NCBI RefSeq assembly: GCF_029478095.1
Contig: NZ_JAKOAV010000006.1
Location: 1-64,000, forward strand
DNA length: 64,000 nucleotides
Direction: 5' to 3'
Origin: Pelotomaculum isophthalicicum JI
GTDB lineage: Bacteria; Bacillota; Desulfotomaculia; Desulfotomaculales; Pelotomaculaceae
In this document: in pieces, positions 1-64,000 of the stretch
Layout: every line of letters begins with the position of its first letter
How positions within the stretch are numbered: position 1 is the first letter of the stretch
The notes under the pieces: model-generated
Told to the model about the DNA's origin: nothing
What the model saw: only the letters and a program-made list of their open reading frames with translations
The model's database searches: none
Program-made: the position numbers and the translations under genes

Positions 1-50
1 TTTAAGCAGGGTTAAAAAATAATAACATTACTCACTTTTTAAGAATAACA

Positions 51-96
51 AAAAAGGCTTGAACTCCTTGCAAATACAGGGTTTTCAAGCCTTTTT
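51..96. terminator. Rho-independent terminator hairpin at the window edge
   Basis: A 13-bp perfect inverted repeat (51-63 and 84-96) is flanked by A-rich and T-rich runs, so it could work in either direction. The rest of 1-406 is AT-rich and holds no recognisable gene. Confidence 0.75.
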
Positions 97-406
97 ATAG
101 TTTGTAACTGTCAAAGATGAGATTATATTACATTATTTTTTATATTACAATGGTTATTGTTCAAACACAGGGACAAGAAACAAAAAAATAATACGTTGAC
201 ATCTATCTCATATCAACGGCATTGATAAGCAAACCTAATTAGCGCCATAATATACAACTATTATTTTCTTTTGAAAATGTTATAATAAATTGATTAATAA
301 TAACAATGTTCCTCTTACAGCCAACTTAATATTAATCATAAAACAAGGGAGGTGCATGGCTGGTTATCCTGTAGAACCTATCGAAAAACTGAATGGGGGT
401 AGCCTT

Positions 407-1681
407 ATGAGAAGAAAGCTTATCATTGTTTTAGCATTCACCTTGCTGATGATATCCGCAGCATTTCCCGCTTTTGCCGCTGAAACTATCCGGCTGCAAG
501 TAAACGGCGATGCGGTCCCGTCACCCGGCCTGTATCTGGAAAACGACTGCAGTATGGTTTCGGTGGACACCTTTACCCGGCTTGCCGGCGCTGAAGTCAA
601 ATGGTCTGCTAATGACAACTTTGCCATTACGGAAAACGGAGTGACCCTGAATCTATCCGTGGGAAAAACTGAAGCCCTGCTGGGGGACAAGCCTGTCACA
701 CTGCCTGTCGCGCCAACTAAAACAGGAGACAGCGTTTTCATCCCTCTCCGCGCCGTCAGCGACGCCTTTGGTTTTAAAGTTGACTGGGATGGGGAACAGT
801 GGCTGGTTAATCTGACCAGAGACGAACAAAGGGACGGCATGTCGGTTTCCGACTTGCTGGCCAAATCCACAGTGGCTAGTCAAGCATATAACACGTACTC
901 CATGGAAGGCCTCTTCAACATTGCCATGGACATCCAGGCGGACGGGAAAGCTGTTGAACAAGCCCCGAAAAACATCACCTCGAAGCTAACCGGCCAAATT
1001 CAGAATAATCCATTCCAGGTATACGTGAAACAAACTGTTACGCCCGGAACTGCGGACAATAACAGTGAAATGATTGTTGAAACATATATGGACCAGGCCA
1101 AGATGTATATCAAAGCCCCAGAACAGGACTGGACCGTCATGAACATGCCGTTTTCACCGGAATTCTGGAAACAGCAGCAGGATATCCAGTCAGACCCATT
1201 GAAAGCCGCCGAGTTGATGAAGGAAATGGGGATTTTATTGAACTTCGGCAACGACGTGACAGTTGACGGCAAGGATTACTATGTCGTGAACGCAGCTATC
1301 GACATGAACAAGTTTAAACAAGGTTACCAAAAACTCCTCCAGCAAGCGATGCAAGCAATACCGCAGGACACAACCGCTGGAAACGCTGCCGACTTACAGA
1401 AGCAAATGGCGGATCTCTTTAAAAACGCCACGCTGGATTATAATTACTCAGTTTTAGTCAACAAGAAAACCCTGATTGGTGAGATTGTCAAGTTTGACGC
1501 CCGGTTGATCATGTCCATGGAGAACCCGGCGCCTGAGCAGGCAAGCGGGGCGGCGACAGATAACACGCCGAAAACAATGAAAATGGACATGAAGATAAAG
1601 GGTGACATGAAAATCACTGATCTAGGCAGCCCCTTCAAAGCCCCGGACGTTAGCGCCGCCAAAGAAATAAGCAAACCGTAA
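407..1681 (+). CDS. Exported protein: copper-amine-oxidase-like stalk domain plus DUF6612-like domain
   Basis: The protein is about 424 aa. The ATG at 407 is chosen over the upstream in-frame ATG at 290 because it has a GGGGGT Shine-Dalgarno site and begins directly with a signal peptide (MRRK, hydrophobic core, then AFA before AE). Residues of roughly 25-135 resemble the copper amine oxidase N-terminal-like stalk domain, with its typical FIPLRAVSDAFG segment. The remainder resembles the DUF6612 lipoprotein-like domain of Firmicutes. There is no lipobox Cys, so secretion by signal peptidase I is more likely than lipidation. A cell-surface role is inferred and no enzymatic function can be assigned. 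The gene is monocistronic with a strong terminator just downstream. Confidence 0.8.
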   Translation: MRRKLIIVLAFTLLMISAAFPAFAAETIRLQVNGDAVPSPGLYLENDCSMVSVDTFTRLAGAEVKWSANDNFAITENGVTLNLSVGKTEALLGDKPVTLPVAPTKTGDSVFIPLRAVSDAFGFKVDWDGEQWLVNLTRDEQRDGMSVSDLLAKSTVASQAYNTYSMEGLFNIAMDIQADGKAVEQAPKNITSKLTGQIQNNPFQVYVKQTVTPGTADNNSEMIVETYMDQAKMYIKAPEQDWTVMNMPFSPEFWKQQQDIQSDPLKAAELMKEMGILLNFGNDVTVDGKDYYVVNAAIDMNKFKQGYQKLLQQAMQAIPQDTTAGNAADLQKQMADLFKNATLDYNYSVLVNKKTLIGEIVKFDARLIMSMENPAPEQASGAATDNTPKTMKMDMKIKGDMKITDLGSPFKAPDVSAAKEISKP

Positions 1682-1732
1682 CATCCATCCAGCAGAAAAA
1701 AGATTGAAATCACTATCCGGACGCCGAAATTC

Positions 1733-1762
1733 AAAACACCTGGTTGTTAAACCAGGTGTTTT
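1733..1762 (+). terminator. Rho-independent terminator
   Basis: A 13-bp perfect stem (1733-1745 with 1750-1762) and a 4-nt loop, ending in TTTT. It lies 50 bp after the stalk-domain gene and closes that transcript. Confidence 0.9.
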
Positions 1763-1850
1763 ATTATAGTACAAAATAAATTAATAATGTTAAAATTGAA
1801 GTATTTAAGGCAACATTATTTATAGCGCCAAGGAACAGGTACATGATTTT

Positions 1851-3284
1851 ATGAAAACATTATTATCTTCAATTCAACAAATATGCGCGGACAATCACCA
1901 AGCGGCTTTCATAGTGGGGGGATACCTGCGGGATATCCTACTGGGAAGGAAGCCCGGCGACATCGACCTGGCGCTCGAAGAACCGGCGCGTAACCTAGTA
2001 AAGGAACTAGCCCGCAAGCTGGACGGCACGCTGGTGATCCTGGACGGCAAAAGGTCCGTTTACCGTTTGATCATCAACACGAAGAATAGCTCCAGCCAAA
2101 TTGATATAGAAGGGATTAACCCGGGCGGGCTGTTATCCGACCAGGCAAGACGCGATTTTACCATCAACGCCCTAGCCGTGCCACTCGACCAATACTTGCA
2201 TAATCCTTGCTGGAAAGAGTGCATCATTGATCCCATGGGTGGATTGGCTGACTTGCAACGCGGCACAATCCGGGTTTGCAGCGAAACTTCAATAGAGAAC
2301 GACCCGCTGAGGGCGCTCCGGGCTTTCCGGCTGGCCGCAAACTTGGGGCTTGTCCTTGAACCCGGCGCCATCCGGCTTATCGCACAGTTGCAAAAACAGG
2401 TTTTAGCCTGTGCGGGGGAACGAATCTGGGATGAACTTGCCGCCATTTTCATTCACCCGCAATCAGTTCCTGTAATCAGGCTAATGGATACTGAATGTGG
2501 CCTGCTGGAAAAGATTATCCCCGAACTAGCCCCTCTGAAGGATATGGTGCAAGGCGGCCACCATACGGATGACGCGTGGGAACACTCGCTGAAAACACTT
2601 GAAATCTTTGAGCGTATAATCGATAGCGGCCTGCCTTCGGATTTAAATGACAAAATAATCGGCTATACGAGTAAAAAAATTACGCGGTCCCGCAACCGCC
2701 TCCCGGCGCTTAAACTGGCCTGTTTGCTCCATGACGTGGGCAAGCAATTTTGCCGGGAATATGCCGGAAACGGTAAGTATACCTTCTATAACCACCACAA
2801 ACTGGGAGTCCCCGTGGCTGGCGCCGTCGCAGGGCGGCTGAAGCTAAGCGGCGCTGAAAATCAAATAATCAAAACCCTGGTTGGATCGCATATGGACCCT
2901 TTATTCTTATATAAGGATAATCCACCCAGCCCCCGTGCCTTACGCCGGTTTTTTAGCAGGTCAGGCCTGGAGACAACAGGGCTGCTGCTGCTGTCTCTGG
3001 CCGACATCACCGCCAGCCGGACTGCCTCCGGACATAAGGATGAGGCATGGTCCTACCGGAAATTCATTTTGGATCTTCTCAATAAGTATTTGAATGAAAA
3101 CAACCGGTATGTATCACCGTCCAGGTTGCTCGACGGAAATGATATATGCGTGATTTTGGGAATAAAGCCTTCCAAGCGGGTCGGCCGGGTGTTGGAATCA
3201 CTAGCCGACGCACAGGTTGAAGGGCTGGCGCGAACAAAAGAAGAAGCTGTGGCGTTCATTAAACAATACAAGCGCCCTACCTGA
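1851..3284 (+). CDS. CCA tRNA nucleotidyltransferase / poly(A) polymerase family, with HD domain
   Basis: A 477-aa class II nucleotidyltransferase. The N-terminal head domain has VGGYLRD and the catalytic DIDLA acidic pair around residues 20-40. It is followed by the RRDFTINALA motif (about 100-108) and the RNA-binding ENDPLRALRAFR helix (about 145). The C-terminal half has an HD phosphohydrolase domain (LLHDVGK, about residue 293). The family adds CCA to tRNA 3' ends or polyadenylates RNA; which activity applies cannot be told from this sequence. The 3' end overlaps the convergent SDR gene by 8 bp. Confidence 0.9.
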   Translation: MKTLLSSIQQICADNHQAAFIVGGYLRDILLGRKPGDIDLALEEPARNLVKELARKLDGTLVILDGKRSVYRLIINTKNSSSQIDIEGINPGGLLSDQARRDFTINALAVPLDQYLHNPCWKECIIDPMGGLADLQRGTIRVCSETSIENDPLRALRAFRLAANLGLVLEPGAIRLIAQLQKQVLACAGERIWDELAAIFIHPQSVPVIRLMDTECGLLEKIIPELAPLKDMVQGGHHTDDAWEHSLKTLEIFERIIDSGLPSDLNDKIIGYTSKKITRSRNRLPALKLACLLHDVGKQFCREYAGNGKYTFYNHHKLGVPVAGAVAGRLKLSGAENQIIKTLVGSHMDPLFLYKDNPPSPRALRRFFSRSGLETTGLLLLSLADITASRTASGHKDEAWSYRKFILDLLNKYLNENNRYVSPSRLLDGNDICVILGIKPSKRVGRVLESLADAQVEGLARTKEEAVAFIKQYKRPT

Positions 3285-4182
3285 CAAGCGCCGGTATCGT
3301 CTTAACAGCAGCTATACCGCTCCATTGTTTTTTCATGTCAATTAGCCCTTCCCGAACATTCATCAGTGGTGTAACGGCCACCGAGCGAACCTTATCGACT
3401 TTCAGACCGCCGCGCAAAGGCCGGAGCGCTTGCTGACCCAGTTCCCCGGTAGCCACCGGTGTAATCAAGCTTCGGTCCAGCTCAAAAATTTCTGCCGCGA
3501 GAACCGCAAAGTCATACCGGTTCAATAATTCCGGGCCGGCAATGTTGTAAATTCCCTCCTTGCCGCTTTCGACCAGTTCTTTAATGATTGCGCAAAGGTT
3601 GTTCACATAAGTGGGTGTACTGAACTGATCATTAGGAACTTTTACTTTTTCTCCCTGGCGAAGGCGCTCGTTTAAACGTACAACAAAATTTTTTCCTTGT
3701 TTTTCATAACCGTACACCACACTTGTGCGAATAATCAAGTGAGGGCACGTCGACTGCCGGATTAGTTGTTCCGCCTCGTTTTTAGCCTTTCCATACATGT
3801 TGAGCGGGTTGGAAGGCTCTGTCTCAGCGTAAGGGCCGGCTGCGCCGTCAAAAAGGTAATCCGTGCTAAAAAAAACCACTTTCGCTTTGATTTCGCCAGC
3901 CGCGGCCAGAACGTTTCGCGTCCCGTCTATATTGACCCTGCGGCACAGTTCCGGTTTTTTTTCGCAAGCTTCCACGTCCGGCAAGGCTGCGGGAAGAAAA
4001 ATAACATCCGGTTTTAACGCGGTGATAAAATCTGTGACAGTTCCTGATTTGGTCATATCCAAGCTATACATATCCGGCATCGGATATGAAAAGTAAGTGC
4101 CGGTAACCTGGTGGGAACCGGCAAGCGCCTGGCAGAGATTGAAGCCAATCTGTCCGGACGCGCCAATAATTAACATTTTCAT
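3277..4182 (-). CDS. NAD(P)-dependent SDR, dTDP-4-dehydrorhamnose reductase (RmlD)-like
   Basis: A 301-aa extended short-chain dehydrogenase. It has the Rossmann motif GASGQIG at residues 8-14, DYLFDG in the substrate region, and the catalytic Tyr/Lys in YGKAK (about residue 130). This is the RmlD/RfbD subfamily, which reduces dTDP-4-keto-6-deoxysugars; the same fold occurs in the MAT regulatory subunit. No rmlABC genes are nearby, so the rhamnose role is not supported by context. The substrate is therefore open. Confidence 0.82.
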   Translation of the reverse strand: MKMLIIGASGQIGFNLCQALAGSHQVTGTYFSYPMPDMYSLDMTKSGTVTDFITALKPDVIFLPAALPDVEACEKKPELCRRVNIDGTRNVLAAAGEIKAKVVFFSTDYLFDGAAGPYAETEPSNPLNMYGKAKNEAEQLIRQSTCPHLIIRTSVVYGYEKQGKNFVVRLNERLRQGEKVKVPNDQFSTPTYVNNLCAIIKELVESGKEGIYNIAGPELLNRYDFAVLAAEIFELDRSLITPVATGELGQQALRPLRGGLKVDKVRSVAVTPLMNVREGLIDMKKQWSGIAAVKTIPALVR

Positions 4183-4256
4183 GATTACCCCACCCTATGA
4201 TTAGCTATTTGCAAGGCATACACCAAACTCCAAACAAAGAATCATAAATAAGTTAA

Positions 4257-4273
4257 TGGGGGCAACGCCCCCA
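4257..4273 (-). terminator. Short GC-rich hairpin after the HMA-fold gene
   Basis: GGGGGC-AAC-GCCCCC (4258-4272), 15 bp past the stop codon of the small HMA-like gene. It lacks a clear U-run on the minus strand, so termination is probable but not certain. Confidence 0.5.
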
Positions 4274-4287
4274 AACTAACATTTTCT

Positions 4288-4500
4288 TCACCCGGTGTGC
4301 GTCCTTACTCCTACCGATCTCATTGATGCCGTCAACTTACTTGGTATCACTTTAGTAGGATCGTAAATAATGCTAACCCGGTCGACCCCGGCGATCTGTA
4401 CATCCTTCACACCTTCCATGGCAAGAAGCTCTTTTTTCATCAAGGCTGTTCTATCTGCATCATACAAGCCTTCCACTGTAAAATGCATCAGATAGTCCAT
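4288..4500 (-). CDS. Small HMA-fold protein without CxxC
   Basis: About 70 aa. The ATG at 4500 is preferred (GAGGAG six bases upstream) over a TTG one codon earlier. The pattern (FTVEGL, then LLAMEGVKDVQI, then VSIIYDPTKV, then a final helix) fits a heavy-metal-associated betaalphabeta-betaalphabeta fold. The GMxCxxC metal loop is replaced by a Cys-free GLYDAD sequence, so ordinary copper or zinc binding is unlikely. The function is unknown. It lies 29 bp downstream of the Cys-rich gene and may be cotranscribed with it. Confidence 0.65.
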   Translation of the reverse strand: MDYLMHFTVEGLYDADRTALMKKELLAMEGVKDVQIAGVDRVSIIYDPTKVIPSKLTASMRSVGVRTHTG

Positions 4501-4529
4501 CAACTTCTCCTCACGATTTTATTGTTTAG

Positions 4530-5120
4530 TTAATCACACTTAGGTCCACACGGCTGCGGGAACAGCTCAGGCGGGCACACAAACGGGCCTACCGGCGAAA
4601 CGCTTTCACAGAGATGCGGAACACAGAAACCAAAACTAGGAACTAAAAGCTTTACGACAGCAAGAGACTGAATTACGATGCACAAGTCAAAATTGCAGCA
4701 GACCTGATTCCCGAGGACCAGGCAAGGTCCGCAGGCAAAATTCGGCACGTCGCACACAACGGTGGTCGGGAACGGTGTCGCGGGGGCACAAAGCGATACA
4801 GTTTTTGTGAAACCGAAACTTAAATCAGAAAGTTTGCATACTACGTCGCCGCAGGCATCCCTGATTTTAATCTTAAGGGTCACCTGAATCGCTACTACTA
4901 CGTTGGCGCGGCCACGTTCATCCGGCTCGGAGCGGGGCAGCACTTCATTGCAGGAGACATTTGTTATTTTACACTCTGCAGATACCCCTCCTTCACAATC
5001 TTCCGGCAAATCGAAACAGACGTTTTCACGGCGCTCGGCCTGAAAACAAAAATCATAAACTTTGGGCACCTCAATACAAACGGTTTCTGGAAACAACTTT
5101 CTTACATCTTGCGTTTCCAT
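4530..5120 (-). CDS. Cysteine-rich protein of unknown function (possibly spore surface)
   Basis: A 196-aa protein with 20 cysteines, about one residue in ten, including VCC and two CGPxC-like pairs. It has no signal peptide and no membrane segment. It contains long beta-prone Val/Ile stretches, for example VVVAIQVTLKIKIRDAC. Start ATG 5120 has an AAGGAGG site. Cys-rich beta-proteins of this kind in spore formers are often coat or appendage proteins that become disulfide cross-linked, but I do not recognise a named family. The spore role is inference only. Confidence 0.7.
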   Translation of the reverse strand: METQDVRKLFPETVCIEVPKVYDFCFQAERRENVCFDLPEDCEGGVSAECKITNVSCNEVLPRSEPDERGRANVVVAIQVTLKIKIRDACGDVVCKLSDLSFGFTKTVSLCAPATPFPTTVVCDVPNFACGPCLVLGNQVCCNFDLCIVIQSLAVVKLLVPSFGFCVPHLCESVSPVGPFVCPPELFPQPCGPKCD

Positions 5121-5461
5121 AAGAGAAGCTTCCTCCTTTAAGGTATGCGGAAATCGAACCGCAAATTACCTAATTTTAGTACAGATTATGCCTTTTTAGA
5201 CGAAAAGGTGAAATTTTTTAGTTAATTTTACTAATAAACTTAAAAATTAAATTTAATGAGCAGTTTTTATCTAATGTTTACCAATTATTACTTTATATCC
5301 CAAGATATTATGCCAGCAACTTTTATCATTGCAATATTAAATTTGGTTAATTATGTAACTATATCAAAATTAAACCATATAGTTAGTTATTTCTACTCAT
5401 ACACAAAATTACTTTTTTATCAGTACTATATATTCAAGTAAATTTTTAAGGGGGTAAAATC
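5121..5461. other. AT-rich intergenic region
   Basis: Very AT-rich divergent spacer between the Cys-rich gene and the next plus-strand ORF. A 61-codon ORF at 5256-5441 has no Shine-Dalgarno site and low-complexity AT-driven composition, so I do not call it a gene. Promoters for both flanking genes presumably lie here. Confidence 0.5.
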
Positions 5462-5800
5462 ATGTTCTTTATGAACTTCACCCTGCCACGCCGGCAACTA
5501 GTGAAAGATAGTACCATAAAAACAAATGAAGAGAAGAAGGAACTCACTGAAATAATGAAACCATCACCTAACTTTGAACAAATCCAACCAGGTCTATATT
5601 GTTTTTCTTTTTCCTCCACAGCCGACTCAGGAACATTTCCCGTCAACCGTCAGCAGCTCAATTTAACACCCTTCAAGCAACAAAAACATTACCCGGCAGA
5701 AGCTCCCGAAAAAATACCGGGGACTAGATTTGTCAAGGCAGACGATCAGCAACCGGGCGCAAACAGCCTATACGATTTGCCCTTATATTGTTTTACCTGA
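5462..5800 (+). CDS. Hypothetical protein, 112 aa
   Basis: I do not recognise this protein. The strongest support is its AAGGGGG Shine-Dalgarno site seven bases before ATG 5462 and a strong terminator at 5860-5887. It is hydrophilic, with Lys/Glu-rich residues 18-35, no signal peptide and no transmembrane helix. Two LYCF repeats occur, one mid-protein and one at the C-terminus, which could mark a short repeated motif. It could be a lineage-specific small protein or a decayed gene. Confidence 0.45.
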   Translation: MFFMNFTLPRRQLVKDSTIKTNEEKKELTEIMKPSPNFEQIQPGLYCFSFSSTADSGTFPVNRQQLNLTPFKQQKHYPAEAPEKIPGTRFVKADDQQPGANSLYDLPLYCFT

Positions 5801-5859
5801 CACAAATAAATACCGGCAGTGTGCCGGAGACTAACCCAATGACCATTTATGTCCTCTCA

Positions 5860-5887
5860 AAAACATAGTCTCAATTGACTATGTTTT
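5860..5887 (+). terminator. Rho-independent terminator
   Basis: An 11-bp perfect stem (5860-5870 with 5877-5887) with a 6-nt loop and T-run, following the 112-aa hypothetical gene. Confidence 0.8.
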
Positions 5888-5929
5888 CTCATTATGAGAC
5901 AATAGCATAAACAAACATATATTCGAAAC

Positions 5930-6050
5930 CCTTGACGCATGGGCAACCGGGAGCTAGCTATGGAGGGTTGGTGCAAGGTGGCCGCCAACACCTTGAAGTA
6001 TCCTGTAGAAGAGTATAAAGGCAGATGCAGATAATGAATTTTACATTGTG
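5930..6050 (+). other. Unexplained GC-rich leader of the methylase gene
   Basis: This stretch is conspicuously more GC-rich than the AT-rich DNA before it. It includes a perfect 7-bp hairpin (5974-5980 with 5989-5995, an 8-nt loop). I tested it by eye against the c-di-GMP-I and SAM-I riboswitch cores and found no match. It may be a structured 5' leader or a remnant of another gene. Confidence 0.3.
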
Positions 6051-6061
6051 GAGTGAATACC

Positions 6062-6874
6062 TTGAGACCATTTCTCAAATGGCCCGGAAGCAAATATCGC
6101 ATTGTTGACCGTGTTAAAGAACAACTACCACCAGGCCGCCGGCTTATAGAGCCTTTTGTTGGGTCCGGCGCGGTGTTTTTAAATACTGACTACGATAATT
6201 ATTTATTGGCGGATAATAATCCGGACCTGATAAATGTATTCAGGTTTTTGCAATCCGAGGGGAAAATCTTTATTGAATATTGCAGGACTTTCTTTACTCC
6301 GGAAAACAATTCCGAGGAAGTTTACTACACATACCGGCATGAATTCAATAATACCAAAGACGATAAATTAAAAGCCGCCCTTTTCCTGTATCTAAACCGC
6401 CATGGGTACAACGGCCTGGTCAGGTACTCGCTAAAAGGTAATTTTAACACGCCTTTCGGTACTTACGAAAAACCATACTTCCCTGAAAAAGAGATGATAT
6501 ATTTCCATAAAAAGGCGCAGCGAGCCCAATTTATTTGCTGCGGCTTTGAAGATGCTATGTCTCAGGCAATGCCCGGCCAGGACGTTTGTTACTGCGATCC
6601 GCCGTACGTAAATCTCTCCCCAACCGCGAACTTTACTAGTTATAGCACGGGCGGGTTTGGCCTTGAGGAGCAACTGCGCCTTGCTAAACTGGCAAAGGGT
6701 TTAGCTGAAAAAGGGATCCCTGTTTTACTGTCAAACCACGATACAGAGTTTGTTAGGCGGGCTTATGCTTCCGCCCAAATTATTGCGTTCGACGTACAAA
6801 GATTTATTAGCTGTGACAGCACAAACCGCGGCAGGGTCGGAGAGGTTTTAGCCTTATTCCCTGGCTGCAGTTAA
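6062..6874 (+). CDS. Dam-type (D12 class) DNA N6-adenine methyltransferase
   Basis: About 270 aa. The N-terminal FLKWPGSK motif binds AdoMet (family consensus FLKWAGGK). VGSGAVF follows around residue 37, and the catalytic DPPY motif is CDPPYVNL around residue 180. TTG 6062 is preferred to GTG 6053 because GGAG at 6050-6053 sits eight bases before it and the protein then starts MRPFLKW like its family. The enzyme methylates adenine in a short target, GATC in many homologues. No restriction endonuclease is adjacent, so it is an orphan methylase, perhaps regulatory or phage-derived. Confidence 0.9.
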   Translation: MRPFLKWPGSKYRIVDRVKEQLPPGRRLIEPFVGSGAVFLNTDYDNYLLADNNPDLINVFRFLQSEGKIFIEYCRTFFTPENNSEEVYYTYRHEFNNTKDDKLKAALFLYLNRHGYNGLVRYSLKGNFNTPFGTYEKPYFPEKEMIYFHKKAQRAQFICCGFEDAMSQAMPGQDVCYCDPPYVNLSPTANFTSYSTGGFGLEEQLRLAKLAKGLAEKGIPVLLSNHDTEFVRRAYASAQIIAFDVQRFISCDSTNRGRVGEVLALFPGCS

Positions 6875-6943
6875 ATAGCGTTAGTTTTTTGCTTGGAAGC
6901 AATATCTGAATCGGGATTATTATCATAATTTCTTATACGACAA

Positions 6944-6981
6944 GAAAGGCCTTGAACAACAAAAGTTATTCAAGACCTTTC
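6944..6981. terminator. Bidirectional terminator
   Basis: An inverted repeat with one mismatch (6944-6956 with 6969-6981) between convergent genes, with T-rich sequence on the plus side. It probably ends both the methylase and the rhodanese transcripts. Confidence 0.65.
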
Positions 6982-7008
6982 GAATTATTTTACTGATTTA
7001 TTTATTAG

Positions 7009-7800
7009 TTATTTTTCTACTGAAAGTCCCGCCCCGGCCCATTCACTAAACGACGCGTTATAGTTTTTGGCTTTCTCATAGCCGCACATGCGTAGTATTT
7101 CCGCCAAAAAGCCGGACCTGATTCCTACTGTGCAATAAGTCACAATATCATCCTCCGGCTTCAACCCCGCTTTATTGAACATTTCTTTAAGTTCAGGAAT
7201 ACCCTTGATAGTGCCGTCGTCATTATAGGCATTGTTGTAGGGAATACTAATCGCCCCCGGAATATGCCCTAACGCCTTTTCACCATGATTTGTCTTACCG
7301 CTGTACTCCTCAGGCGAACGGGCATCTAAAAGCTTAATACCGGCCATATTATTTTTAACATAATCGGTAGTTGCCAGTAATGAATTATCCGGTGTGGTAA
7401 TTTTAAAGGCAACTGGATTAACAGGGGGAACGTCTTGAGTTATTTCCCCGCCGAATGCCTTCCATGCCGGGAAACCGCCATTCAACATTTTGGAATCTTT
7501 TAATCCGGCTATCCTCAACATCCAGAGGACTCTTCCTTCTTCACCTAAACCCTTCGGATCATTATAAACAATAATTGATTTACTGCCGTCTATGCCCAGA
7601 CTGCCAATTTTCTCCGCTAATTGATCCGGAGGCAGGACCACCCCCCAACCAGTCTCCCCTTGTTTCGGCTGCATATTGGACAAAGACTGCCAAGTTACAT
7701 TGATGGCGCCCGGCACATGACCTTCACTGTAATCTTTTCCTGCCCTGGCATCCAAGACTACTACTTTCTTCAAATTATCTTTAAGCCTGAAACGAAACAA
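7009..7800 (-). CDS. Thiosulfate sulfurtransferase (tandem rhodanese), N-terminus damaged
   Basis: Two rhodanese domains. The first has VVLDARAGKDYSEGHVPGA. The second carries the active loop CTVGIR (about residues 226-231), where the Cys accepts sulfane sulfur from thiosulfate. No ATG precedes it in frame, and the TTG at 7800 has no Shine-Dalgarno site. In another frame, ATG 7829 opens a signal-peptide-like sequence, MSSKIYAFVICFVSGL, which stops at 7770. The likely history is an out-of-frame deletion joining a signal peptide to LKDNLKK of domain one. The catalytic domains look intact, but export, and perhaps expression, is probably lost. It is last in the ArsS operon. Confidence 0.8.
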   Translation of the reverse strand: MFRFRLKDNLKKVVVLDARAGKDYSEGHVPGAINVTWQSLSNMQPKQGETGWGVVLPPDQLAEKIGSLGIDGSKSIIVYNDPKGLGEEGRVLWMLRIAGLKDSKMLNGGFPAWKAFGGEITQDVPPVNPVAFKITTPDNSLLATTDYVKNNMAGIKLLDARSPEEYSGKTNHGEKALGHIPGAISIPYNNAYNDDGTIKGIPELKEMFNKAGLKPEDDIVTYCTVGIRSGFLAEILRMCGYEKAKNYNASFSEWAGAGLSVEK

Positions 7801-7835
7801 ATAACAAACGCATAAATCTTAGAACTCATAATAAA

Positions 7836-8540
7836 TTATACTTTGGCTGATTGCTTATTTCGTTCACTTATAATTTTCTTAATCACCACAACCAAAACAC
7901 TAACAGATATTAAGCTTAAAATACCAAAAACAAACGTCTTTACACTGCCTACCAGAATATCACCCACATAGGAGTACACAAGGGTGGCCGGCAGTTGGCC
8001 CAAGCCGGTTGCCCAGAAAAACTCCCAAAAGCCGATGGAGGTGAGGCCCGCCGCGTAACTTACCACATCAAAGGATACAAAGGGAAGCAAGCGGGCAATC
8101 AGGATCGCATATTTACCGTAGCGTTCAAAAAACCGGTCAGCCTCTTCCAGGGCAAATTTGCTGGTAAACCGCTCAACCACCGACCTGCCGTAAAACCTGG
8201 CAATCCCGTAACACAATGCCGCCCCGCACATGGCGCTAGACCAGGAAAGGAGAGCGCCCTTAACCCAGCCAAACAAGGCCGCGTTGGCAAAGGTAATGAC
8301 AAAAGCCGGCAGCGGCGCGGCTACTGACTGGAATACCATCAGAAAAAAGGACACAACGGGAGCCCAAATGCCAAAGGATAAAATATAATACTTCATAGCG
8401 GTGATATCGACCATGGAAAGGATCAGAACAACCCGCCTGATACTGAACTGCAAGGGTTCAACAAAAACGTAGAGGCCTGCCAGGAGCAATAAAATACCGA
8501 CTTTTATCCATGCCGGTACTTCTAGTTTCATCATTTGCAC
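7836..8540 (-). CDS. TVP38/TMEM64 (DedA-like, SNARE-associated) membrane protein
   Basis: About 234 aa with at least five hydrophobic segments. It has the family core FVITFANAALFGWVKG with a nearby glycine-rich GAALCYGIARFYGR segment, then ARLLPFVSFDVVSYAAG. Members of this family are integral membrane proteins implicated in lipid or metal homeostasis. Starts GTG 8540 and ATG 8534 both lie close to a GGAGG site and overlap the ArsS stop by up to 10 bp, so translation is coupled. TVP38 genes recur beside arsenosugar-type radical SAM clusters. The transported substrate is unknown. Confidence 0.85.
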   Translation of the reverse strand: MQMMKLEVPAWIKVGILLLLAGLYVFVEPLQFSIRRVVLILSMVDITAMKYYILSFGIWAPVVSFFLMVFQSVAAPLPAFVITFANAALFGWVKGALLSWSSAMCGAALCYGIARFYGRSVVERFTSKFALEEADRFFERYGKYAILIARLLPFVSFDVVSYAAGLTSIGFWEFFWATGLGQLPATLVYSYVGDILVGSVKTFVFGILSLISVSVLVVVIKKIISERNKQSAKV

Positions 8541-9583
8541 CTAACCTCCAAAACAGCGCCCCCGCAGCTGGAGCCTAAGCCCGCCGTGCAGGCGTAGCAG
8601 TGGTTGTCCAGCATGATCGGGCGGTTTCGCAGACACGTCAAATCAAAATTATGGATATATCCGGGAACATCCGGCGTACAGGTCAATCCCAGCGCCTGGT
8701 TAAAATCACAGTCATATAGACGCCCGTCCCAGCCAACCGAGATCTGGCTCCGGCACATGACCAGTTCGGCGGCAGCGGGATTAAAGGCGCCTGCAAGGCG
8801 AACCAGGTAATCTTCCAGGTTGCCTGATTGCATCAAAAAATTCAGAAAGCGCCCGATTGGCACGTTTGTTAAGGTGAAGAGTTTATTAAAAACGATCCCG
8901 TAACGGCGCGTCATCTCCCGCCGAAATTCAGTTTCAATAGAATGCTGGGCAGGCGGCAGAAACGCCCCGCCGGGGTTATAGACCAGGTTGATCCGCAGCC
9001 CGCTCTGTTCCCGCCCGTAACCTAGTTCGTTCATACGCCTTAGCACGCGGATGGAAGCTTCAAAAACGCCATCCCCTCTCTGCCGGTCAGTATTTTTTCC
9101 CAGGTAGTACGGCAGGGATGCGACCACTTCCACCTTGTTACGCGCGTAGAGTTCAGCCAGTTGGGCATATTCTTCCAGTTCCAGCACGGTGAGGTTGGTG
9201 CGTACCATAACCTTCCTCCCCAGCTTGACGGCTTCTTCTATTAACCAGCCTAAATTAGGATTTAGTTCAGGAGCGCCGCCGGTAATATCAAGTGTGGGGA
9301 TACCCGTGCCGGCCAGCACGGATAAGCAACTGGATACAGTTTTCCTGCTCATTGACTCAGTTCTTTCAGGCCCGGCCTCCACGTGGCAGTGTTTGCACGA
9401 CAAATTGCAGACCTTGCCCATGTTCACCTGCATTACAGAAATACCGTTACTTCTTAGTGGAAAAAGGCCGGCTTCCATGAACTTGTGAACAATGGGCGTG
9501 ACCCCCGGGGTCTCCCTAAGAAATTCCAGCTGCTTTTCACTGTCGCTTTGCGGGCGTTGTGGTGCTTTCAAGCTTAAACTCAT
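8531..9583 (-). CDS. arsS: Radical SAM protein ArsS (arsenosugar biosynthesis; rSAM/selenodomain family)
   Basis: 350 aa. The radical SAM cluster motif CNLSCKHC (CxxxCxxC) lies around residues 58-65, preceded by MQVNMGKV. ITGGAPELNP is the AdoMet-binding GGAPE-like segment. The C-terminal domain has CRSQISVGWDGRLYDCDFNQ and ends CYACTAGLGSSCGG, the Cys-rich tail that carries selenocysteine in some relatives. Here every position is Cys. The family couples a 5'-deoxyadenosyl group to dimethylarsenite on the way to arsenosugars. It is part of a minus-strand operon with the peroxidase-like protein and a nucleotidyl/glycosyl transferase. Confidence 0.92.
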   Translation of the reverse strand: MSLSLKAPQRPQSDSEKQLEFLRETPGVTPIVHKFMEAGLFPLRSNGISVMQVNMGKVCNLSCKHCHVEAGPERTESMSRKTVSSCLSVLAGTGIPTLDITGGAPELNPNLGWLIEEAVKLGRKVMVRTNLTVLELEEYAQLAELYARNKVEVVASLPYYLGKNTDRQRGDGVFEASIRVLRRMNELGYGREQSGLRINLVYNPGGAFLPPAQHSIETEFRREMTRRYGIVFNKLFTLTNVPIGRFLNFLMQSGNLEDYLVRLAGAFNPAAAELVMCRSQISVGWDGRLYDCDFNQALGLTCTPDVPGYIHNFDLTCLRNRPIMLDNHCYACTAGLGSSCGGAVLEVRCK

Positions 9584-9599
9584 CAGTGTCTCCTATCTA

Positions 9600-9935
9600 T
9601 TAAAATCCAAGCCTGCCGGCGATATTTTTCATCTGTACGCCGTGAACCAATGCGGCCCCTCCCCTGATTGCAGCGGCCACGTGAACAGCCTCGGTCATTT
9701 GCTCTTCATTTGAACCCTTTTCAAGGGCTTCTCTTGTGTAAGCCTCGATACAGTAAGGACACTGCAGGGCGTGGGCCACTGCAAGAGCAATAAGCGCTTT
9801 TTCCCTTGCGCCCAGGGCTCCTTCCTGGAATACCGCATTATAGTAAGACATAAACTTTTCCCAGAGCTCGGGCGCACCCTCACCCATTGTCGGAAATTTT
9901 GCCAGGTCGGCGGGATTGTAATAACTACTCATCAT
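9600..9935 (-). CDS. Arsenosugar-associated peroxidase-like protein (AhpD/CMD fold)
   Basis: 111 aa of the carboxymuconolactone decarboxylase/AhpD fold. The redox pair CPYC (about residues 60-63) is followed by the conserved EAYTREALEKG helix. SYYNPADLAKFPTMGEGAPE is the characteristic N-terminus of the subfamily found beside ArsS. It presumably acts as a thiol-disulfide or peroxide-reducing partner, but its exact reaction is not established. Its ATG overlaps the upstream stop as ATGA (9932-9935), indicating translational coupling. Confidence 0.88.
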   Translation of the reverse strand: MMSSYYNPADLAKFPTMGEGAPELWEKFMSYYNAVFQEGALGAREKALIALAVAHALQCPYCIEAYTREALEKGSNEEQMTEAVHVAAAIRGGAALVHGVQMKNIAGRLGF

Positions 9936-10612
9936 GCTTTCGCCCTCCTAATAAATTTTAAAAACTGACTGGTCCTTTTATTAATCGGCATGAAATCTAT
10001 TTGTTGCCGCTCAAACTGTTCCGTCATGGCCAGGAGGTCGTCAGGCCGGTCGACATCAGACAAGCGGTCTAGGAGGCTGTATGTCACGTTGTACTTGTCG
10101 CAGATAGTCAAAGTTTTTTCTAAAACACTTTCTGTGCCCCAGTCGATATCGTCAAAAACCCTTCCCTCAAAGTACCGCATGCCAACAAGGTAATAACCCC
10201 CATCGAACGCCGGACCAAAAACCAAATCAGATTGGTCCAGCAAATACAGCGTTTTTATCAAAAAAGAAGGCGGCAGAGCAGGCGTGTCAGTTCCAATCAG
10301 AACAACCGGGGAGTGGCCGCGTACAAACAGCTGCCCGGCTACGCCCAGCATGCGCTGTCCAAGGCTTCCCTCAGGCTGGGGGATAACTTCCTCGTCAGGT
10401 CCCACAACCTTAGCCAGTTTGTTGATTTCACCCGCCGGAGTTGCCGCAATATAGCTTTTAAATTCAGTCAGTCGCCTGACTTTGTCCAAAGTGTCCTCAA
10501 GAAAGGCCCACTGCAGGGCTTCCCGCTGAGCCGGTGTCAGAACGCCGCTCAGGCGGCTCTTGCCCTCAGCCGAAGGGATTCTGGACATAATTGCCAGCGC
10601 CGGTTTAGCCAT
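9932..10612 (-). CDS. TIGR04282-type arsenosugar biosynthesis transferase (GT-A fold, DUF2064)
   Basis: 226 aa. GTDTPALP (about residues 107-114) and FGPAFDGGYYLVG are signature segments of the rSAM/selenodomain-associated transferase 1 family. KSRLSGVLTPAQREAL near the N-terminus is the nucleotide-sugar or nucleotidyl-binding region. The fold resembles CofC and nucleotidyltransferases. The inferred role is sugar or nucleotidyl transfer during arsenosugar synthesis. It is the first gene of the minus-strand operon, divergent from transferase 2 across a 65-bp spacer that presumably holds both promoters. Confidence 0.87.
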   Translation of the reverse strand: MAKPALAIMSRIPSAEGKSRLSGVLTPAQREALQWAFLEDTLDKVRRLTEFKSYIAATPAGEINKLAKVVGPDEEVIPQPEGSLGQRMLGVAGQLFVRGHSPVVLIGTDTPALPPSFLIKTLYLLDQSDLVFGPAFDGGYYLVGMRYFEGRVFDDIDWGTESVLEKTLTICDKYNVTYSLLDRLSDVDRPDDLLAMTEQFERQQIDFMPINKRTSQFLKFIRRAKA

Positions 10613-10677
10613 TTTTCACCTTTCTTTTCTCACATACTATTAAAGGATTAGAAAAAAGAATCGAGAAAAACTTTATT

Positions 10678-11373
10678 ATGAACAAGAACAAGCACCCTTT
10701 GATCAGCATAATAATTCCGACCTATAATGAGTCTAAAACTATAAACGAAACTATTGAGCACCTGCGCCACTGGGACAACATCCTTGAAATTATCGCGGTG
10801 GACGGTGGAAGCAGCGACGGCACCGCCCGGCTGGTCAGTCCTGAAGTCAAGCTGATCAACGCTCCCATGGGCAGGGCAAGTCAAATGAACGCGGGCGCCC
10901 GGCTGGCATCCGGTGAAGTACTGCTGTTTTTACACAGTGATACCCGCCTGCCACGTGATTTTCCGCAACAGCTTGATCAAGCTCTGTCCGACAGCGGCGT
11001 GGTTGGGGGCGCGTTCAAAATGAAAATCGACCACCCCGGTTTGTTTTTTTACCTGACCTCCCTTGGTTCAAACCTCAGGGCTGCCGTTACAGGCATTTAT
11101 TTCGGCGATCAGACTATATTCGTGCGGCAAGATGTCTTTCACAAAATAGGAGGCTTCCCATCTATTGAATTAATGGAGGACTGGGAGTTTTCCAAAAGCA
11201 TGCGCCGGGTTGGGAAAACCCTGCTTCTACCCGGCCCCGTCATTACTTCAGCCAGGCGCTGGCTTATTCACGGCAAATGGCGTACCGCCTGGCTGATGCA
11301 CAAGATAAAGACGCTTTACCTTTTAGGAACCAGCCCGGATGATTTAAAAAGGATGTACTCCGACAGGCGCTGA
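10678..11373 (+). CDS. TIGR04283-type arsenosugar biosynthesis glycosyltransferase (GT2)
   Basis: 231 aa. A family 2 glycosyltransferase with ISIIIPTYNESKTI at the start, VDGGSSDGTA for nucleotide-sugar binding, HSDTRLP (DxD-like) around residue 84, and the catalytic EDWEFSKSMRR region. This corresponds to rSAM/selenodomain-associated transferase 2. No membrane helices are evident. It sits divergently from the other arsenosugar genes, and its 3' end overlaps the convergent C_GCAxxG_C_C gene by 30 bp. Confidence 0.87.
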   Translation: MNKNKHPLISIIIPTYNESKTINETIEHLRHWDNILEIIAVDGGSSDGTARLVSPEVKLINAPMGRASQMNAGARLASGEVLLFLHSDTRLPRDFPQQLDQALSDSGVVGGAFKMKIDHPGLFFYLTSLGSNLRAAVTGIYFGDQTIFVRQDVFHKIGGFPSIELMEDWEFSKSMRRVGKTLLLPGPVITSARRWLIHGKWRTAWLMHKIKTLYLLGTSPDDLKRMYSDRR

Positions 11374-11805
11374 TAGCGTCTTCCTGGCCAAAAGCAACTC
11401 CAGGGTAATAGCGGCCGTAGTAACGGTGATTTCCTTACACCTGGTATTTTTAAAGGGTGACAGTTTCTTTCTGAGCCCCCTGCAGCAGGTCAGACCAAAT
11501 TCATTTACAAACTTACGGTGCAGTTCCGCAGCGGCCTCTGAAATTTCCTTGTCGAAGCCCTTTGTTTCGGGACCGGCAAGCAGTAAACCTATTGCCATCA
11601 CTCCTCCCGCCAGAGCCCCGCAAGTGCAGCCGGCGTTCATACCGTGACCGAAACCCGCGGCCAACTGTCTTATGCCGTCTGTTTGGCCGTTTAACAGTTC
11701 CAAGTTGCTCAAAACCACTGCCTGAGCGCAGTTATAGTCCTGGTTAAAGTATTTTTCCGCTCTTATACGCACTTCTTTATCCAGATCCTGATAAAAGTCA
11801 TCCAT
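11344..11805 (-). CDS. C_GCAxxG_C_C family redox-type protein
   Basis: 153 aa. The family pattern is plain: DYNCAQAV, then GCTCGALAGG, then CC in LTCCRGL, then a late Cys in NTRCKE. These cysteines are thought to bind metal or act in redox, but the function of the family is not defined. It lies 12 bp downstream of the flippase-like gene, forming a two-gene operon next to the arsenosugar cluster, where this family is often found. Confidence 0.85.
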   Translation of the reverse strand: MDDFYQDLDKEVRIRAEKYFNQDYNCAQAVVLSNLELLNGQTDGIRQLAAGFGHGMNAGCTCGALAGGVMAIGLLLAGPETKGFDKEISEAAAELHRKFVNEFGLTCCRGLRKKLSPFKNTRCKEITVTTAAITLELLLARKTLSAPVGVHPF

Positions 11806-11817
11806 CTGTATACTCCA

Positions 11818-12747
11818 CTACTTCCTTAAGGCAAATATAACGCCACCGGCAAGGCTGGTCACAGTAACCAGGGTAAAAAACAACAGTGAACCGGCAAGCG
11901 CGGTTGCCGGATTTATCCCCGCAAAACCGTAAAGCAAGACGTACATTCCTTCTCTTATGCCAAGGCCGTTAATTGACAGCGGCAGCATTGACACGGCCAT
12001 GATTACAGGTATGAATAAAAAGTGTTTAAGTAAAGGTATATCCGCCCCTATAGCCCGGAAAATAAAAACATTGGAAAGTACCAGTACAAACTGAAACAAA
12101 AAGGACAACATCAGAACCTTCACCAATACACCCGGATGCTCTTTATAATTACCCAAACGGCACAGCCACTGTCCTATTTTGCTGTCTTCCTTGGAAGTAG
12201 AGCATAACAAAATTGCCGTTACGGCCAGGCAGAACGCCAATATCCCACCAACCAGCCAGCTGACGATACCGTTCCCCCCTGTTCCTGAAACAAGCGCCAG
12301 GGCAATCGCCGCAGTAAGAGCAAGCGCTAACGAGGCCAGCAGGCGCTCTACTATGACCGAAGCGGCAGCTTCTTTGGTTTTACCGGATGACCTGGCTGCA
12401 TCGTATATTCGCATGGCATCTCCACCTATGCTGGAAGGGAGGAAATTATTGGCAAACGGGCCCACGTAATAAAACGATAACAGCCTGATAAAAGGAATTT
12501 GAACCTTTTGAACTGTTAATAGCGGCTGCCATTTTAATACGCTAACCAGCATACATATGTTTACCATTAAAAAAGATGCAAACAATGAAGGCCAATGACT
12601 GTTGATAATAAGCACCTTTAACGGGCCCAACTGAATCCTGTTAAGGATCCAAGCTAACAGCCCGGCGCTGATAACAATTTTTATAAACATTTTCAACGAC
12701 GAATTAAGCTGTTTGGCATTCCCGGCTAGCCGGCAGGCATCTTCCAT
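11818..12747 (-). CDS. Flippase-like integral membrane protein (UPF0104 / lysylphosphatidylglycerol synthase TM family)
   Basis: 309 aa with about eight hydrophobic segments. The diagnostic segments are FYYVGPFANNFLPSSIGGDAMRIY (quoted in part: NFLPSSIGGDAMR), SVIVERLLASLAL, and LPLSINGLGIREGMY near the C-terminus. The family resembles the flippase half of MprF and may flip lipid-linked substrates; here a glycolipid or arsenolipid precursor is a possible but unproven cargo. It is first in a two-gene operon with the C_GCAxxG_C_C protein. Confidence 0.85.
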   Translation of the reverse strand: MEDACRLAGNAKQLNSSLKMFIKIVISAGLLAWILNRIQLGPLKVLIINSHWPSLFASFLMVNICMLVSVLKWQPLLTVQKVQIPFIRLLSFYYVGPFANNFLPSSIGGDAMRIYDAARSSGKTKEAAASVIVERLLASLALALTAAIALALVSGTGGNGIVSWLVGGILAFCLAVTAILLCSTSKEDSKIGQWLCRLGNYKEHPGVLVKVLMLSFLFQFVLVLSNVFIFRAIGADIPLLKHFLFIPVIMAVSMLPLSINGLGIREGMYVLLYGFAGINPATALAGSLLFFTLVTVTSLAGGVIFALRK

Positions 12748-12941
12748 ACTTATACTTCTCCAAAACGGAAAATAAATTTAATATCTGACCCTTTCTCCTT
12801 AGTCATTATTTTACCATGAGCTAATTTAATATTTAAAATAAAATATTTTTATGGATTTACTATTGCATATAAAAAAATTAATTTATAAATATAAAGGCTC
12901 ACACTTTATTACTAGCGCAAGCCTTTGCCAACCTTATTAAC

Positions 12942-13157
12942 TTAACCTTTTTGATATAAGCATCCTGTTTTTCGCCAATCCGCGCACTCCTCCGGAACAG
13001 CCTCCCGCTCCACTCCGCAACTGCCGCAGCTCCCGTGGCAGCAGGCCGGCTTTAAAAGAGACTTGTTGCACCGAGGGCAACGCAGAGTGTTGGGGTCTTC
13101 AACCCGGTAGCCACACTGGGGGCAGTTTTTTATATTCATGAGCAATATATTAGTCAC
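12942..13157 (-). CDS. Small zinc-ribbon / Cys-rich protein downstream of feoB
   Basis: 71 aa from GTG 13157, which follows an AGGGGGCGG Shine-Dalgarno-like run; ATG 13139 is the alternative. CPQCG and CPRCN form a four-Cys zinc ribbon. A second Cys group, CCHGSCGSCG, and then C..C near the end follow. It is 12 bp after the feoB stop, so it is the third gene of the feo operon, in the place where small Cys-rich Feo partners (FeoC-type or FeoB-associated) usually sit. Its role there is inferred. Confidence 0.72.
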   Translation of the reverse strand: MTNILLMNIKNCPQCGYRVEDPNTLRCPRCNKSLLKPACCHGSCGSCGVEREAVPEECADWRKTGCLYQKG

Positions 13158-13169
13158 AACCGCCGCCCC

Positions 13170-15143
13170 CTAACCCGCGATCCCCCGGGGTTTATCCCGC
13201 TTGGCCAGACGGCAGGCTATGACTGTCGCCAGGGTCATGCCAAAGAACGCGAGGATAATCCCCAAAGCTCCCGTATACCCGCCATCCCCGCCGAAGGCAC
13301 TGTGCAATTGGGACACGATACCGCCCACCAGGAAGGCCACCGCCCAACTGGCGCCCCAGATCATGGCCGCTTCTTTCTTGGAGCGTTCCTTGAAGATAAT
13401 CAGAATAGACGCGATGCACGGCACGAAAAGGGTGATGGTGATCAGAGCCGCAATGGTTTGCTCCGGCGTCAGGACCATATTGCTTAGACCGGCTGCCCCG
13501 AAATCCCGGCGCACGATACCCATGATGAAAGCGGTGGCCGCTTCTTTCGGCAGCTTGAGCCAGCCCACTGTCAGGGGCGCCAGCAGGTTTTGCAAAAATT
13601 CCAGGATGCCGGTGACCTGAAAGACGCTGATGATAAGAGCGCCCAGGGCAAACAGGGGAAAGGCCTCTTTCAGGAAGTTATAGGATTTAGTCCCGGTCTT
13701 TTTCAGTACGTTATCCAATCTGGGCAGCCGCAGAGGAGGCAGGTCGATCAGGAGATCCGTTGACTTTCCGGGCAACAGGGTGTCCATAATCGTACCAATT
13801 ATCACCAAAACTGTAAAGATAACCATTGCATAGAGGGCAACATACCAGCCGCCAACGCCGGCAAGCAATCCGGCGATTACCCCCAACTGGGCCGAGCAGG
13901 GTATGGTCAGTCCTAACAGGAGTACGGCAATCCTGCGCTCCCGGTCAGAGCCTAAAAGCCTGGTGGTGATGGTGGCCATGGTCACGCAACCGAACCCCAG
14001 GATCAACGGGATTACTCCCCGGCCGTTCAAGCCCACGCCGGTTAATAAGCGGTCAACCAGGGTGGCGATTCTAGGCAGGTAGCCGGAATCCTCAAACAGG
14101 GAAAGGAAAAAATAGAAACCAATCACCAGCGGCATCAACAGCCCCAGGATGTAAGTAATGGTCATGGTCAACAGGCCGAATTCTCCAATCAGAATAGTGC
14201 CAAGGACCGACTCTGCGGATATGAGTTGGCCGACAATGCCGCGCACCGCAGGTTCATACTTCTCCAACATGATGGTTTCCTCGGTGAAACCTACTACCGT
14301 CCCGGCAATTAACACACCGATGACATAGTACATAGCGTAAAGGGCCAGGGCCAGAATAGGCAAGCCGGTAGCAGGCTTAAGCATCCAGCGTCCCAGGAGG
14401 CTACCGAATGTAGCCCCTTCAGTGCTTTCTTTAAGGACGTGTTTGATTACGTCGTTAACTCGCTCCCGCCTCATCAGGTATATTTCTTCCCGGTGGTTTT
14501 CCGGTTTCAGGCCGTGGCGCTCCGCCACCAACGGATCATCTTCCAGCACCAGCAGCGCTTCGCCTTGGCTGCCCACCCGGTTAGCCAGCCGGCTGATGAG
14601 GGGCTCCAGTCCCGGAGTCATATGTCCGGTTTTAGCATCGGCAAGCCGCTCTTTTACTTCACTGAAACCTTTTCTTTGTACAGCCACCGTAGGTATCACA
14701 GGTATACCTAAAAGATCACTTAAGAGATCGGCATCAACCTTCAGGCCCTGCCTTTCGGCCTCGTCCACCATATTCAACGCCATTATGACTGGTACGCCGG
14801 TATCAATAACCTGCTGGGTTAAAAACAGGTCCCTTTCCAGGTGAACGGCGTCTACCACGCTTATCACCATGTCCGCGGACAGGATGATATCCCGGGCAAT
14901 GCGCTCCTCATCGTTGAATGAGGAGATGCCGTATACCCCCGGTGTATCTATAATAACGTCGGAACCAAAGCGGCCGTGCGAGATCTCCAAGGTGGTGCCG
15001 GGGTAGTTGGAAACATCCACGTACAGCCCGGTGAAATAGTTAAAAAATACCGACTTCCCAGTATTGGGGTTTCCGGCTAATACGATTTTCTTCGCCCCTT
15101 CGGGTATGTTTTTCAGGCCAACAGGACCATGACAATGTGCCAC
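13170..15143 (-). CDS. feoB: Ferrous iron transporter FeoB
   Basis: 657 aa. The N-terminal G domain has G1 GNPNTGKS (about residues 24-31), G2 PGTT, G3 DTPG and G4 NMVD. It is followed by the nucleotide-dissociation-inhibitor linker and a polytopic membrane domain with paired Gate motifs, including PLILGFGCVTMATITTR and the second half around MGIVRRDFGAAG. It imports Fe2+ across the inner membrane in a GTP-dependent manner. It is seven bases downstream of feoA in the same operon, under the Fur sites at 15.45-15.51 kb. The length is typical. Confidence 0.96.
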   Translation of the reverse strand: MAHCHGPVGLKNIPEGAKKIVLAGNPNTGKSVFFNYFTGLYVDVSNYPGTTLEISHGRFGSDVIIDTPGVYGISSFNDEERIARDIILSADMVISVVDAVHLERDLFLTQQVIDTGVPVIMALNMVDEAERQGLKVDADLLSDLLGIPVIPTVAVQRKGFSEVKERLADAKTGHMTPGLEPLISRLANRVGSQGEALLVLEDDPLVAERHGLKPENHREEIYLMRRERVNDVIKHVLKESTEGATFGSLLGRWMLKPATGLPILALALYAMYYVIGVLIAGTVVGFTEETIMLEKYEPAVRGIVGQLISAESVLGTILIGEFGLLTMTITYILGLLMPLVIGFYFFLSLFEDSGYLPRIATLVDRLLTGVGLNGRGVIPLILGFGCVTMATITTRLLGSDRERRIAVLLLGLTIPCSAQLGVIAGLLAGVGGWYVALYAMVIFTVLVIIGTIMDTLLPGKSTDLLIDLPPLRLPRLDNVLKKTGTKSYNFLKEAFPLFALGALIISVFQVTGILEFLQNLLAPLTVGWLKLPKEAATAFIMGIVRRDFGAAGLSNMVLTPEQTIAALITITLFVPCIASILIIFKERSKKEAAMIWGASWAVAFLVGGIVSQLHSAFGGDGGYTGALGIILAFFGMTLATVIACRLAKRDKPRGIAG

Positions 15144-15150
15144 CAGTTCA

Positions 15151-15384
15151 TCACTCCTTTTCAGTACATGACATTACCACACCGATCTGCCTGGCCAGCC
15201 CTCGTCCCAGAGCTATCTGCTGTTTATTCTTACGGATTACAATGGGTCCGGCAGGCACCACTTCCTCACAACTAACCGTCTCTCCTTCGGCGATACCGAA
15301 ACGGATGGCTTGGACGCGCACCACCTCGTTAGGTATGGAAGTAATTTTAAAAGATTGCCCCCTTTTTACCCGGTCCAGGGTCAT
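15151..15384 (-). CDS. feoA: Ferrous iron transport protein FeoA
   Basis: 77 aa, SH3-like FeoA domain, with the characteristic ALGRGLARQIGVV and AIRFGIAEGETV segments. Start ATG 15384 follows a perfect AAGGAGGTG site. It interacts with FeoB and is needed for iron uptake in studied bacteria. First gene of the feoA-feoB-zinc-ribbon operon. Confidence 0.93.
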   Translation of the reverse strand: MTLDRVKRGQSFKITSIPNEVVRVQAIRFGIAEGETVSCEEVVPAGPIVIRKNKQQIALGRGLARQIGVVMSCTEKE

Positions 15385-15444
15385 TATTAAACACCTCCTT
15401 CATTAGGAACGTAACTTATTAATTGATTAATAATCTTTGATTTT

Positions 15445-15463
15445 GATAATGATAATAATTATC
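15445..15463 (-). promoter_or_regulatory. Fur box overlapping the feoA promoter
   Basis: GATAATGATAATAATTATC matches the classical 19-bp Fur consensus at 18 positions. On the minus strand TTGACC (plus 15471-15476) is followed after 16 bases by TATCAT, so the Fur box covers the -10 element. This predicts repression of feo when iron is plentiful. Confidence 0.88.
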
Positions 15464-15484
15464 ATTTGGTGGTCAAAAAATAAC

Positions 15485-15509
15485 GAGAATCATTCTCAAT
15501 ATCATTCTA
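15485..15509 (-). promoter_or_regulatory. Second Fur-like operator upstream of feoA
   Basis: A perfect GAGAAT-C-ATTCTC palindrome (15485-15497) continued by a further ATCATTCT half-site. It is upstream of the -35, so it may be an auxiliary Fur or Fur-family site, or serve the region upstream. Confidence 0.7.
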
Positions 15510-15541
15510 CTGTCCTCTCCCGTTAAAGTCAACTATCACAT

Positions 15542-16063
15542 TTAAATTATTCCCACTATTTCATCACGCTCAAGTATAGCACGGCAACACCGATAATTAT
15601 CCGGTAATACCCGAACGGTATAAAATTTCTCCTCTGAATGTATTTCATAAAGGCCGCGATTTCTGTTACGTCTCTCAATAACGATTAAAACAATGCCGCC
15701 TATCACAAGAGCCAGCGCTACGGTTAAAGGGTTAAAAAGCAGTTCCTCCACACGTTTTCCCAGGGTACCCCCGATCAGCAGGGCAGGTACAACCCCTATG
15801 ACCGTCTTTTGCCATAAACCCCATACTTCTTTTTTCTCTATAATTGTTTTATTGCTGCCGAAAGGGAAGATTCTGCTCCAAAAATATACCACCACCGACA
15901 GGATAGCCCCCAATTGTATTACCACGTCAAACATATTCGCGAAATTGCCCGTAAAACCAACTAATTTGTTCACCAAAATCAAATGGCCGGTTGAAGAAAT
16001 AGGCAAAAATTCCGTTATACCTTCGACTATTCCTAATATTATTGCGCTAAAAAAACTATCCAT
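15542..16063 (-). pseudogene. uppP: uppP (undecaprenyl-diphosphatase, BacA) with internal out-of-frame deletion
   Basis: The N-terminal half is a good UppP: ATG 16063 with AAGGAGG, GIVEGITEFLPISSTGH, then VVIQLGAILSVVVYFW and up to IERRNRNR. It then reads out of frame. In the next frame the DNA encodes the genuine UppP C-terminus, FMKYIQRRNFIPFGYYRI and so on, stopping at 15556. About 90 residues are missing, including the conserved PGTSRSG active-site motif, with the junction near 15655-15670. The product cannot be a working phosphatase, so another copy elsewhere in the genome would be needed for undecaprenyl recycling. Confidence 0.85.
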
Positions 16064-16196
16064 CGCAGCCTCCTTGGTTTTATCCATAACTAATTAGAAT
16101 AACAAAAACGGTATACATTCAATGAAACCGGTAGCATCACGCGGCGAAGCATAACACACAATCCTTGCCATCAAGAATCATTTGTCAGCTCTTCCA

Positions 16197-18329
16197 TTAC
16201 TTTTCCGGGTTAATCCGCAACAGCCGGATACCGTTTAATGTTACCAGCAGTGTAGCTCCCATGTCTCCCATGATCGCCAGCCAGAGGGTCAGCCAGCCCG
16301 GAAACACAGCGGCGATAGCAATAGCCTTGATTACCAGGGCAATCCCGATATTTTGCCGGATCACCCCTAGCGCCGCCCGGCTAAGGAGGATCGTAAAAGG
16401 AAGCTTGGCAAGGTCATCGGCCATCAGGGCGATATCCGCCGTTTCCAGCGCCGTATCTGTGCCCGCCCCACCCATGGCGATGCCAATCGTCGAAGCAGCC
16501 AGCGCCGGCGCATCGTTGATGCCGTCACCGACCATGGCAACCCTCCCATGCTCCTGCAAAAGCGTATGGACGGCTTTTACTTTGTCCTGGGGCAACAGTT
16601 CCGCATGAAACTCATCCACCCCGACACGTACCGCTATAGCCCGGGCCGCAGCCTCGTTATCCCCCGTGAGCATAATGGTGCGGCGGATGCCGGCCTGCTT
16701 CAGAGCAGCTATCGCTGTTTTACTATCCCCCCGTACTTCATCGGCAACGGCGATAATCCCCAGGAAACCTCGCGCAGTGTACATAACCATGGCTGTCTTA
16801 CCTTCCTCCTGCAGGCTGTGGATCCGCCTGGCGACAGGCTCTGTATACACACCCAACTCGGTAAACAAGCGGAGGTTTCCCATGTAGACATTCCGCCCAT
16901 TGACAACCCCATACGCTCCACGGCCCGCGAGGGCGTTGAACTCCTCCGCGGGTTCCACCTTAAGACCACGGGCTTCCGCCGCCTTGACAATCGCTATCGC
17001 CAGCGGGTGCTCGGAACGGACCTCCAGGTTGGCGGCAATCTGGAGCAGTGCCAGCTCAGACTCGGACCCCAAAGAAATGACATCGGTGACTGCGGGTTCA
17101 CCTTTCGTTAGAGTGCCTGTTTTATCGAAAGCAACCGCCGTAAGCGCGCCTGCTTGCTCCAAATATATACCACCCTTGATCAGAACCCCTTTCCGGGCAG
17201 CGTTGCCGATAGCACTGACAATAGCTACCGGGGTTGAAACCACAAGAGCGCAAGGGCAAGCTACCACTATTAAAGCCAGACCCCGGTAGATCCACGGCCC
17301 CCACGCATAGCCAAGCAGCAATGGCGGCGCCAGAACAACACAGATAGCCAGGACCAGCACGATCGGGGTGTAAACGGCGGCGAAGCGGTCCACAAACGCC
17401 TGGGAGGGTGCCCGCTGGGCTTGCGCTTCCTCCACCAGGTGAATAATCTTTGAGATGGTTGTGTCCTGAACCAACTTGGTGACTTCAACCTCAATGGAGC
17501 CATGAGTATTGAGGGTACCGGCATAAACTTCACCCCCCGGCCCTTTTTCCACCGGAACGGACTCACCTGTTATGGCTGACTCATTGATCGCTGACTCACC
17601 CTTAATGATACGTCCGTCCATGGCGATTTTCTCACCCGGACGGACGATCATTACGTCACCCACTTGAATATCCTCCACCGGGACTTCCAATTCACCCGTC
17701 AGACGGCGGATCCGGGCCACTTTGGGGGCGATGTTCATGAGTCCGCTGATAGACCGGCGCACACTTTCCATGGTCCAGGATTCCAGCATCTCGGAAACAG
17801 AATACAAGAAGGCTACAACAGCGCCTTCCCTCCACTGACCGATGGCCATGGCTCCGATTATGGCGGTAGTCATCAACACACTCATGTTGATGTCCAGACG
17901 TGGCAAAGAGTATACGGCCTTACGAATATTACCCCAACCGCCGGTCATTATAGCCAGCGCGTATAAGGGGATAAAAGTGAGCGCCATAACACCGGCTTGC
18001 TCTACTATATAAGCGGCCAATAACGCGGTAATGGAAACCACCATCCGCGCCAATTCCCAGTTAATCTCCGGCTTTACCGGCTTAACCTGCTCTTCACCGG
18101 CCGGAACGATGGTGTAGTGTTCCTTCCTGCCTTCCAGCCGGATTGCTTCCAAGTCGGCCGGACCTTCGACTGTCAGCTTGCCGGCCACAGTATTTAAACT
18201 AGCCCTGGTTACACCAGGAAGCGCCGCCACGCTCTTTTCAAACTTGGCGGCACAGTCCATTCAGGTAATTCCTTCTACCCGGAAAACAGTTGTACTTCCG
18301 GGTATACTCAAGCTCCCAACTTGGGCCAT
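16197..18329 (-). CDS. CadA/ZntA-type heavy-metal P-type ATPase with probable in-frame UGA (Sec) at residue 23
   Basis: From ATG 18329 the frame runs through one TGA (18261-18263) to 16197, about 710 residues. An annotation stopping at the TGA would start at ATG 18260 (687 aa). The peptide before the TGA, VFRVEGIT, and after it, MDCAAKFEKSV, form one HMA domain with the metal motif GITUMDC in place of GMxCxxC. Downstream are the TGES actuator motif, the CPC motif in VACPCALVVSTPVAI, the phosphorylation site DKTGTLTKG, and GDGINDAPALA. It presumably exports Cd2+, Zn2+ or Pb2+. The ArsR gene upstream is its likely regulator. If the TGA is a real stop, the HMA domain is broken but the pump core is intact. 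Confidence 0.88.
18221..18253 (-). promoter_or_regulatory. Candidate bacterial SECIS hairpin just after the UGA
   Basis: Starting eight bases after the UGA, a 9-bp stem (18253-18245 with 18229-18221; one G-U pair) is followed inside by an A-G mismatch, four more possible pairs (two G-U), and a GAAAA apical loop. The loop begins 22 bases from the UGA with a G in its first position, as bacterial SECIS elements require. This is folding by eye, not a computed prediction. Confidence 0.6.
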
Positions 18330-18367
18330 CCCAAATCACTCCTAAAAACATGTTCAAATGATTAATA

Positions 18368-18458
18368 CCAGGTATTCAGGAGTCAGGAGTCAGTACTCAG
18401 AATATTTCGGGATAATAAACTGTTCTTTCATTCTGACTCCTGACTCCTGACTCCTGAG
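18368..18458. repeat. GACTCCT heptamer repeat, inverted-repeat copy 1
   Basis: Tandem TCAGGAG units on the left arm (18376-18401) face three or more GACTCCT units on the right arm (18437-18458), around a 35-40-nt AT-rich loop. It could fold as a long hairpin between the ATPase and arsR genes. Similar copies are at 23.94 and 25.41 kb. Confidence 0.85.
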
Positions 18459-18465
18459 TAGTTGT

Positions 18466-18840
18466 TTATATCTTTTCCACGTAATTCAAAATTTCTCTCA
18501 TCAGATTCCCAATATTAGTATTCGCTAACCGGTAGTAAACCATTTTGCCATCCCTTCGATACCTGGTGATTCCCAGGTGGTGCAGCAACCGGAGATGGTA
18601 AGAAGCGGTCGCTTTACTGCTGTTGATCAGGGCTGCCACATCGCAAACACAAAGCTCGGCCTTACTGAGAGCATAGATGACCTTTACCCGGGTATCATCA
18701 GCCAGGGCCTTGAAAGTAGTTGCGACACCTTCAATCCGGTCCACCTGAGGCTTAAGCCGGTTCACGATCTCCTGATCAATACAGTTGACCTGGCAAACCG
18801 GGACATCAATCATCAGTTTATCTTCAAGCGGTTTTTGCAA
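18466..18840 (-). CDS. ArsR/SmtB-family metal-responsive repressor (CadC-like)
   Basis: 124 aa from TTG 18840, which has GAGGTGAG just upstream. It is a winged helix with LADDTRVKVIYALSKAELCVCDVAALI, where the CVCD pair in helix alpha3 is the ArsR/CadC metal-sensing site. The recognition helix is SSKATASYHLRLLHHLGI. N-terminal cysteines (VCQVNC) could complete a CadC-type Cd/Pb site. It sits upstream of the P-type ATPase in the same direction and presumably derepresses it when metal binds. Confidence 0.9.
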   Translation of the reverse strand: MQKPLEDKLMIDVPVCQVNCIDQEIVNRLKPQVDRIEGVATTFKALADDTRVKVIYALSKAELCVCDVAALINSSKATASYHLRLLHHLGITRYRRDGKMVYYRLANTNIGNLMREILNYVEKI

Positions 18841-19052
18841 TTTTTCTCACCTCACAATCAAACAGTAAAATAACTTTTTGACTATAATATTATAAAATCC
18901 CCTCTTCTGTTAACTCTAAAGCCATATCTACTACTTTTAATAATTATTTTCCTGCCAGGTTCGTCATCAAACTCTTTTTAATCACTTCGCTATAAGCATC
19001 CAACTCCTTTTATTCCTGATATGTTTTACGCAAAGAATGACCGTACCCCTGA

Positions 19053-19370
19053 CTACACACAACCTCTCGGTTTCGGAAGGCCCGCGACCTTGCAGGCGCC
19101 CTTCGCCGGACCGGCGGGAAATAGTTCATAAATACGCTTCAAACTGCAGCCGGTCTCTTTGCATAACTTCGAAATCATTGGGGCAACTTGAAATTGCTGA
19201 TAATAATCACGCAGGTAATTGATTACTCGCCAGTGCTCGTCGATAAGCTCTTCAATACCTTCGGCCGCGGCAAAAGCCCTGGCTACGTCTTCATTCCAGC
19301 ATTCCGGCTCTATAATAAAACCGTCCTCGTCAACTTCCACTTCCAGGCGGTTAAAGTCAAAGTCGGGCAT
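19053..19370 (-). CDS. dsrC: DsrC/TusE-family sulfur relay protein (copy 1)
   Basis: 105 aa. The whole family signature is present: GFIIEPECWNEDVARAFA, HWRVINYLRDYYQQF, LFPAGPAKGACK and the C-terminal arm ending PKPRGCV. Both redox cysteines, the one in GAC and the penultimate one, are present, so this is a true DsrC able to form the intramolecular trisulfide, not a TusE with one Cys. In sulfate reducers it carries sulfite-derived sulfur from DsrAB; no dsrAB is in this window. It lies 15 bp after the PLP enzyme gene, so it may be the last gene of the sulfur-amino-acid operon. Confidence 0.92.
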   Translation of the reverse strand: MPDFDFNRLEVEVDEDGFIIEPECWNEDVARAFAAAEGIEELIDEHWRVINYLRDYYQQFQVAPMISKLCKETGCSLKRIYELFPAGPAKGACKVAGLPKPRGCV

Positions 19371-19385
19371 TTTATAACACCTCCA

Positions 19386-20519
19386 CTAGGATATTGCAGC
19401 CGCTAAATCTTCAATCAAGTCACCGGGGTCTTCCAGTCCAACCGACAACCTGATCAGATCGCCGGTCACTCCGGTACGCACCCTGTGGTCAGGGTGCATT
19501 CCCGCGTGAGACATGGTCACAGGATAGGAGATTATACTCTCAACAGCGCCGAGGCTTACCGCCAAGGCCGATAATTTAACGTTCTCTAACAACCTTTTGG
19601 CCATCTCCTCAGTCTGCATGCGAAACGACACGATACCTCCAGGCCCGTCGGCCTGGCTGTCATGGATTTCCTTGCCGGGATGATCCGGCAAGCCGGGAAA
19701 ATATACTTCCTTTACTTCCGGGCAGCCGGCCAGCCATTCCGCCAATTTACGCGCGCCGCTCTGGTGCATGTCCATACGCGCTTTCAAAGTCTTGATCCCG
19801 CGCATCAAAAGCCAGCAGTCCTGAGGCCCCAGAACCGCCCCGAAAGAATACTGAATATAATTAATGCGTTCGGCGGTTTGCTTATCCGCCGCCACTACCA
19901 ATCCGGCAAGCAGATCACTGTGACCACCGAGGTATTTGGTAGCGCTATGAATGACGATATCTATACCAAGTTCAATGGGACGTTGCAAATAAGGAGTCAG
20001 AAAAGTATTATCAACCATACTCAACAAACCATTCTCTCTGGCAATGGCGGAAACTGCCCGCAAATCCGTAATTTTCAGAAGAGGGTTGGAAGGTGTTTCC
20101 GCGTAAACACCCTTGGTGTTTCGCCGCAAGGCTGTCTTGACTTTAGCGGGGTCGGTGAAATCAACAAAAGTCACTTCGATGCCCAACCGGTTAAACAGTC
20201 CTGTCAGCACCCGGTATGTGCCGCCATAGACATCCTCGCAGACCACTATATGGTCGCCCGGCGAGAAGAGCAATAACACGCTGGATATAGCAGCTATCCC
20301 TGAAGAAAAGGCAAAACCCCTGACGCCTCCCTCCAACTTGGCTATTATCGCTTCAAGGGCGTCCCTTGTAGGATTACCTGAACGGGCGTATTCATACGGT
20401 CCAAACTCATCAACTTTATTCTGTTTAAAAGTTGAGGCATGGTATACAGGAATACTTACAGCTCCGGTGGTTTGTTCAATTTCGTTTCCCGTATGCAGGA
20501 TTCTGGTGCCAAATTTCAT
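19386..20519 (-). CDS. Trans-sulfuration PLP enzyme (cystathionine gamma-synthase / beta-lyase family)
   Basis: 377 aa, Cys/Met metabolism PLP family. It shows YARSGNPTRDALE, the PLP-binding Asp in VDNTFLTPYLQ, and the PLP lysine in SATKYLGGHSD (about residue 195). Members perform gamma-replacement, beta-elimination or gamma-elimination on homoserine or cysteine derivatives, and sequence alone does not separate these. It lies 11 bp downstream of a close paralogue, suggesting the pair supplies the two steps between cysteine and homocysteine. Confidence 0.9.
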   Translation of the reverse strand: MKFGTRILHTGNEIEQTTGAVSIPVYHASTFKQNKVDEFGPYEYARSGNPTRDALEAIIAKLEGGVRGFAFSSGIAAISSVLLLFSPGDHIVVCEDVYGGTYRVLTGLFNRLGIEVTFVDFTDPAKVKTALRRNTKGVYAETPSNPLLKITDLRAVSAIARENGLLSMVDNTFLTPYLQRPIELGIDIVIHSATKYLGGHSDLLAGLVVAADKQTAERINYIQYSFGAVLGPQDCWLLMRGIKTLKARMDMHQSGARKLAEWLAGCPEVKEVYFPGLPDHPGKEIHDSQADGPGGIVSFRMQTEEMAKRLLENVKLSALAVSLGAVESIISYPVTMSHAGMHPDHRVRTGVTGDLIRLSVGLEDPGDLIEDLAAAIS

Positions 20520-20530
20520 ACATCGACCTC

Positions 20531-21709
20531 CTATTCAATAAAGGCCTGTTCCAAATCGGACAGCAGTTCGTCGACATCTTCGATACCCACCGACAGCCTC
20601 AATAATCTCTCATTTATGCCCAGGCGTTCCCGCTCTGCCGGGTCTATATCAGCATGGGTCTGAAATGCCGGGAACGTTACCAGTGTCTCCACTCCTCCCA
20701 GGCTCTCGGCGAATGAAACAAGTCTGACCTTGTTGAGGATCTGTTCGGCCATGGATTTATCCATTACCTCAAAAGAAACCATGGCGCCGAACCCTCGAGC
20801 CTGCTCTTTGAGCAACTGGTGGCCGGGGTGAGTTTCCAGTCCCGGGTAAAACACCCGGCGGACAGCTTTATGGCTTGCCAGCCAGCAGGCTATTGTTCGC
20901 GCGTTTTCTGTTTGCCGGTCTAATCTGACTCCCAGAGTTTTCATACCCCGGATAACTAACCAGCTATCCTGGGGTCCCAATACCGCCCCTACGGAATTCT
21001 GAAGAAAATAGATTCTTTCAGCCATCTCTTCACTCTTGGCCACAATTAATCCCGCGACTACATCATTGTGTCCGGCGAGAAATTTGGTCGCGCTGTATAC
21101 AACAAGATCAGCCCCCATTGCCAGGGGCTGTTGCAGGTAGGGTGTCATAAAGGTATTATCCACAATAGTCAGCAAGCTCTTTTCCCTGGCCATAGCGCTG
21201 ATCCTGCTTATGTCGGCCACCTTCAGGAGAGGGTTGGTAGGCGTCTCCAGCAGGATAGCCTTGGTTTCATCTTTTATCGCCAGGGTGACCTGGTCAAGAT
21301 CACTGGTATCAACAAAAGTTGCCGCCAGTCTGTACTGGGAAAAAACCTTGTCCAGCAATCTGAATGTTCCCCCGTACAGATCCTCTGTCACAATAAGATG
21401 GTCACCCGGCTTAAAGAGCAGCAACAGGTTTGTCAAAGCCGCCATACCGGACGCGTAGGCAAATCCCCCGGCGCCCCCGTCAAGCCGGGCGATGCCCTTC
21501 TCCAGCACCTGGCGAGTGGGGTTGCCGCTGCGGGAGTAATCATATCCGGTGCTTTCACCAAAACGGGGATGACGGAAGGTAGCAGTCTGGTAAATGGGAA
21601 TCGACAGGGCGCCTGTAGGGTCTTGTCCCACTCCCAATTGTACCGCTTCTGTGGAGGTTTTAATAACTTTCTCTCCTTTCTTTAACTGCGCATCCCGGCA
21701 GATCATCAT
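20531..21709 (-). CDS. Trans-sulfuration PLP enzyme, paralogue of the following gene
   Basis: 392 aa, same family: YDYSRSGNPTRQVLEKG, VDNTFMTPYLQQ and the PLP lysine in SATKFLAGHND. The only ATG starts (21709, 21706) lie inside the 3' end of the ThiF gene. An AAAGGAGAG site a little downstream precedes codons for VIKTSTEAV but no standard start, so the ATG is kept. Likely cystathionine gamma-synthase or beta-lyase. It is cotranscribed with the E1-like and sulfur-carrier genes upstream, which suggests that the carrier delivers sulfur to one of these PLP enzymes. Confidence 0.9.
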   Translation of the reverse strand: MMICRDAQLKKGEKVIKTSTEAVQLGVGQDPTGALSIPIYQTATFRHPRFGESTGYDYSRSGNPTRQVLEKGIARLDGGAGGFAYASGMAALTNLLLLFKPGDHLIVTEDLYGGTFRLLDKVFSQYRLAATFVDTSDLDQVTLAIKDETKAILLETPTNPLLKVADISRISAMAREKSLLTIVDNTFMTPYLQQPLAMGADLVVYSATKFLAGHNDVVAGLIVAKSEEMAERIYFLQNSVGAVLGPQDSWLVIRGMKTLGVRLDRQTENARTIACWLASHKAVRRVFYPGLETHPGHQLLKEQARGFGAMVSFEVMDKSMAEQILNKVRLVSFAESLGGVETLVTFPAFQTHADIDPAERERLGINERLLRLSVGIEDVDELLSDLEQAFIE

Positions 21710-22481
21710 CCGTCAGTCCGGTTATGGTAGGATTATCCCCGCAAACAGGGCAGTCAGGATCTCTCCTGACCTGTATTTCTTTGAACTTCATGTCCAGGGC
21801 GTTATAAGCGATCAAGCGGCCCACAAGCAAATCCCCCTTGCCCAGCAGGTATTTCAAGACCTCGGTAGCCTGGATTATCCCAATCGTCCCCGCCAGAACC
21901 CCCAGCACACCGGCCTCTGAGCAGGACGGCACCGAGCCGGGCGGTGGCGGCTCACGCAATATGCAGCGCAAACAGGGTCCTTTGCCGGGAATAACTGTAA
22001 AGGTTTGGCCGGTAAAACCAAGGACTCCTCCGTGAACGAAAATTTTCCCGGCCATGACGCAGGCATCGTTAACCAGATAACGGGTGGGGAAATTATCTAC
22101 CCCGTCGACTATCACATCATAATCCCGGATAATTTCATTTATATTTTGAGCCGTCAACTTCTCCCAATGGGGCACAACATTACAATCAGGATTCAGGGCG
22201 TTCAGTTTTTCTTTGGCTGAATCAACTTTGGGCTTGCCGATGTCTTTGGTAGTGTGCAGGATTTGTCTTTGCAAATTGCTTAGATCAACTGCGTCGCAAT
22301 CGATAATACCGATTGTTCCGACACCTGCGGCCGCCAAGTAATACGCTGCCGGAGAGCCCAAACCTCCCGCTCCGGCGATCAGGACCCTGCCGTCATTAAT
22401 TTTCTTCTGGCCTATGCCGCCCACCTCGGGAAGGACGATCTGCCTGCTGTATCTCACGATTTGCTCTTCTGTAAAATCCAA
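21660..22481 (-). CDS. ThiF/MoeB/HesA-family E1-like adenylyltransferase (HcyF-like by context)
   Basis: About 273 aa. The ATP-binding loop GAGGLGSPAAYYLAAAG (about residues 36-52) and the conserved Arg/Asp pairs of MoeB/ThiF follow the start. Zinc-binding CxxC pairs (CLRC and CPVC) are present. TTG 22481 is preferred: AAAGG lies nine bases before it and the protein then starts MDFTEEQI, the MoeB/ThiF consensus. ATG 22490 and ATG 22538 are alternatives. It would adenylate the C-terminus of a ubiquitin-like sulfur carrier. The gene directly upstream encodes such a carrier fused to TusA. Confidence 0.88.
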   Translation of the reverse strand: MDFTEEQIVRYSRQIVLPEVGGIGQKKINDGRVLIAGAGGLGSPAAYYLAAAGVGTIGIIDCDAVDLSNLQRQILHTTKDIGKPKVDSAKEKLNALNPDCNVVPHWEKLTAQNINEIIRDYDVIVDGVDNFPTRYLVNDACVMAGKIFVHGGVLGFTGQTFTVIPGKGPCLRCILREPPPPGSVPSCSEAGVLGVLAGTIGIIQATEVLKYLLGKGDLLVGRLIAYNALDMKFKEIQVRRDPDCPVCGDNPTITGLTDDDLPGCAVKERRESY

Positions 22482-22524
22482 GCGCACCATCCTTTCAAGA
22501 CCACCGCTACCCCGGCTTGTTACT

Positions 22525-22974
22525 TTACTTGCCTGCATCCGTAAACAGCAGGTTGACCGAATCGCCCGATTTGATTATCGTGCTCTCGAAAGCTTCCCTG
22601 AAAAGAATTGCGCCGTTCAAACCGACGGTCACCATTTCGGGGTTAAGTCCGTACTCTTTAACTAGTTCAATTACCGTATATTCTTTACTCAGTAATTCCT
22701 TCTCACCGTTAAGCGTGATTATTACTTCATATTGTCCCTTTTCAATCAATAATCTATATTTTGTATCTATCTTCTCGGTCAGAATTATTTTATGTCCTTC
22801 ACCTTTGACACTTTTCGGAACATTTTCTGCAGCTTCTCCGCCGTTAAGGAAAACTTCAAGAATATCACCACTTTGCAGTTGTTCCAGTCTGAGTTTTGTT
22901 TTAACGAATGTTACCGGACAAACATCGGGAGTGATATCCAGAGTGGCTTTTATCTTAAAATCTTTGTACTTCAT
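22525..22974 (-). CDS. TusA-ThiS fusion sulfur-carrier protein
   Basis: About 149 aa from ATG 22974. Residues 1-75 are a TusA-like sulfurtransferase domain with the persulfide Cys in DVCPVTFVKTKL. Residues about 80-149 are a ThiS/MoaD-type beta-grasp domain (EYTVIELVKEYGLNPEMV, then FREAFESTIIKSGD). The C-terminus reads DAGK, not the free GG needed for adenylation, so a final Lys may have to be trimmed, as happens in HcyS-type carriers. The fusion puts sulfur donor and carrier in one polypeptide. No JAMM peptidase is seen in this window. It lies between Rrf2 and the E1-like gene. Confidence 0.85.
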   Translation of the reverse strand: MKYKDFKIKATLDITPDVCPVTFVKTKLRLEQLQSGDILEVFLNGGEAAENVPKSVKGEGHKIILTEKIDTKYRLLIEKGQYEVIITLNGEKELLSKEYTVIELVKEYGLNPEMVTVGLNGAILFREAFESTIIKSGDSVNLLFTDAGK

Positions 22975-22990
22975 TTTACCGTTCCAGCGC

Positions 22991-23446
22991 CTAAATATAA
23001 TACATGCTGGCTTCGCTCGACAGGCGCATCTTTTCCGCTTCTTTGCAAAGATCTTCCAGGGTAGTGCTATCCAGCACACCAGCGATTGACTCCCGGATTC
23101 TTTCCCACATCACCCGCGTGGCGCAAGTTTCAGCCCGCGCACATATTTCAGGATCATCTTCGCTCACACAGCCCGTTGGGTTTATCGGCCCTTCCAGACA
23201 CCTGACGACCTCACCGGCAGTAATCCGGGCAGGCTCCCGGGACAGCAGATAGCCTCCCTGGGCTCCCCGCACGCTCCGGACCAACCCTCCTTTACGTAAA
23301 AAAGTCATCAACTGTTCAAGATACCCCTCGGAAATCCCTTGTCTTTCCGCTACCCGGACGAGAGGAACCGGTTCGTGTGGAGAATAGTATTGCGCCAGAT
23401 CCACCATAGCCCGCAAACCGTATCTTGCCCGCGTCGTGAATTTCAA
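22991..23446 (-). CDS. Rrf2-family transcriptional regulator (IscR/CymR-like)
   Basis: About 151 aa. TTG 23446 is chosen because GAGAGGGTG sits just upstream and the protein then begins MKFTTRARYGLRAMVDLA, the Rrf2 N-terminus. The winged helix is followed by RGAQGGYLLSREP. Three cysteines in TGCVSEDDPEICARAETC are placed like the [2Fe-2S] ligands of IscR, though the first gap is longer (eight residues rather than five). It probably senses Fe-S or cysteine status and controls this sulfur block and perhaps iscS at 59 kb. Confidence 0.9.
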   Translation of the reverse strand: MKFTTRARYGLRAMVDLAQYYSPHEPVPLVRVAERQGISEGYLEQLMTFLRKGGLVRSVRGAQGGYLLSREPARITAGEVVRCLEGPINPTGCVSEDDPEICARAETCATRVMWERIRESIAGVLDSTTLEDLCKEAEKMRLSSEASMYYI

Positions 23447-23490
23447 GCCTAACACCCTCTCTAACTTCACAAGTTATTGGGAATGGCAAT

Positions 23491-23871
23491 CTATTTGTCC
23501 TGGCTGTTTTTGTAGTCCTCAATAGCCTTGTGCAAGGCGTCCGCAGCCAGGTTGGAGCAGTGCATCTTTTGCGGGGGAAGCCCGTCAAGCATGTCGGCCA
23601 CCGCCTGTTTAGTGATTTTTAAAGCTTCTTCTATTGTTTTTCCTTTTGCCATTTCTGTAACCATACTGCTTGTAGCGATAGCCGCCCCACAGCCAAAAGT
23701 CTTAAACTTAATATCAGTTATGATGTTGTCTTCAACCTTAATGGAAATCTTCATAATGTCACCGCAGACAGGATTGCCAACTTCACCTACGCCACAAGCG
23801 TCAGGTATTTCCCCAACATTCCTTGGATTGCTGAAGTGATCCATAACTTTCTCACTGTAAATAACGATCAT
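23491..23871 (-). CDS. iscU: Fe-S cluster scaffold IscU (NifU N-terminal type)
   Basis: 126 aa. The three scaffold cysteines are present: NPVCGD, TFGCGAA and KMHCSNL, together with the Asp after the first Cys. SEKVMDHFSNPRNVG is the usual N-terminus. It assembles [2Fe-2S]/[4Fe-4S] clusters from IscS-supplied sulfur. Here it sits next to the Rrf2 regulator but without iscS, which is 35 kb away at 58.8-60.0 kb. Confidence 0.94.
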   Translation of the reverse strand: MIVIYSEKVMDHFSNPRNVGEIPDACGVGEVGNPVCGDIMKISIKVEDNIITDIKFKTFGCGAAIATSSMVTEMAKGKTIEEALKITKQAVADMLDGLPPQKMHCSNLAADALHKAIEDYKNSQDK

Positions 23872-23931
23872 CCCCTCACTTGTTCTGTTTAATAACTGTG
23901 ATTAATCTTTAAAGTTATGTTATATTTAGGC

Positions 23932-25352
<1,421 letters not shown>

Positions 25353-25404
25353 TTATCTTTATAATCTATAATAACTACTCAAGGGTCTAAAAGGGAGTTG
25401 GTTA

Positions 25405-25462
25405 ATTGTCTTGAAATATTCTGAATTCTGAATTCTGACTACTGACTCCTGAATACCCGAAT
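25405..25462. repeat. GACTCCT-type repeat, inverted-repeat copy 3
   Basis: A shorter member of the same family, with repeated TGAATTC and GACTACT/GACTCCT units between AATATTC and GAATATT ends. It lies between the MetY-like and cysK genes. Confidence 0.75.
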
Positions 25463-25477
25463 ATTTATCTGAGGCTC

Positions 25478-26413
25478 CTACTGTTCCTCCTGGAACAACG
25501 GCGTGCTCAGGTATCTCTCCCCGGTATCAGGCAGGATGGCCACGATCAGCTTTCCTTTGTTTTCCTGCCGCCGCGCCACCTCCAGGGCTGCATAAGTTGC
25601 CGCCCCGGATGATATGCCGGCCAGGATCCCTTCCTCCCGGGCCAACCTGCGCCCGGTTTCAAAGGCATCCTGGTTGCTTACCTTGATAATTTCATCTACC
25701 AGTGAAAGTTCCAATACTCCTGGAATGAAGCCTGCTCCAAGTCCCTGGATTTTATGCGGCCCCGGTTTCCCCCCTGATAAAACAGGCGAATCGGCCGGTT
25801 CCACCGCCACTACTTTCAACCCGGGCTTCCGTGGCTTAAGCGCTTGCGCGATGCCGGTAATAGTGCCGCCGGTGCCCACACCGCCAACAACGATGTCTAC
25901 CTTGCCGTTAGAATCTTTCCAGATCTCCTCAGCTGTGGTTAACCGGTGGATTTCCGGGTTGGCAGGGTTTTCAAACTGTTGTGGAATAAAGGAATTTGGG
26001 ATCTCTCTCGCCAGTTCATAAGCTTTCTGCACCGCACCGCTCATCCCCTGCAAACCAGGCGTAAGTACCAGTTCGGCGCCATAGGCCTTCAGCAAGCTCC
26101 GCCGCTCAACACTCATGGTATCAGGCATGGTCAGGATCAGCCGGTAGCCATGGACGGCCGCGACTAAAGCTAATCCGACTCCGGTATTACCGCTGGTGGG
26201 CTCGATAATCACTGAACCGGGTTTCAACAACCCTTGTTCCTCCGCCCGGCGAATCATATTAAAGCCGATGCGGTCCTTGACACTGCCGCCCGGATTAAAA
26301 GACTCCAGTTTTACAACCAGGTCGGTGTTTGTGCCTTTCGATACGCGCTGGAGACGCAACAATGGAGTATTTCCAATTAGTTCTGTCAGGCTATTAGCTA
26401 TCCCGGACATCAT
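25478..26413 (-). CDS. cysK: Cysteine synthase A (O-acetylserine sulfhydrylase)
   Basis: 311 aa. The PLP lysine is in [11 protein letters not shown] (about residue 45). SGNTGVGLA is the substrate loop, GTGGTITG the phosphate loop, and [15 protein letters not shown] the C-terminal segment. It makes cysteine from O-acetylserine and sulfide. The length is typical. It is upstream of the MetY-like gene, separated by repeat copy 3. Confidence 0.95.
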
Positions 26414-26651
26414 TTTTCCCCCTTTTCGGCATATGAATAAATTCGGTACTTTAGCAGTTTGGTTACTAATTTAATAAAATACTTAATCCAATATAATTAC
26501 TATCCTTTAACAAATTTTATTTCATCAATAAGAGATTGTCAATAATTATATCGTAAATTCCATTGTGATTTTTCTCCATTTAAATTGCATTAATCCAATG
26601 ATTAAGCTAAGATAACAATTAGTATTACGCTTTGTTGCGGGAGGAAAAATC

Positions 26652-27464
26652 TTGAAATTAGTTAATAAGATTGATTCTATAAATTCTTTAATCTCCAGTT
26701 TTGGCAGTGTATTGGTAGCTTTATCCGGCGGCGTGGACAGTTCCGTGTTACTTAAGCTGGCGGTAGATTGTTTAGGACCTTCCCGGGTATTAGCCGCGAC
26801 AACACATTCCGAAACATCAACTTTGGAAGAAATTGAACTTGCAGCGCGGATAGCTGGGATATGCGGGATTTCTCATGAAATAATCCCTATTTCCGACCTG
26901 TCAATTCCTGAATTCGCGGCCAATCCGGCCAACCGGTGTTACTATTGCCAGAGCAGCCGCTTCCGGATGCTCCGGCAAACAGCGGACGCCAAAGGCTTCA
27001 AAGAAGTATTGGACGGCTCCAATCAGTCCGACCAGGGTGACTACCGGCCAGGACAGAAAGCGCTCATCGAACTGGGTATACGCAGTCCTTTAAAGGAATG
27101 CGGTTTCACCAAAGATGAGATCCGTCAATTAGCAAAGTCCTTCGCACTGCCAAACTGGAACCGGCCCGCCAACGCCTGCCTGTCCTCGCGCTTTCCCTAC
27201 GGGACGCCGATCACGGCGGAAGATCTGGGCCGGGTGGCCGCCGGCGAAAAGCTGTTGCATTCCCTCGGGCTGACTCAATGCCGGCTCCGCCATCACGGCC
27301 GGATTGCCCGGATTGAGGCGCCGCCTGAAGAATTTTCTATCTTGCTGGATCCCGGCCAACGCGGGCGGCTTGTAGCAGGCATCAAGGATCTGGGATACGC
27401 TTATGTTACTCTTGACCTGCAGGGCTACCGCACAGGCAGTCTCAATGAAGTTATTAAAATCTAA
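26652..27464 (+). CDS. larE: LarE, ATP-dependent sacrificial sulfur transferase
   Basis: 270 aa from TTG 26652, with GGGAGGAA a few bases upstream. The PP-loop SGGVDSSVLLKLA (about residues 25-37) binds ATP. RCYYCQSSRF and NACLSSRFPYG follow; the Cys in the latter is the residue that donates its own sulfur in LarE. It builds the dithiocarboxylate of the nickel-pincer nucleotide of lactate racemase. The 3' end overlaps larC by 4 bp in convergent orientation. Confidence 0.92.
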   Translation: MKLVNKIDSINSLISSFGSVLVALSGGVDSSVLLKLAVDCLGPSRVLAATTHSETSTLEEIELAARIAGICGISHEIIPISDLSIPEFAANPANRCYYCQSSRFRMLRQTADAKGFKEVLDGSNQSDQGDYRPGQKALIELGIRSPLKECGFTKDEIRQLAKSFALPNWNRPANACLSSRFPYGTPITAEDLGRVAAGEKLLHSLGLTQCRLRHHGRIARIEAPPEEFSILLDPGQRGRLVAGIKDLGYAYVTLDLQGYRTGSLNEVIKI

Positions 27465-28648
27465 ACTAACTGCTCCTTTGATTTTTTTAATACCATTTGC
27501 AAAACTTCCTGGAGCGGCAGTCCCGCTCTTATTGCTATTTCTTTGCAATCTTCGTACTCCGGCGCGATTTTCTTTATGTTTCCTTTTGATGCCACTTTCA
27601 CTCTTACCGCCCCAAGATTCGTGTTAACGTTTATAATTTCCCTGTCCATGCGATACCTTGCAACAATACTTCTGCGGATACCAAGGGTTGAACTTTCCTT
27701 TAACACAATATCCGCCAGTTTTTGTTCATCTTCTTTTCTTGCCAAGACAGTCACCATTGCCGCCGGCCTGTTTTTTTTCATATAGATAGGGGTATGGAAG
27801 ACATCAAGCGCCCCGCTCGCGAGCAGGCGTTCCGCCATATACCCGATGATTTCCGGACTCATGTCGTCTATATTGGTCTCCAGAACCACGACTTCCTCCA
27901 TATCACCGGTATCTTCAAAAAACGTTCCCATAACAATCCTTATCGCATTCAGCCTGCCCGTTTCTCTTTTTCCCATGCCATAACCGACTTTATTGATAAT
28001 CATTGCCGGCATGTTCCCAAAACCAGACGCGAGGCATTTAATAATGCCCATCCCGGTAGGTGTGACAAGTTCTGTATTTATGTTTTCCGATATGATTGGG
28101 ATGGGAATTTTACTCCCGGCAAGCATTTCCATGACGGCGGGCACCGGTACGGGAAGCCTTCCATGCCGGCATTCAATAAACCCCTGTCCTTCATGCAACG
28201 GGGATGAAAATACCTTTTGCGCTCCAAGCAAGTCAAGACATATCGACGCGCCGACAATGTCCACAATGGAATCGACGGCGCCTACTTCATGGAAATGAAC
28301 TTCATCAATACTCATATTATGTACTTTTGCCTCAGCCCTGGCAATTTCCAGAAAAACTTTCCCGCTGAAACACTTAACATTCTCGCTCAGCCCGCTTGAC
28401 TCGATCAGCATTTCAATATCCCGCAGATTGCGCGCTTTATGGGCATGGTCGTCATAAGTATTGATCTCTACATCAGTTCCGGCGATACCGTGCTTTACCT
28501 TTTTCTGAATTGTTATTTCATAACCGGTAAGGTTTAATTTTTGCAACTCATCTTTAAAAAGCTTAACATCAATGCCGAGATCAATCAGCGCCCCAAGAGT
28601 CATGTCACCGCTTATCCCCGAGAAACAATCAAAATACAGTACTTTCAT
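27461..28648 (-). CDS. larC: LarC, nickel insertion (pincer-nucleotide cyclometallase) protein
   Basis: 395 aa as one uninterrupted frame, whereas some species make LarC from two overlapping frames by frameshift. MKVLYFDCFSGISGDM at the N-terminus, a His-rich VHFHEVGAVDSI segment and NIDDMSPEIIGY in the second half are characteristic. It inserts Ni into the pincer cofactor made by LarB and LarE. Neither larA nor larB is in this window. Confidence 0.93.
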   Translation of the reverse strand: MKVLYFDCFSGISGDMTLGALIDLGIDVKLFKDELQKLNLTGYEITIQKKVKHGIAGTDVEINTYDDHAHKARNLRDIEMLIESSGLSENVKCFSGKVFLEIARAEAKVHNMSIDEVHFHEVGAVDSIVDIVGASICLDLLGAQKVFSSPLHEGQGFIECRHGRLPVPVPAVMEMLAGSKIPIPIISENINTELVTPTGMGIIKCLASGFGNMPAMIINKVGYGMGKRETGRLNAIRIVMGTFFEDTGDMEEVVVLETNIDDMSPEIIGYMAERLLASGALDVFHTPIYMKKNRPAAMVTVLARKEDEQKLADIVLKESSTLGIRRSIVARYRMDREIINVNTNLGAVRVKVASKGNIKKIAPEYEDCKEIAIRAGLPLQEVLQMVLKKSKEQLV

Positions 28649-28961
28649 CTGTTAACTCACCTTCTTGTTTTAGTACCACATATTGTATTGCGCAACGGGC
28701 ATATTTTATCAGACATTTTTGCAACCTCCTCACATGAAATTTTTTAGTCGAGATAACTGATCAACTTCTCCAACGACGGTCGAAAATCCTACTTATGATC
28801 ATTTCCGAATCAATAATTGACATAAGCTCCTCCGGAGTAAGATAAAGGCAAAAAAAGATATTGGAGTCAATTGCTACTCTCAATATCTTCGTGTGCTTCA
28901 TTGCCTATTGTTGCATGTCGTTCGACATGCTAGAGAATTTGTTTTGCCCGCCCTGTTAGAT
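28649..28961. other. Intergenic region with two hairpins
   Basis: Contains an imperfect stem near 28854-28890 (two copies of an AAGATATTG-type arm) and a perfect 8-bp hairpin with a TT loop (28913-28920 with 28923-28930). Both could end transcription after the FN3 remnant. No gene seen. Confidence 0.5.
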
Positions 28962-30268
28962 CTAGGGTGTCTTTTTTGTTTTTACTCTTGCAGTTGGCCC
29001 GCTATTGCTCCAGTTACCAGCTGCGTCACCCGCTTCAATACTGAATGTATACGATGCGTTTTTTGTCAAGCCGGAAACGGTATAACTATATGTGCCCGCC
29101 GGTATGTCGGCAATCTTTACCCCGTTCTTATACAATCTGTAGCCGGTCACCGATACGTTGTCCGTCGCTCCCGACCAACTCAGAGTTACACTGTTTATAG
29201 TAATAACTACAATTCGTAACCGGTTACAGCAACATTGTCCGCCGCCCCGGACCAGGTCAGGGTTACGCTGTTAGAGGTGATATTCGATGACGTTATCACG
29301 CCGTCGGCCCATGTTGGCGCCTGGTTGTCCGACGTTTTCGCCGTCGTTACTGTTGTTGTCAACTCGCTGCTCCGGTTGCCTGCCCCGTCAAGCGCTTTGA
29401 CGCTGAACTCGTAAGAGGTGTCCGGCGCCAGACCTGCAACTGTGTAGCTGTACGTGCTCCCTGACACGCTGTCAAATTGGACACCGTCTTTATACAACTC
29501 ATAGCCGGTAACCAGCGCATTGTCTGTCGCACCGAACCAGTTCAGGGTCAACCCGTTCTCCGTGATATTCGAAGGCAAGAGCGCGCCCCCGATTGCCCAT
29601 ACAGGCGCTTGGGTATCCGGCAGCGAAGTCGTTGTAACTTCTATAGCCGGCCCATCGCTGCTCAAATTGCCTGCCGCGTCGCGTGCCTCTATGGTGAAGC
29701 TGTAACTTGTCCCAGGCGTTAGGCCGGTAACATTATCGGCAATATCAACGTTCTTATAAGTAAGGGTTCCCCCGGAAATTCTGAGTAGCAAAGCGATTGC
29801 CTCTGCGCGAGTGACGGGTTCTTCAGGTTTAGATGTTCCGTCCTCATAACCATAAAGCAAGCCGGCTTTTTCCGCCGCTTGAATTGTCCCAAAAGCCCAG
29901 TGGCCGGTCGGCACGTCACTGAAAACAGGTTGTCCGCCAGACTGCTCTGGCAGTCCTTTCGTTAAGACTAAGATTTTTGCAGCCTCAGCGCGGGTGAGGC
30001 TGTCCGCCGGCCGGAAGGTGCCGTCAGGGAATCCGTTGATAATGCCTTTTGCGGCAAGGTAATGGACAGAGGGAAGCAGCTGTTTGTCGTTATCCAAGTC
30101 TCTAAAGTCGGTTTTTACCGCTTGGACAGCGGGCTCTCCCATTTGCTGTATTGAAGTCTCAACCGCAATTGCCGGTTTTAGACCAAAGGCAAAAACACCT
30201 AAAACTAAGAGAAAGGCACAAAACACAAACTTATATTGTTTTTCCCCCCGCGTCGGAAAACGAACCAT
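28962..30268 (-). pseudogene. SLH plus fibronectin-III surface protein, disrupted by deletions
   Basis: ATG 30268 (after GGAGGG) opens a signal peptide, two SLH domains (GIINGFPDGTFRPADSLTRA and GLLYGYEDGT), then FN3 repeats of the TDNALVTGYELYKDG type. The frame stops at 29207 right after VTGYEL, and another frame resumes at once with INSVTLSWSGATDN and VTGYRLYKNG to the end at 28962. One FN3 unit or part of it has therefore been lost out of frame. The join between SLH 2 and the first FN3 also lacks the expected FN3 N-terminus, so a second in-frame deletion is likely. It would have been a cell-wall-anchored surface protein under c-di-GMP control. Confidence 0.8.
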
Positions 30269-30322
30269 GAGTCCCTCCATAATAAGCATTTCTCATGCGG
30301 CAGTACATTCCCATAACAATCA

Positions 30323-30350
30323 AAAAACCCGTTTGCAAACTCGGGTTTTT
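30323..30350 (-). terminator. Riboswitch expression-platform terminator
   Basis: A 9-bp perfect stem (30323-30331 with 30342-30350) followed by TTTTTT on the minus strand. It lies between the c-di-GMP-I aptamer and the SLH/FN3 start codon, as expected for an attenuator. Confidence 0.85.
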
Positions 30351-30367
30351 ATAGCACTAACGAAATT

Positions 30368-30455
30368 TTGTTATCGTGGCAACCCGGCTATCATAGTACA
30401 CTTACCTTAGACCCGTGGCTTTGCGCAGAATCCTTTCGGAAACTATGCCAAATAT
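30368..30455 (-). promoter_or_regulatory. Cyclic di-GMP-I (GEMM-I) riboswitch aptamer
   Basis: On the minus strand the core reads TTCC-GAAA-GGA (a GNRA-capped hairpin), then TGCGCAAAGCC, then GGGTCTAAGG, and finally ATAGCCGGGTTGCC. These are the GEMM-I landmarks in the right order (GNRA loop, CGCAAAGCC, CUAA, GGU/AUAGCnGGGUUnCC). It is followed by a terminator and then the SLH/FN3 gene, a target type known for this class. Confidence 0.82.
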
Positions 30456-30630
30456 GAAGTTTACATATTTTTGCGATAAGCTAAATAAATATTTTATCAA
30501 ACCAATATAAGATACTGTCATATGACTATATTTGACATAATACTCAATTTCAATAGGAAATAGTTCCTATTTTTTAATGGGTCCAAAGACCTATTAACGA
30601 ATCTTTAACACCGACTCAACTTGAATAAGC

Positions 30631-30672
30631 GGCAAATACCGGGCCTCATTAATAAGCCCGGCTGCATTTGCC
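30631..30672. other. Intergenic hairpin between mrp and the riboswitch
   Basis: An imperfect GC-rich inverted repeat (30631-30644 with 30655-30672) about 90 bp past the mrp stop. It lacks a U-run, so its role as terminator is uncertain. Confidence 0.45.
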
Positions 30673-30759
30673 ATCAAAATTAACCTTATATATATTTTGC
30701 AGTAAAATTTACTTATGGTTAACCTATTCTTTCCATACCCTCCCATAGATTAATACGTT

Positions 30760-31596
30760 CTATTGAACTACCTTTTCAGGGATTAGATTTTTAAAAAGAT
30801 TACTGTTATATTCTTCAATCTTGCCTTGATCGCAAAGATTTGAAAGGTGCGGGTCAATAGGCAAACCACCGATAAACGGAACCTCGAATTTTTCAGATAT
30901 TTCTTTGCCCCGGCTAGGGCCAAACAGCTCAAATTCTTCGCCGCAATGAGGGCAAACGGCACGACTCATATTTTCAACCAGACCAAGAATGGGAATATTC
31001 ATGTATTGGGCCATCTTAATTGCCTTGCTCACAATCATTACGGCAAGGTCTTGTGGTGAAGATACAACGATAAGCCCGTTGAGAGGCAGGGATTGCATTA
31101 CAGTCAAAGGCACATCACCAGTGCCAGGCGGCAAATCGACAAAAAGGTAATCAAGGTCACCCCAGGCGACATCAGTCCAAAACTGCTTGACCGTACCGGC
31201 AATTACCGGCCCTCGCCAAATAACCGGGTCATCTTCATTGTGGGTCAATAAGTTTAGTGACATGACTTTTATACCTTTATCGGTATCTAAAGGTAACAGC
31301 GCGAAGCCGGTGCTTTTCGCCATACCCTTAACGCCAAACATCTTCGGCAGGCTTGGACCGGTGATGTCCGCGTCCAGCACTCCTACCGAATAGCCCTTTT
31401 TTTTAGCCTCACAGGCAAGTAGAGATGTCACTGAAGATTTTCCCACACCACCTTTTCCACTCATTACAGCAATAACATTCTCAATATGGCTTAATTCGTT
31501 TACAGGCAATTTCTGAATGCCGCTTTTGCCTTCATGACCACATCCGCCATGACCGCATCCGCCGTTTTTTTCAACTTCATCATTATTTTGCTGCAT
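30760..31596 (-). CDS. Mrp/NBP35-family P-loop ATPase (Fe-S cluster carrier)
   Basis: 278 aa. A His/Gly/Cys-rich N-terminus (CGHGGCGHEG) precedes the deviant Walker A GKGGVGKSS (about residues 46-54). VDLPPGTGD and the CPHC pair (VCPHCGEEF) near the C-terminus complete the family. It transfers [4Fe-4S] clusters to apoproteins. Start ATG 31596 has AGGAGG. Confidence 0.93.
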   Translation of the reverse strand: MQQNNDEVEKNGGCGHGGCGHEGKSGIQKLPVNELSHIENVIAVMSGKGGVGKSSVTSLLACEAKKKGYSVGVLDADITGPSLPKMFGVKGMAKSTGFALLPLDTDKGIKVMSLNLLTHNEDDPVIWRGPVIAGTVKQFWTDVAWGDLDYLFVDLPPGTGDVPLTVMQSLPLNGLIVVSSPQDLAVMIVSKAIKMAQYMNIPILGLVENMSRAVCPHCGEEFELFGPSRGKEISEKFEVPFIGGLPIDPHLSNLCDQGKIEEYNSNLFKNLIPEKVVQ

Positions 31597-32128
31597 TATT
31601 TACATCCTCCTGATAGTAAAGTTTAAAATAGTTATTACATTGAGTATACATTAAACCATGTTATGGTCAATGTTTCACAATCATATATACAACACAACCT
31701 CATCATTGTCAACGATATTACCATACCAATTTTAAGTAAATCTAAATGGACCGATTTAAGTTACCTCAATATTTACCCATAATTATTTGCAAAGAATTTC
31801 ACCGGTACAACTACCTGTGAGCCGAATCATTCTCTTTTTCATCATAGACTGCTGATTCCAAACTCCTAAACATTATAGTTCCTACCCGCACAAATAATCA
31901 ATAATTATATCCAAATATCTTAGTATAAATTTATAAATTATTTTAAATAAAAAGTACCAATATTTGTATCAAACCATATTGATTACAGCTATATAACTTA
32001 AAAACCATATTCCTCATAATAGTAAAATACCCTCCATGCTATTTCAATAATAAAACATTAAATTATTTACAAACTCCGTTAGTATATATATAATAAACTT
32101 ATAAATTATATTTATATGGGGGGATTAA
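31597..32128. other. Long AT-rich intergenic region
   Basis: About 530 bp of very AT-rich DNA between divergent genes. I see no ORF with a ribosome binding site, no riboswitch core and no clear repeat. It presumably carries the promoters of mrp and of the MerR-like gene. Confidence 0.55.
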
Positions 32129-32542
32129 ATGTCCACCTGGGATGACGACAAGCCAATGTTAAACATTGGCGTAGTGGCACAATTACTTGAAGTTCACCCT
32201 GAAACACTCCGCATATGGGAAAAAAATAATCTAATTCATCCGGCAAGAAAAAATAAGCAGCGATTATATTCGAATAATGACCTTAAACGGTTGAAGTTTA
32301 TCCATAACCTAATTAATGTAAAAGGGCTGAATATCGCGGGCGTGCAACAGGTTCTCGCCATGTACTCCTGCTGGAAAACAAAAAGTTGCCAAGATAGCCA
32401 AATCAGAAATAAGAGTCAGGTAGTTAATAAGTCCAAACCCTGCTGGAAGGAAGAGGAATCATATTGCATAGTAATTCAGGACCAAGCCGACCTTTGTAAC
32501 AATTGCAAGTATTATAAAAATAGTTATGAAACCACTGATTAA
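32129..32542 (+). CDS. MerR-family HTH regulator with Cys-rich C-terminus
   Basis: 137 aa from ATG 32129 (GGGGGG site). The N-terminal winged HTH has LNIGVVAQLLEVHPETLRIWEKN and RLYSNNDLKRLKFI, the MerR/HspR pattern. The C-terminus, instead of the usual coiled coil, has three Cys clusters: CWKTKSC, CWKEEESYC and LCNNCKYY. This could bind a metal or an Fe-S cluster. It lies upstream of the arsM remnant, but the target is unknown. Confidence 0.8.
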   Translation: MSTWDDDKPMLNIGVVAQLLEVHPETLRIWEKNNLIHPARKNKQRLYSNNDLKRLKFIHNLINVKGLNIAGVQQVLAMYSCWKTKSCQDSQIRNKSQVVNKSKPCWKEEESYCIVIQDQADLCNNCKYYKNSYETTD

Positions 32543-32643
32543 TCATCGGTTTTATAATTCTGCATACGTTGAAATCTCGTCGGCCAGAACTTTTACCGGC
32601 TTAACAATACTTCTACTTTCTTTTTCTTCATTCTGAGCTATTA

Positions 32644-32979
32644 TTTAAGCACTTTCTGCGCGAAGCTTTCAGAGTATTGAAACCGGGTGGAAGATTTGCC
32701 GTGTCCGATATTGTCTTACGGAAACATCTTCCTGAGAAGGTACAACGCGATATGCTGGCCTGGGCCGGATGTGTGGCCGGAGCGCTATTAGACCGGGAAT
32801 ACCAAGATAAACTTACCGCGGCCGGTTTTGAAAATATTGAGATAGAGATCACCCGTGAATATAATCTTACAGATGAAAAAATGCAAACATTATTGTTAAG
32901 CTTATCCCAAGCCGAGAAGGAGCAACTTAAAGATTCAATTGTCAGTGCGTTCATAAGAGCGAAAAAACCTAATAAATAA
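32644..32979 (+). pseudogene. arsM: 5'-truncated arsenite methyltransferase (arsM) remnant
   Basis: The conceptual frame [20 protein letters not shown], then [18 protein letters not shown] and AGFENIEI, matches the C-terminal third of ArsM, including the late Cys (AGC) that binds As(III). There is no start or AdoMet-binding motif upstream: the frame simply begins near 32644 after unrelated DNA. ArsM methylates arsenite and normally accompanies arsS, which here lies 22 kb away. The gene is dead. Confidence 0.8.
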
Positions 32980-32988
32980 AGCTAGCTT

Positions 32989-33032
32989 CCCCATGGATTC
33001 TTTCGTTGTCACAAATGTTGGAATCCATGGGG
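32989..33032 (+). terminator. Long-stem hairpin after the arsM remnant
   Basis: A 12-bp perfect stem (32989-33000 with 33021-33032) with a 20-nt loop, ten bases past the arsM stop. It probably is the terminator of the former arsM gene. The region 33033-33327 holds no gene that I can support. Confidence 0.6.
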
Positions 33033-33327
33033 GCAAGCCAGCCATTTTTCTCGAAAATCCAGCATCCGCTTCCCCCACCACTCTTCCCACCATGACAAAA
33101 CAAAGAAATCGCAAGCTCGCACTTATATGTCAACCATGGAGACATATTGAGTTAACAATAACATTATACTACTTGCCAATGTTTTCTGTAAATAATTAAA
33201 CCCATTAGCAATAGAACCGCGAAGCATAGACGACATGGAGAATGCTTGTTTTAATCAGGAAAGGCGATTATTATATATGAAAAAGCAATTGATACGACTC
33301 AAAAAATTTAGATAAAGAGGGACAAAA

Positions 33328-34095
33328 TTGACAAAAAATTATCGCAAATGGTTTTTAGCAAAAGTAAAACGGGCTATTTATGATTTCGGTATGATTGAAG
33401 ACGGTGACCGGATAGTGGTGGGGTTTTCCGGAGGCAAAGACAGTGTAACCCTACTATATTCGCTTTACCTGCTCAGCCGTTCCATTCCGGTCAAATTCGA
33501 CCTGGCAGCGGTTTTTATTAAAACCGGTTGGCCGATGGATTTACCTGTACTGGAGAACTTTTGCCGGTCTTTAAATGTGCCTTTTTATATAGTAGAAACG
33601 GAAATAGCAAAGATTGTCTTTGAGGACAGGCAGGATGACAACCCCTGTGCCATTTGCTCGCATCTGCGCCGCGGCGCTTTGCATAGCAAAGTCCTGGAAC
33701 TCGGCTTTAACAAAGTTGCCCTTGGTCACCACCTGGACGACGTGATAGAAACATTTTTTATGAGTATGATTTATACCGGCCAGATTCGTGTCTTTTCTCC
33801 GTTTACATTTCTCGACCGCACCGGGCTTACCATGATTAGACCAATGGTATATCTTCCGGCAGAGGAGGTCGTTTCCTTTGTAAAACAGGAAGCGCTGCCT
33901 TTCATCGAAAACCCCTGCCCGGCTAACGGTTTTACCAATAGAGAAGTGGTAAAAAAGCAAATAGCCGACCTGGTTAAACGCTTCCCTGATTTAAAGGCGC
34001 GCTTTCTTACTTCACTACAGACGTTCGATCAACGCAATTTATGGCCTGACGTTCGTTCCAAGAGTAAAAAGCAAGATCGAAAAATTCGAATATAA
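33328..34095 (+). CDS. TtcA/TtuA-like PP-loop tRNA thiolation enzyme
   Basis: 255 aa from TTG 33328 (AAAGAGGGA upstream). The PP-loop SGGKDSVTLLYSLYLL (about residues 35-50), the CAICSHLRRG CxxC pair (about 108-117), and ALGHHLDDVIETFFM are diagnostic of the TtcA family. A Cys in NPCPANG is the third cluster ligand. The enzyme puts sulfur on tRNA (2-thiocytidine 32 in TtcA) using a [4Fe-4S] cluster. Which tRNA position is modified here is not clear. The neighbouring cysteine desulfurases could supply the sulfur. Confidence 0.88.
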   Translation: MTKNYRKWFLAKVKRAIYDFGMIEDGDRIVVGFSGGKDSVTLLYSLYLLSRSIPVKFDLAAVFIKTGWPMDLPVLENFCRSLNVPFYIVETEIAKIVFEDRQDDNPCAICSHLRRGALHSKVLELGFNKVALGHHLDDVIETFFMSMIYTGQIRVFSPFTFLDRTGLTMIRPMVYLPAEEVVSFVKQEALPFIENPCPANGFTNREVVKKQIADLVKRFPDLKARFLTSLQTFDQRNLWPDVRSKSKKQDRKIRI

Positions 34096-34164
34096 CAACA
34101 TCTGATGTTGTTTGAAAAAACTTTTATCTGTGTTAGAATGATAAAAAACCTGCTGACCAAACAT

Positions 34165-34192
34165 ATGGAGGCAATTATATAATTGTCTCCAT
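34165..34192. promoter_or_regulatory. 28-bp near-perfect palindrome upstream of the nifS-like pseudogene
   Basis: Arms 34165-34177 and 34180-34192 pair at 12 of 13 positions around a TA centre and are followed by TTTTAG. It could be the terminator of the TtcA-like gene or an operator for the downstream desulfurase/encapsulin genes. The two cannot be told apart by eye. Confidence 0.5.
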
Positions 34193-34265
34193 TTTAGTTT
34201 ACGGGAAAGCCTTGTGTCAGTTTAAAATTATTAATAAATAAGCGGTTTGGAAAGGAGTATTATAA

Positions 34266-34946
34266 ATGATATATCTTGACTATAACGCCACCACTCCTGT
34301 GGACAAAAAAGTCGCGGAAGCAATGCTTCCCTTTATCTACGGGGAATATGGCAATCCGTCCAGCAGCCACGAATTAGGCTTTAGCGCTAAGACGGCTATT
34401 GAACAATCAAGGAGCCGGGTTGCGGATCTTCTTAACTGTTCACCCGTAGAAGTGTTATTTACAAGCGGCGGCAGCGAGTCGAACAATACGGTTATAAAGG
34501 GAGTGGCTTTAACTTTTAAAGACAAAGAAAACCATATCGTGACCTCGCAGATAGAACACCCATCCGTATTAAACCCGTGCAGGCATTTAGAAAAGTTGGG
34601 TTGTGAAATTTCCTATCTATCGGTCGACGAATACGGCGCGGTAAACGCTGAAGATTTGGAAAAGCTGATCACGGAAAAAACTATCCTGGTTACAGTGATG
34701 CATTCGAATAACGAGACAGGCGCCTTGCAACCGATTAAGGAGATATCCGAAGTCTGCCGCAAACACAATATTTTGCTCCATACCGACGCGTCCCAATCGG
34801 TTGGTAAAATACCTATTGATGTAAAAGAGCTTGGCGTGGACTTTCTAACGGTGGCCGGCCACAAGCTTTACGCTCCGAAAGGCATTGGGGCGTTGTATAT
34901 AAAACAAGGCATTATAGCGTATAACGGTCTTTTTTATGCTGTTTAA
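34266..34946 (+). pseudogene. NifS/IscS-like cysteine desulfurase, 3'-truncated
   Basis: 226 codons from ATG 34266 (AAAGGAG). The N-terminal part is intact: YLDYNATTPVDKK, GGSESNN, SQIEHPSVLNPC, and the PLP lysine in AGHKLYAPKGIGALY. It then ends with IAYNGLFYAV and a stop, whereas the family runs to about 390 residues and has its catalytic Cys near residue 325. Without that loop and the small C-terminal domain it cannot desulfurate cysteine. It stands directly upstream of the encapsulin pair and may be its former third member. Confidence 0.75.
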
Positions 34947-35036
34947 AAACAATAGTATAAGTTTGTTAAATGAAGGAAAGCATAATTTTGCATTATAAGG
35001 AAAAGTTAAGTTCATTAAATAATAGGAGGTTTTTTA

Positions 35037-35981
35037 ATGGAAGAGCAAGAAAGCAAAGTCCCTGCGTTAGGCGCGCATGAGGCGTATCAACTTGCCAAAG
35101 TGACAAAAATAGCGCCGCAATTCGATTCGATTACTCCAAGATGGTTACCAAAGTTATTGGAATGGAAGCCTCTTGAAGCAGGAATTTTTAGATTGAATAA
35201 AGTTAAAGAGGGAGAAACTCCTCTGGATATTCTCTGCAGTCAGCAAGACGACGTAAAAATACCGGAGGGTTTTGTCAATTATGAGTCAAACCCTCGTGAA
35301 TACATACTAACCTCAATATCTACGATAATCAATGTTCATACCCGCATATCCGACATATACAGTTACCCTACGGACCAAATCAAAGAACAGCTTCGCCTGA
35401 GCATGGAAAGCTTAAAAGAAAGACAGGAAAGCCAACTCATTAACAGTGACGATTACGGACTATTAAAAAATGCGTCTGATTCACAAAGAATTCAGACGCG
35501 CAAAGGTTACCCCACTCCGGACGACATGGATGAACTTATTTCAAAAGTATGGAAAGAGCCTTCATTTTTCCTCGCGCATCCAAGAGCTATAGCGGCATTC
35601 GGCCGTGAATGCACCAGACGTGGAGTACCACCTGCGACAGTAAATTTATTCGGCTCGCCGTTTTTAACATGGAGAGGTATTCCAATTATTCCCACGGATA
35701 AACTGTTAGTCGACGGTCAGAAAAAACCGGAGAGTCAAACCGGCAAAACAAATATCCTCCTTGTCCGCACCGGTGAAAAGAAACAGGGTGTTATAGGCCT
35801 CTTCCAGGCAGGTGTTCCAGGGGAACAGTCGATGGGTTTATCGGTAAGATTCATGGGGATAGATAAAAACGGAATAGCATCATATCTTCTTGCGATATAT
35901 TGCTCTTTAGCCATTTTGACGGAAGACGCGGTTGGGGTGCTCGAAGACGTGGATGTGGGTAACTATTATGAATATAACTAA
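35037..35981 (+). CDS. Family 2A encapsulin nanocompartment shell protein
   Basis: 314 aa from ATG 35037 with a perfect AGGAGG site. The sequence resembles family 2A (SrpI-like) encapsulins: an N-terminal arm with LGAHEAYQLAKVTKIAPQFD, the E-loop region NPREYILTSISTIINVHTRI, the P-domain segment PSFFLAHPRAIAAFGRECTR, and the AGVPGEQSMGLSVRFMG axial region. The gene right after it encodes a cysteine desulfurase with a long disordered N-terminus, the known cargo of this family. It assembles into an icosahedral protein shell in the cytoplasm. The stop overlaps the cargo start by 14 bp. Confidence 0.88.
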   Translation: MEEQESKVPALGAHEAYQLAKVTKIAPQFDSITPRWLPKLLEWKPLEAGIFRLNKVKEGETPLDILCSQQDDVKIPEGFVNYESNPREYILTSISTIINVHTRISDIYSYPTDQIKEQLRLSMESLKERQESQLINSDDYGLLKNASDSQRIQTRKGYPTPDDMDELISKVWKEPSFFLAHPRAIAAFGRECTRRGVPPATVNLFGSPFLTWRGIPIIPTDKLLVDGQKKPESQTGKTNILLVRTGEKKQGVIGLFQAGVPGEQSMGLSVRFMGIDKNGIASYLLAIYCSLAILTEDAVGVLEDVDVGNYYEYN

Positions 35982-37587
35982 TATCGAGGCTATGGCAAGC
36001 GAATATTTCCCCGAGTTTTCCGCTCAGGAAACCCCTGCTAAGAGTTCTTCTATTCAAGAATTTGCGCCAAACCCGGTGCCAATAAAGAATGCTTTTTCGG
36101 AGGAGGATTTCTTAAAAGCAATCCCGGACGCCCTGAAAACAGATGACATCAGGGTGTTTCCATCCATAACTGATCTCGATAAATATTATCAGGCGGCAAT
36201 TCAAGATGAATGGCAGCAGTTTTCCTTTCTTGAAAATGCCGGATCGATTTTATCGTCTAATCCCACCGGATCAGTTAATAATAATGAAACTCTTAATAAT
36301 TACCCGGCTCCCGGTGTAAGTATCGCACCAGTGATCGTTCCTTTAGCGGATTTTTCTTTTGAGCATTTTGACGTGAACGCTGTCCGCAGGGATTTCCCAA
36401 TATTATCGGAAAAAGTTAACGGTAAAAACCTGATCTGGCTGGATAACGCGGCGACAACCCAGAAACCCAAAAGCGTCATCGACCGGTTAGTCTATTTCTA
36501 TGAACATGAAAACTCGAACGTGCGCAGAGGGGCGCACACCCTTGCCGCCCGCTCGACAGATGCTTACGAGGGGGCAAGAGATACAGTAAGCAAGTTTCTT
36601 AACGCTCCTTCATCCTCGGAAATTGTTTTTGTCCGCGGGACAACCGAAGCGATCAATTTGGTCGCGCAGAGCTTTGGAAAATACAACCTTCAGAAAGATG
36701 ACGAGATTATCATCACCTGGCTTGAACATCACGCCAACATTGTTCCCTGGCAGATGCTTTGTTCTGAAACAGGAGCCAAACTTTGTGTTGTTCCCGTTGA
36801 CGAAACCGGTCAGGTGCTTTTGAATGAGTATGAAAAGCTGCTTAGCTCCAGAACGAAAATAGTCGCGGTTACTCATGTTTCCAATGCGCTGGGCACCATT
36901 GCCCCGGTAGCGGAAATGGCGCAGATGGCGCATCGATATGGAGCGAAAGTTTTAGTCGACGGAGCGCAGGCTGTTTCTCATTTGAAAGTGGATGTTCAGG
37001 CTTTAAACAGTGACTTCTATGTGTTCTCCGGACACAAGGTTTTCGGCCCGCCGGGGATAGGGGTTTTATATGCCAAACCTGAAATTTTGCATACTATGCG
37101 CCCTTATCATGGCGGCGGAAACATGATTTTTGATGTGACTTTTGAAAAAACTGTTTATCAGGACCCACCACACCGGTTTGAGGCGGGGACAGGGAATATC
37201 GCGGGCGCTGTCGGGCTTGGCGCCGCCATAGATTATGTTAATTCCCTGGGTATGGAAAATATCAGAAGATACGAGCATAATCTTCTGGAATACAGTATGG
37301 ACGCTTTAAAGCGCATACCCGGCTTAAGACTGATCGGTACGGCCAAAGAAAAAACAAGCGTGCTGTCCTTTGTCTTGGAAGGTTTCACCACGGAAGAAGT
37401 CGGCAGTGCCCTGAGCCAGGAAGGAATAGCTGTCCGGGCAGGCCATCACTGCGCCCAGCCGATTTTAAGGAGGTTCGGGCAAGAGAGCACCGTCAGGCCT
37501 TCACTGGCGTTTTACAACACATGTGAAGAAATAGACTTGCTGGTTTCAGCGCTCTGGAATTTAAAAAGCGGTCGTAATTTTGGTTAA
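35968..37587 (+). CDS. SufS-type cysteine desulfurase, encapsulin cargo protein
   Basis: About 539 aa from ATG 35968. Residues 1-130 are low-complexity and Pro/Ser/Asn-rich (IAPVIVPLADFSF near its end), the disordered domain used to enter family 2A shells. The rest is a SufS/CsdB-fold enzyme: DFPILSEKVNGKNLIWLDNA, EHHANIVPW, the PLP lysine in FSGHKVFGPPGIGVLY, and the catalytic Cys in RAGHHCAQPI. It releases cysteine sulfur as persulfide. In studied family 2A systems the shell stores the resulting elemental sulfur. Here the overlap with the shell gene suggests fixed stoichiometric coupling. Confidence 0.9.
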   Translation: MNITNIEAMASEYFPEFSAQETPAKSSSIQEFAPNPVPIKNAFSEEDFLKAIPDALKTDDIRVFPSITDLDKYYQAAIQDEWQQFSFLENAGSILSSNPTGSVNNNETLNNYPAPGVSIAPVIVPLADFSFEHFDVNAVRRDFPILSEKVNGKNLIWLDNAATTQKPKSVIDRLVYFYEHENSNVRRGAHTLAARSTDAYEGARDTVSKFLNAPSSSEIVFVRGTTEAINLVAQSFGKYNLQKDDEIIITWLEHHANIVPWQMLCSETGAKLCVVPVDETGQVLLNEYEKLLSSRTKIVAVTHVSNALGTIAPVAEMAQMAHRYGAKVLVDGAQAVSHLKVDVQALNSDFYVFSGHKVFGPPGIGVLYAKPEILHTMRPYHGGGNMIFDVTFEKTVYQDPPHRFEAGTGNIAGAVGLGAAIDYVNSLGMENIRRYEHNLLEYSMDALKRIPGLRLIGTAKEKTSVLSFVLEGFTTEEVGSALSQEGIAVRAGHHCAQPILRRFGQESTVRPSLAFYNTCEEIDLLVSALWNLKSGRNFG

Positions 37588-37865
37588 CGCGCTCTGATAA
37601 TGTTATGGAAGAAATAACGGGTTACAACTCCAAATAAATGTTTTTTAGTTAACCAAATAGTTCATGGGGGCGCAAATATAAAGAAGCTTTGATTGTTATA
37701 ATATCGCTTCTATTATTGGCGTAGCTGGTGTAGCTATACATCACATGTTACTTAACCATTTCTCTACCCCTGTTTACAAAGGCAAATAACTAAATATATG
37801 CGTAAATCACCGGAGGTTATTGACACCTGGTTCAACAAGAAGCATATTATTATTGAGGTGAAGTT

Positions 37866-38345
37866 ATGATTAATTTCAAGCCAATCGGCGTCATTCAATC
37901 TCCGTTTAAAAAACCGAAAGGAACACCTATTCAGACGACAGCGGCGCGGGACACTGCCGGTGTTATTGAAGTATACCCCGAGTATATTGAAGGGTTAAAG
38001 GATATTGAAGGGTTTTCTCACCTTATTTTGATTTACCATTTTCACTTGGCGAAAGAGTCTACTTTATTAGTGAAACCATTCCTGGACAATGAACTGCACG
38101 GAGTCTTCGCCACGCGCGCTCCTAGCAGGCCCAATGCTATTGGTTTTTCGGTAGTGCGTCTTGCTAAGGTTGAAGGCAATATACTCCACATTCTGGATGT
38201 AGATATTGTTAATGGGACTCCTCTTCTGGATATAAAACCTTATGTGGCAGAATTTGACGTCAGAGAAGCGGTCAAAATTGGGTGGTTTAAAAACAGTGTT
38301 CAAAAACTTTCATCTACAAGAGACGACGGGAGATTCGCAAAATAG
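37866..38345 (+). CDS. TrmO (TsaA/UPF0066) tRNA-m6t6A37 methyltransferase family
   Basis: 159 aa, beta-barrel UPF0066 domain. FKPIGVIQSPFK at the start, IEGFSHLILIYHFH, and the catalytic-loop segment TRAPSRPNAIGFSVV are the family signature. It uses AdoMet to methylate N6-threonylcarbamoyladenosine in tRNA. A GAGGTG site precedes ATG 37866. The 278 bp before it contain no gene I can support, although a short hydrophobic frame near 37690-37740 may be a remnant. Confidence 0.86.
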   Translation: MINFKPIGVIQSPFKKPKGTPIQTTAARDTAGVIEVYPEYIEGLKDIEGFSHLILIYHFHLAKESTLLVKPFLDNELHGVFATRAPSRPNAIGFSVVRLAKVEGNILHILDVDIVNGTPLLDIKPYVAEFDVREAVKIGWFKNSVQKLSSTRDDGRFAK

Positions 38346-38382
38346 ATCGCAGGGCATGCCTGGGTTGTTCTAGAGAGGCAAA

Positions 38383-38630
38383 ATGAATTACGTAATTGTT
38401 GAAAACGGGATAAATAAGTACATTGAATTTATTTCGGCTGCCTTTCCATTGAACACCGAACAAGATGCCTTGGATCTGGTGGCCTTATGCGGAGAAAAAC
38501 CGCGGTTATTATTCCTGAGCAATTTGTTATTAAAGGTAAATTAAGGGACATGATTTCGGAAACAAACAAAGGAAATCACTTTAGGATTTTTAAAACCCGG
38601 GAAGACGCGGAAATCTGGCTTACCAACTAA
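38383..38630 (+). pseudogene. DUF4180 gene with internal out-of-frame deletion
   Basis: The first frame from ATG 38383 (YIEFISAAFPLNTEQDALDL, then VALCGE) matches the DUF4180 N-terminus. It is then shifted. In another frame the DNA gives AVIIPEQFVIKGKLRDM, SETNKGNHF and FKTREDAEIWL, the C-terminus, stopping at 38630. About 40 middle residues are missing. The domain has no known function. Confidence 0.75.
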
Positions 38631-38754
38631 GAAAAGAAGTTCGATAGTGAATTCGAAATCACTCGAAAATGCTCAGAAATTATCTCCTGAACCTTAATAA
38701 ATACTATATAATAAATTAGGAAAAGCTTTAATGGATCAGGAGAGAGTGATTTCA

Positions 38755-39867
38755 ATGTCCAAAAACATCTCAAAGTATCCTGTACTCGTCTTGCTTGGGC
38801 TTCTGGTTATTGTCTTATGCTCTGCATCGTCAGAAGCCTTTTCTTCCAAAAGATCTGATTCTCACCGTATTTTCCTGCAATATCTTCAGGCCTATGGACC
38901 TGATTCTTATTCTGACTACCGCAAGCAACTTTCCCTGGTAACAGACAGCACCAATGGTATTACCGCGGTTTCGCCCAACTGGTATCACTTAAATAATTCC
39001 GCCGACGGGACTTTCACCGGTCCCTGGGAACTTTCCAGCGGCAACTATAATCAGCTGGTTGCCGTTGCCCATCATCGCGGTTTTGAAGTTTTACCGCTGA
39101 TTGCGGCGGACTGGGACGATACAGGAAAGATGACCTTGTATAATGTGCTAAGCCAAAAGACCTCCCGTTTAAATTTAGTTAATCAAATAGTTGGAATGAT
39201 CACCTCTTCAGGGGCGGACGGGGTCGTGATTGATTTTGAGTATATGAGCGGTTCCACCGGACCTTTTCTCACGCAATTCATGCTGGAACTCTCCTCCGAA
39301 CTACATGCCCGGGATAAATTGCTTGTGGAAGCCGTGCCGTCACGCACGTCTACAAGCAGATCTTACACAGCGTTTGACTACCAAAGCCTGTCCCTGGCAG
39401 TGGACTATCTAGCAATTATGACATATGATTACAGTACCTCCGAGCCTGGGCCCATTGCTCCTCCTGACTGGATCAAACGAGTCCTGGACTACGCCCGGGC
39501 TCAGCATGTAGCCATGGACAAAGTTCTTCTTGGCCTTCCATACTACGGCCGGGACTGGGCGTCAACAGGTTCCACGTACGAGGCGCATGCTCTGGGTCTG
39601 GCCCAGGCATTGAGCAGGTCAGCGGAATATTCCGCCTCGATCGAACGGGAAACAACACAAGCAGACCTAGTGGGCATACCTCATTACAGCTATCAGGATG
39701 AGAGCGGAACGCAGCATTTTGTTTATTATGATGACTATGACAGTTGGCGGGCCAAGCTGGGTTTTCTGGATGAATATAACCTTGGAGGCGTCCACTGTTG
39801 GTCCGTCATGTGGCTGAATGACAATACAGCCCGCTCGCTATTTTCCCTGCTGCGCGAACTGTCATAA
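38755..39867 (+). CDS. Glycoside hydrolase family 18 (spore-lytic / chitinase-like)
   Basis: About 370 aa from ATG 38755; an AGGAGAG site is near, and ATG 38731 is a less likely start. A signal peptide (residues 5-30, LLVIVLCSASSEAFS) is followed by one GH18 TIM barrel. The catalytic motif DGVVIDFEYM (DxxDxE) is around residue 165 and LAIMTYDYS follows. Bacterial homologues (SleL/YdhD/YaaH group) cut the peptidoglycan of the spore cortex. No LysM domains are seen, so this one is exported but lacks the usual spore-binding modules. Confidence 0.87.
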   Translation: MSKNISKYPVLVLLGLLVIVLCSASSEAFSSKRSDSHRIFLQYLQAYGPDSYSDYRKQLSLVTDSTNGITAVSPNWYHLNNSADGTFTGPWELSSGNYNQLVAVAHHRGFEVLPLIAADWDDTGKMTLYNVLSQKTSRLNLVNQIVGMITSSGADGVVIDFEYMSGSTGPFLTQFMLELSSELHARDKLLVEAVPSRTSTSRSYTAFDYQSLSLAVDYLAIMTYDYSTSEPGPIAPPDWIKRVLDYARAQHVAMDKVLLGLPYYGRDWASTGSTYEAHALGLAQALSRSAEYSASIERETTQADLVGIPHYSYQDESGTQHFVYYDDYDSWRAKLGFLDEYNLGGVHCWSVMWLNDNTARSLFSLLRELS

Positions 39868-39898
39868 ACTGAGGTTTAGCAGTACACTTGAGGAGGAT

Positions 39899-41083
39899 AT
39901 GATTTTGATCTCTCATCTTGAACACCTCGAAAAGATTAGACAGAACCTGCCCGCGACACAAAATATTGTGTATATGAATACCGGCACCACTGGTCCTTTG
40001 CCTGTAACGGCCATACAAGCTGTTCAAGAAGCTCAACAAGCTGAGTTGTATAATGGAAGGATTAATAAAGAAGTAGTGCAACTTAAAAAACGGGCCAAGC
40101 TCGAAACCAGACAATTGCTTGCTGAATTAATTAAGGCTAATAATGATGAGATCGTCTTAACCAGAAACACCACAGAAGGCATTAACCTGATCATCTCAGG
40201 GATTAAGTGGCAGCCGGAGGACGAAGTGATTACTACCAATATTGAACATGCCGCCGTGCTGCTGCCGCTCTTTTTACTTAATCAGAGATATGGAGTCAGC
40301 ATAAAAACAGCCCGGGTAGACGGTAATCCGCTAAGAGCGTTCAAAGAACTGATAAGTCCCCACACCAGGCTTATCGCCATTTCCCACGTTTCTTACAGCA
40401 CCGGGGAACTGTTGCCTATACAGGAAATCGCTCAGTTAGCCCACCAACACGGGATTCCGGTACTAATCGACGGCGCCCAGGCTGTTGGCGCCATACCGGT
40501 AGATATAAGCGAATTGGGAGTGGACTTTTACAGTTTCTCCGGTCAGAAGTGGCTTTGCGGCCCGGAGGGCACCGGCGCCCTTTATATCCGCCAGGAGCGG
40601 TTAAATGACCTGCACCCGGCATATATCGGATATGCATCGGTAGAACATTTCGACCCGGAGGGGTCTTTTAGCTTTCACAGCACTGCCCGCCGCTTTGAGT
40701 TTGCCACAACAAATACGCCGTCACTGCTCGGCCAAGGGGCCAGTATCCGTTGGCTTACCGAATATGTTGGTCTGGACTGGGCTTTTGACCGGATCAAGAC
40801 TCTTCATCACTTGACCAGACAGGAATTGGCGACTGTTACGGACGTTACAGTCTTGACTCCTGCAGCGGCGGCCGGCTTGATTAGTTTTCAGCTGAACGGG
40901 GTGGAACCGCAGCAATTAGTCAAGACTTTGGCCAGTCAAGGCATTATTATTCGCACAATCAAAGAGTTAAATTGTGTCCGGGCTTCCATCGGTTTTTTCA
41001 ATACCGAAGAAGAAGTAGAGTGTTTGGTTAAAGCTGTCAGGCAAGCGCGAAGAAAAGCATGTTCCCATTCAGTGTGCCGGTAG
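39899..41083 (+). CDS. Class V aminotransferase / cysteine desulfurase-like protein
   Basis: About 394 aa. ATG 39899 and TTG 39905 are both possible; AGGAGG is two and eight bases upstream respectively, so the TTG has the better spacing. VYMNTGTTGPLP is typical of the CsdA/isopenicillin-epimerase-like group. EHAAVLLPL and the PLP lysine in FSGQKWLCGPEGTGALY follow. The C-terminal half has INCVRAS-like NCVRASIGFFN in place of the SufS Cys loop (RAGHHC). It could be a desulfurase, a selenocysteine lyase or an aminotransferase. It is followed by a strong terminator. Confidence 0.85.
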   Translation: MILISHLEHLEKIRQNLPATQNIVYMNTGTTGPLPVTAIQAVQEAQQAELYNGRINKEVVQLKKRAKLETRQLLAELIKANNDEIVLTRNTTEGINLIISGIKWQPEDEVITTNIEHAAVLLPLFLLNQRYGVSIKTARVDGNPLRAFKELISPHTRLIAISHVSYSTGELLPIQEIAQLAHQHGIPVLIDGAQAVGAIPVDISELGVDFYSFSGQKWLCGPEGTGALYIRQERLNDLHPAYIGYASVEHFDPEGSFSFHSTARRFEFATTNTPSLLGQGASIRWLTEYVGLDWAFDRIKTLHHLTRQELATVTDVTVLTPAAAAGLISFQLNGVEPQQLVKTLASQGIIIRTIKELNCVRASIGFFNTEEEVECLVKAVRQARRKACSHSVCR

Positions 41084-41163
41084 AAGACGCCCTTCCTGGC
41101 GCTCACAGCCAGATCACCATTTGCTCACAAAAACCTCATAAAATATTTCCCTTAAACCCCAAG

Positions 41164-41196
41164 AAAGGACCTGGTTACTTGCTAACCAGGTCCTTT
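41164..41196 (+). terminator. Rho-independent terminator
   Basis: A 14-bp perfect stem (41164-41177 with 41183-41196), followed by T-rich sequence. The same hairpin, slightly diverged, recurs at 57.00-57.04 kb in the hydrogenase-flank scar. Confidence 0.88.
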
Positions 41197-41290
41197 CCCT
41201 TGCGTGGATATTTGCGAAGTTTTCGTAACATATTTGCATAAAATATAGCGTATTTTCATGTTATTAATTAATTTGAATAGGAGTTATCGC

Positions 41291-42256
41291 ATGCAAAAAG
41301 AGGAGTTTTCCCAAATATGCCGTGAGTTGTCGTCCGGCAGCAACCACGCCCTTTCCGGGGCAATTTTGCCCGTAGTTGAAGAACATCTGGCCTTCCACAA
41401 TAAAAAGAAGCTGCCGGTGATCTGGCTTGAGACCAACGACAGCGGTGACAACAATATAGCTTTTATGAACACTACTTACCCCTATTTGGGCCGGGTTTTC
41501 ACGGAAATGATCGATCTGCTTTACAGCAACACCTTCATGGCCGCCCAGGGTAGGGGGGCGCTCAGCATTCTTGAGCAGGTTTCTGAAACATACAAAGGGA
41601 AATTCACTTTGATTGTTGAGGGAGCCATACCAAAAAAGGACAACGGTCTGTACAACGCCATCGCCCGCACTGAAACCCGTTTCATTACCGCCCTTGAAGC
41701 GGTAACCCGGCTGGGCGAGATGGCTGAATATGTCGTCGCCATCGGTACCTGCGCCAGCTTTGGCGGACCTACCGCGGCCCGGCCCAATCTTACCGGCAGC
41801 GCAGGCGTACGTGACGTGCTGGACAGGGAAGTGATCAACGTCAGTGGCTGTCCGGTCAATCCCGATTGGTTCGTGGGAACCCTGGCCCACCTTTTAATGT
41901 ATGGCAGGCCGGATCTTGACAAATTGGGCCGCCCCACCCTATTTTACGGTTTTACGGTGCACAGGCACTGCCAGCGGCGCTCTTACTTTGACAATAAAGA
42001 TTTTGCCAAAAAGCTCGGTGACATCGAATGCATGTTTTCACTCGGGTGTATGGGTCCCCGCACAAGCGCCGACTGCCCGTACAGGCAGTGGATAAATCAT
42101 GTAAGCTGGCCGGTCAAGGCCAACACCCCTTGCATAGGTTGCACCAATGAGGATTTCCCGGACGGCTCCTCGCCCTTTTTTACTCCAATGCCTAAAAAAA
42201 GCACAGGTAAAGAAAGTGGTAAAAACACTTCGAGCCAGGGAGGAGCCAAACTATGA
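41291..42256 (+). CDS. [NiFe] hydrogenase small subunit with altered proximal cluster site
   Basis: About 321 aa from ATG 41291 (GGAG). There is no Tat signal, so it is cytoplasmic. The medial and distal clusters are intact: HRHCQRRS, LGCMGPRTSADCP and PCIGCTNEDFPD. Two proximal ligands remain (GTCASFGG and SGCPVNPDW). The usual N-terminal CxxC (ECTGCS in standard enzymes) is replaced here by NDSGDN in VIWLETNDSGDN, that is DxxD. Actinobacterial-type and Huc-type enzymes keep Cys at the first position and Asp at the second (CDGD). Two Asp are more extreme. It overlaps the large subunit gene by 4 bp. Confidence 0.92.
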   Translation: MQKEEFSQICRELSSGSNHALSGAILPVVEEHLAFHNKKKLPVIWLETNDSGDNNIAFMNTTYPYLGRVFTEMIDLLYSNTFMAAQGRGALSILEQVSETYKGKFTLIVEGAIPKKDNGLYNAIARTETRFITALEAVTRLGEMAEYVVAIGTCASFGGPTAARPNLTGSAGVRDVLDREVINVSGCPVNPDWFVGTLAHLLMYGRPDLDKLGRPTLFYGFTVHRHCQRRSYFDNKDFAKKLGDIECMFSLGCMGPRTSADCPYRQWINHVSWPVKANTPCIGCTNEDFPDGSSPFFTPMPKKSTGKESGKNTSSQGGAKL

Positions 42257-43650
42257 GCAAACAGCGAGTTATGTTCAGTCCCGTCACCCGCCTGAGCGGC
42301 CTGTTATCCGTTGACGTGATGCTTGAAAACGGGCGGGTGACAGAAGCAAACGCCAGCGGCACCATGTTCAGGGGTTACGAGTGGATCATGCGTGACCGGC
42401 ACGTCACTGACGCGGTATATTTGACCCAGCGGATCTGCGGTATTTGTTCACTGTCTCACGGGGCAGTGGCAAGTTACCTGCTGGATGAGCTTTATGATAA
42501 TGAACTGGAAGATAATGCCCAATATTTGCGTAATATAATGTTTGCCGCAGATTTTTTGCAAAACCATATTAAGCACTTTTATTTGTTCAGCCTGCCTGAC
42601 TTTATAAAAATGCCGGAACGCCCTCCCTTCCACGGGCAAAACCCTGCTGACACCCGCCTTAATCCCGAAGATAACCAGCGCCTGGCGGGGCATTACTTCG
42701 AAGCGGTTAAGGCGGCCCAGGAAAGCCACCAAATCCTGGCCTTATTTGGCGGCAAAGCGCCCCACCAGCATAGTTTTGTCCACGGCGGCGTAACGGTAGC
42801 TCCTACAGCGGATAAAATTGAACAGGCGCTGGCACTGATCGGCAATATCAGTGAATTTGTTAAAAGCAGGATGGTTCCCGATACCGAGTTGATAACGCGG
42901 GTTTACAGCGACTATTTTAGAATAGGAATAACTCCCTGGCAATTTTTATCTTTTGGCTTATTCAGATTCGGCGCTAAAAATGAAATGTTTTTGTGGCGAA
43001 GCGGCGTACTGGCGGATGGCCAGTTATACCCTCCACAGCTGGCACTGATCAGCGAGGACATAACCAGTTCCTGGTTTGATAAAACCGGCGCTGAAGAAAT
43101 AAAGCCGGATCCTTTTAAACCGGGCGCTTATACCTGGGTGAAATCAGTGCGGTACGCGGGACGTTATTTTCAAGTGGGTCCGCTTGCCCGCATGATAATC
43201 AACGGGTTTTATAAAGGCGGCACCGCGACGATGGATAGAATCTACGCCCGCACGCTGGAAACCCTTTTGCTAACCGAATTGGTCCAGGAATGGCTGAAAG
43301 ATCTGAAGCCCAGTCATCCCCCCGTCAACCAAAAAAGTACTCCGGTAAAAAAAGAGGTGACCGCCGTCACGGACGCCATGCGGGGCGCACTCCTCCATAC
43401 CGCGCTCATTGAAGACGAAAAAGTTGTGAAATACAACATTATTACCCCGACGGTTTGGAATTTTTCGCCCAAAGACGGACACGGCGGCCGCGGGCCGCTG
43501 GAAAACGCGCTGGTGGGAACCGAAATACCCGGCCAGGACATGCTTTTCACGATTCTTGGCCGGACCATCCGTTCGTTCGACCCTTGCATATCCTGTGCGA
43601 CCCACCTCCTTGACTGCAAGGGCAGCGTAAAAGCCAAGGTGGTTTATTAA
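42253..43650 (+). CDS. [NiFe] hydrogenase large subunit
   Basis: 465 aa. The L1 motif RICGICSLSHG (about residues 61-71) and the L2 motif DPCISCATH (near the C-terminus) supply the four Cys of the Ni-Fe site. A 14-residue tail (LLDCKGSVKAKVVY) follows the His where the maturation protease cuts. No maturation (hyp) or protease gene is in the window. The ATG overlaps the small subunit stop (ATGA). The electron partner is unknown. Confidence 0.94.
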   Translation: MSKQRVMFSPVTRLSGLLSVDVMLENGRVTEANASGTMFRGYEWIMRDRHVTDAVYLTQRICGICSLSHGAVASYLLDELYDNELEDNAQYLRNIMFAADFLQNHIKHFYLFSLPDFIKMPERPPFHGQNPADTRLNPEDNQRLAGHYFEAVKAAQESHQILALFGGKAPHQHSFVHGGVTVAPTADKIEQALALIGNISEFVKSRMVPDTELITRVYSDYFRIGITPWQFLSFGLFRFGAKNEMFLWRSGVLADGQLYPPQLALISEDITSSWFDKTGAEEIKPDPFKPGAYTWVKSVRYAGRYFQVGPLARMIINGFYKGGTATMDRIYARTLETLLLTELVQEWLKDLKPSHPPVNQKSTPVKKEVTAVTDAMRGALLHTALIEDEKVVKYNIITPTVWNFSPKDGHGGRGPLENALVGTEIPGQDMLFTILGRTIRSFDPCISCATHLLDCKGSVKAKVVY

Positions 43651-43740
43651 TTTAATTACTGCTTTAAAGCAATATCCTTTAAAAAGCTTAACTTCTTTTT
43701 AAATGTCACCCTAATAAAAATAATAAAAAGAATTAAAGGG

Positions 43741-44112
43741 ATAAATGAAGAAGTTACTGACCTGGAGGAGTGCATATCTTTGGTAGAGATGCACCATATG
43801 GAACTATTGGCGAAAACAATCAGGCTATTAGGTGTGGACCCGCGTTCCCGAGTGCTCCGGAACAACCAAGAAATATACTGGAATGCCGCTTATGTCTACT
43901 ACGGCTATAGTGTGTGCGACAAGCTGGCGGCCGACATCGCGTCTAAATGGGCTGCCATCGTGGCCTACCGCGATCATCAACAAAGGATTGGCGCTCCATA
44001 CATCAAAGAGCTTTTGGAAAGGAGCATCCGGGATGAATATCACCACATCGTTTATTTAATGAGGCTATGCAGAAATACTGCAAGTAGTGATAATATCACT
44101 TTAAAATATTAA
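43741..44112 (+). pseudogene. Ferritin-like diiron-carboxylate protein, 5'-truncated
   Basis: The readable frame NEEVTDLEECISLVEMHHME, then WAAIVAYRDHQ and RDEYHHIVYLMR, has the ExxH and ExxH-like iron ligands of ferritin-like proteins. The N-terminal helices are missing and no ATG precedes it. TTG 43780 has a chance GGAGGAG nine bases upstream, so a short product of about 110 aa is possible. The break is in the 3' flank of the hydrogenase operon. Confidence 0.65.
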
Positions 44113-44141
44113 GGTGGCTATTAGCCACCTTAATATTTTAA
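44101..44141 (+). terminator. Perfect 41-bp palindrome / terminator
   Basis: 20-bp arms (44101-44120 with 44122-44141) pair without mismatch around one central base. It overlaps the stop codon of the ferritin-like remnant. AT-rich ends with a GC-rich centre give a terminator shape in both directions. Confidence 0.8.
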
Positions 44142-44268
44142 AAGATACCCCAATTATTCTATCAATTTATTATAGAAGCTTCCAAGCAACATTCGGTGTT
44201 ATGTCTGGTAATGGTAAAACCATGTGCGATTCAGCTATTGTATCGCAGCTAAACATGTGCCGTATCAG

Positions 44269-44430
44269 TTACTTGGCGTCCTTTCTGCTTCTAAAGGTAT
44301 GGCAGCAAGTCCCGGCCGATGTTTCCACCTTGTTGTCACCACTAGACCGGACCTCAATGCTGTCAGCGTGACACTCATGCTTGTTGTTATAGTGACACTC
44401 CTCGCACATACATCTCATTACTCTGGACAT
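44269..44430 (-). CDS. DUF1540 domain-containing protein (small Cys-rich)
   Basis: 53 aa from ATG 44430, preceded by GAAGGAAGGGGG. CMCEECHYNNKHECHADSIEV and a final CCHTF give the DUF1540 pattern (CxxxCxYN...CxAxxIxV...CxTF), quoted here in part. It probably binds a metal ion. The function of the domain is unknown. It is on the opposite strand to its neighbours. Confidence 0.78.
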   Translation of the reverse strand: MSRVMRCMCEECHYNNKHECHADSIEVRSSGDNKVETSAGTCCHTFRSRKDAK

Positions 44431-44637
44431 ACCAATTAACCCCCTTCCTTCAGCAGATTTGTTATGCAATATTAATATGTCTCTGTAAGCGTTAAGTTTA
44501 TCCTGTCAACAGAATCATTATTACTGAGAAATCCCATTAAAAAACTATTCTTTGAACCAAGAATATATCTACTGTGAAATGGGATAATATTTTTGAAAGC
44601 ATGAATTAGATATTTTGGATCAAAGGAGTAAAAATTC

Positions 44638-45150
44638 GTGGAAAAACTTTTACATACTATCTCCGGTTTTTTACACATTCTAGCTGCGGTAACCTGGATC
44701 GGAAGTATGATTTATAGCCAATTCGCAGTGGCTCCCGCCCTAAAGCACCTTGGCGCTCCGAAAGCCAGCGCTATCAACATGATTGCCACGGGGCATTTTT
44801 CTCCTCTGACCTGGACCAGTCTGGTGGTTCTAATTGTCACTGGTACCTATGCTACCATCGACAAAGCAGAAAAACTCACCCCCTTTTTTCAGCAGCCGGC
44901 AGGCATCGTACTATTCATAAAATTGTTATTAGTGGCGGCGCTAATCGTGATCCTGCTAGTGCAGATTTATAATTACGGGCCCAAAATGAAAAAACTGATC
45001 AATCCAGCCACTCCCAAAAATCAGGGTGCGCATAACCTGTCCGAAGTAACTGATCCTAAACTGCAACAGATGCTTAAAGGTATGGAAATGGCCGCCCGTA
45101 ATAATTATAGTACTCTATCCCAGAAGATGAGCAATCTTGGTATAGTATAG
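44638..45150 (+). CDS. CopD-like integral membrane protein
   Basis: 170 aa from GTG 44638 (AAAGGAG upstream). There are four hydrophobic stretches: residues 8-30 with HILAAVTWIGSMIYSQF, about 55-75, about 88-115, and a shorter one. HxxxAxxWxG as in CopD/DUF2269 proteins is visible at the N-terminus. The C-terminal 55 residues are hydrophilic. A heme- or copper-related role is possible by fold only. Confidence 0.72.
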   Translation: MEKLLHTISGFLHILAAVTWIGSMIYSQFAVAPALKHLGAPKASAINMIATGHFSPLTWTSLVVLIVTGTYATIDKAEKLTPFFQQPAGIVLFIKLLLVAALIVILLVQIYNYGPKMKKLINPATPKNQGAHNLSEVTDPKLQQMLKGMEMAARNNYSTLSQKMSNLGIV

Positions 45151-45205
45151 AAGAAAAAGTATAAAAAACTATTTTATACTAATAACAATGGAAGGGGTAA
45201 TATTA

Positions 45206-45403
45206 TTGAATACCCTTGATAAATTGCAAGATTCCCTGCAGGGAGAAATGATGCTGCAGTCTATGTATAATAAACATATGATGGACATAACCAATCCTGA
45301 AATCCGTCAACTGTTTACCCAAATGCGTGACGCCAAGATGCAAAATGTTACCCAGTTGCAGCAGGAGATCCAGCAGATGATGCTACAGGGTAAGATATCA
45401 TAA
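45206..45403 (+). CDS. Small helical protein, CotF/ferritin-like fold possible
   Basis: 65 aa from TTG 45206 with GGAAGGGG eight bases upstream. Two amphipathic helices, LDKLQDSLQGEMMLQSMYN and LFTQMRDAKMQNVTQLQQEI, rich in Met and Gln, resemble half of a four-helix ferritin-like or spore coat protein CotF. I do not assign a function. It is probably cotranscribed with the CopD-like gene, 55 bp before it. Confidence 0.6.
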   Translation: MNTLDKLQDSLQGEMMLQSMYNKHMMDITNPEIRQLFTQMRDAKMQNVTQLQQEIQQMMLQGKIS

Positions 45404-45405
45404 AA

Positions 45406-45666
45406 ATGTTGATATGGACCATACAAAAGCGCATCGCAAAGGGCGCGCTTTTATATGATTGCCTTATTTTAAGCCATGCCGCCCTGAATCTGTTGCAGGG
45501 AATATTGGCATTCCGTTATACAAAGGTACGAGTGGTGGGCGCCTATATATCTATTAATAGTTTTGAAGAATTCTCACAACCAATAGAGCTGTGTCTGATC
45601 GTATTCGTACTGGGTGGTGTTGCCGAGGGTGTCTGTCATTTTCACTTACGTGTTATAATTAATTAA
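45406..45666 (+). CDS. Doubtful ORF, 86 codons
   Basis: Begins ATG 45406 three bases after the previous stop. It has one hydrophobic segment (LILSHAALNLLQGILAF) and another near the C-terminus. I recognise no family and see no Shine-Dalgarno site other than the sequence inside the preceding gene. It might be a remnant of a membrane protein gene. Confidence 0.3.
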   Translation: MLIWTIQKRIAKGALLYDCLILSHAALNLLQGILAFRYTKVRVVGAYISINSFEEFSQPIELCLIVFVLGGVAEGVCHFHLRVIIN

Positions 45667-45765
45667 AATGCGACTAGTGAACCATGGGTAAATTGAGAAA
45701 ATAAAGATAGCTATTACCTTTTTATAAGGGAAGAAATGAAAAAAACCTCAAAGGAGGGTTCAAAA

Positions 45766-46029
45766 ATGTTATGGATAGAAGTAAAAAGAGCATATCCTAA
45801 TCAGTGGGTAATCATTGAAGCTATTGAGGCCCATACAGAAGGGGATAAAAGGATTATAGCTCAAATGACTGTAGTTGACAATTTCCAGGACGACAATAAT
45901 AAGGCTTTGTTGCAATATTTGCAATTACACCGAAAGCATAGGGAAAGAGAGCTTTATGTTGTTCACACTTCGCGTCCTGAACTGGATATAATCGAGCAAA
46001 GATGGATTGGGGTGCGTGCCGATATATGA
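45766..46029 (+). CDS. Hypothetical protein paired with a retropepsin-like protease
   Basis: About 87 aa from ATG 45766 (AAAGGAGG). Soluble, mixed alpha/beta sequence with WIEVKRAYPNQWVIIEAIEA and LYVVHTSRPELDIIE. I do not recognise a family. Its stop codon overlaps the start of the protease gene as ATGA (46026-46029), so the two are translated together. It may be a partner, inhibitor or substrate of the protease. Confidence 0.75.
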   Translation: MLWIEVKRAYPNQWVIIEAIEAHTEGDKRIIAQMTVVDNFQDDNNKALLQYLQLHRKHRERELYVVHTSRPELDIIEQRWIGVRADI

Positions 46030-46400
46030 ATCTAAAATTAAAATATGGGCTGCCGTTTACTGACGTTGTACTTGTTCACAGGGATAAATCCCTCAGTTTT
46101 GATAATTTTTTGATAGATACCGGCTCTGCATCCACAATTATCGCTGCCGAAATTGCAGTGGAATTGGGGTTAGGTCCTGAACCTTTGGATGTCATAAGAA
46201 AAATACGCGGCGTTGGCGGAACAGAATATGTGTATGAAAAACATATTGACAGAATTCAGTTGGGCACCAAAAAATTGACCAAATTTAAAATACAAATTGG
46301 TGATATGGATTATGGATTTGATATTGACGGAATCCTTGGAATGGATTATTTGATGAAATCCAAAGTAGTTATAGATTTGGAAAGCATGATACTTGTGTGA
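46026..46400 (+). CDS. Retropepsin-like aspartyl protease domain protein
   Basis: 124 aa from ATG 46026. FLIDTGSASTIIAAEIAVEL contains the catalytic DTGS (DTG-S/T) motif, and GILGMDYLMKSKVVIDL is the C-terminal psi-loop helix of retropepsin folds. One domain of this size would act as a homodimer. It has no signal peptide. Bacterial members are little characterised. A good terminator at 46475 closes the two-gene unit. Confidence 0.83.
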   Translation: MNLKLKYGLPFTDVVLVHRDKSLSFDNFLIDTGSASTIIAAEIAVELGLGPEPLDVIRKIRGVGGTEYVYEKHIDRIQLGTKKLTKFKIQIGDMDYGFDIDGILGMDYLMKSKVVIDLESMILV

Positions 46401-46474
46401 AGGCAAAGGATACTTACAATTTCATGTATAATTGCAAAAAATGATGGTTTTGGTTTAATTATTATCAAGATTAC

Positions 46475-46509
46475 AGAGGAGACGTTTTCAAATTGCTCCT
46501 CTTTTTTTT
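46475..46509 (+). terminator. Rho-independent terminator
   Basis: AGAGGAG (46475-46481) pairs with CTCCTCT (46496-46502), followed by a run of eight T. It ends the retropepsin two-gene unit. Confidence 0.88.
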
Positions 46510-46653
46510 GTATTCTCCGTGACCATCGTTTAGATTGAATTATCTTATTACCATAGCAATTTAGATATAAATTTTTTATTGGTAAAATGACTTTTTCTTA
46601 TGCTATATTTACTATATCAAAATAGTAGAATTTAAGCTAGAGAGGTGTGCGCT

Positions 46654-47313
46654 TTGAAAAGTAAGGAGAAAATTTTACAGGATCTAGCCAAAGCAGTAAT
46701 AGACATGGAGGAAGACAAGGCGAGAAACACATCCTGTGAAGCCATTGACTTCGGCATTGAGGCCTATGAAGCGATAAACGGCGGACTGGTAAAGGGCATG
46801 AAAGTCGTAGGGGACTTATACGAGCGACAGGAGTACTTTATCCCGGAAGTGCTCCTCTGTTCAGACGCCTTGACGGCCGGACTGGAGGTGTTGCAGCCTC
46901 ACCTGCCCGTGGATGGCAACAAGGCCGCGGAAAAAGTAGTTATCGGAGTTGTCCAGGGAGACACCCATGACATCGGCAAAAACCTGGTGAAAATCATGCT
47001 GGAAGCATCCGGCTTTGAAGTATACGACCTGGGACGCAACGTGCCTTTGCAGGATTTCGCGGAAAAAGCCCTGGAGGTAGGTTCCAGAATCATCGGCATG
47101 TCCACCTTGATGACCACCACCATGGACGGTATGAGGACGGTTATAGATGATCTGAAAAAACGTGGAATCCGGGACGAATTCCTGGTTATTATCGGTGGCG
47201 GCCCTATTTCCCCGGCATTTGCCAAAGAGATTGGCGCGGACCTTTACGCCCCTGACGCCAACTCTGCGGCCAGGAAGTTAAAGGAACTATTGGAGGTAAG
47301 AGCATGCGCCTAG
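46654..47313 (+). CDS. Corrinoid (B12-binding) methyltransferase protein
   Basis: About 219 aa. TTG 46654 is preferred, six bases after AGAGAGGTG; GTG 46645 is the alternative. Residues 1-85 form the helical cap with YEAINGGLVKGMKVVGDLYE. The Rossmann half has the His ligand motif GDTHDIGKNL (DxHxxG), then SxL as GMSTLMTT and GGGPIS. Relatives are MtmC, MttC, MtaC. It carries the methyl group on its cobalt between two methyltransferases. It is the first gene of a long operon with three UroD-family proteins, a transporter and a Mo-enzyme. Confidence 0.92.
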   Translation: MKSKEKILQDLAKAVIDMEEDKARNTSCEAIDFGIEAYEAINGGLVKGMKVVGDLYERQEYFIPEVLLCSDALTAGLEVLQPHLPVDGNKAAEKVVIGVVQGDTHDIGKNLVKIMLEASGFEVYDLGRNVPLQDFAEKALEVGSRIIGMSTLMTTTMDGMRTVIDDLKKRGIRDEFLVIIGGGPISPAFAKEIGADLYAPDANSAARKLKELLEVRACA

Positions 47314-47365
47314 AAGTATCCGCCGATTTAATTTAAGTATTTCAGGATATGGAGGTGAGATTCAG

Positions 47366-48220
47366 GTGAAAGGAGCTGACAATGTTCTGGAATTGGCACC
47401 CGCCCTAAACAAAAAGCCCGCCAAGATCAAACTGGCAGTTAAAGACATAAACCACATGTACCTCTCGTCCAACGGTAAACCGACCGAATGTCTAAAAGAT
47501 ATTAATCTGGAAATAGAGGACCACAAATTTGTAGCTATCGTGGGTCCCAGCGGCTGCGGCAAAAGTACGTTGTTGAATATCATGTCCGGTCTTATCAAAC
47601 CCACAACCGGTGATGTTTTTATCGAGGGAAAACCTATTAATGGAATCATCTCGAGAATCGGTTACATGTCCCAGTCCGATGCTCTGTTGCCGTGGCGGAC
47701 AGTAATTGAAAATGTGGCGCTTGGATTGGAAATCAGGGGAATAACCAAAGCTAAAAGAAAGGTTATTGCCAAAGAGCTAATCCAACGGGCAGGCCTTGGC
47801 GGTTTTGAGGAAAGTTATCCTTTTGAACTTTCCGGCGGGATGAGGAAAAGAGTTGCCGTTATCAGAATACTGGCTCTGGACCCGGAAGTTCTTTTCATGG
47901 ACGAGCCCTTTGGCCCGCTTGATGTCTTTACTAGAGAGAAGCTGCAGGATGATATCCTGAAATTATGGCAAGAGACGAAGAAAACCATTGTTTTCGTTAC
48001 GCATGATCTTGCCGAAGCTATTACGCTGGCCGACCGCGTAATTCTGATGACTTCCCGCCCCTCAACGATAAAAGCGATATATGACATACCGTTGAAACGT
48101 CCCAGATCTGCTGTGGAAATCCGCTTTGAACCGCGATTTCTTGATTTACATAAACTTATTTGGAATGATTTGCGGGATGAAGTTATCGAGCCTAAAGGAG
48201 GTTTAGATATTGCAAGATAG
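47366..48220 (+). CDS. ABC transporter ATPase, nitrate/sulfonate/taurine (SsuB/TauB) type
   Basis: 284 aa from GTG 47366 (GGAGGTG). Walker A GPSGCGKST (about residues 66-74), Q-loop SQSDALLPWR, ABC signature LSGGM, Walker B VLFMDEPF and H-loop THD are all intact. LLPWRTVIENV is typical of the NrtD/SsuB subfamily. It powers import of the ligand bound by the lipoprotein two genes on. The stop overlaps the permease start by 11 bp. Confidence 0.92.
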   Translation: MKGADNVLELAPALNKKPAKIKLAVKDINHMYLSSNGKPTECLKDINLEIEDHKFVAIVGPSGCGKSTLLNIMSGLIKPTTGDVFIEGKPINGIISRIGYMSQSDALLPWRTVIENVALGLEIRGITKAKRKVIAKELIQRAGLGGFEESYPFELSGGMRKRVAVIRILALDPEVLFMDEPFGPLDVFTREKLQDDILKLWQETKKTIVFVTHDLAEAITLADRVILMTSRPSTIKAIYDIPLKRPRSAVEIRFEPRFLDLHKLIWNDLRDEVIEPKGGLDIAR

Positions 48221-48986
48221 CAAAAAACATAGAATAACCTCCATGACCGGTACAATCCTAGTTGCCGCTTTTGTTTTGTCGCTATGGGAAATGCTGGCCG
48301 GGCGCGGGGTAATTGATTATTTTTTCTTTAGTAAACCTTCGGCTATTTTGCTTGATTTAAAAACACTATTCGTTACGGGGCAAATATGGCCGCATATTAT
48401 CATCACCTTGCAAGAGACATTTTGGGGATTAGTCATAGGCAGTGCCGCAGGCATCATAGTAGCCTTTATCTTTGGCCAATTTAACTTAATCGCCGGGATA
48501 TTTGATCCTATTGTCATGGCACTGTACGGGATTCCCAAACTTGCCTTAGGACCTTTATTTATTCTATGGTTTGGACTTGGTATTAAAGCAAAGATATTCA
48601 TATCCACATTTGCGGTGTTTTTCCTGGTTTTCTTTAGCGCTTACGCCGGCTTTCGCAGTGTTGAGCCTTCTTTAATAAGCACGGTCAAGTTAATGGGCGC
48701 CACAAAGGGGCAGATCATGCGAAAGGTAGTTTTCCCTTCATGTATGCCCTGGATAATGGCCGGACTGCGGGCCGGAATCGGGGCAAGTCTTTTGGGGGCG
48801 ATTGTCGGCGAGTATATCGGATCAAACCGCGGTTTGGGTTGGATGGTGTTGACCGCGGGCGGCATGTACGATACAACACGTGTTTTTTCTTCGATTTTAA
48901 TATTAACAATGATTATCGCTATTATGAACGGAGGGCTGAAACTGCTGGAGAAGCGCGTTTTAAAATGGCGCCCGTCCGTTCAGTGA
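48210..48986 (+). CDS. ABC transporter permease, SsuC/TauC type
   Basis: 258 aa from TTG 48210, which has AAAGGAGG. About six membrane helices. The EAA loop STVKLMGATKGQIMRKVVFP contacts the ATPase, and GVIDYFFFSKPS near the start is typical of the family. It forms the channel for the SsuB-like ATPase encoded just upstream. The real substrate is unknown. Confidence 0.9.
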   Translation: MQDSKKHRITSMTGTILVAAFVLSLWEMLAGRGVIDYFFFSKPSAILLDLKTLFVTGQIWPHIIITLQETFWGLVIGSAAGIIVAFIFGQFNLIAGIFDPIVMALYGIPKLALGPLFILWFGLGIKAKIFISTFAVFFLVFFSAYAGFRSVEPSLISTVKLMGATKGQIMRKVVFPSCMPWIMAGLRAGIGASLLGAIVGEYIGSNRGLGWMVLTAGGMYDTTRVFSSILILTMIIAIMNGGLKLLEKRVLKWRPSVQ

Positions 48987-49029
48987 AGCGCCTTGTTTAG
49001 AACAAATATACAATATGGAGGATTGACTG

Positions 49030-50064
49030 ATGAAATTAAAAATAGTTGTAATTACAGTGTTTATGCTGCTGCTGGCTAACGTTACCGGCTGCGCCGGTAA
49101 AAATGCCGTACAAACAAATACCGATAAGAAAATAGAAAAAATTGTGATAGCAGAACCCGGCACGGGAGAAAGCTGGCTCCCCGTTTACCTGGCTGATAAA
49201 CTGGGATACTTTGACGAACAAGGTCTCAATGTTGATTACTCGGATTTTGGCGGCGGTCATGGCCCCCTGGTGATTGCCTCCCTCATAGCCGGCGACTCAC
49301 AGTTTGCTTTGACAGGTTATGATCAGGTGCTGAAGACTTATGGTCAAGGCAAAAGCACTAAAATGATCATGGCTACTTCCGACAAGAACCCCTGGTCCCT
49401 GTTTGTCGGTAAAGACATTAAGAGTTTTGCCGACCTTAAAGGAAAGAAAATTTCAGGCGGCATGGAAGGTTCGTCACCGCGTGCCTTTGTGAGGGCATGT
49501 CTTAAATACGGCGGCCTGGATCCCGAAAAGGATGTGGAGTATGTTACACTGCCCTCGTCGGGATCCTTGATTGGAGCTTTAGAGAAGGGCGAAGTCGCCG
49601 CCGGCATTGGCAGCGGGATAACCAAGATTCAGCTTCTTAATCTTGGCTACAAACCGCTTGTGGATCTTACTGATCCGCAGCAGCATCAAAAGGTACTCAA
49701 TTCAAAAGATTTCCCGCTTTATGTCGTCCAGGTAACCGATGATTTTATAAAAAACCATCCCGATACCGTTCAAAAATTCAGTAACGCCGTAGTGAAGGCT
49801 ATGCATTGGGAAAACACTCATTCGCCCGAGGAAATTGCGGAAAAAATATCTCCATTTTTTCCCAATGCAAATAAGGACGATTTGATTAGCGATATTAAAG
49901 ACGTCCAACTTACCTTGTCCAAAGATGGTTACTTTTCTCAAGAAGGCCATGATACCGTTACAAAATCCGCTTTAGACGTGGGTATGATTAAGGAACCGGT
50001 AGCGATGGCAAACGTTGTTGACGATTCGTTCTTGAAGAAAGCGCATGATAGCTATGCTAAATAA
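49030..50064 (+). CDS. ABC transporter substrate-binding lipoprotein, SsuA/NMT1-like
   Basis: 344 aa with a lipobox LANVTGC (Cys at about residue 21), so it is membrane-anchored on the outside. IVIAEPGTGESWLPVYLADKLGYFDEQGL and FALTGYDQVLKTYGQGKS are typical of the NMT1/SsuA fold that binds taurine, sulfonates, thiamine precursors and similar small molecules (first motif quoted in part: WLPVYLADKLGYF). The neighbouring methyltransferases suggest a methylated ligand, which is inference. Confidence 0.9.
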   Translation: MKLKIVVITVFMLLLANVTGCAGKNAVQTNTDKKIEKIVIAEPGTGESWLPVYLADKLGYFDEQGLNVDYSDFGGGHGPLVIASLIAGDSQFALTGYDQVLKTYGQGKSTKMIMATSDKNPWSLFVGKDIKSFADLKGKKISGGMEGSSPRAFVRACLKYGGLDPEKDVEYVTLPSSGSLIGALEKGEVAAGIGSGITKIQLLNLGYKPLVDLTDPQQHQKVLNSKDFPLYVVQVTDDFIKNHPDTVQKFSNAVVKAMHWENTHSPEEIAEKISPFFPNANKDDLISDIKDVQLTLSKDGYFSQEGHDTVTKSALDVGMIKEPVAMANVVDDSFLKKAHDSYAK

Positions 50065-52111
50065 TTGCGAAACCAGGACGATAAAAACAATTTGCGGGAT
50101 TTGCAACGGCGCCTGCGGGATTTGCCTCGAGCTGAGCGGTGGTGTCATCACCAGTATTAAGGGCGACCAAGATGATCCATTTACCAATGGCTACATTTGC
50201 CCCAAAGGCAAGGCTTTGAAAGAATTGGTATACGCGCCGGACCGGCTGACAAAACCGCTTAAAAAGGTGGCGCCCGGCGAGTGGCGGGATATTTCCTGGG
50301 AGGACGCCTTTGCTTACATTGTAAGCAAGCTAAAGGAACTAAAGCTAAATTACGGGCCGGAATCCCTGGCTATTCATGTGGGACAAACGGGGGTCAGGAA
50401 AGAATTCACTAATTACTTGGAGCGGTTTGCCGCTGTTTACGGCACACCCAATTGCTCTTCAGCGGGAAGTCACTGCCACATATCGAAAAGTATGGCCAAC
50501 GAGATAACATATGGGATTTTACCGGCCGCCGATTACCTGAACAGCAATTGCATCGTTCTATGGGGATACAATCCCGCCAATGCCTGCCCGCCGCAAATGA
50601 ATAATATAAACAAGGCGCGAGCCCGCGGCGCCAGGCTAATCGTTGTCGACCCAACGGTTACCCCGGCGGCGCTCAGCGCCGATATCCACTTGCAGCAGAG
50701 ACCCGGTTCCGACGGGGCTCTGGCCCTGGGGATGCTGTATGTTATTGTTAACGAAGAGTTATATGACAAGAATTTTGTAGCCGAATGGACGATTGGCTTT
50801 GACAAGCTCCAGGAGCTTGTTAAAGAATATACCCCGGAAATTACAGAAAAAATCACTTGGGTACCGGCGGCAAAAATAGTAGAGGCTGCCCGCCTTTTTG
50901 CCCAAACATCTCCCGCCAATATTTCACCGGGCATTTCGCTGGAACTCCAGACCAACGGTTTTCAAACAGCCAGAGCTCTAGCGATTTTGCAGGCTGTCAC
51001 CGGCAACCTTGATATAACAGGGGGGGCTCTTTTTGTTCCGCCTGCGAAACTTTCATCTTTGGAAATTCCCATTAAGGAAGCAAAAAAACCGGCTATCGGG
51101 GAAAAAGAGTTTCCTGTCTTCCACAAATATACAAAGAGAGCCCAGGCAAACATTTATTACAAGTCGATCTTGAAAGGGGATCCCTATCACATCAAAGGGA
51201 TGATCGTTGACGGCAGCAATCCGGTGCTAACCTGGCCAAACGCTTCCAAAGTCAAAGAGGCTCTGTCCAGTCTGGAGTTATTATTGGTTATCGATCACTT
51301 CATGACTGAAACAGGCCGTTTAGCTGATCTGGTCCTTCCGGCGGCAACTTTCCTCGGACGCTACGAGCTGAGGGATGCTTCTTCGACTTACGGAGTGCAG
51401 GGCATCAGTCTGATCGACAAGGTTCTTGAGGACGAAGGAATTACTGACTGGAAATTTTGGAATGAACTGGCCAGGCGGATGGGCCATGAGGAGCACTTTC
51501 CCTGGCCGAATGAAGTGGACGCCCTTAATTTCAGGTTGAAACCGTTGGGTTTGTCCTATGACCAGTTAAAGGATAACGGCCTGGGCTATGTTTATTCAGA
51601 AAAAGAGGAAAAAAAATACGAAAAGGCTGGCTTTAAGACCTTGTCGGGCAAAGTTGAGATCTTTTCACAAGAATTAGCCGATTACGGCTTCGACCCGCTC
51701 CCGGTGTACCGGGAGCCCGGTGAAAGTCCTCTAACAAGTCCGCAGGTCGCTGAAAAATACCCCTTGATATTATCAACCGGAGCAAGGACAATAGGTTATT
51801 ATCATTCCCGCTACCGCAACATCGAGTCGCTGCGCAAATTACTACCGGAACCGCTGCTTCTCGTTCACCCGGCCAAAGCCGAAGAGATGGGGATCTGTGA
51901 CGGTGAGACAGTCAAGGTTGAATCGATGCGCGGCAGTATCGAGATGAAGGTAAGTTTCAGCACAAAGTTCGACCCCAGAGTTATCTTCGCGCCACATGGC
52001 TGGGATAAAGCCAATAGCAATATCCTGACTGACAGTGAGGTTTTAGACCCGGTAAGCGGGTTTCCGCCTGACCGGGCTCTTTTGGCCCGCATTGTGAAAA
52101 TTGAAAAATAA
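50045..52111 (+). CDS. Molybdopterin (bis-MGD) oxidoreductase, formate dehydrogenase/DMSO reductase family
   Basis: 688 aa from ATG 50045 (ATG 50054 is also possible), overlapping the lipoprotein gene by 20 bp. The N-terminal [4Fe-4S] motif is CGICNGACG, then CPKGK. The domain II region has LWGYNPANACPP and VVDPTVTPAA. The Mo ligand probably is Cys in SAGSHCHIS. The C-terminal MGD domain has LSTGARTIGYYHSRYRN. There is no Tat signal, so it is cytoplasmic. It has no dedicated Fe-S or membrane subunit nearby. It could oxidise or reduce the transported compound or its demethylated product. FdhD at 57.3 kb may sulfurate its Mo. Confidence 0.88.
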   Translation: MIAMLNNCETRTIKTICGICNGACGICLELSGGVITSIKGDQDDPFTNGYICPKGKALKELVYAPDRLTKPLKKVAPGEWRDISWEDAFAYIVSKLKELKLNYGPESLAIHVGQTGVRKEFTNYLERFAAVYGTPNCSSAGSHCHISKSMANEITYGILPAADYLNSNCIVLWGYNPANACPPQMNNINKARARGARLIVVDPTVTPAALSADIHLQQRPGSDGALALGMLYVIVNEELYDKNFVAEWTIGFDKLQELVKEYTPEITEKITWVPAAKIVEAARLFAQTSPANISPGISLELQTNGFQTARALAILQAVTGNLDITGGALFVPPAKLSSLEIPIKEAKKPAIGEKEFPVFHKYTKRAQANIYYKSILKGDPYHIKGMIVDGSNPVLTWPNASKVKEALSSLELLLVIDHFMTETGRLADLVLPAATFLGRYELRDASSTYGVQGISLIDKVLEDEGITDWKFWNELARRMGHEEHFPWPNEVDALNFRLKPLGLSYDQLKDNGLGYVYSEKEEKKYEKAGFKTLSGKVEIFSQELADYGFDPLPVYREPGESPLTSPQVAEKYPLILSTGARTIGYYHSRYRNIESLRKLLPEPLLLVHPAKAEEMGICDGETVKVESMRGSIEMKVSFSTKFDPRVIFAPHGWDKANSNILTDSEVLDPVSGFPPDRALLARIVKIEK

Positions 52112-52130
52112 CGACCGGGGGATAAGGACG

Positions 52131-53195
52131 ATGAGTGAAGACCGGTTGACAAGAGCGGAACGAATGAAGGCGCTGCTCACCAGGAAAGGACTCGACCGGA
52201 TCCCGGTTAACGCGGGAGCCAGTGTTTACGCCGCCGCCATTTCAGGAATGTATGCCAGAGACTACTATCTAGAACCTGAAAAGGCTATGGAAGCAGGATT
52301 ATGGGCACTGGCACTGCATCAATATGACGGGACGCCATCCTATAATATACCTGATTGGAGCGGCTGGGATTTCGGGGGGGAAATGGTGTTCCCCACTTCA
52401 CCCAAAATATCCTTGCCTTATCTAAGCAAAAGAGCTGTACAGGAGCCTGGGGATGTGGAAAAGTTGCAGATGCCTGATTTAGATCAGGCTCCCGCATTCA
52501 GCAGGGTTTTCAGGTTCGCTAAAATGGCCTGGGAGAAAGGGTTTGGCGTATCTATTCCCGCGGGATCAGCTATGGGAATTGCCGGCGCTGTTATTGGCCC
52601 TGAACTGATGATGCGCTGGCTTAAGAAAGAGCCGGAACTTATCCACCGGGTCCTGCGCCTGGCAACGGATTTCTTGTTAACAATCGCTGACAGGTATATT
52701 TTTGAGTTTGGGGCTCTAAATTGTGCCGCCTTTTCAACTTACCCTTTAGAATGCCATGCTTTAATTTCGCACCGTGACTTTGCAAACTTCAGCCTGCCTT
52801 ATATCAAGGAAATACACCAAAAGCTGTTGGATAAAGGTATAAAAAAATGGATAGTTCATTTATGCGGCGATCATACAAACAACCTGCCTTATTGGACTGG
52901 AGAAATTCCTCTGGCCCCGAGAACAGTTTTCCACCTCGGACACGAAGCAGACATCGAACATTTTGCCTGTACCCTTGGAGATGACCATATCATCGGAGGG
53001 AACGTCCACACAACATTGCTGCAGACCGGTTCCGCCAATCAAGTATATGAGGCTTCCAGGCAAGTGATCGAAAAAATGAAATACCATCCCGGCGGCTTTA
53101 TTCTAATGCCCGCCTGCGCGCTGCCGGCCCTTACGCCCCCGTTGAATGTCCACGCGATGCTACAAGCCGCCAGGGATTTCGGTAGATATGAGTAA
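52131..53195 (+). CDS. UroD-family corrinoid methyltransferase 1
   Basis: About 354 aa from ATG 52131. Uroporphyrinogen-decarboxylase fold (MtaA/CmuA/MtvB group). The zinc motif HLCGDH plus a late Cys in MPACALP gives the HxC...C pattern used to bind the thiol or methyl acceptor. The N-terminal LTRAERMKALLTRKGLDRIPV is typical of the group. It is likely a substrate:corrinoid or a corrinoid:tetrahydrofolate methyltransferase. Which one cannot be assigned. It overlaps nothing but lies 20 bp after the Mo-enzyme stop. Confidence 0.88.
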   Translation: MSEDRLTRAERMKALLTRKGLDRIPVNAGASVYAAAISGMYARDYYLEPEKAMEAGLWALALHQYDGTPSYNIPDWSGWDFGGEMVFPTSPKISLPYLSKRAVQEPGDVEKLQMPDLDQAPAFSRVFRFAKMAWEKGFGVSIPAGSAMGIAGAVIGPELMMRWLKKEPELIHRVLRLATDFLLTIADRYIFEFGALNCAAFSTYPLECHALISHRDFANFSLPYIKEIHQKLLDKGIKKWIVHLCGDHTNNLPYWTGEIPLAPRTVFHLGHEADIEHFACTLGDDHIIGGNVHTTLLQTGSANQVYEASRQVIEKMKYHPGGFILMPACALPALTPPLNVHAMLQAARDFGRYE

Positions 53196-53245
53196 GACTT
53201 GGCGGCGGAAGCGCGCCGGTTCGAAATAGTTTGGGAAGTGAGAAG

Positions 53246-54268
53246 ATGACGGAAAAAGAAAGATTATTGAGTTGTCTGGCCGGAAAGAAAATAGAACGTC
53301 CACCGGTTATCTGCCCCGGTGGGATGATGAGCGCGGCTACCACAGAGATACTCCGGAAAGCAAAGGGTAATTTTCATACAGATCCCCTGGTCATGGCTGA
53401 AACAGCCGAGGAAATCCGGAGAGCTACCGGTTTTGAGAACTTGGGCGTGCCTTTTTGCATGACGGTGGAAGCGGAACCCCTGGGAAGCGTAGTGGACCTC
53501 GGTGACGCGGCGGTGGAACCGAGTGTAACAGCATACGCGGCCCGGGAACCGGCTGATATTACAGAGCATCCCTTCCCCGACCCGCAAAAGGAAGGCCGGC
53601 TCCCGGTTGTCCTGGAAGCTATCAGCATTTTAGCCCGGAGAAACACTGAAACTCCTGTTATCGGCAACCTGACCGGTCCGGTCAGCCTGGCCACCTCGGT
53701 TATCGATCCCATGAAAATTTTCCGGCTGATGCGCAAGAAACGGGAAGACATACACCTTTTATTTAGCTATCTGACGGAATACCTGATCAGCTACGCCCGC
53801 ATGCAGATTGCCGCCGGGGCCGATGTGATAACCATCGCCGACCCTACGGCTACCGGGGAAATTTTGGGCGGCGTAAATTTCCGGGAGTTCGTCAGTCCCT
53901 GCCTGATCCGCCTGGTAAAAGAAATCCGGGCGGCCGGAGCCGGCGCCATCGTCCACATCTGTGGCGACGCCGCGGTACTCCTGGCTGAATTAAACAAGAT
54001 CAAAGGAGCCGCTTTAAGTTTTGATTCCCTGGTAAACATGAGACATGCCAAGGAAGAACTTGAAGGTTTCCCTCTGATGGGCAACATCAGCACCCAACTC
54101 CTGCACCAGGGCACCCCGGATAGAATTGCCAGGGCGGTTAAAAACAGCTTTGACTGTGGTGTTGAGATCATATCCCCCGCCTGCGGCATCAGCCTGCAAA
54201 CCCCTTTAAATAATTTAAGGACTCTTACCGGCGCGGTGAAAGGGCTAAATAATGATGACCGGCCGTAA
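53246..54268 (+). CDS. UroD-family corrinoid methyltransferase 2 (MtaA-like)
   Basis: About 340 aa from ATG 53246. Begins MTEKERLLSCLAGKKIERPP as MtaA/CmuA-type enzymes do. Zinc motif HICGDA, then Cys in ISPACGISLQTP. GNLTGPVSLATSVIDP and ADPTATGEILGG are typical MtaA segments. MtaA-type enzymes move the methyl group from the corrinoid protein to tetrahydrofolate or coenzyme M, and this is the best candidate for that role here. Its stop overlaps the next start by 17 bp. Confidence 0.9.
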   Translation: MTEKERLLSCLAGKKIERPPVICPGGMMSAATTEILRKAKGNFHTDPLVMAETAEEIRRATGFENLGVPFCMTVEAEPLGSVVDLGDAAVEPSVTAYAAREPADITEHPFPDPQKEGRLPVVLEAISILARRNTETPVIGNLTGPVSLATSVIDPMKIFRLMRKKREDIHLLFSYLTEYLISYARMQIAAGADVITIADPTATGEILGGVNFREFVSPCLIRLVKEIRAAGAGAIVHICGDAAVLLAELNKIKGAALSFDSLVNMRHAKEELEGFPLMGNISTQLLHQGTPDRIARAVKNSFDCGVEIISPACGISLQTPLNNLRTLTGAVKGLNNDDRP

Positions 54269-55106
54269 GAGAGTGTGGGCTGCTTTCCAGGGCAGCCATT
54301 TAGATCGCCCGCCCAAAGGCGAGATCTTGATCACTCCGGAAATCGTAAAAGAATTTCGCCGCCCCGACATCCAAACTGTTCTTGCTTATTTAAACACGGA
54401 TTTGGTGGTCCTGCCGATTGAGCAGCCTGAAATGAATTCATCTCTTTGGAGGACCTGGGCAAAAACCGGGTATTTCATTTTTGGCCTTATAACGGGTCCA
54501 ATAACATACCTCAACAGGAAACTGGGCTGGCTGGGGTTTAGCCGCCTGATGGTAAAGAAACCCTGGGAAGCCCGGGAGATCATGAGCAAAATTATTCAGA
54601 ACAGCGTCAGATCGGCCACTGCAGCCCTGGAAGCAGGCTGTGACGGAATTATTGCGGCGGATGACCTGGCTGGCGACCGGGGTCTCCTGATCTCCCCTTC
54701 TTACCTCGAAAAAAAGTATTTCCCTCTTATCGCCGAATTACTGCGGGGAATCGGCAGCCGGCACGTACCATGCGTCTTTCACTCGGATGGAATCATCATG
54801 GAACTTATTGTCCACCTCCGTAAAGCGGGATTTTGGGGAATTCACGGCCTGCAACCATCGGTGGGAATCGGAGCCGGCAGTTTTCGCGGGAAAGGCCTGG
54901 AGAACTGGGTTTTTTGGGGGAATTTCGAATTTGAAGGGCAGGCCGGACTAAAAAGTGACACTGAGGTAAAAAACGAGGTCCTCAACCTATTAAAAGAATG
55001 GGCCGGTTTCCCGGGCTATATTTTCGGTTCCTCGGGCGGACTGTACAAAGGGCTTTCCCCGAAAGCGATTAAAGCTGCTTACGATGTTATAACATCCTGG
55101 AGGTAG
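54252..55106 (+). CDS. UroD-family protein 3, lacking the HxC zinc motif
   Basis: 284 aa from ATG 54252, shorter than its neighbours. UroD fold signs include MMTGRKRVWAAFQGSHLDRP and IIAADDLAGDRGLLISP. The usual HxC...C motif is missing: the equivalent positions read FHSDGII and IFGSSGGLYKG. It may therefore methylate or demethylate without zinc, or serve as the substrate-specific partner. The two paralogues upstream keep the zinc motif, so the three are probably not redundant. Confidence 0.85.
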   Translation: MMTGRKRVWAAFQGSHLDRPPKGEILITPEIVKEFRRPDIQTVLAYLNTDLVVLPIEQPEMNSSLWRTWAKTGYFIFGLITGPITYLNRKLGWLGFSRLMVKKPWEAREIMSKIIQNSVRSATAALEAGCDGIIAADDLAGDRGLLISPSYLEKKYFPLIAELLRGIGSRHVPCVFHSDGIIMELIVHLRKAGFWGIHGLQPSVGIGAGSFRGKGLENWVFWGNFEFEGQAGLKSDTEVKNEVLNLLKEWAGFPGYIFGSSGGLYKGLSPKAIKAAYDVITSWR

Positions 55107-55113
55107 GTAAGAC

Positions 55114-56922
55114 ATGAGTAAAGGTTTTTACGAGGTGATATTCCAGCCGGAAGGGAAAACCGCTCTGGTTCAGGAGGGCTCCAGCCTCCTGCAGGCCGCC
55201 CGGGTGGCTGGACTACGCCTAGAGGCGCCTTGCGACGGCCTTTCAAAGTGCGGGAAATGCAGGCTTAGGGCAAGCGGCAGTTTAAACGCCCCTGAAGAGA
55301 AAGAATTGGAGCAGTTGGGCGCGCTGGCAGATGAAGGAATCAGATTAGCCTGTCAGGCCAGAGTTTTCGGGCCTGCCCAAGTAGATCTGCTGAAAAGCAA
55401 GGAGGAAACTTTCGAGACCGTCACGGACGGACAAAACAAAGGGGGAAAGATTAACCCCCTGATCAGAAAGCTCGTTCTTCCACCCCATAAAATAGGGGAA
55501 GAAAGAAAGACCCTTTGGGAGACCCTTGACTTGAGTCACGCGAAGCATATTTCTCCGGAACGGTTGCCCGTCTTCTTGCGGGCTCTGGCACAGGAACATC
55601 TGACGGAGCGCAACTATTCGGAAGCTATTGTGCGAAACAACATACTCCTGGACCTGCGTTACCGCCGGGGGAAAAAATGCCTTGGAATAGCCCTGGACAT
55701 TGGGACTACCAGTATTGTAGCCGAACTGACGGATCTGGAATCCGGGGAACACCTCGGAACGTGTTCTAGCCTTAATCCACAAATAGCTTTCGGCGGAGAC
55801 GTTCTGACCCGGATTTCTTACGCGACAAGCCAGGCCGGCGGGGCTCAAATCCTCCAATCAGAAGTGGTCAAAGGGATCAATAAACTTATTGAATCTCTTT
55901 GCGGCACTCAGAAAGTTACCTGCGGGGAAATTTACGAAATTGTTGTGGCAGCCAACACAACGATGCTTCATCTACTTTTGGGTGTCAATCCCCGCTCCCT
56001 GGCCATCGCGCCATATCGGCCCGTCTTTATCGATCAATTGGAAGTCAGTCCCGGTCCTCTTGGTATCAAAATCGCTCCCGGCGGGGTGGTAACCCTCCTC
56101 CCCTCAGCTTCTGCCTTCGTCGGTTCCGACATCGTCGCGGGTCTGTTGGCCACTGACTTTCACCATTTCCAGAAACCTTCTTTATTTATTGATATTGGCA
56201 CTAACGGGGAAATCGTCGCCCTCAAAGACGGTCTTCTCGCCGGCACCTCTTCCGCCGCCGGTCCCGCCTTGGAGGGAATGAACATTTCTCATGGGTGCCG
56301 GGCTGAGGGTGGAGCTATTGAAGCTGTTTCGATTTTCGATGAGGGAGATGTGCATCTCAAGACTATTGGCAATGCTACTCCTATCGGCCTTTGCGGCAGC
56401 GGCCTGATAGACCTGGTGGGTGAACTGGTACGGGTTGGGGTCATTGAGCCAAGTGGCCGGTTTAGTAAAAATGAGCGCATACCGGCGGCGTTAGCAGGCC
56501 GCTTGGTGGAATTCCAGGGTCAGCGGGCTTTTCTTGTTTCGGAAGATGGGCAGGTTTTCCTGACTCAAAAAGATATCCGGCAAGTCCAATTGGCCAAAGG
56601 CGCCATCGCAACCGGTATCGCCTTGCTGTTAAAAGAATTGAACCTCAGTTGTCAGGAGGTCCAACAAGTTTTAGTAGCGGGAGCTTTCGGGTATCATCTA
56701 AAACCTGCCTCTTTGTCGGCTATAGGTTTATTGCCCGCCGAGATGCGGGACAAAATAATTTTTGTCGGCAACACCGCCAAAGAAGGAGCCAAGAATGTAC
56801 TAATTAACAGAGACGCTACCCGGGAGGTCCAGGACATTTGCCAAAGGATAAAAATTAAAGAGTTGTCTTTCCTGCCCGAGTTCCAGGACTATTTTGTTCA
56901 GCAACTGGTCTTTCCTGTCTAA
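55114..56922 (+). CDS. Corrinoid activation/reactivation protein (RACE, DUF4445) with [2Fe-2S] domain
   Basis: 602 aa from ATG 55114 (GGAGG). Residues 1-95 are a ferredoxin-like [2Fe-2S] domain: CDGLSKCGKC, then LACQA (Cx5Cx2C...C). Next come a linker and an ASKHA-type ATPase domain with ALDIGTTSIVAELTDL, FIDIGTNGEIVAL and LVAGAFGYHLKP. RACE proteins reduce Co(II) to Co(I) at the cost of ATP to rescue inactive corrinoid proteins. This is the last gene of the corrinoid operon. Confidence 0.92.
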   Translation: MSKGFYEVIFQPEGKTALVQEGSSLLQAARVAGLRLEAPCDGLSKCGKCRLRASGSLNAPEEKELEQLGALADEGIRLACQARVFGPAQVDLLKSKEETFETVTDGQNKGGKINPLIRKLVLPPHKIGEERKTLWETLDLSHAKHISPERLPVFLRALAQEHLTERNYSEAIVRNNILLDLRYRRGKKCLGIALDIGTTSIVAELTDLESGEHLGTCSSLNPQIAFGGDVLTRISYATSQAGGAQILQSEVVKGINKLIESLCGTQKVTCGEIYEIVVAANTTMLHLLLGVNPRSLAIAPYRPVFIDQLEVSPGPLGIKIAPGGVVTLLPSASAFVGSDIVAGLLATDFHHFQKPSLFIDIGTNGEIVALKDGLLAGTSSAAGPALEGMNISHGCRAEGGAIEAVSIFDEGDVHLKTIGNATPIGLCGSGLIDLVGELVRVGVIEPSGRFSKNERIPAALAGRLVEFQGQRAFLVSEDGQVFLTQKDIRQVQLAKGAIATGIALLLKELNLSCQEVQQVLVAGAFGYHLKPASLSAIGLLPAEMRDKIIFVGNTAKEGAKNVLINRDATREVQDICQRIKIKELSFLPEFQDYFVQQLVFPV

Positions 56923-57000
56923 TCTTTGCAAATCCGAACAAATCGCATTCGGCGACCTTTAGGCATACAACGCGGCTCATGTTCGGCCCTGTAAACGATA

Positions 57001-57206
57001 AAGAAGGACCTGGCACTTGCTGACCAGGTCCTTTCCTTTGTGTGAATATTTATGAAGTATTCGCAACATGTTTGCATAAAATATGGTGCAGTTTATTTTA
57101 CTAAACTAATTTAAGGAGTTATAGAATGCAAAAAGAGGAGTTCTACTTTAAAGCTATATCCTTTAAAAAACTTAACTTCTTTTTAAATGTTGCGCTAATA
57201 AAAATA
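57001..57206. repeat. Scar: flanks of the hydrogenase operon without the operon
   Basis: 57001-57142 resembles 41163-41308, with the terminator hairpin, the spacer, and the start ATGCAAAAAGAGGAGTT of the small-subunit gene. It is followed at once by 57145-57206, which resembles 43660-43721, the region just after the large-subunit stop. Over 2.3 kb of hydrogenase genes is missing in between. The similarity is high but not perfect, so it is an older duplicate. Confidence 0.85.
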
Positions 57207-57207
57207 A

Positions 57208-57241
57208 ATGAGGCCTGGATAAAGTTTTACTCAGGCCTCAT
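57208..57241. terminator. Bidirectional terminator
   Basis: A 10-bp perfect stem (57208-57217 with 57232-57241) between the RACE gene (plus) and fdhD (minus), with T-rich sequence on both sides. Confidence 0.72.
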
Positions 57242-57271
57242 TACCTTATTTTGGACATATAATCTTCAGTA

Positions 57272-58075
57272 TTACATAATCACCTTTTCGGGATGGCTGT
57301 AGACATTCATCTTCTCACCACGGGCAAATCCCACTAAAGCAATGCCGAACTCGTCGGCTAAATCCACCGCCAGGCTGGTGGGCGCGGCGCGTGACACTAC
57401 TATGGGTATACCGCTGTGGCCGGCTTTAATAAGAATCTCCGAAGACACACGCCCGCTCAGCAGCAAACACTTGTCATCAGGCGCCAAATGGTTCAATAAG
57501 GCATAACCTAAAACCTTGTCCACAGCATTGTGGCGGCCGATGTCGTCGAACATGCACAGCAACTTTGTATCATCGCCCATAGCCGCGCTATGCACACCGT
57601 GAGTCTTGCTGTAGGTTTCAGATCCATATTCCAGTCCACCGATCAAATGTAACAGATGAGAGGCGGCAAACTGCTTGGTGGACTTTACCGGCTCCATTTG
57701 TGTAACATCATTGACGAAGTACAGGCATGCCCGCCCCTTGCCGCAGCAACTGGCAATTTGCCGCTTCAAAAATGTCTCGGTTTGCTTCACCGGCGCAGTA
57801 GTTTCCACCCACATCAAACCATCATCTTCATTAAAGGTAATATCCTTTATATCAGAATATTTTTTGACTATTCCTTCGTTGATTAAAAAACCTATCGCCA
57901 ATTCTTTAAACGCGCCTGAAGAACAGATTAAAGTAGCCAGTTCATTATCATTTACATATACTGTCAGCGGTATTTCATCAACAATAAAGTCGTGGCCAGG
58001 CTTTACCTTACCTTGATTATAGGTGACTATTCCCCGTTCCTGATAGAGAGATTTTTGAGACACTCTGCCATCCAC
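57272..58075 (-). CDS. fdhD: FdhD, formate dehydrogenase accessory sulfurtransferase
   Basis: 267 aa. The reactive loop SCCGKGRAC holds the CxxC-like cysteines that receive sulfur from a cysteine desulfurase and hand it to the Mo of a formate dehydrogenase. THGVHSAAM, DIGRHNAVDKVLGYAL and SGRVSSEILIKAGHSGI are diagnostic. It is close to the Mo-oxidoreductase gene and to iscS, which makes both its sulfur source and its client plausible here. Confidence 0.95.
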   Translation of the reverse strand: MDGRVSQKSLYQERGIVTYNQGKVKPGHDFIVDEIPLTVYVNDNELATLICSSGAFKELAIGFLINEGIVKKYSDIKDITFNEDDGLMWVETTAPVKQTETFLKRQIASCCGKGRACLYFVNDVTQMEPVKSTKQFAASHLLHLIGGLEYGSETYSKTHGVHSAAMGDDTKLLCMFDDIGRHNAVDKVLGYALLNHLAPDDKCLLLSGRVSSEILIKAGHSGIPIVVSRAAPTSLAVDLADEFGIALVGFARGEKMNVYSHPEKVIM

Positions 58076-58102
58076 TCCTTACTTTATTATCAATAAAAAA
58101 TT

Positions 58103-58420
58103 TCAGATGCAACCTCTCGGTTTCGGCAGGCCGGCCAGCTTGCAGGCTCCCTTGGCGGGCCCCGCGGGGAACAGCTGGTATATCCGCTTCAAAGTACAGC
58201 CGGCCTCTTTGCAAAGCGTGGATAAATTCGGGGCAACCTCGTTTAACTCATAATAATTACGAAGGAATGCGATCACCCGCCAGTGCTCCTCGTTTAGCTC
58301 ATCGATCCCCTCAGAAGCGGCTAAACTTCTGGCAATATCTTCACTCCAAGAGGCTGGGTCCAAAAGAAATCCATCCTCGTCAATTTCCACCATTACACCG
58401 TTTAACTCAAGTACGGACAT
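58103..58420 (-). CDS. dsrC: DsrC/TusE-family sulfur relay protein (copy 2)
   Basis: 105 aa from ATG 58420 (GGAGG eight bases upstream), a close paralogue of the 19-kb copy: EIDEDGFLLDPASWSEDIAR, HWRVIAFLRNYYEL, LFPAGPAKGACKLAG and the end PKPRGCI. Both redox cysteines are present. It lies 28 bp before fdhD in the same direction, so the two may share a transcript. Confidence 0.92.
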   Translation of the reverse strand: MSVLELNGVMVEIDEDGFLLDPASWSEDIARSLAASEGIDELNEEHWRVIAFLRNYYELNEVAPNLSTLCKEAGCTLKRIYQLFPAGPAKGACKLAGLPKPRGCI

Positions 58421-58441
58421 ATATTCTACCTCCATCAACAA

Positions 58442-58762
58442 GGTACGTACAATTCTATTCCCCCAGTTTAACTATTACGGGCGTAGGCGCCACACCCCCT
58501 TCACGCCCAATATCCTAAAATATATAGGCCAATGGGTTACTTCACAGAATTTTCTGAACCAATTTTTCATAATAAAACATTAACGATACCATAAAAGATA
58601 ATCCCGTATCTATATTATATATTATATTATAAGATCCTTTTTTAAATGGTTATAGATAATTCAACTCTACATTATAACTATCCAGGAGACTGGAACCCCT
58701 GGATTCATCTTGCTTTAGCAATTGCTTAGTATAACCGGGTATCATCTAATTTTTTTACCTTA
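58442..58762. other. AT-rich intergenic region
   Basis: 320 bp between the second dsrC gene and the iscS stop. I see no gene, riboswitch or clear repeat. The dsrC-fdhD promoter presumably lies here. Confidence 0.5.
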
Positions 58763-59980
58763 TCAGCAATAACTCTGTAAATTTCCGGGATCTTTAATAT
58801 TTTTGTTATAGTCAATTTCCTCGCTTAAAGGTGACATGGACCGAAATCTTTCAACAATAGGCCCCATGGCCTCCAGGAAGTAATCCACGTCTTCTTCGGT
58901 ATTACCCGCGCCCAGGGTTAAACGGATAGAACCGTGGGCAATCTCGTGCGGAATGCCCATTGACAAAAGCACGTGTGAAGGTTCCAAGGAACCTGAGGCG
59001 CAAGCCGATCCGGTAGAAGCCGCGATACCTTTCATATCCAGGCTCAACAGCACCGACTCGCCTTCGATATATTCAAAAACAAAACTGGCATGGTTTGGCA
59101 GGCGAATGGTGGGGTGACCGGTTAATCTAACATGACTGAACCGTTTTGTCACCTCTCCGATTAATTTATCGCGTAAAGTCAACAACCGTTTATTTTCAGC
59201 TTCCATATTTTCCATAGCCAGTTCGGCCGCCTTGCCCAGACCCACAATACCAGGCACGTTTTCAGTACCTGCCCGGCGCAGGCGTTCCTGCGCGCCCCCA
59301 TGGAAAAGCGTCGGCCTCCATCGTGTTCCCTTGCGGACATAAAGCGCGCCGATACCTTTGGGACCGTATATTTTATGTCCTGAGACAGTCAACAAGTCAA
59401 TCCCCAGATCATCCACATTCACCGGGATTTTCCCAAGACTCTGGACCGCGTCGACATGAAAAATTATACCGCGATCCTTCACTACTTTACCAATCTCGGC
59501 AATTGGCATGATCGTGCCGACTTCGTTATTGGCATGCATGATACTGATTAAAATTGTTTTATCTGTTATGGCTTTTTCCACATCATCAACATTTACCATC
59601 CCGTATTGATCCACGGGAAGCACCGTGACGCTAAAACCCTGTTTGGCCAACGCCTTTACAGCGTTAAGCGCCGCGTGATGTTCCACCGCACTGGTTATTA
59701 CGTGGTTTCCCCTCTTGATATTAGTTAAAGCCGCTCCATGGATCGCCATATTATCCGATTCTGTGCCGCCGCTTGTAAATATAATTTCTTCTGATTTCGC
59801 GCCAATGGCCTTGGCCACTTTTTCGCGTGATTCATCCAAGGCTTTGCGGGCGATTTGTCCGAAATAGTGCAGGCTGGAAGGGTTGCCATAATTATGTTCA
59901 GTCATGAAACGGTATACTTCCTCCGCCACCAGAGGGTGGACAGGTGTAGTAGCACTATGGTCAAAATAAACTCTTCGCAT
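58763..59980 (-). CDS. iscS: Cysteine desulfurase IscS/NifS
   Basis: About 405 aa from ATG 59980 (GGGGGAT). VYFDHSATTPVHP, TSGGTESDN, AVEHHAALN, the PLP lysine in VSGHKIYGPKGIGAL and the catalytic Cys in STGSACASGSLEPSHVLL are all present. It transfers cysteine sulfur to IscU, TusA-type and other acceptors. It is the only complete IscS-type gene in the window and lies far from iscU (23.5 kb). A palindromic promoter operator precedes it. Confidence 0.94.
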   Translation of the reverse strand: MRRVYFDHSATTPVHPLVAEEVYRFMTEHNYGNPSSLHYFGQIARKALDESREKVAKAIGAKSEEIIFTSGGTESDNMAIHGAALTNIKRGNHVITSAVEHHAALNAVKALAKQGFSVTVLPVDQYGMVNVDDVEKAITDKTILISIMHANNEVGTIMPIAEIGKVVKDRGIIFHVDAVQSLGKIPVNVDDLGIDLLTVSGHKIYGPKGIGALYVRKGTRWRPTLFHGGAQERLRRAGTENVPGIVGLGKAAELAMENMEAENKRLLTLRDKLIGEVTKRFSHVRLTGHPTIRLPNHASFVFEYIEGESVLLSLDMKGIAASTGSACASGSLEPSHVLLSMGIPHEIAHGSIRLTLGAGNTEEDVDYFLEAMGPIVERFRSMSPLSEEIDYNKNIKDPGNLQSYC

Positions 59981-60035
59981 AATTGTATCCCCCATAATAT
60001 TACCTCATTTCATAGTTAACCACTATACTTTTAAA

Positions 60036-60067
60036 ATTATACTAGCACAACGCTAGTATATTGTCAA
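60036..60067 (-). promoter_or_regulatory. iscS promoter with overlapping palindromic operator
   Basis: On the minus strand TTGACA (plus 60062-60067) and TATAAT (plus 60036-60041) are 20 bases apart. Between and over them lies a perfect 9-bp inverted repeat (60038-60046 with 60052-60060; TATACTAGC-GCTAGTATA). Rrf2/IscR sites have ATACT...AGTAT ends, so the Rrf2 regulator at 23 kb is the obvious candidate. Confidence 0.72.
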
Positions 60068-60109
60068 TCAGATCAAGAAGGCCTTAAATAGCATGTTTTA
60101 TATCATCAG

Positions 60110-60138
60110 TTGACAAAAAAATAATATTATCATATTAT
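60110..60138 (+). promoter_or_regulatory. SigA-type promoter of the metX leader
   Basis: TTGACA (60110-60115), a 17-bp spacer and TATTAT (60133-60138). It lies just upstream of the SAM riboswitch, so the transcript starts near 60145. Confidence 0.75.
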
Positions 60139-60170
60139 TTAAATTAAGTTTATATATATTATACACTTAA

Positions 60171-60286
60171 TCTTCTTATCAAGAGAAGGGGAGGGCAGGA
60201 CCCGAGGAACCTTCGGCAACCTTCAAGCCTTTTGGTTTGAGATGGTGCCAATTTCCGCCGGAAGCACCGGAAAGATGAGAAGAAGA
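60171..60286 (+). promoter_or_regulatory. SAM-I (S-box) riboswitch
   Basis: The P1 arms TCTTCT (60171) and AGAAGA (60281) enclose the S-box core: TATCAAGAG, GAGGGCAGGACCC, CGGCAACC, GGTGCCAATTTCCG and AAAGATGAGA. It controls the metX-metW genes below, which fits its usual targets. Confidence 0.93.
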
Positions 60287-60295
60287 GGCTGTCTC

Positions 60296-60330
60296 AAAGA
60301 CCCTTTTCTTCATGAAGAGGGTCTTTAATT
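60296..60330 (+). terminator. SAM-riboswitch expression-platform terminator
   Basis: AAAGACCC (60296-60303) pairs with GGGTCTTT (60319-60326), with further pairing inside (CTTC/GAAG), just before metX. SAM binding should favour this terminator and switch metX off. Confidence 0.82.
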
Positions 60331-60358
60331 TCTTAGGAGCCTCAAGGAGGTTATATAT

Positions 60359-61567
60359 ATGGTCAATCCTATTAAAGAAGAGTTAAATGTTCAGGCATCG
60401 AACCCGTTACCGGCGGATACTGTTGGCTGGACAGTCCCGCACAGGGCGCGGCTTGCAGATGTGAACAACCCGCTCCCCCTTGATTGCGGGGAAGAAATAA
60501 CCCCTGTTGAGGTGGAATACGAGACTTACGGCAAACTTAATGAAGCGCGCAACAATGCCATACTTATCCTTCACGCCCTTTCGGGCGATGCCCACGCGGC
60601 CGGTAGAAGCGCCAAGGCGGATGAATTGAACCGCCCGTGGCAAAAGAATCGCCCCGGCTGGTGGGACCGCATGATCGGGCCCGGGAAATCCTTCGACACT
60701 AACAAATACTTTGTTATATGTTCCAATATCCTGGGAAGTTGTTATGGAACAACAGGGCCGTCCAGCGCCAACCCGGAAACCGGTCAGCCGTACGGCCTCG
60801 CATTTCCGGTTGTCACAGTGGGAGATTGGGTCAGACTTCAGGAAAGGTTAATCAGTCATCTCGGCATTAAACGTTTGCGCGCCGTGGCGGGTGGTTCCCT
60901 GGGCGGACAGCAAGCCCTGGAGTGGGCACTGGCTTATCCCGGCCGCGTAGAGTCGGCCATCGTCATTGCCTCGTCAACCCGCTTGAGCGCTCAGGGGCTG
61001 GCATTTAACGCCGTGGCCCGGCACGCCGTTACAACCGATCCCAATTTTCAAGAAGGCAACTATTATCATGACGCGGCGCCCGACCGGGGACTTGCGGCCG
61101 CCCGGATGCTGGCCCATATAACCTACCTTTCGGAAATTTCCATGAGCAGGAAATTCGGGCGCAAATATCGCAACGGGGACGGACCGGGATTTCATCTTGG
61201 TGTGGATTTCGAAGTCGAGGGGTACCTTCAACATCAGGGCAACAGCTTTGTAGACCGGTTTGACGCCAACAGCTACTTGTACATAACACGCGCGATGGAT
61301 TACTATGACGCTTCAAGCTGGGGTGATGGAGACATTGATCAAGCGTGCCGCAGGATTGAGAGCAGGGTGCTGTTAGTCTCATTTTCTTCCGACTGGCTCT
61401 ACCCGCCGGAACAAATGAAAGAGCTGGCGATAGCCTTGAGCCGTTGCAGAAAACACGTCAGCTACGCTAATATTCAGTCATCGTATGGCCATGACGCTTT
61501 CCTTCTGGAGGTCGAGAAGTTATCCCAACTGGTCCGTGGTTTCTTGAAAGTGAGGGGTGTTGAGTGA
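60359..61567 (+). CDS. metX: Homoserine O-acetyltransferase MetX
   Basis: 402 aa, alpha/beta-hydrolase fold. The nucleophile is Ser in AVAGGSLGGQQALEWA (about residue 180). GHDAFLLE near the C-terminus carries the catalytic His/Asp region. It makes O-acetylhomoserine, the substrate of MetY-like enzymes (24 kb) in direct sulfhydrylation. It is under SAM-riboswitch control. The stop overlaps metW by 4 bp. Confidence 0.95.
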   Translation: MVNPIKEELNVQASNPLPADTVGWTVPHRARLADVNNPLPLDCGEEITPVEVEYETYGKLNEARNNAILILHALSGDAHAAGRSAKADELNRPWQKNRPGWWDRMIGPGKSFDTNKYFVICSNILGSCYGTTGPSSANPETGQPYGLAFPVVTVGDWVRLQERLISHLGIKRLRAVAGGSLGGQQALEWALAYPGRVESAIVIASSTRLSAQGLAFNAVARHAVTTDPNFQEGNYYHDAAPDRGLAAARMLAHITYLSEISMSRKFGRKYRNGDGPGFHLGVDFEVEGYLQHQGNSFVDRFDANSYLYITRAMDYYDASSWGDGDIDQACRRIESRVLLVSFSSDWLYPPEQMKELAIALSRCRKHVSYANIQSSYGHDAFLLEVEKLSQLVRGFLKVRGVE

Positions 61568-62214
61568 CAAGAAAAAGAAGGAGCCGCTTTGATCATGACG
61601 TCATATGCGGTCTTGTCAATGAAGGTTCTTCCGTACTCGACCTGGGCTGCGGAAACGGTGAACTTCTGATAAAACTAATCGAAAGCAAAAATGTGCATGG
61701 TTTAGGGATAGAAAAAGATATTGATCAAGTGGCAAAAACCATAACTAAAGGAGTGCCGGTCCTGCATATGGATCTCGACGAAGGGCTAACCGGGTTGCCT
61801 GACAGTTCTTTTGATTTTGTTATCTTGGAAAAAACTCTTCAGGCGGTAAAAAAACCTCTTTTCGTCCTTGACGAAATGCTTCGGGTGGGCGGTTCGGGCA
61901 TCGTCAGCTTCCCTAATTTCGGATACCGGCAGGTCGTTGACTCGCTTGTTACAACCGGCCGGATGCCGGTGACATCAACCCTGCCCTACCAATGGTATGA
62001 TACTCCGAACATACACCTGTTTACGGCAAATGACTTCCTTGACTGGACCCGCGCAAATCATGTCACTGTGGAACATGGTTTGTTCTGGGTGGATGAGGCA
62101 ATAATCCCCTTTGAAGAAGGTGACGCGTCTGAAGCCAGCGAAGTTTTATTTGTTGTAAAAAGATTTGACGCGCACATAGAAAACCTCCCCGAGGGGAGGC
62201 TGGAAGCAAAATGA
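61564..62214 (+). CDS. metW: MetW, methionine biosynthesis AdoMet-binding protein
   Basis: 216 aa from GTG 61564. VLDLGCGNGELLIKL is the AdoMet motif I, and FPNFGYRQV and LPYQWYDTPNIHLFT are typical MetW segments. MetW acts with MetX in making O-acyl homoserine or regulating it. The 4-bp overlap shows coupling to metX. Confidence 0.92.
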   Translation: MTRKRRSRFDHDVICGLVNEGSSVLDLGCGNGELLIKLIESKNVHGLGIEKDIDQVAKTITKGVPVLHMDLDEGLTGLPDSSFDFVILEKTLQAVKKPLFVLDEMLRVGGSGIVSFPNFGYRQVVDSLVTTGRMPVTSTLPYQWYDTPNIHLFTANDFLDWTRANHVTVEHGLFWVDEAIIPFEEGDASEASEVLFVVKRFDAHIENLPEGRLEAK

Positions 62215-62230
62215 TGTAAAGAAGGTATTT

Positions 62231-62818
62231 TTACTCATGACCGCGCATCTCAAAACCTTGTCCTTTAGGACTCTGCTCCATCCTTTGCAGCATTTTATCA
62301 GCTTGCTCCTGGGTCATTTTGCCATCTGTCACCGCCTGGGAAATCTCGGCTTTCTTTAATTCGAGCATCTTTTGATAGAATTGATCCATGGTCATGCCTT
62401 GCCCGGTAACAATATCCTGAATTTTTTTACCTGCTTGCATTTCGGTTTTAAGCTGCTCTGTAGTAATGCCCAGCGCACTCGCCATGCCGTCAAGGTTGCG
62501 GCCTTTCCCTTCAAGACCTTTCTTACCGTTCAGGAAGCCGAGCCTACCCAAGCCAAAATCTTTACCGGCGGCAATCTTGTCGGCTTGCGCTTGAGTGATT
62601 TTACCTTGTTGAACTGCTTCGTCGAGCATTTGTTTTTTAGTGGTGTCCAGGGCTGTCGTTACCTGGTCCTGAGTTATACCAAGATTCGTTGCCAGTTTCG
62701 ATACCCCGCTCCTAAGAGCAGGGCTCGCATCGAGGACTAAGCCGGTCTTGAAAGTCCCCTGGTTAGCTTGTCCGTTATGGTTTATGTTATCCCTTAATTC
62801 GGTTTCGGTGATTGCCTT
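62231..62818 (-). pseudogene. DUF2680-like protein, 5' end lost
   Basis: The readable frame extends from a TGA at 62819-62821 down to 62231. It holds repeats of the form LGITQDQVTTALDTTKKQML, ITQAQADKIAAGK, and TMDQFYQKMLELKKAEI. These are DUF2680-like helical repeats. No ATG or signal peptide begins the upstream part; the first ATG inside is at 62629. Relatives are exported proteins with a signal peptide, which is absent here. It is probably a 5'-truncated gene joined by deletion to the end of the SCP gene. Confidence 0.55.
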
Positions 62819-63187
62819 TCAGTAAGACATCCCTATGAACAACTGCGTTACAACAACCCCATAACGTGTTTTGCATATACCAATTCCGATGCTGTCATGC
62901 AGGGTGTTAAGTATATTTGGCCGGTGACCGCAGCTGTCCATTATCAGTTCGTGCGCCCGCCGGGTAGTCGCTGCCATGGCAATATTCTCCGCACCCATCG
63001 CCCTGGCCGTAATGCCGGCTTTTCGCACCATGTCCAGCGGGAAACCGTAAACGGGGGACCTGTGATTGAAATAATTATTTTTTAACATATCCTCACTTTT
63101 CTTGCGGGCCAGGTCTACCAGGCGCATATCCAAAGTAAACGCCGGCAAACCCGCCTTTTCCCGTTCCTGATTAACCAAATCGAACAA
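62819..63187 (-). CDS. SCP/CAP (PR-1-like) domain protein, 5' truncated
   Basis: LVNQEREKAGLPAFTLD, ARKKSEDMLKNNYFNHRSP, GAENIAMA and CGHRPNILN are the CAP/YkwD-type cell-surface domain. Homology continues upstream in frame (LSADEKLLFDLVNQE) but no ATG or signal peptide precedes it; TTG 63187 is the only formal start. The end is normal (TQLFIGMSY). It looks like the end of an exported CAP protein whose 5' part is gone. It is in the same frame as the downstream DUF2680 remnant, separated by one TGA. Confidence 0.65.
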   Translation of the reverse strand: MFDLVNQEREKAGLPAFTLDMRLVDLARKKSEDMLKNNYFNHRSPVYGFPLDMVRKAGITARAMGAENIAMAATTRRAHELIMDSCGHRPNILNTLHDSIGIGICKTRYGVVVTQLFIGMSY

Positions 63188-63419
63188 TAACTTTTCATCG
63201 GCGGAAAGGTCTGATATACTGCAGCCCGTTGTTGAATAACCTCCTTCGAGTTACACAGCTACGTCTATCTCATAATATTCCGCCTTTCCGGCATTTGACA
63301 ATTATTCAATCTTGAATTAAGACTACATTAATAAGTATTCAGTAAATGCCGCTTTTCCTTATGGCAAACAAAAACTATATACTATAAAATAGCAATATAT
63401 AGAGAGGGAAGGTGCGTTA

Positions 63420-63827
63420 ATGCCCGACATGGAAAAAATAAAAAAGAAGATCTCCACGGATCCTTTTGCCAGGATGCTTGGGGTTAGATTTGACGAACTC
63501 GGGGAAGGCTACGTAAAGCTAAGCATGCAAGTCCGAGATGACATGTTGAACTTCAATGGCTCAATGCACGGCGGTGTCATTTTTTCTTTAGCCGACATCG
63601 CTTTCAGCGCCGCCAGCAATTCACACGGTACCGTCGCAGTTGCTTTGCACGCCGACATAACCTATTTGAAGGCCGTACCGCCCGGCAGTACGCTGGTGGC
63701 CACCGGCGTGGAAAAAAACAAGACCAGGAGAACGGGCTTGTACAGTATCACTATTGATGACGCGGATGGAAACCATATAGCCGTGTTTCAAGGAGTCGTT
63801 TATCGAATTGACCAGCCGTTGTTCTAA
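63420..63827 (+). CDS. PaaI-type hotdog thioesterase
   Basis: 135 aa from ATG 63420 (GAGGGAAGG). SMHGGVIFSLADIAFSAASN contains the HGG motif and catalytic Asp of the PaaI/4HBT hotdog fold. ALHADITYLKAVPPGSTL follows. It hydrolyses an acyl-CoA thioester. The substrate is unknown. The next gene begins 20 bp downstream. Confidence 0.9.
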   Translation: MPDMEKIKKKISTDPFARMLGVRFDELGEGYVKLSMQVRDDMLNFNGSMHGGVIFSLADIAFSAASNSHGTVAVALHADITYLKAVPPGSTLVATGVEKNKTRRTGLYSITIDDADGNHIAVFQGVVYRIDQPLF

Positions 63828-63847
63828 CGGAGGGGGTACTTACATAT

Positions 63848-64000
63848 ATGCCGCCAATCAGCGAGCAGATCCTGATCTACCAGCGACCGGTGGAGTTGCT
63901 GCAAAGACTGATCCGTTTTAACACAACCAACCCGCCAGGCGACGAGGCGGCGTGTATTACCTATATTAACAACCTGCTGACCGAAGCCGGTCTTGAAACA
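63848..64000 (+). CDS. M20-family metallopeptidase (ArgE/DapE-like), partial
   Basis: 51 codons from ATG 63848 to the window end. RLIRFNTTNPPGDEAACITYI is the N-terminus of acetylornithine deacetylase/succinyl-diaminopimelate desuccinylase-like M20 enzymes (quoted in part: FNTTNPPGDE). It lies 20 bp after the thioesterase gene, with GGAGGGGG upstream. The metal-binding motifs lie outside the window. Confidence 0.85.
   Translation, partial: MPPISEQILIYQRPVELLQRLIRFNTTNPPGDEAACITYINNLLTEAGLET

Follow-up and report, generated by a model that had tools for sequence, protein, structure and literature searches.

A heavy-metal P-type ATPase gene of Pelotomaculum isophthalicicum with a UGA predicted to encode selenocysteine at the first HMA ligand position

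Introduction

Among selenoproteins whose function is known, redox enzymes predominate, and it is unusual for a transporter to have selenium as a probable metal ligand. The locus described here raises the question of whether a metal-exporting ATPase carries selenocysteine (Sec) at a metal-binding position encoded by UGA. We analyzed a window of 64,000 nucleotides from Pelotomaculum isophthalicicum JI, to which all coordinates refer unless another contig is named. Selenoproteins of this kind have precedents: the family “Cation-transporting ATPase E1-E2” (UxxC, TIGR01525; example ABB15669.1) has already been tabulated (PMC13188914), a UxxC form of the same ATPase family occurs in GOS samples (PMC2398784), and a table in ISME J from 2016 gives 25 and 32 for it, which we take as organisms and proteins (PMC5029168).

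The ATPase gene and its in-frame TGA

16197-18329, minus strand: heavy-metal P-type ATPase gene (P1B-2, ZntA/CadA-like), 710 residues, predicted Sec (U) at residue 23
18335-18345 (approximate), minus strand: Shine-Dalgarno region AGGAG before the ATG at 18329, identified by eye
18261-18263, minus strand: in-frame TGA, predicted from the sequence and a homologue alignment to be read as Sec, at the first ligand position of the HMA UxxC motif

The entry for this gene in the list of open reading frames begins at MDC, directly after a TGA. The initial annotation had proposed that the frame is intact back to an ATG at 18329 with a Shine-Dalgarno site, that it encodes a normal HMA N terminus, and that its one TGA falls exactly at the first Cys of the CxxC motif, and all three points hold. 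Translation of the frame gives a protein that starts MAQVGSLSIPGSTTVFRVEGIT-U-MDCAAKFEKSVAALPGV; the sole in-frame TGA is at 18263-18261 (residue 23), and the frame is otherwise open to residue 710. The Pfam HMA match (residues 15 to 63, E value of 3e-11) spans the TGA, which lies in GIT-U-MDC, such that UxxC occupies residues 23 to 26. In the codons 5′ of the TGA, synonymous variation exceeds nonsynonymous variation, with a ratio of 0.44 that is crude and near saturation.

The family of the product can be assigned from its sequence, and the protein is predicted to be a zinc/cadmium/lead-type (P1B-2) heavy-metal-exporting ATPase. E1-E2_ATPase and Hydrolase domains are also matched in Pfam, and the NCBIfam models TIGR01525 (607 bits; cutoff, 346) and ATPase-IB2_Cd (526 bits; cutoff, 313.5) are both exceeded. 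The catalytic motifs TGES, DKTGT, HP, and GDGxND are intact; CPC is at residue 358 and, together with the Lys of IALVIK and the Asp of MGDMGA, aligns with the residues of the zinc site in ZntA. The best solved-structure match is ZntA (PDB 4umv), over residues 8 to 705. Scores for the ZntA equivalogs NF033775 (547.5; curated cutoff, 1240) and NF008262 (627.6; curated cutoff, 1005) are below the cutoff, and we therefore do not call the protein ZntA itself. It shares with ZntA/CadA the architecture, the CPC, Lys, and Asp metal-site residues, the catalytic motifs, and a linked ArsR/SmtB regulator, but it has Sec, as predicted, where those proteins have the first HMA Cys, and Thr before this position where the ZntA match has Asp (GMDCAAC).

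Hairpins downstream of the UGA

18221-18253, minus strand: SECIS-type hairpin with a 9-bp stem, one unpaired base on each side, a 4-bp stem, and the apical loop GAAAA (18239-18235), identified by folding, shuffles, and covariation
18204-18218, minus strand: another short hairpin (CCUGG-UGUAA-CCAGG), which the main Sec clade conserves

Bacterial SECIS elements are stem-loops just downstream of the UGA, with a G among the first two bases of an apical loop that lies about 16 to 37 nucleotides from it. A SECIS-like hairpin with a GAAAA loop 8 to 40 nucleotides past the UGA had been noticed at the outset, and folding and shuffling bear it out. Its energy is −21 to −25 kcal/mol, and its loop follows the UGA by 21 nucleotides and begins with G. 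Dinucleotide shuffling puts the energy z score at −4.5 to −4.7; with synonymous codons shuffled instead, it is −3.7, and none of these shuffles (0/300) was as stable. Across homologues, the mean synonymous-shuffle z score is −1.77 for 30 distinct TGA sequences versus −0.09 for 41 Cys sequences.

The stem also covaries. When 22 TGA sequences are aligned without gaps, 90.4% of cells are paired, with 21 double-sided changes (0/500 shuffles), counts that are not independent events, given that the sequences are related; shifting the partners by 1 to 3 columns leaves at most 56% paired. The same structure laid on 22 Cys homologues gives 53.3% paired, no better than shuffles, and no covariation, in a set less uniform than the main TGA clade (71% versus 86% mean column identity). 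The second hairpin behaves similarly, with 96% of cells paired in Sec forms versus 45% in Cys forms; seven sequences have CCCGG/CCGGG for CCUGG/CCAGG, a double-sided change. Among distant TGA members, L109, L071, L023, and L024 have a weak first hairpin and may use other geometries.

Sec machinery in the genome

The 3.6-Mb Pelotomaculum genome encodes the full set of genes that was sought, namely selA, selB (two copies), selC, and selD. The tRNA-Sec gene (selC) scores 66.7 bits (cutoff, 47), selA is followed directly by selB in tandem, and a second selB is on another contig. The selD gene itself has an in-frame TGA near the N terminus, in the region where SelD proteins have the active-site Cys or Sec. 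Both selB genes (L090 and L091, on contigs C1 and C54) are complete and similar, and in the stretch read selA lies beside the first only; the two copies could reflect a duplication or contamination of the metagenome-assembled genome (MAG) (3.3%).

Distribution of TGA and Cys forms

A contig scan and class and phylum surveys recovered 29 more distinct homologues with TGA at this codon, from Clostridia, Bacilli, and Actinomycetota. Carriers include Dethiobacter, Thermosediminibacter, Actinomycetota/Coriobacteriia, Evansella, Aquibacillus, and numerous further Bacillota-type genomes, from isolates as well as MAGs. The remaining homologues, 41 Cys sequences that include Limnochordales, Thermovorax, and Fervidicola, have TGC or TGT, and neither TAA nor TAG occurs at this codon among the homologues aligned. 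The expectation that a random stop would not fall precisely at a metal ligand is thus borne out by 30 distinct sequences with the same TGA. The case for a TGA-decoded Sec in place of the CxxC Cys had been made to depend on Sec machinery in the genome, on Cys or Sec at this position in homologues, and on the TGA not being a sequencing error; it is supported on all three counts, the last because the same TGA recurs in independent genomes.

All but three of the TGA genomes tested, both Bacillaceae included, have a tRNA-Sec match of at least 60 bits; a clear match is absent from three fragmented genomes (G093, G123, and the borderline G126). Several matches scoring less than about 52 bits occur even in genomes that have a clear tRNA-Sec, so such matches most likely represent other tRNAs. 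The best match in the genome of a close Cys form from Limnochordales (L013) is only 49 bits. Evansella and Aquibacillus (L023 and L024; tRNA-Sec, 60 to 64 bits) share the position of the TGA, which lies in GLH-U-AGC, and have a stem-loop that is differently placed.

On a quick tree with several open forks, Sec and Cys interchanged at least seven times, a count that is approximate. Two proteins (L012, at 5531-5930 of its contig, and L064) have tandem HMA domains, the first with TGA (Sec) and the second with Cys. The residue before Sec is Thr or His in 31/31 TGA rows, and that before the first HMA Cys is Asp in 25 of 42 Cys rows. Asp before CxxC is an extra ligand of zinc-type HMA domains; Thr or His in its place may reflect a preference for softer metals or just ancestry.

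Two separate observations concern shortened or decayed HMA domains. In Thermovorax and Fervidicola (L018 and L020), the HMA is truncated: it stops immediately past CPDCAARFED and is fused there to the membrane part, so that the CxxC tail is all that remains of it. The Pelotomaculum genome has, in addition to the ATPase gene, a solitary and decayed copy of its HMA domain (L089; C31:33323-33472, minus strand) in which the TGA is kept and a further TAA is present; a transposase-like open reading frame lies not far from it.

How the UGA is read

The reading that accounts best for these data, and that we hold with high confidence on sequence grounds, is that the gene encodes a P1B-2 exporter with Sec for the first HMA CxxC Cys, the UGA being decoded via SelB and the hairpin. 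SelB with bound Sec-tRNA would recognize the hairpin just downstream of the UGA, which would then be decoded as Sec, and for such SelB-dependent insertion the support is as strong as sequence can give. From the frame, the TGA position, the conserved and covarying hairpin, and the Sec machinery, each read directly from the DNA, we infer actual Sec insertion at residue 23.

The TGA could instead be a true stop, with translation (re)starting at the ATG after it and yielding a pump without a complete CxxC. An ATG does directly follow the TGA in this gene and some others (10/35 TGA rows), so a shorter product without the first ligand could also be made. In most TGA relatives, however, the next codon is CTC, CTG, ATC, GCN, or ACA, and this lack of conservation of the ATG leads us to reject reinitiation as the principal route. 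The pre-TGA frame is conserved as HMA sequence, the hairpin is conserved in TGA forms only, and the Cys forms read straight through, all of which make a true stop improbable. More remote still is a sequencing error or decaying pseudogene. An internal deletion and a frameshift disrupt the adjacent uppP (15542-16087, minus strand), of which a near-identical Pelotomaculum contig (L053) has an intact copy, so the locus tolerates damage; yet the same TGA in many isolate genomes and MAGs already refutes this explanation, and the 687 codons after the TGA are open with all catalytic motifs kept. For practical purposes, sequencing error, a pseudogene, and chance can all be dismissed as causes of the TGA. 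Equally far-fetched is UGA reassignment or nonspecific readthrough (e.g., as Trp), for which we found no evidence and against which stand the full Sec machinery, Cys rather than Trp in homologues, and the SECIS-type hairpin.

With Sec decoded at residue 23, the Sec and Cys of UxxC would, because of their position, form the HMA metal site, placing Sec in a metal sensor or loading site. Soft metal ions (Cd, Pb, Hg, Zn, or Cu(I)) are the probable ligands of the pair, in what would be a loading or regulatory domain on the cytoplasmic side; the pair may also be redox responsive, and selenium may offer some benefit over sulfur there.

Relation to known selenoproteins

The ATPase is another member of the already predicted family: it matches TIGR01525 and has UxxC with Sec, as predicted, at the first position. 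To judge from their descriptions, it is not among the published examples consulted. The Sec-containing “putative mercuric transport protein” and CopZ-like (2Fe-2S) selenoproteins are other families that likewise place Sec, with a predicted ligand role, in a metal-handling protein (PMC13188914). The analysis adds the stem covariation to what is described for the family; what seems new are the second conserved hairpin, the at least seven Sec/Cys switches, the Bacillaceae members, and the tandem Sec-HMA/Cys-HMA proteins.

Repeated Sec/Cys interconversion, the tandem pairs, and the lack of Asp before Sec tentatively suggest that Sec at the HMA ligand position serves as a functional tuning switch, a reading we regard as possible but rather unlikely; within it, the second hairpin could be a further part of the recoding signal. 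If true, pumps with the switch could form a class of their own, specialized for very soft metals or for metal loading under redox control. Recurrent switching within one pump family provides natural matched pairs for the effect of selenium on metal binding and export. Sec pumps are probably undercounted, because gene finders would truncate them at a start after the TGA.

Genomic context

18466-18840, minus strand: ArsR/SmtB metalloregulator with an ELCVCD motif, the next upstream gene, identified by profile match

In most relatives, too, the ATPase gene has a similar regulator beside it, encoded on either strand. By analogy, regulator and ATPase fit a metal-induced exporter operon like cadC-cadA, and the ArsR-family metal sensor probably controls it. 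Neighboring genes are 95 to 100% identical to those on the L053 contig, which is from Pelotomaculum sp. PtaB.Bin013. Upstream of the exporter (19386-25337, minus strand) are three genes for trans-sulfuration-type PLP enzymes, a ThiF-like gene, and an IscU-like gene, and a DsrC-family gene (19053-19370) adjoins this cluster. Elsewhere in the window (11344-11805, minus strand) is a Cys form of the C-GCAxxG-C-C family, which also has Sec forms.
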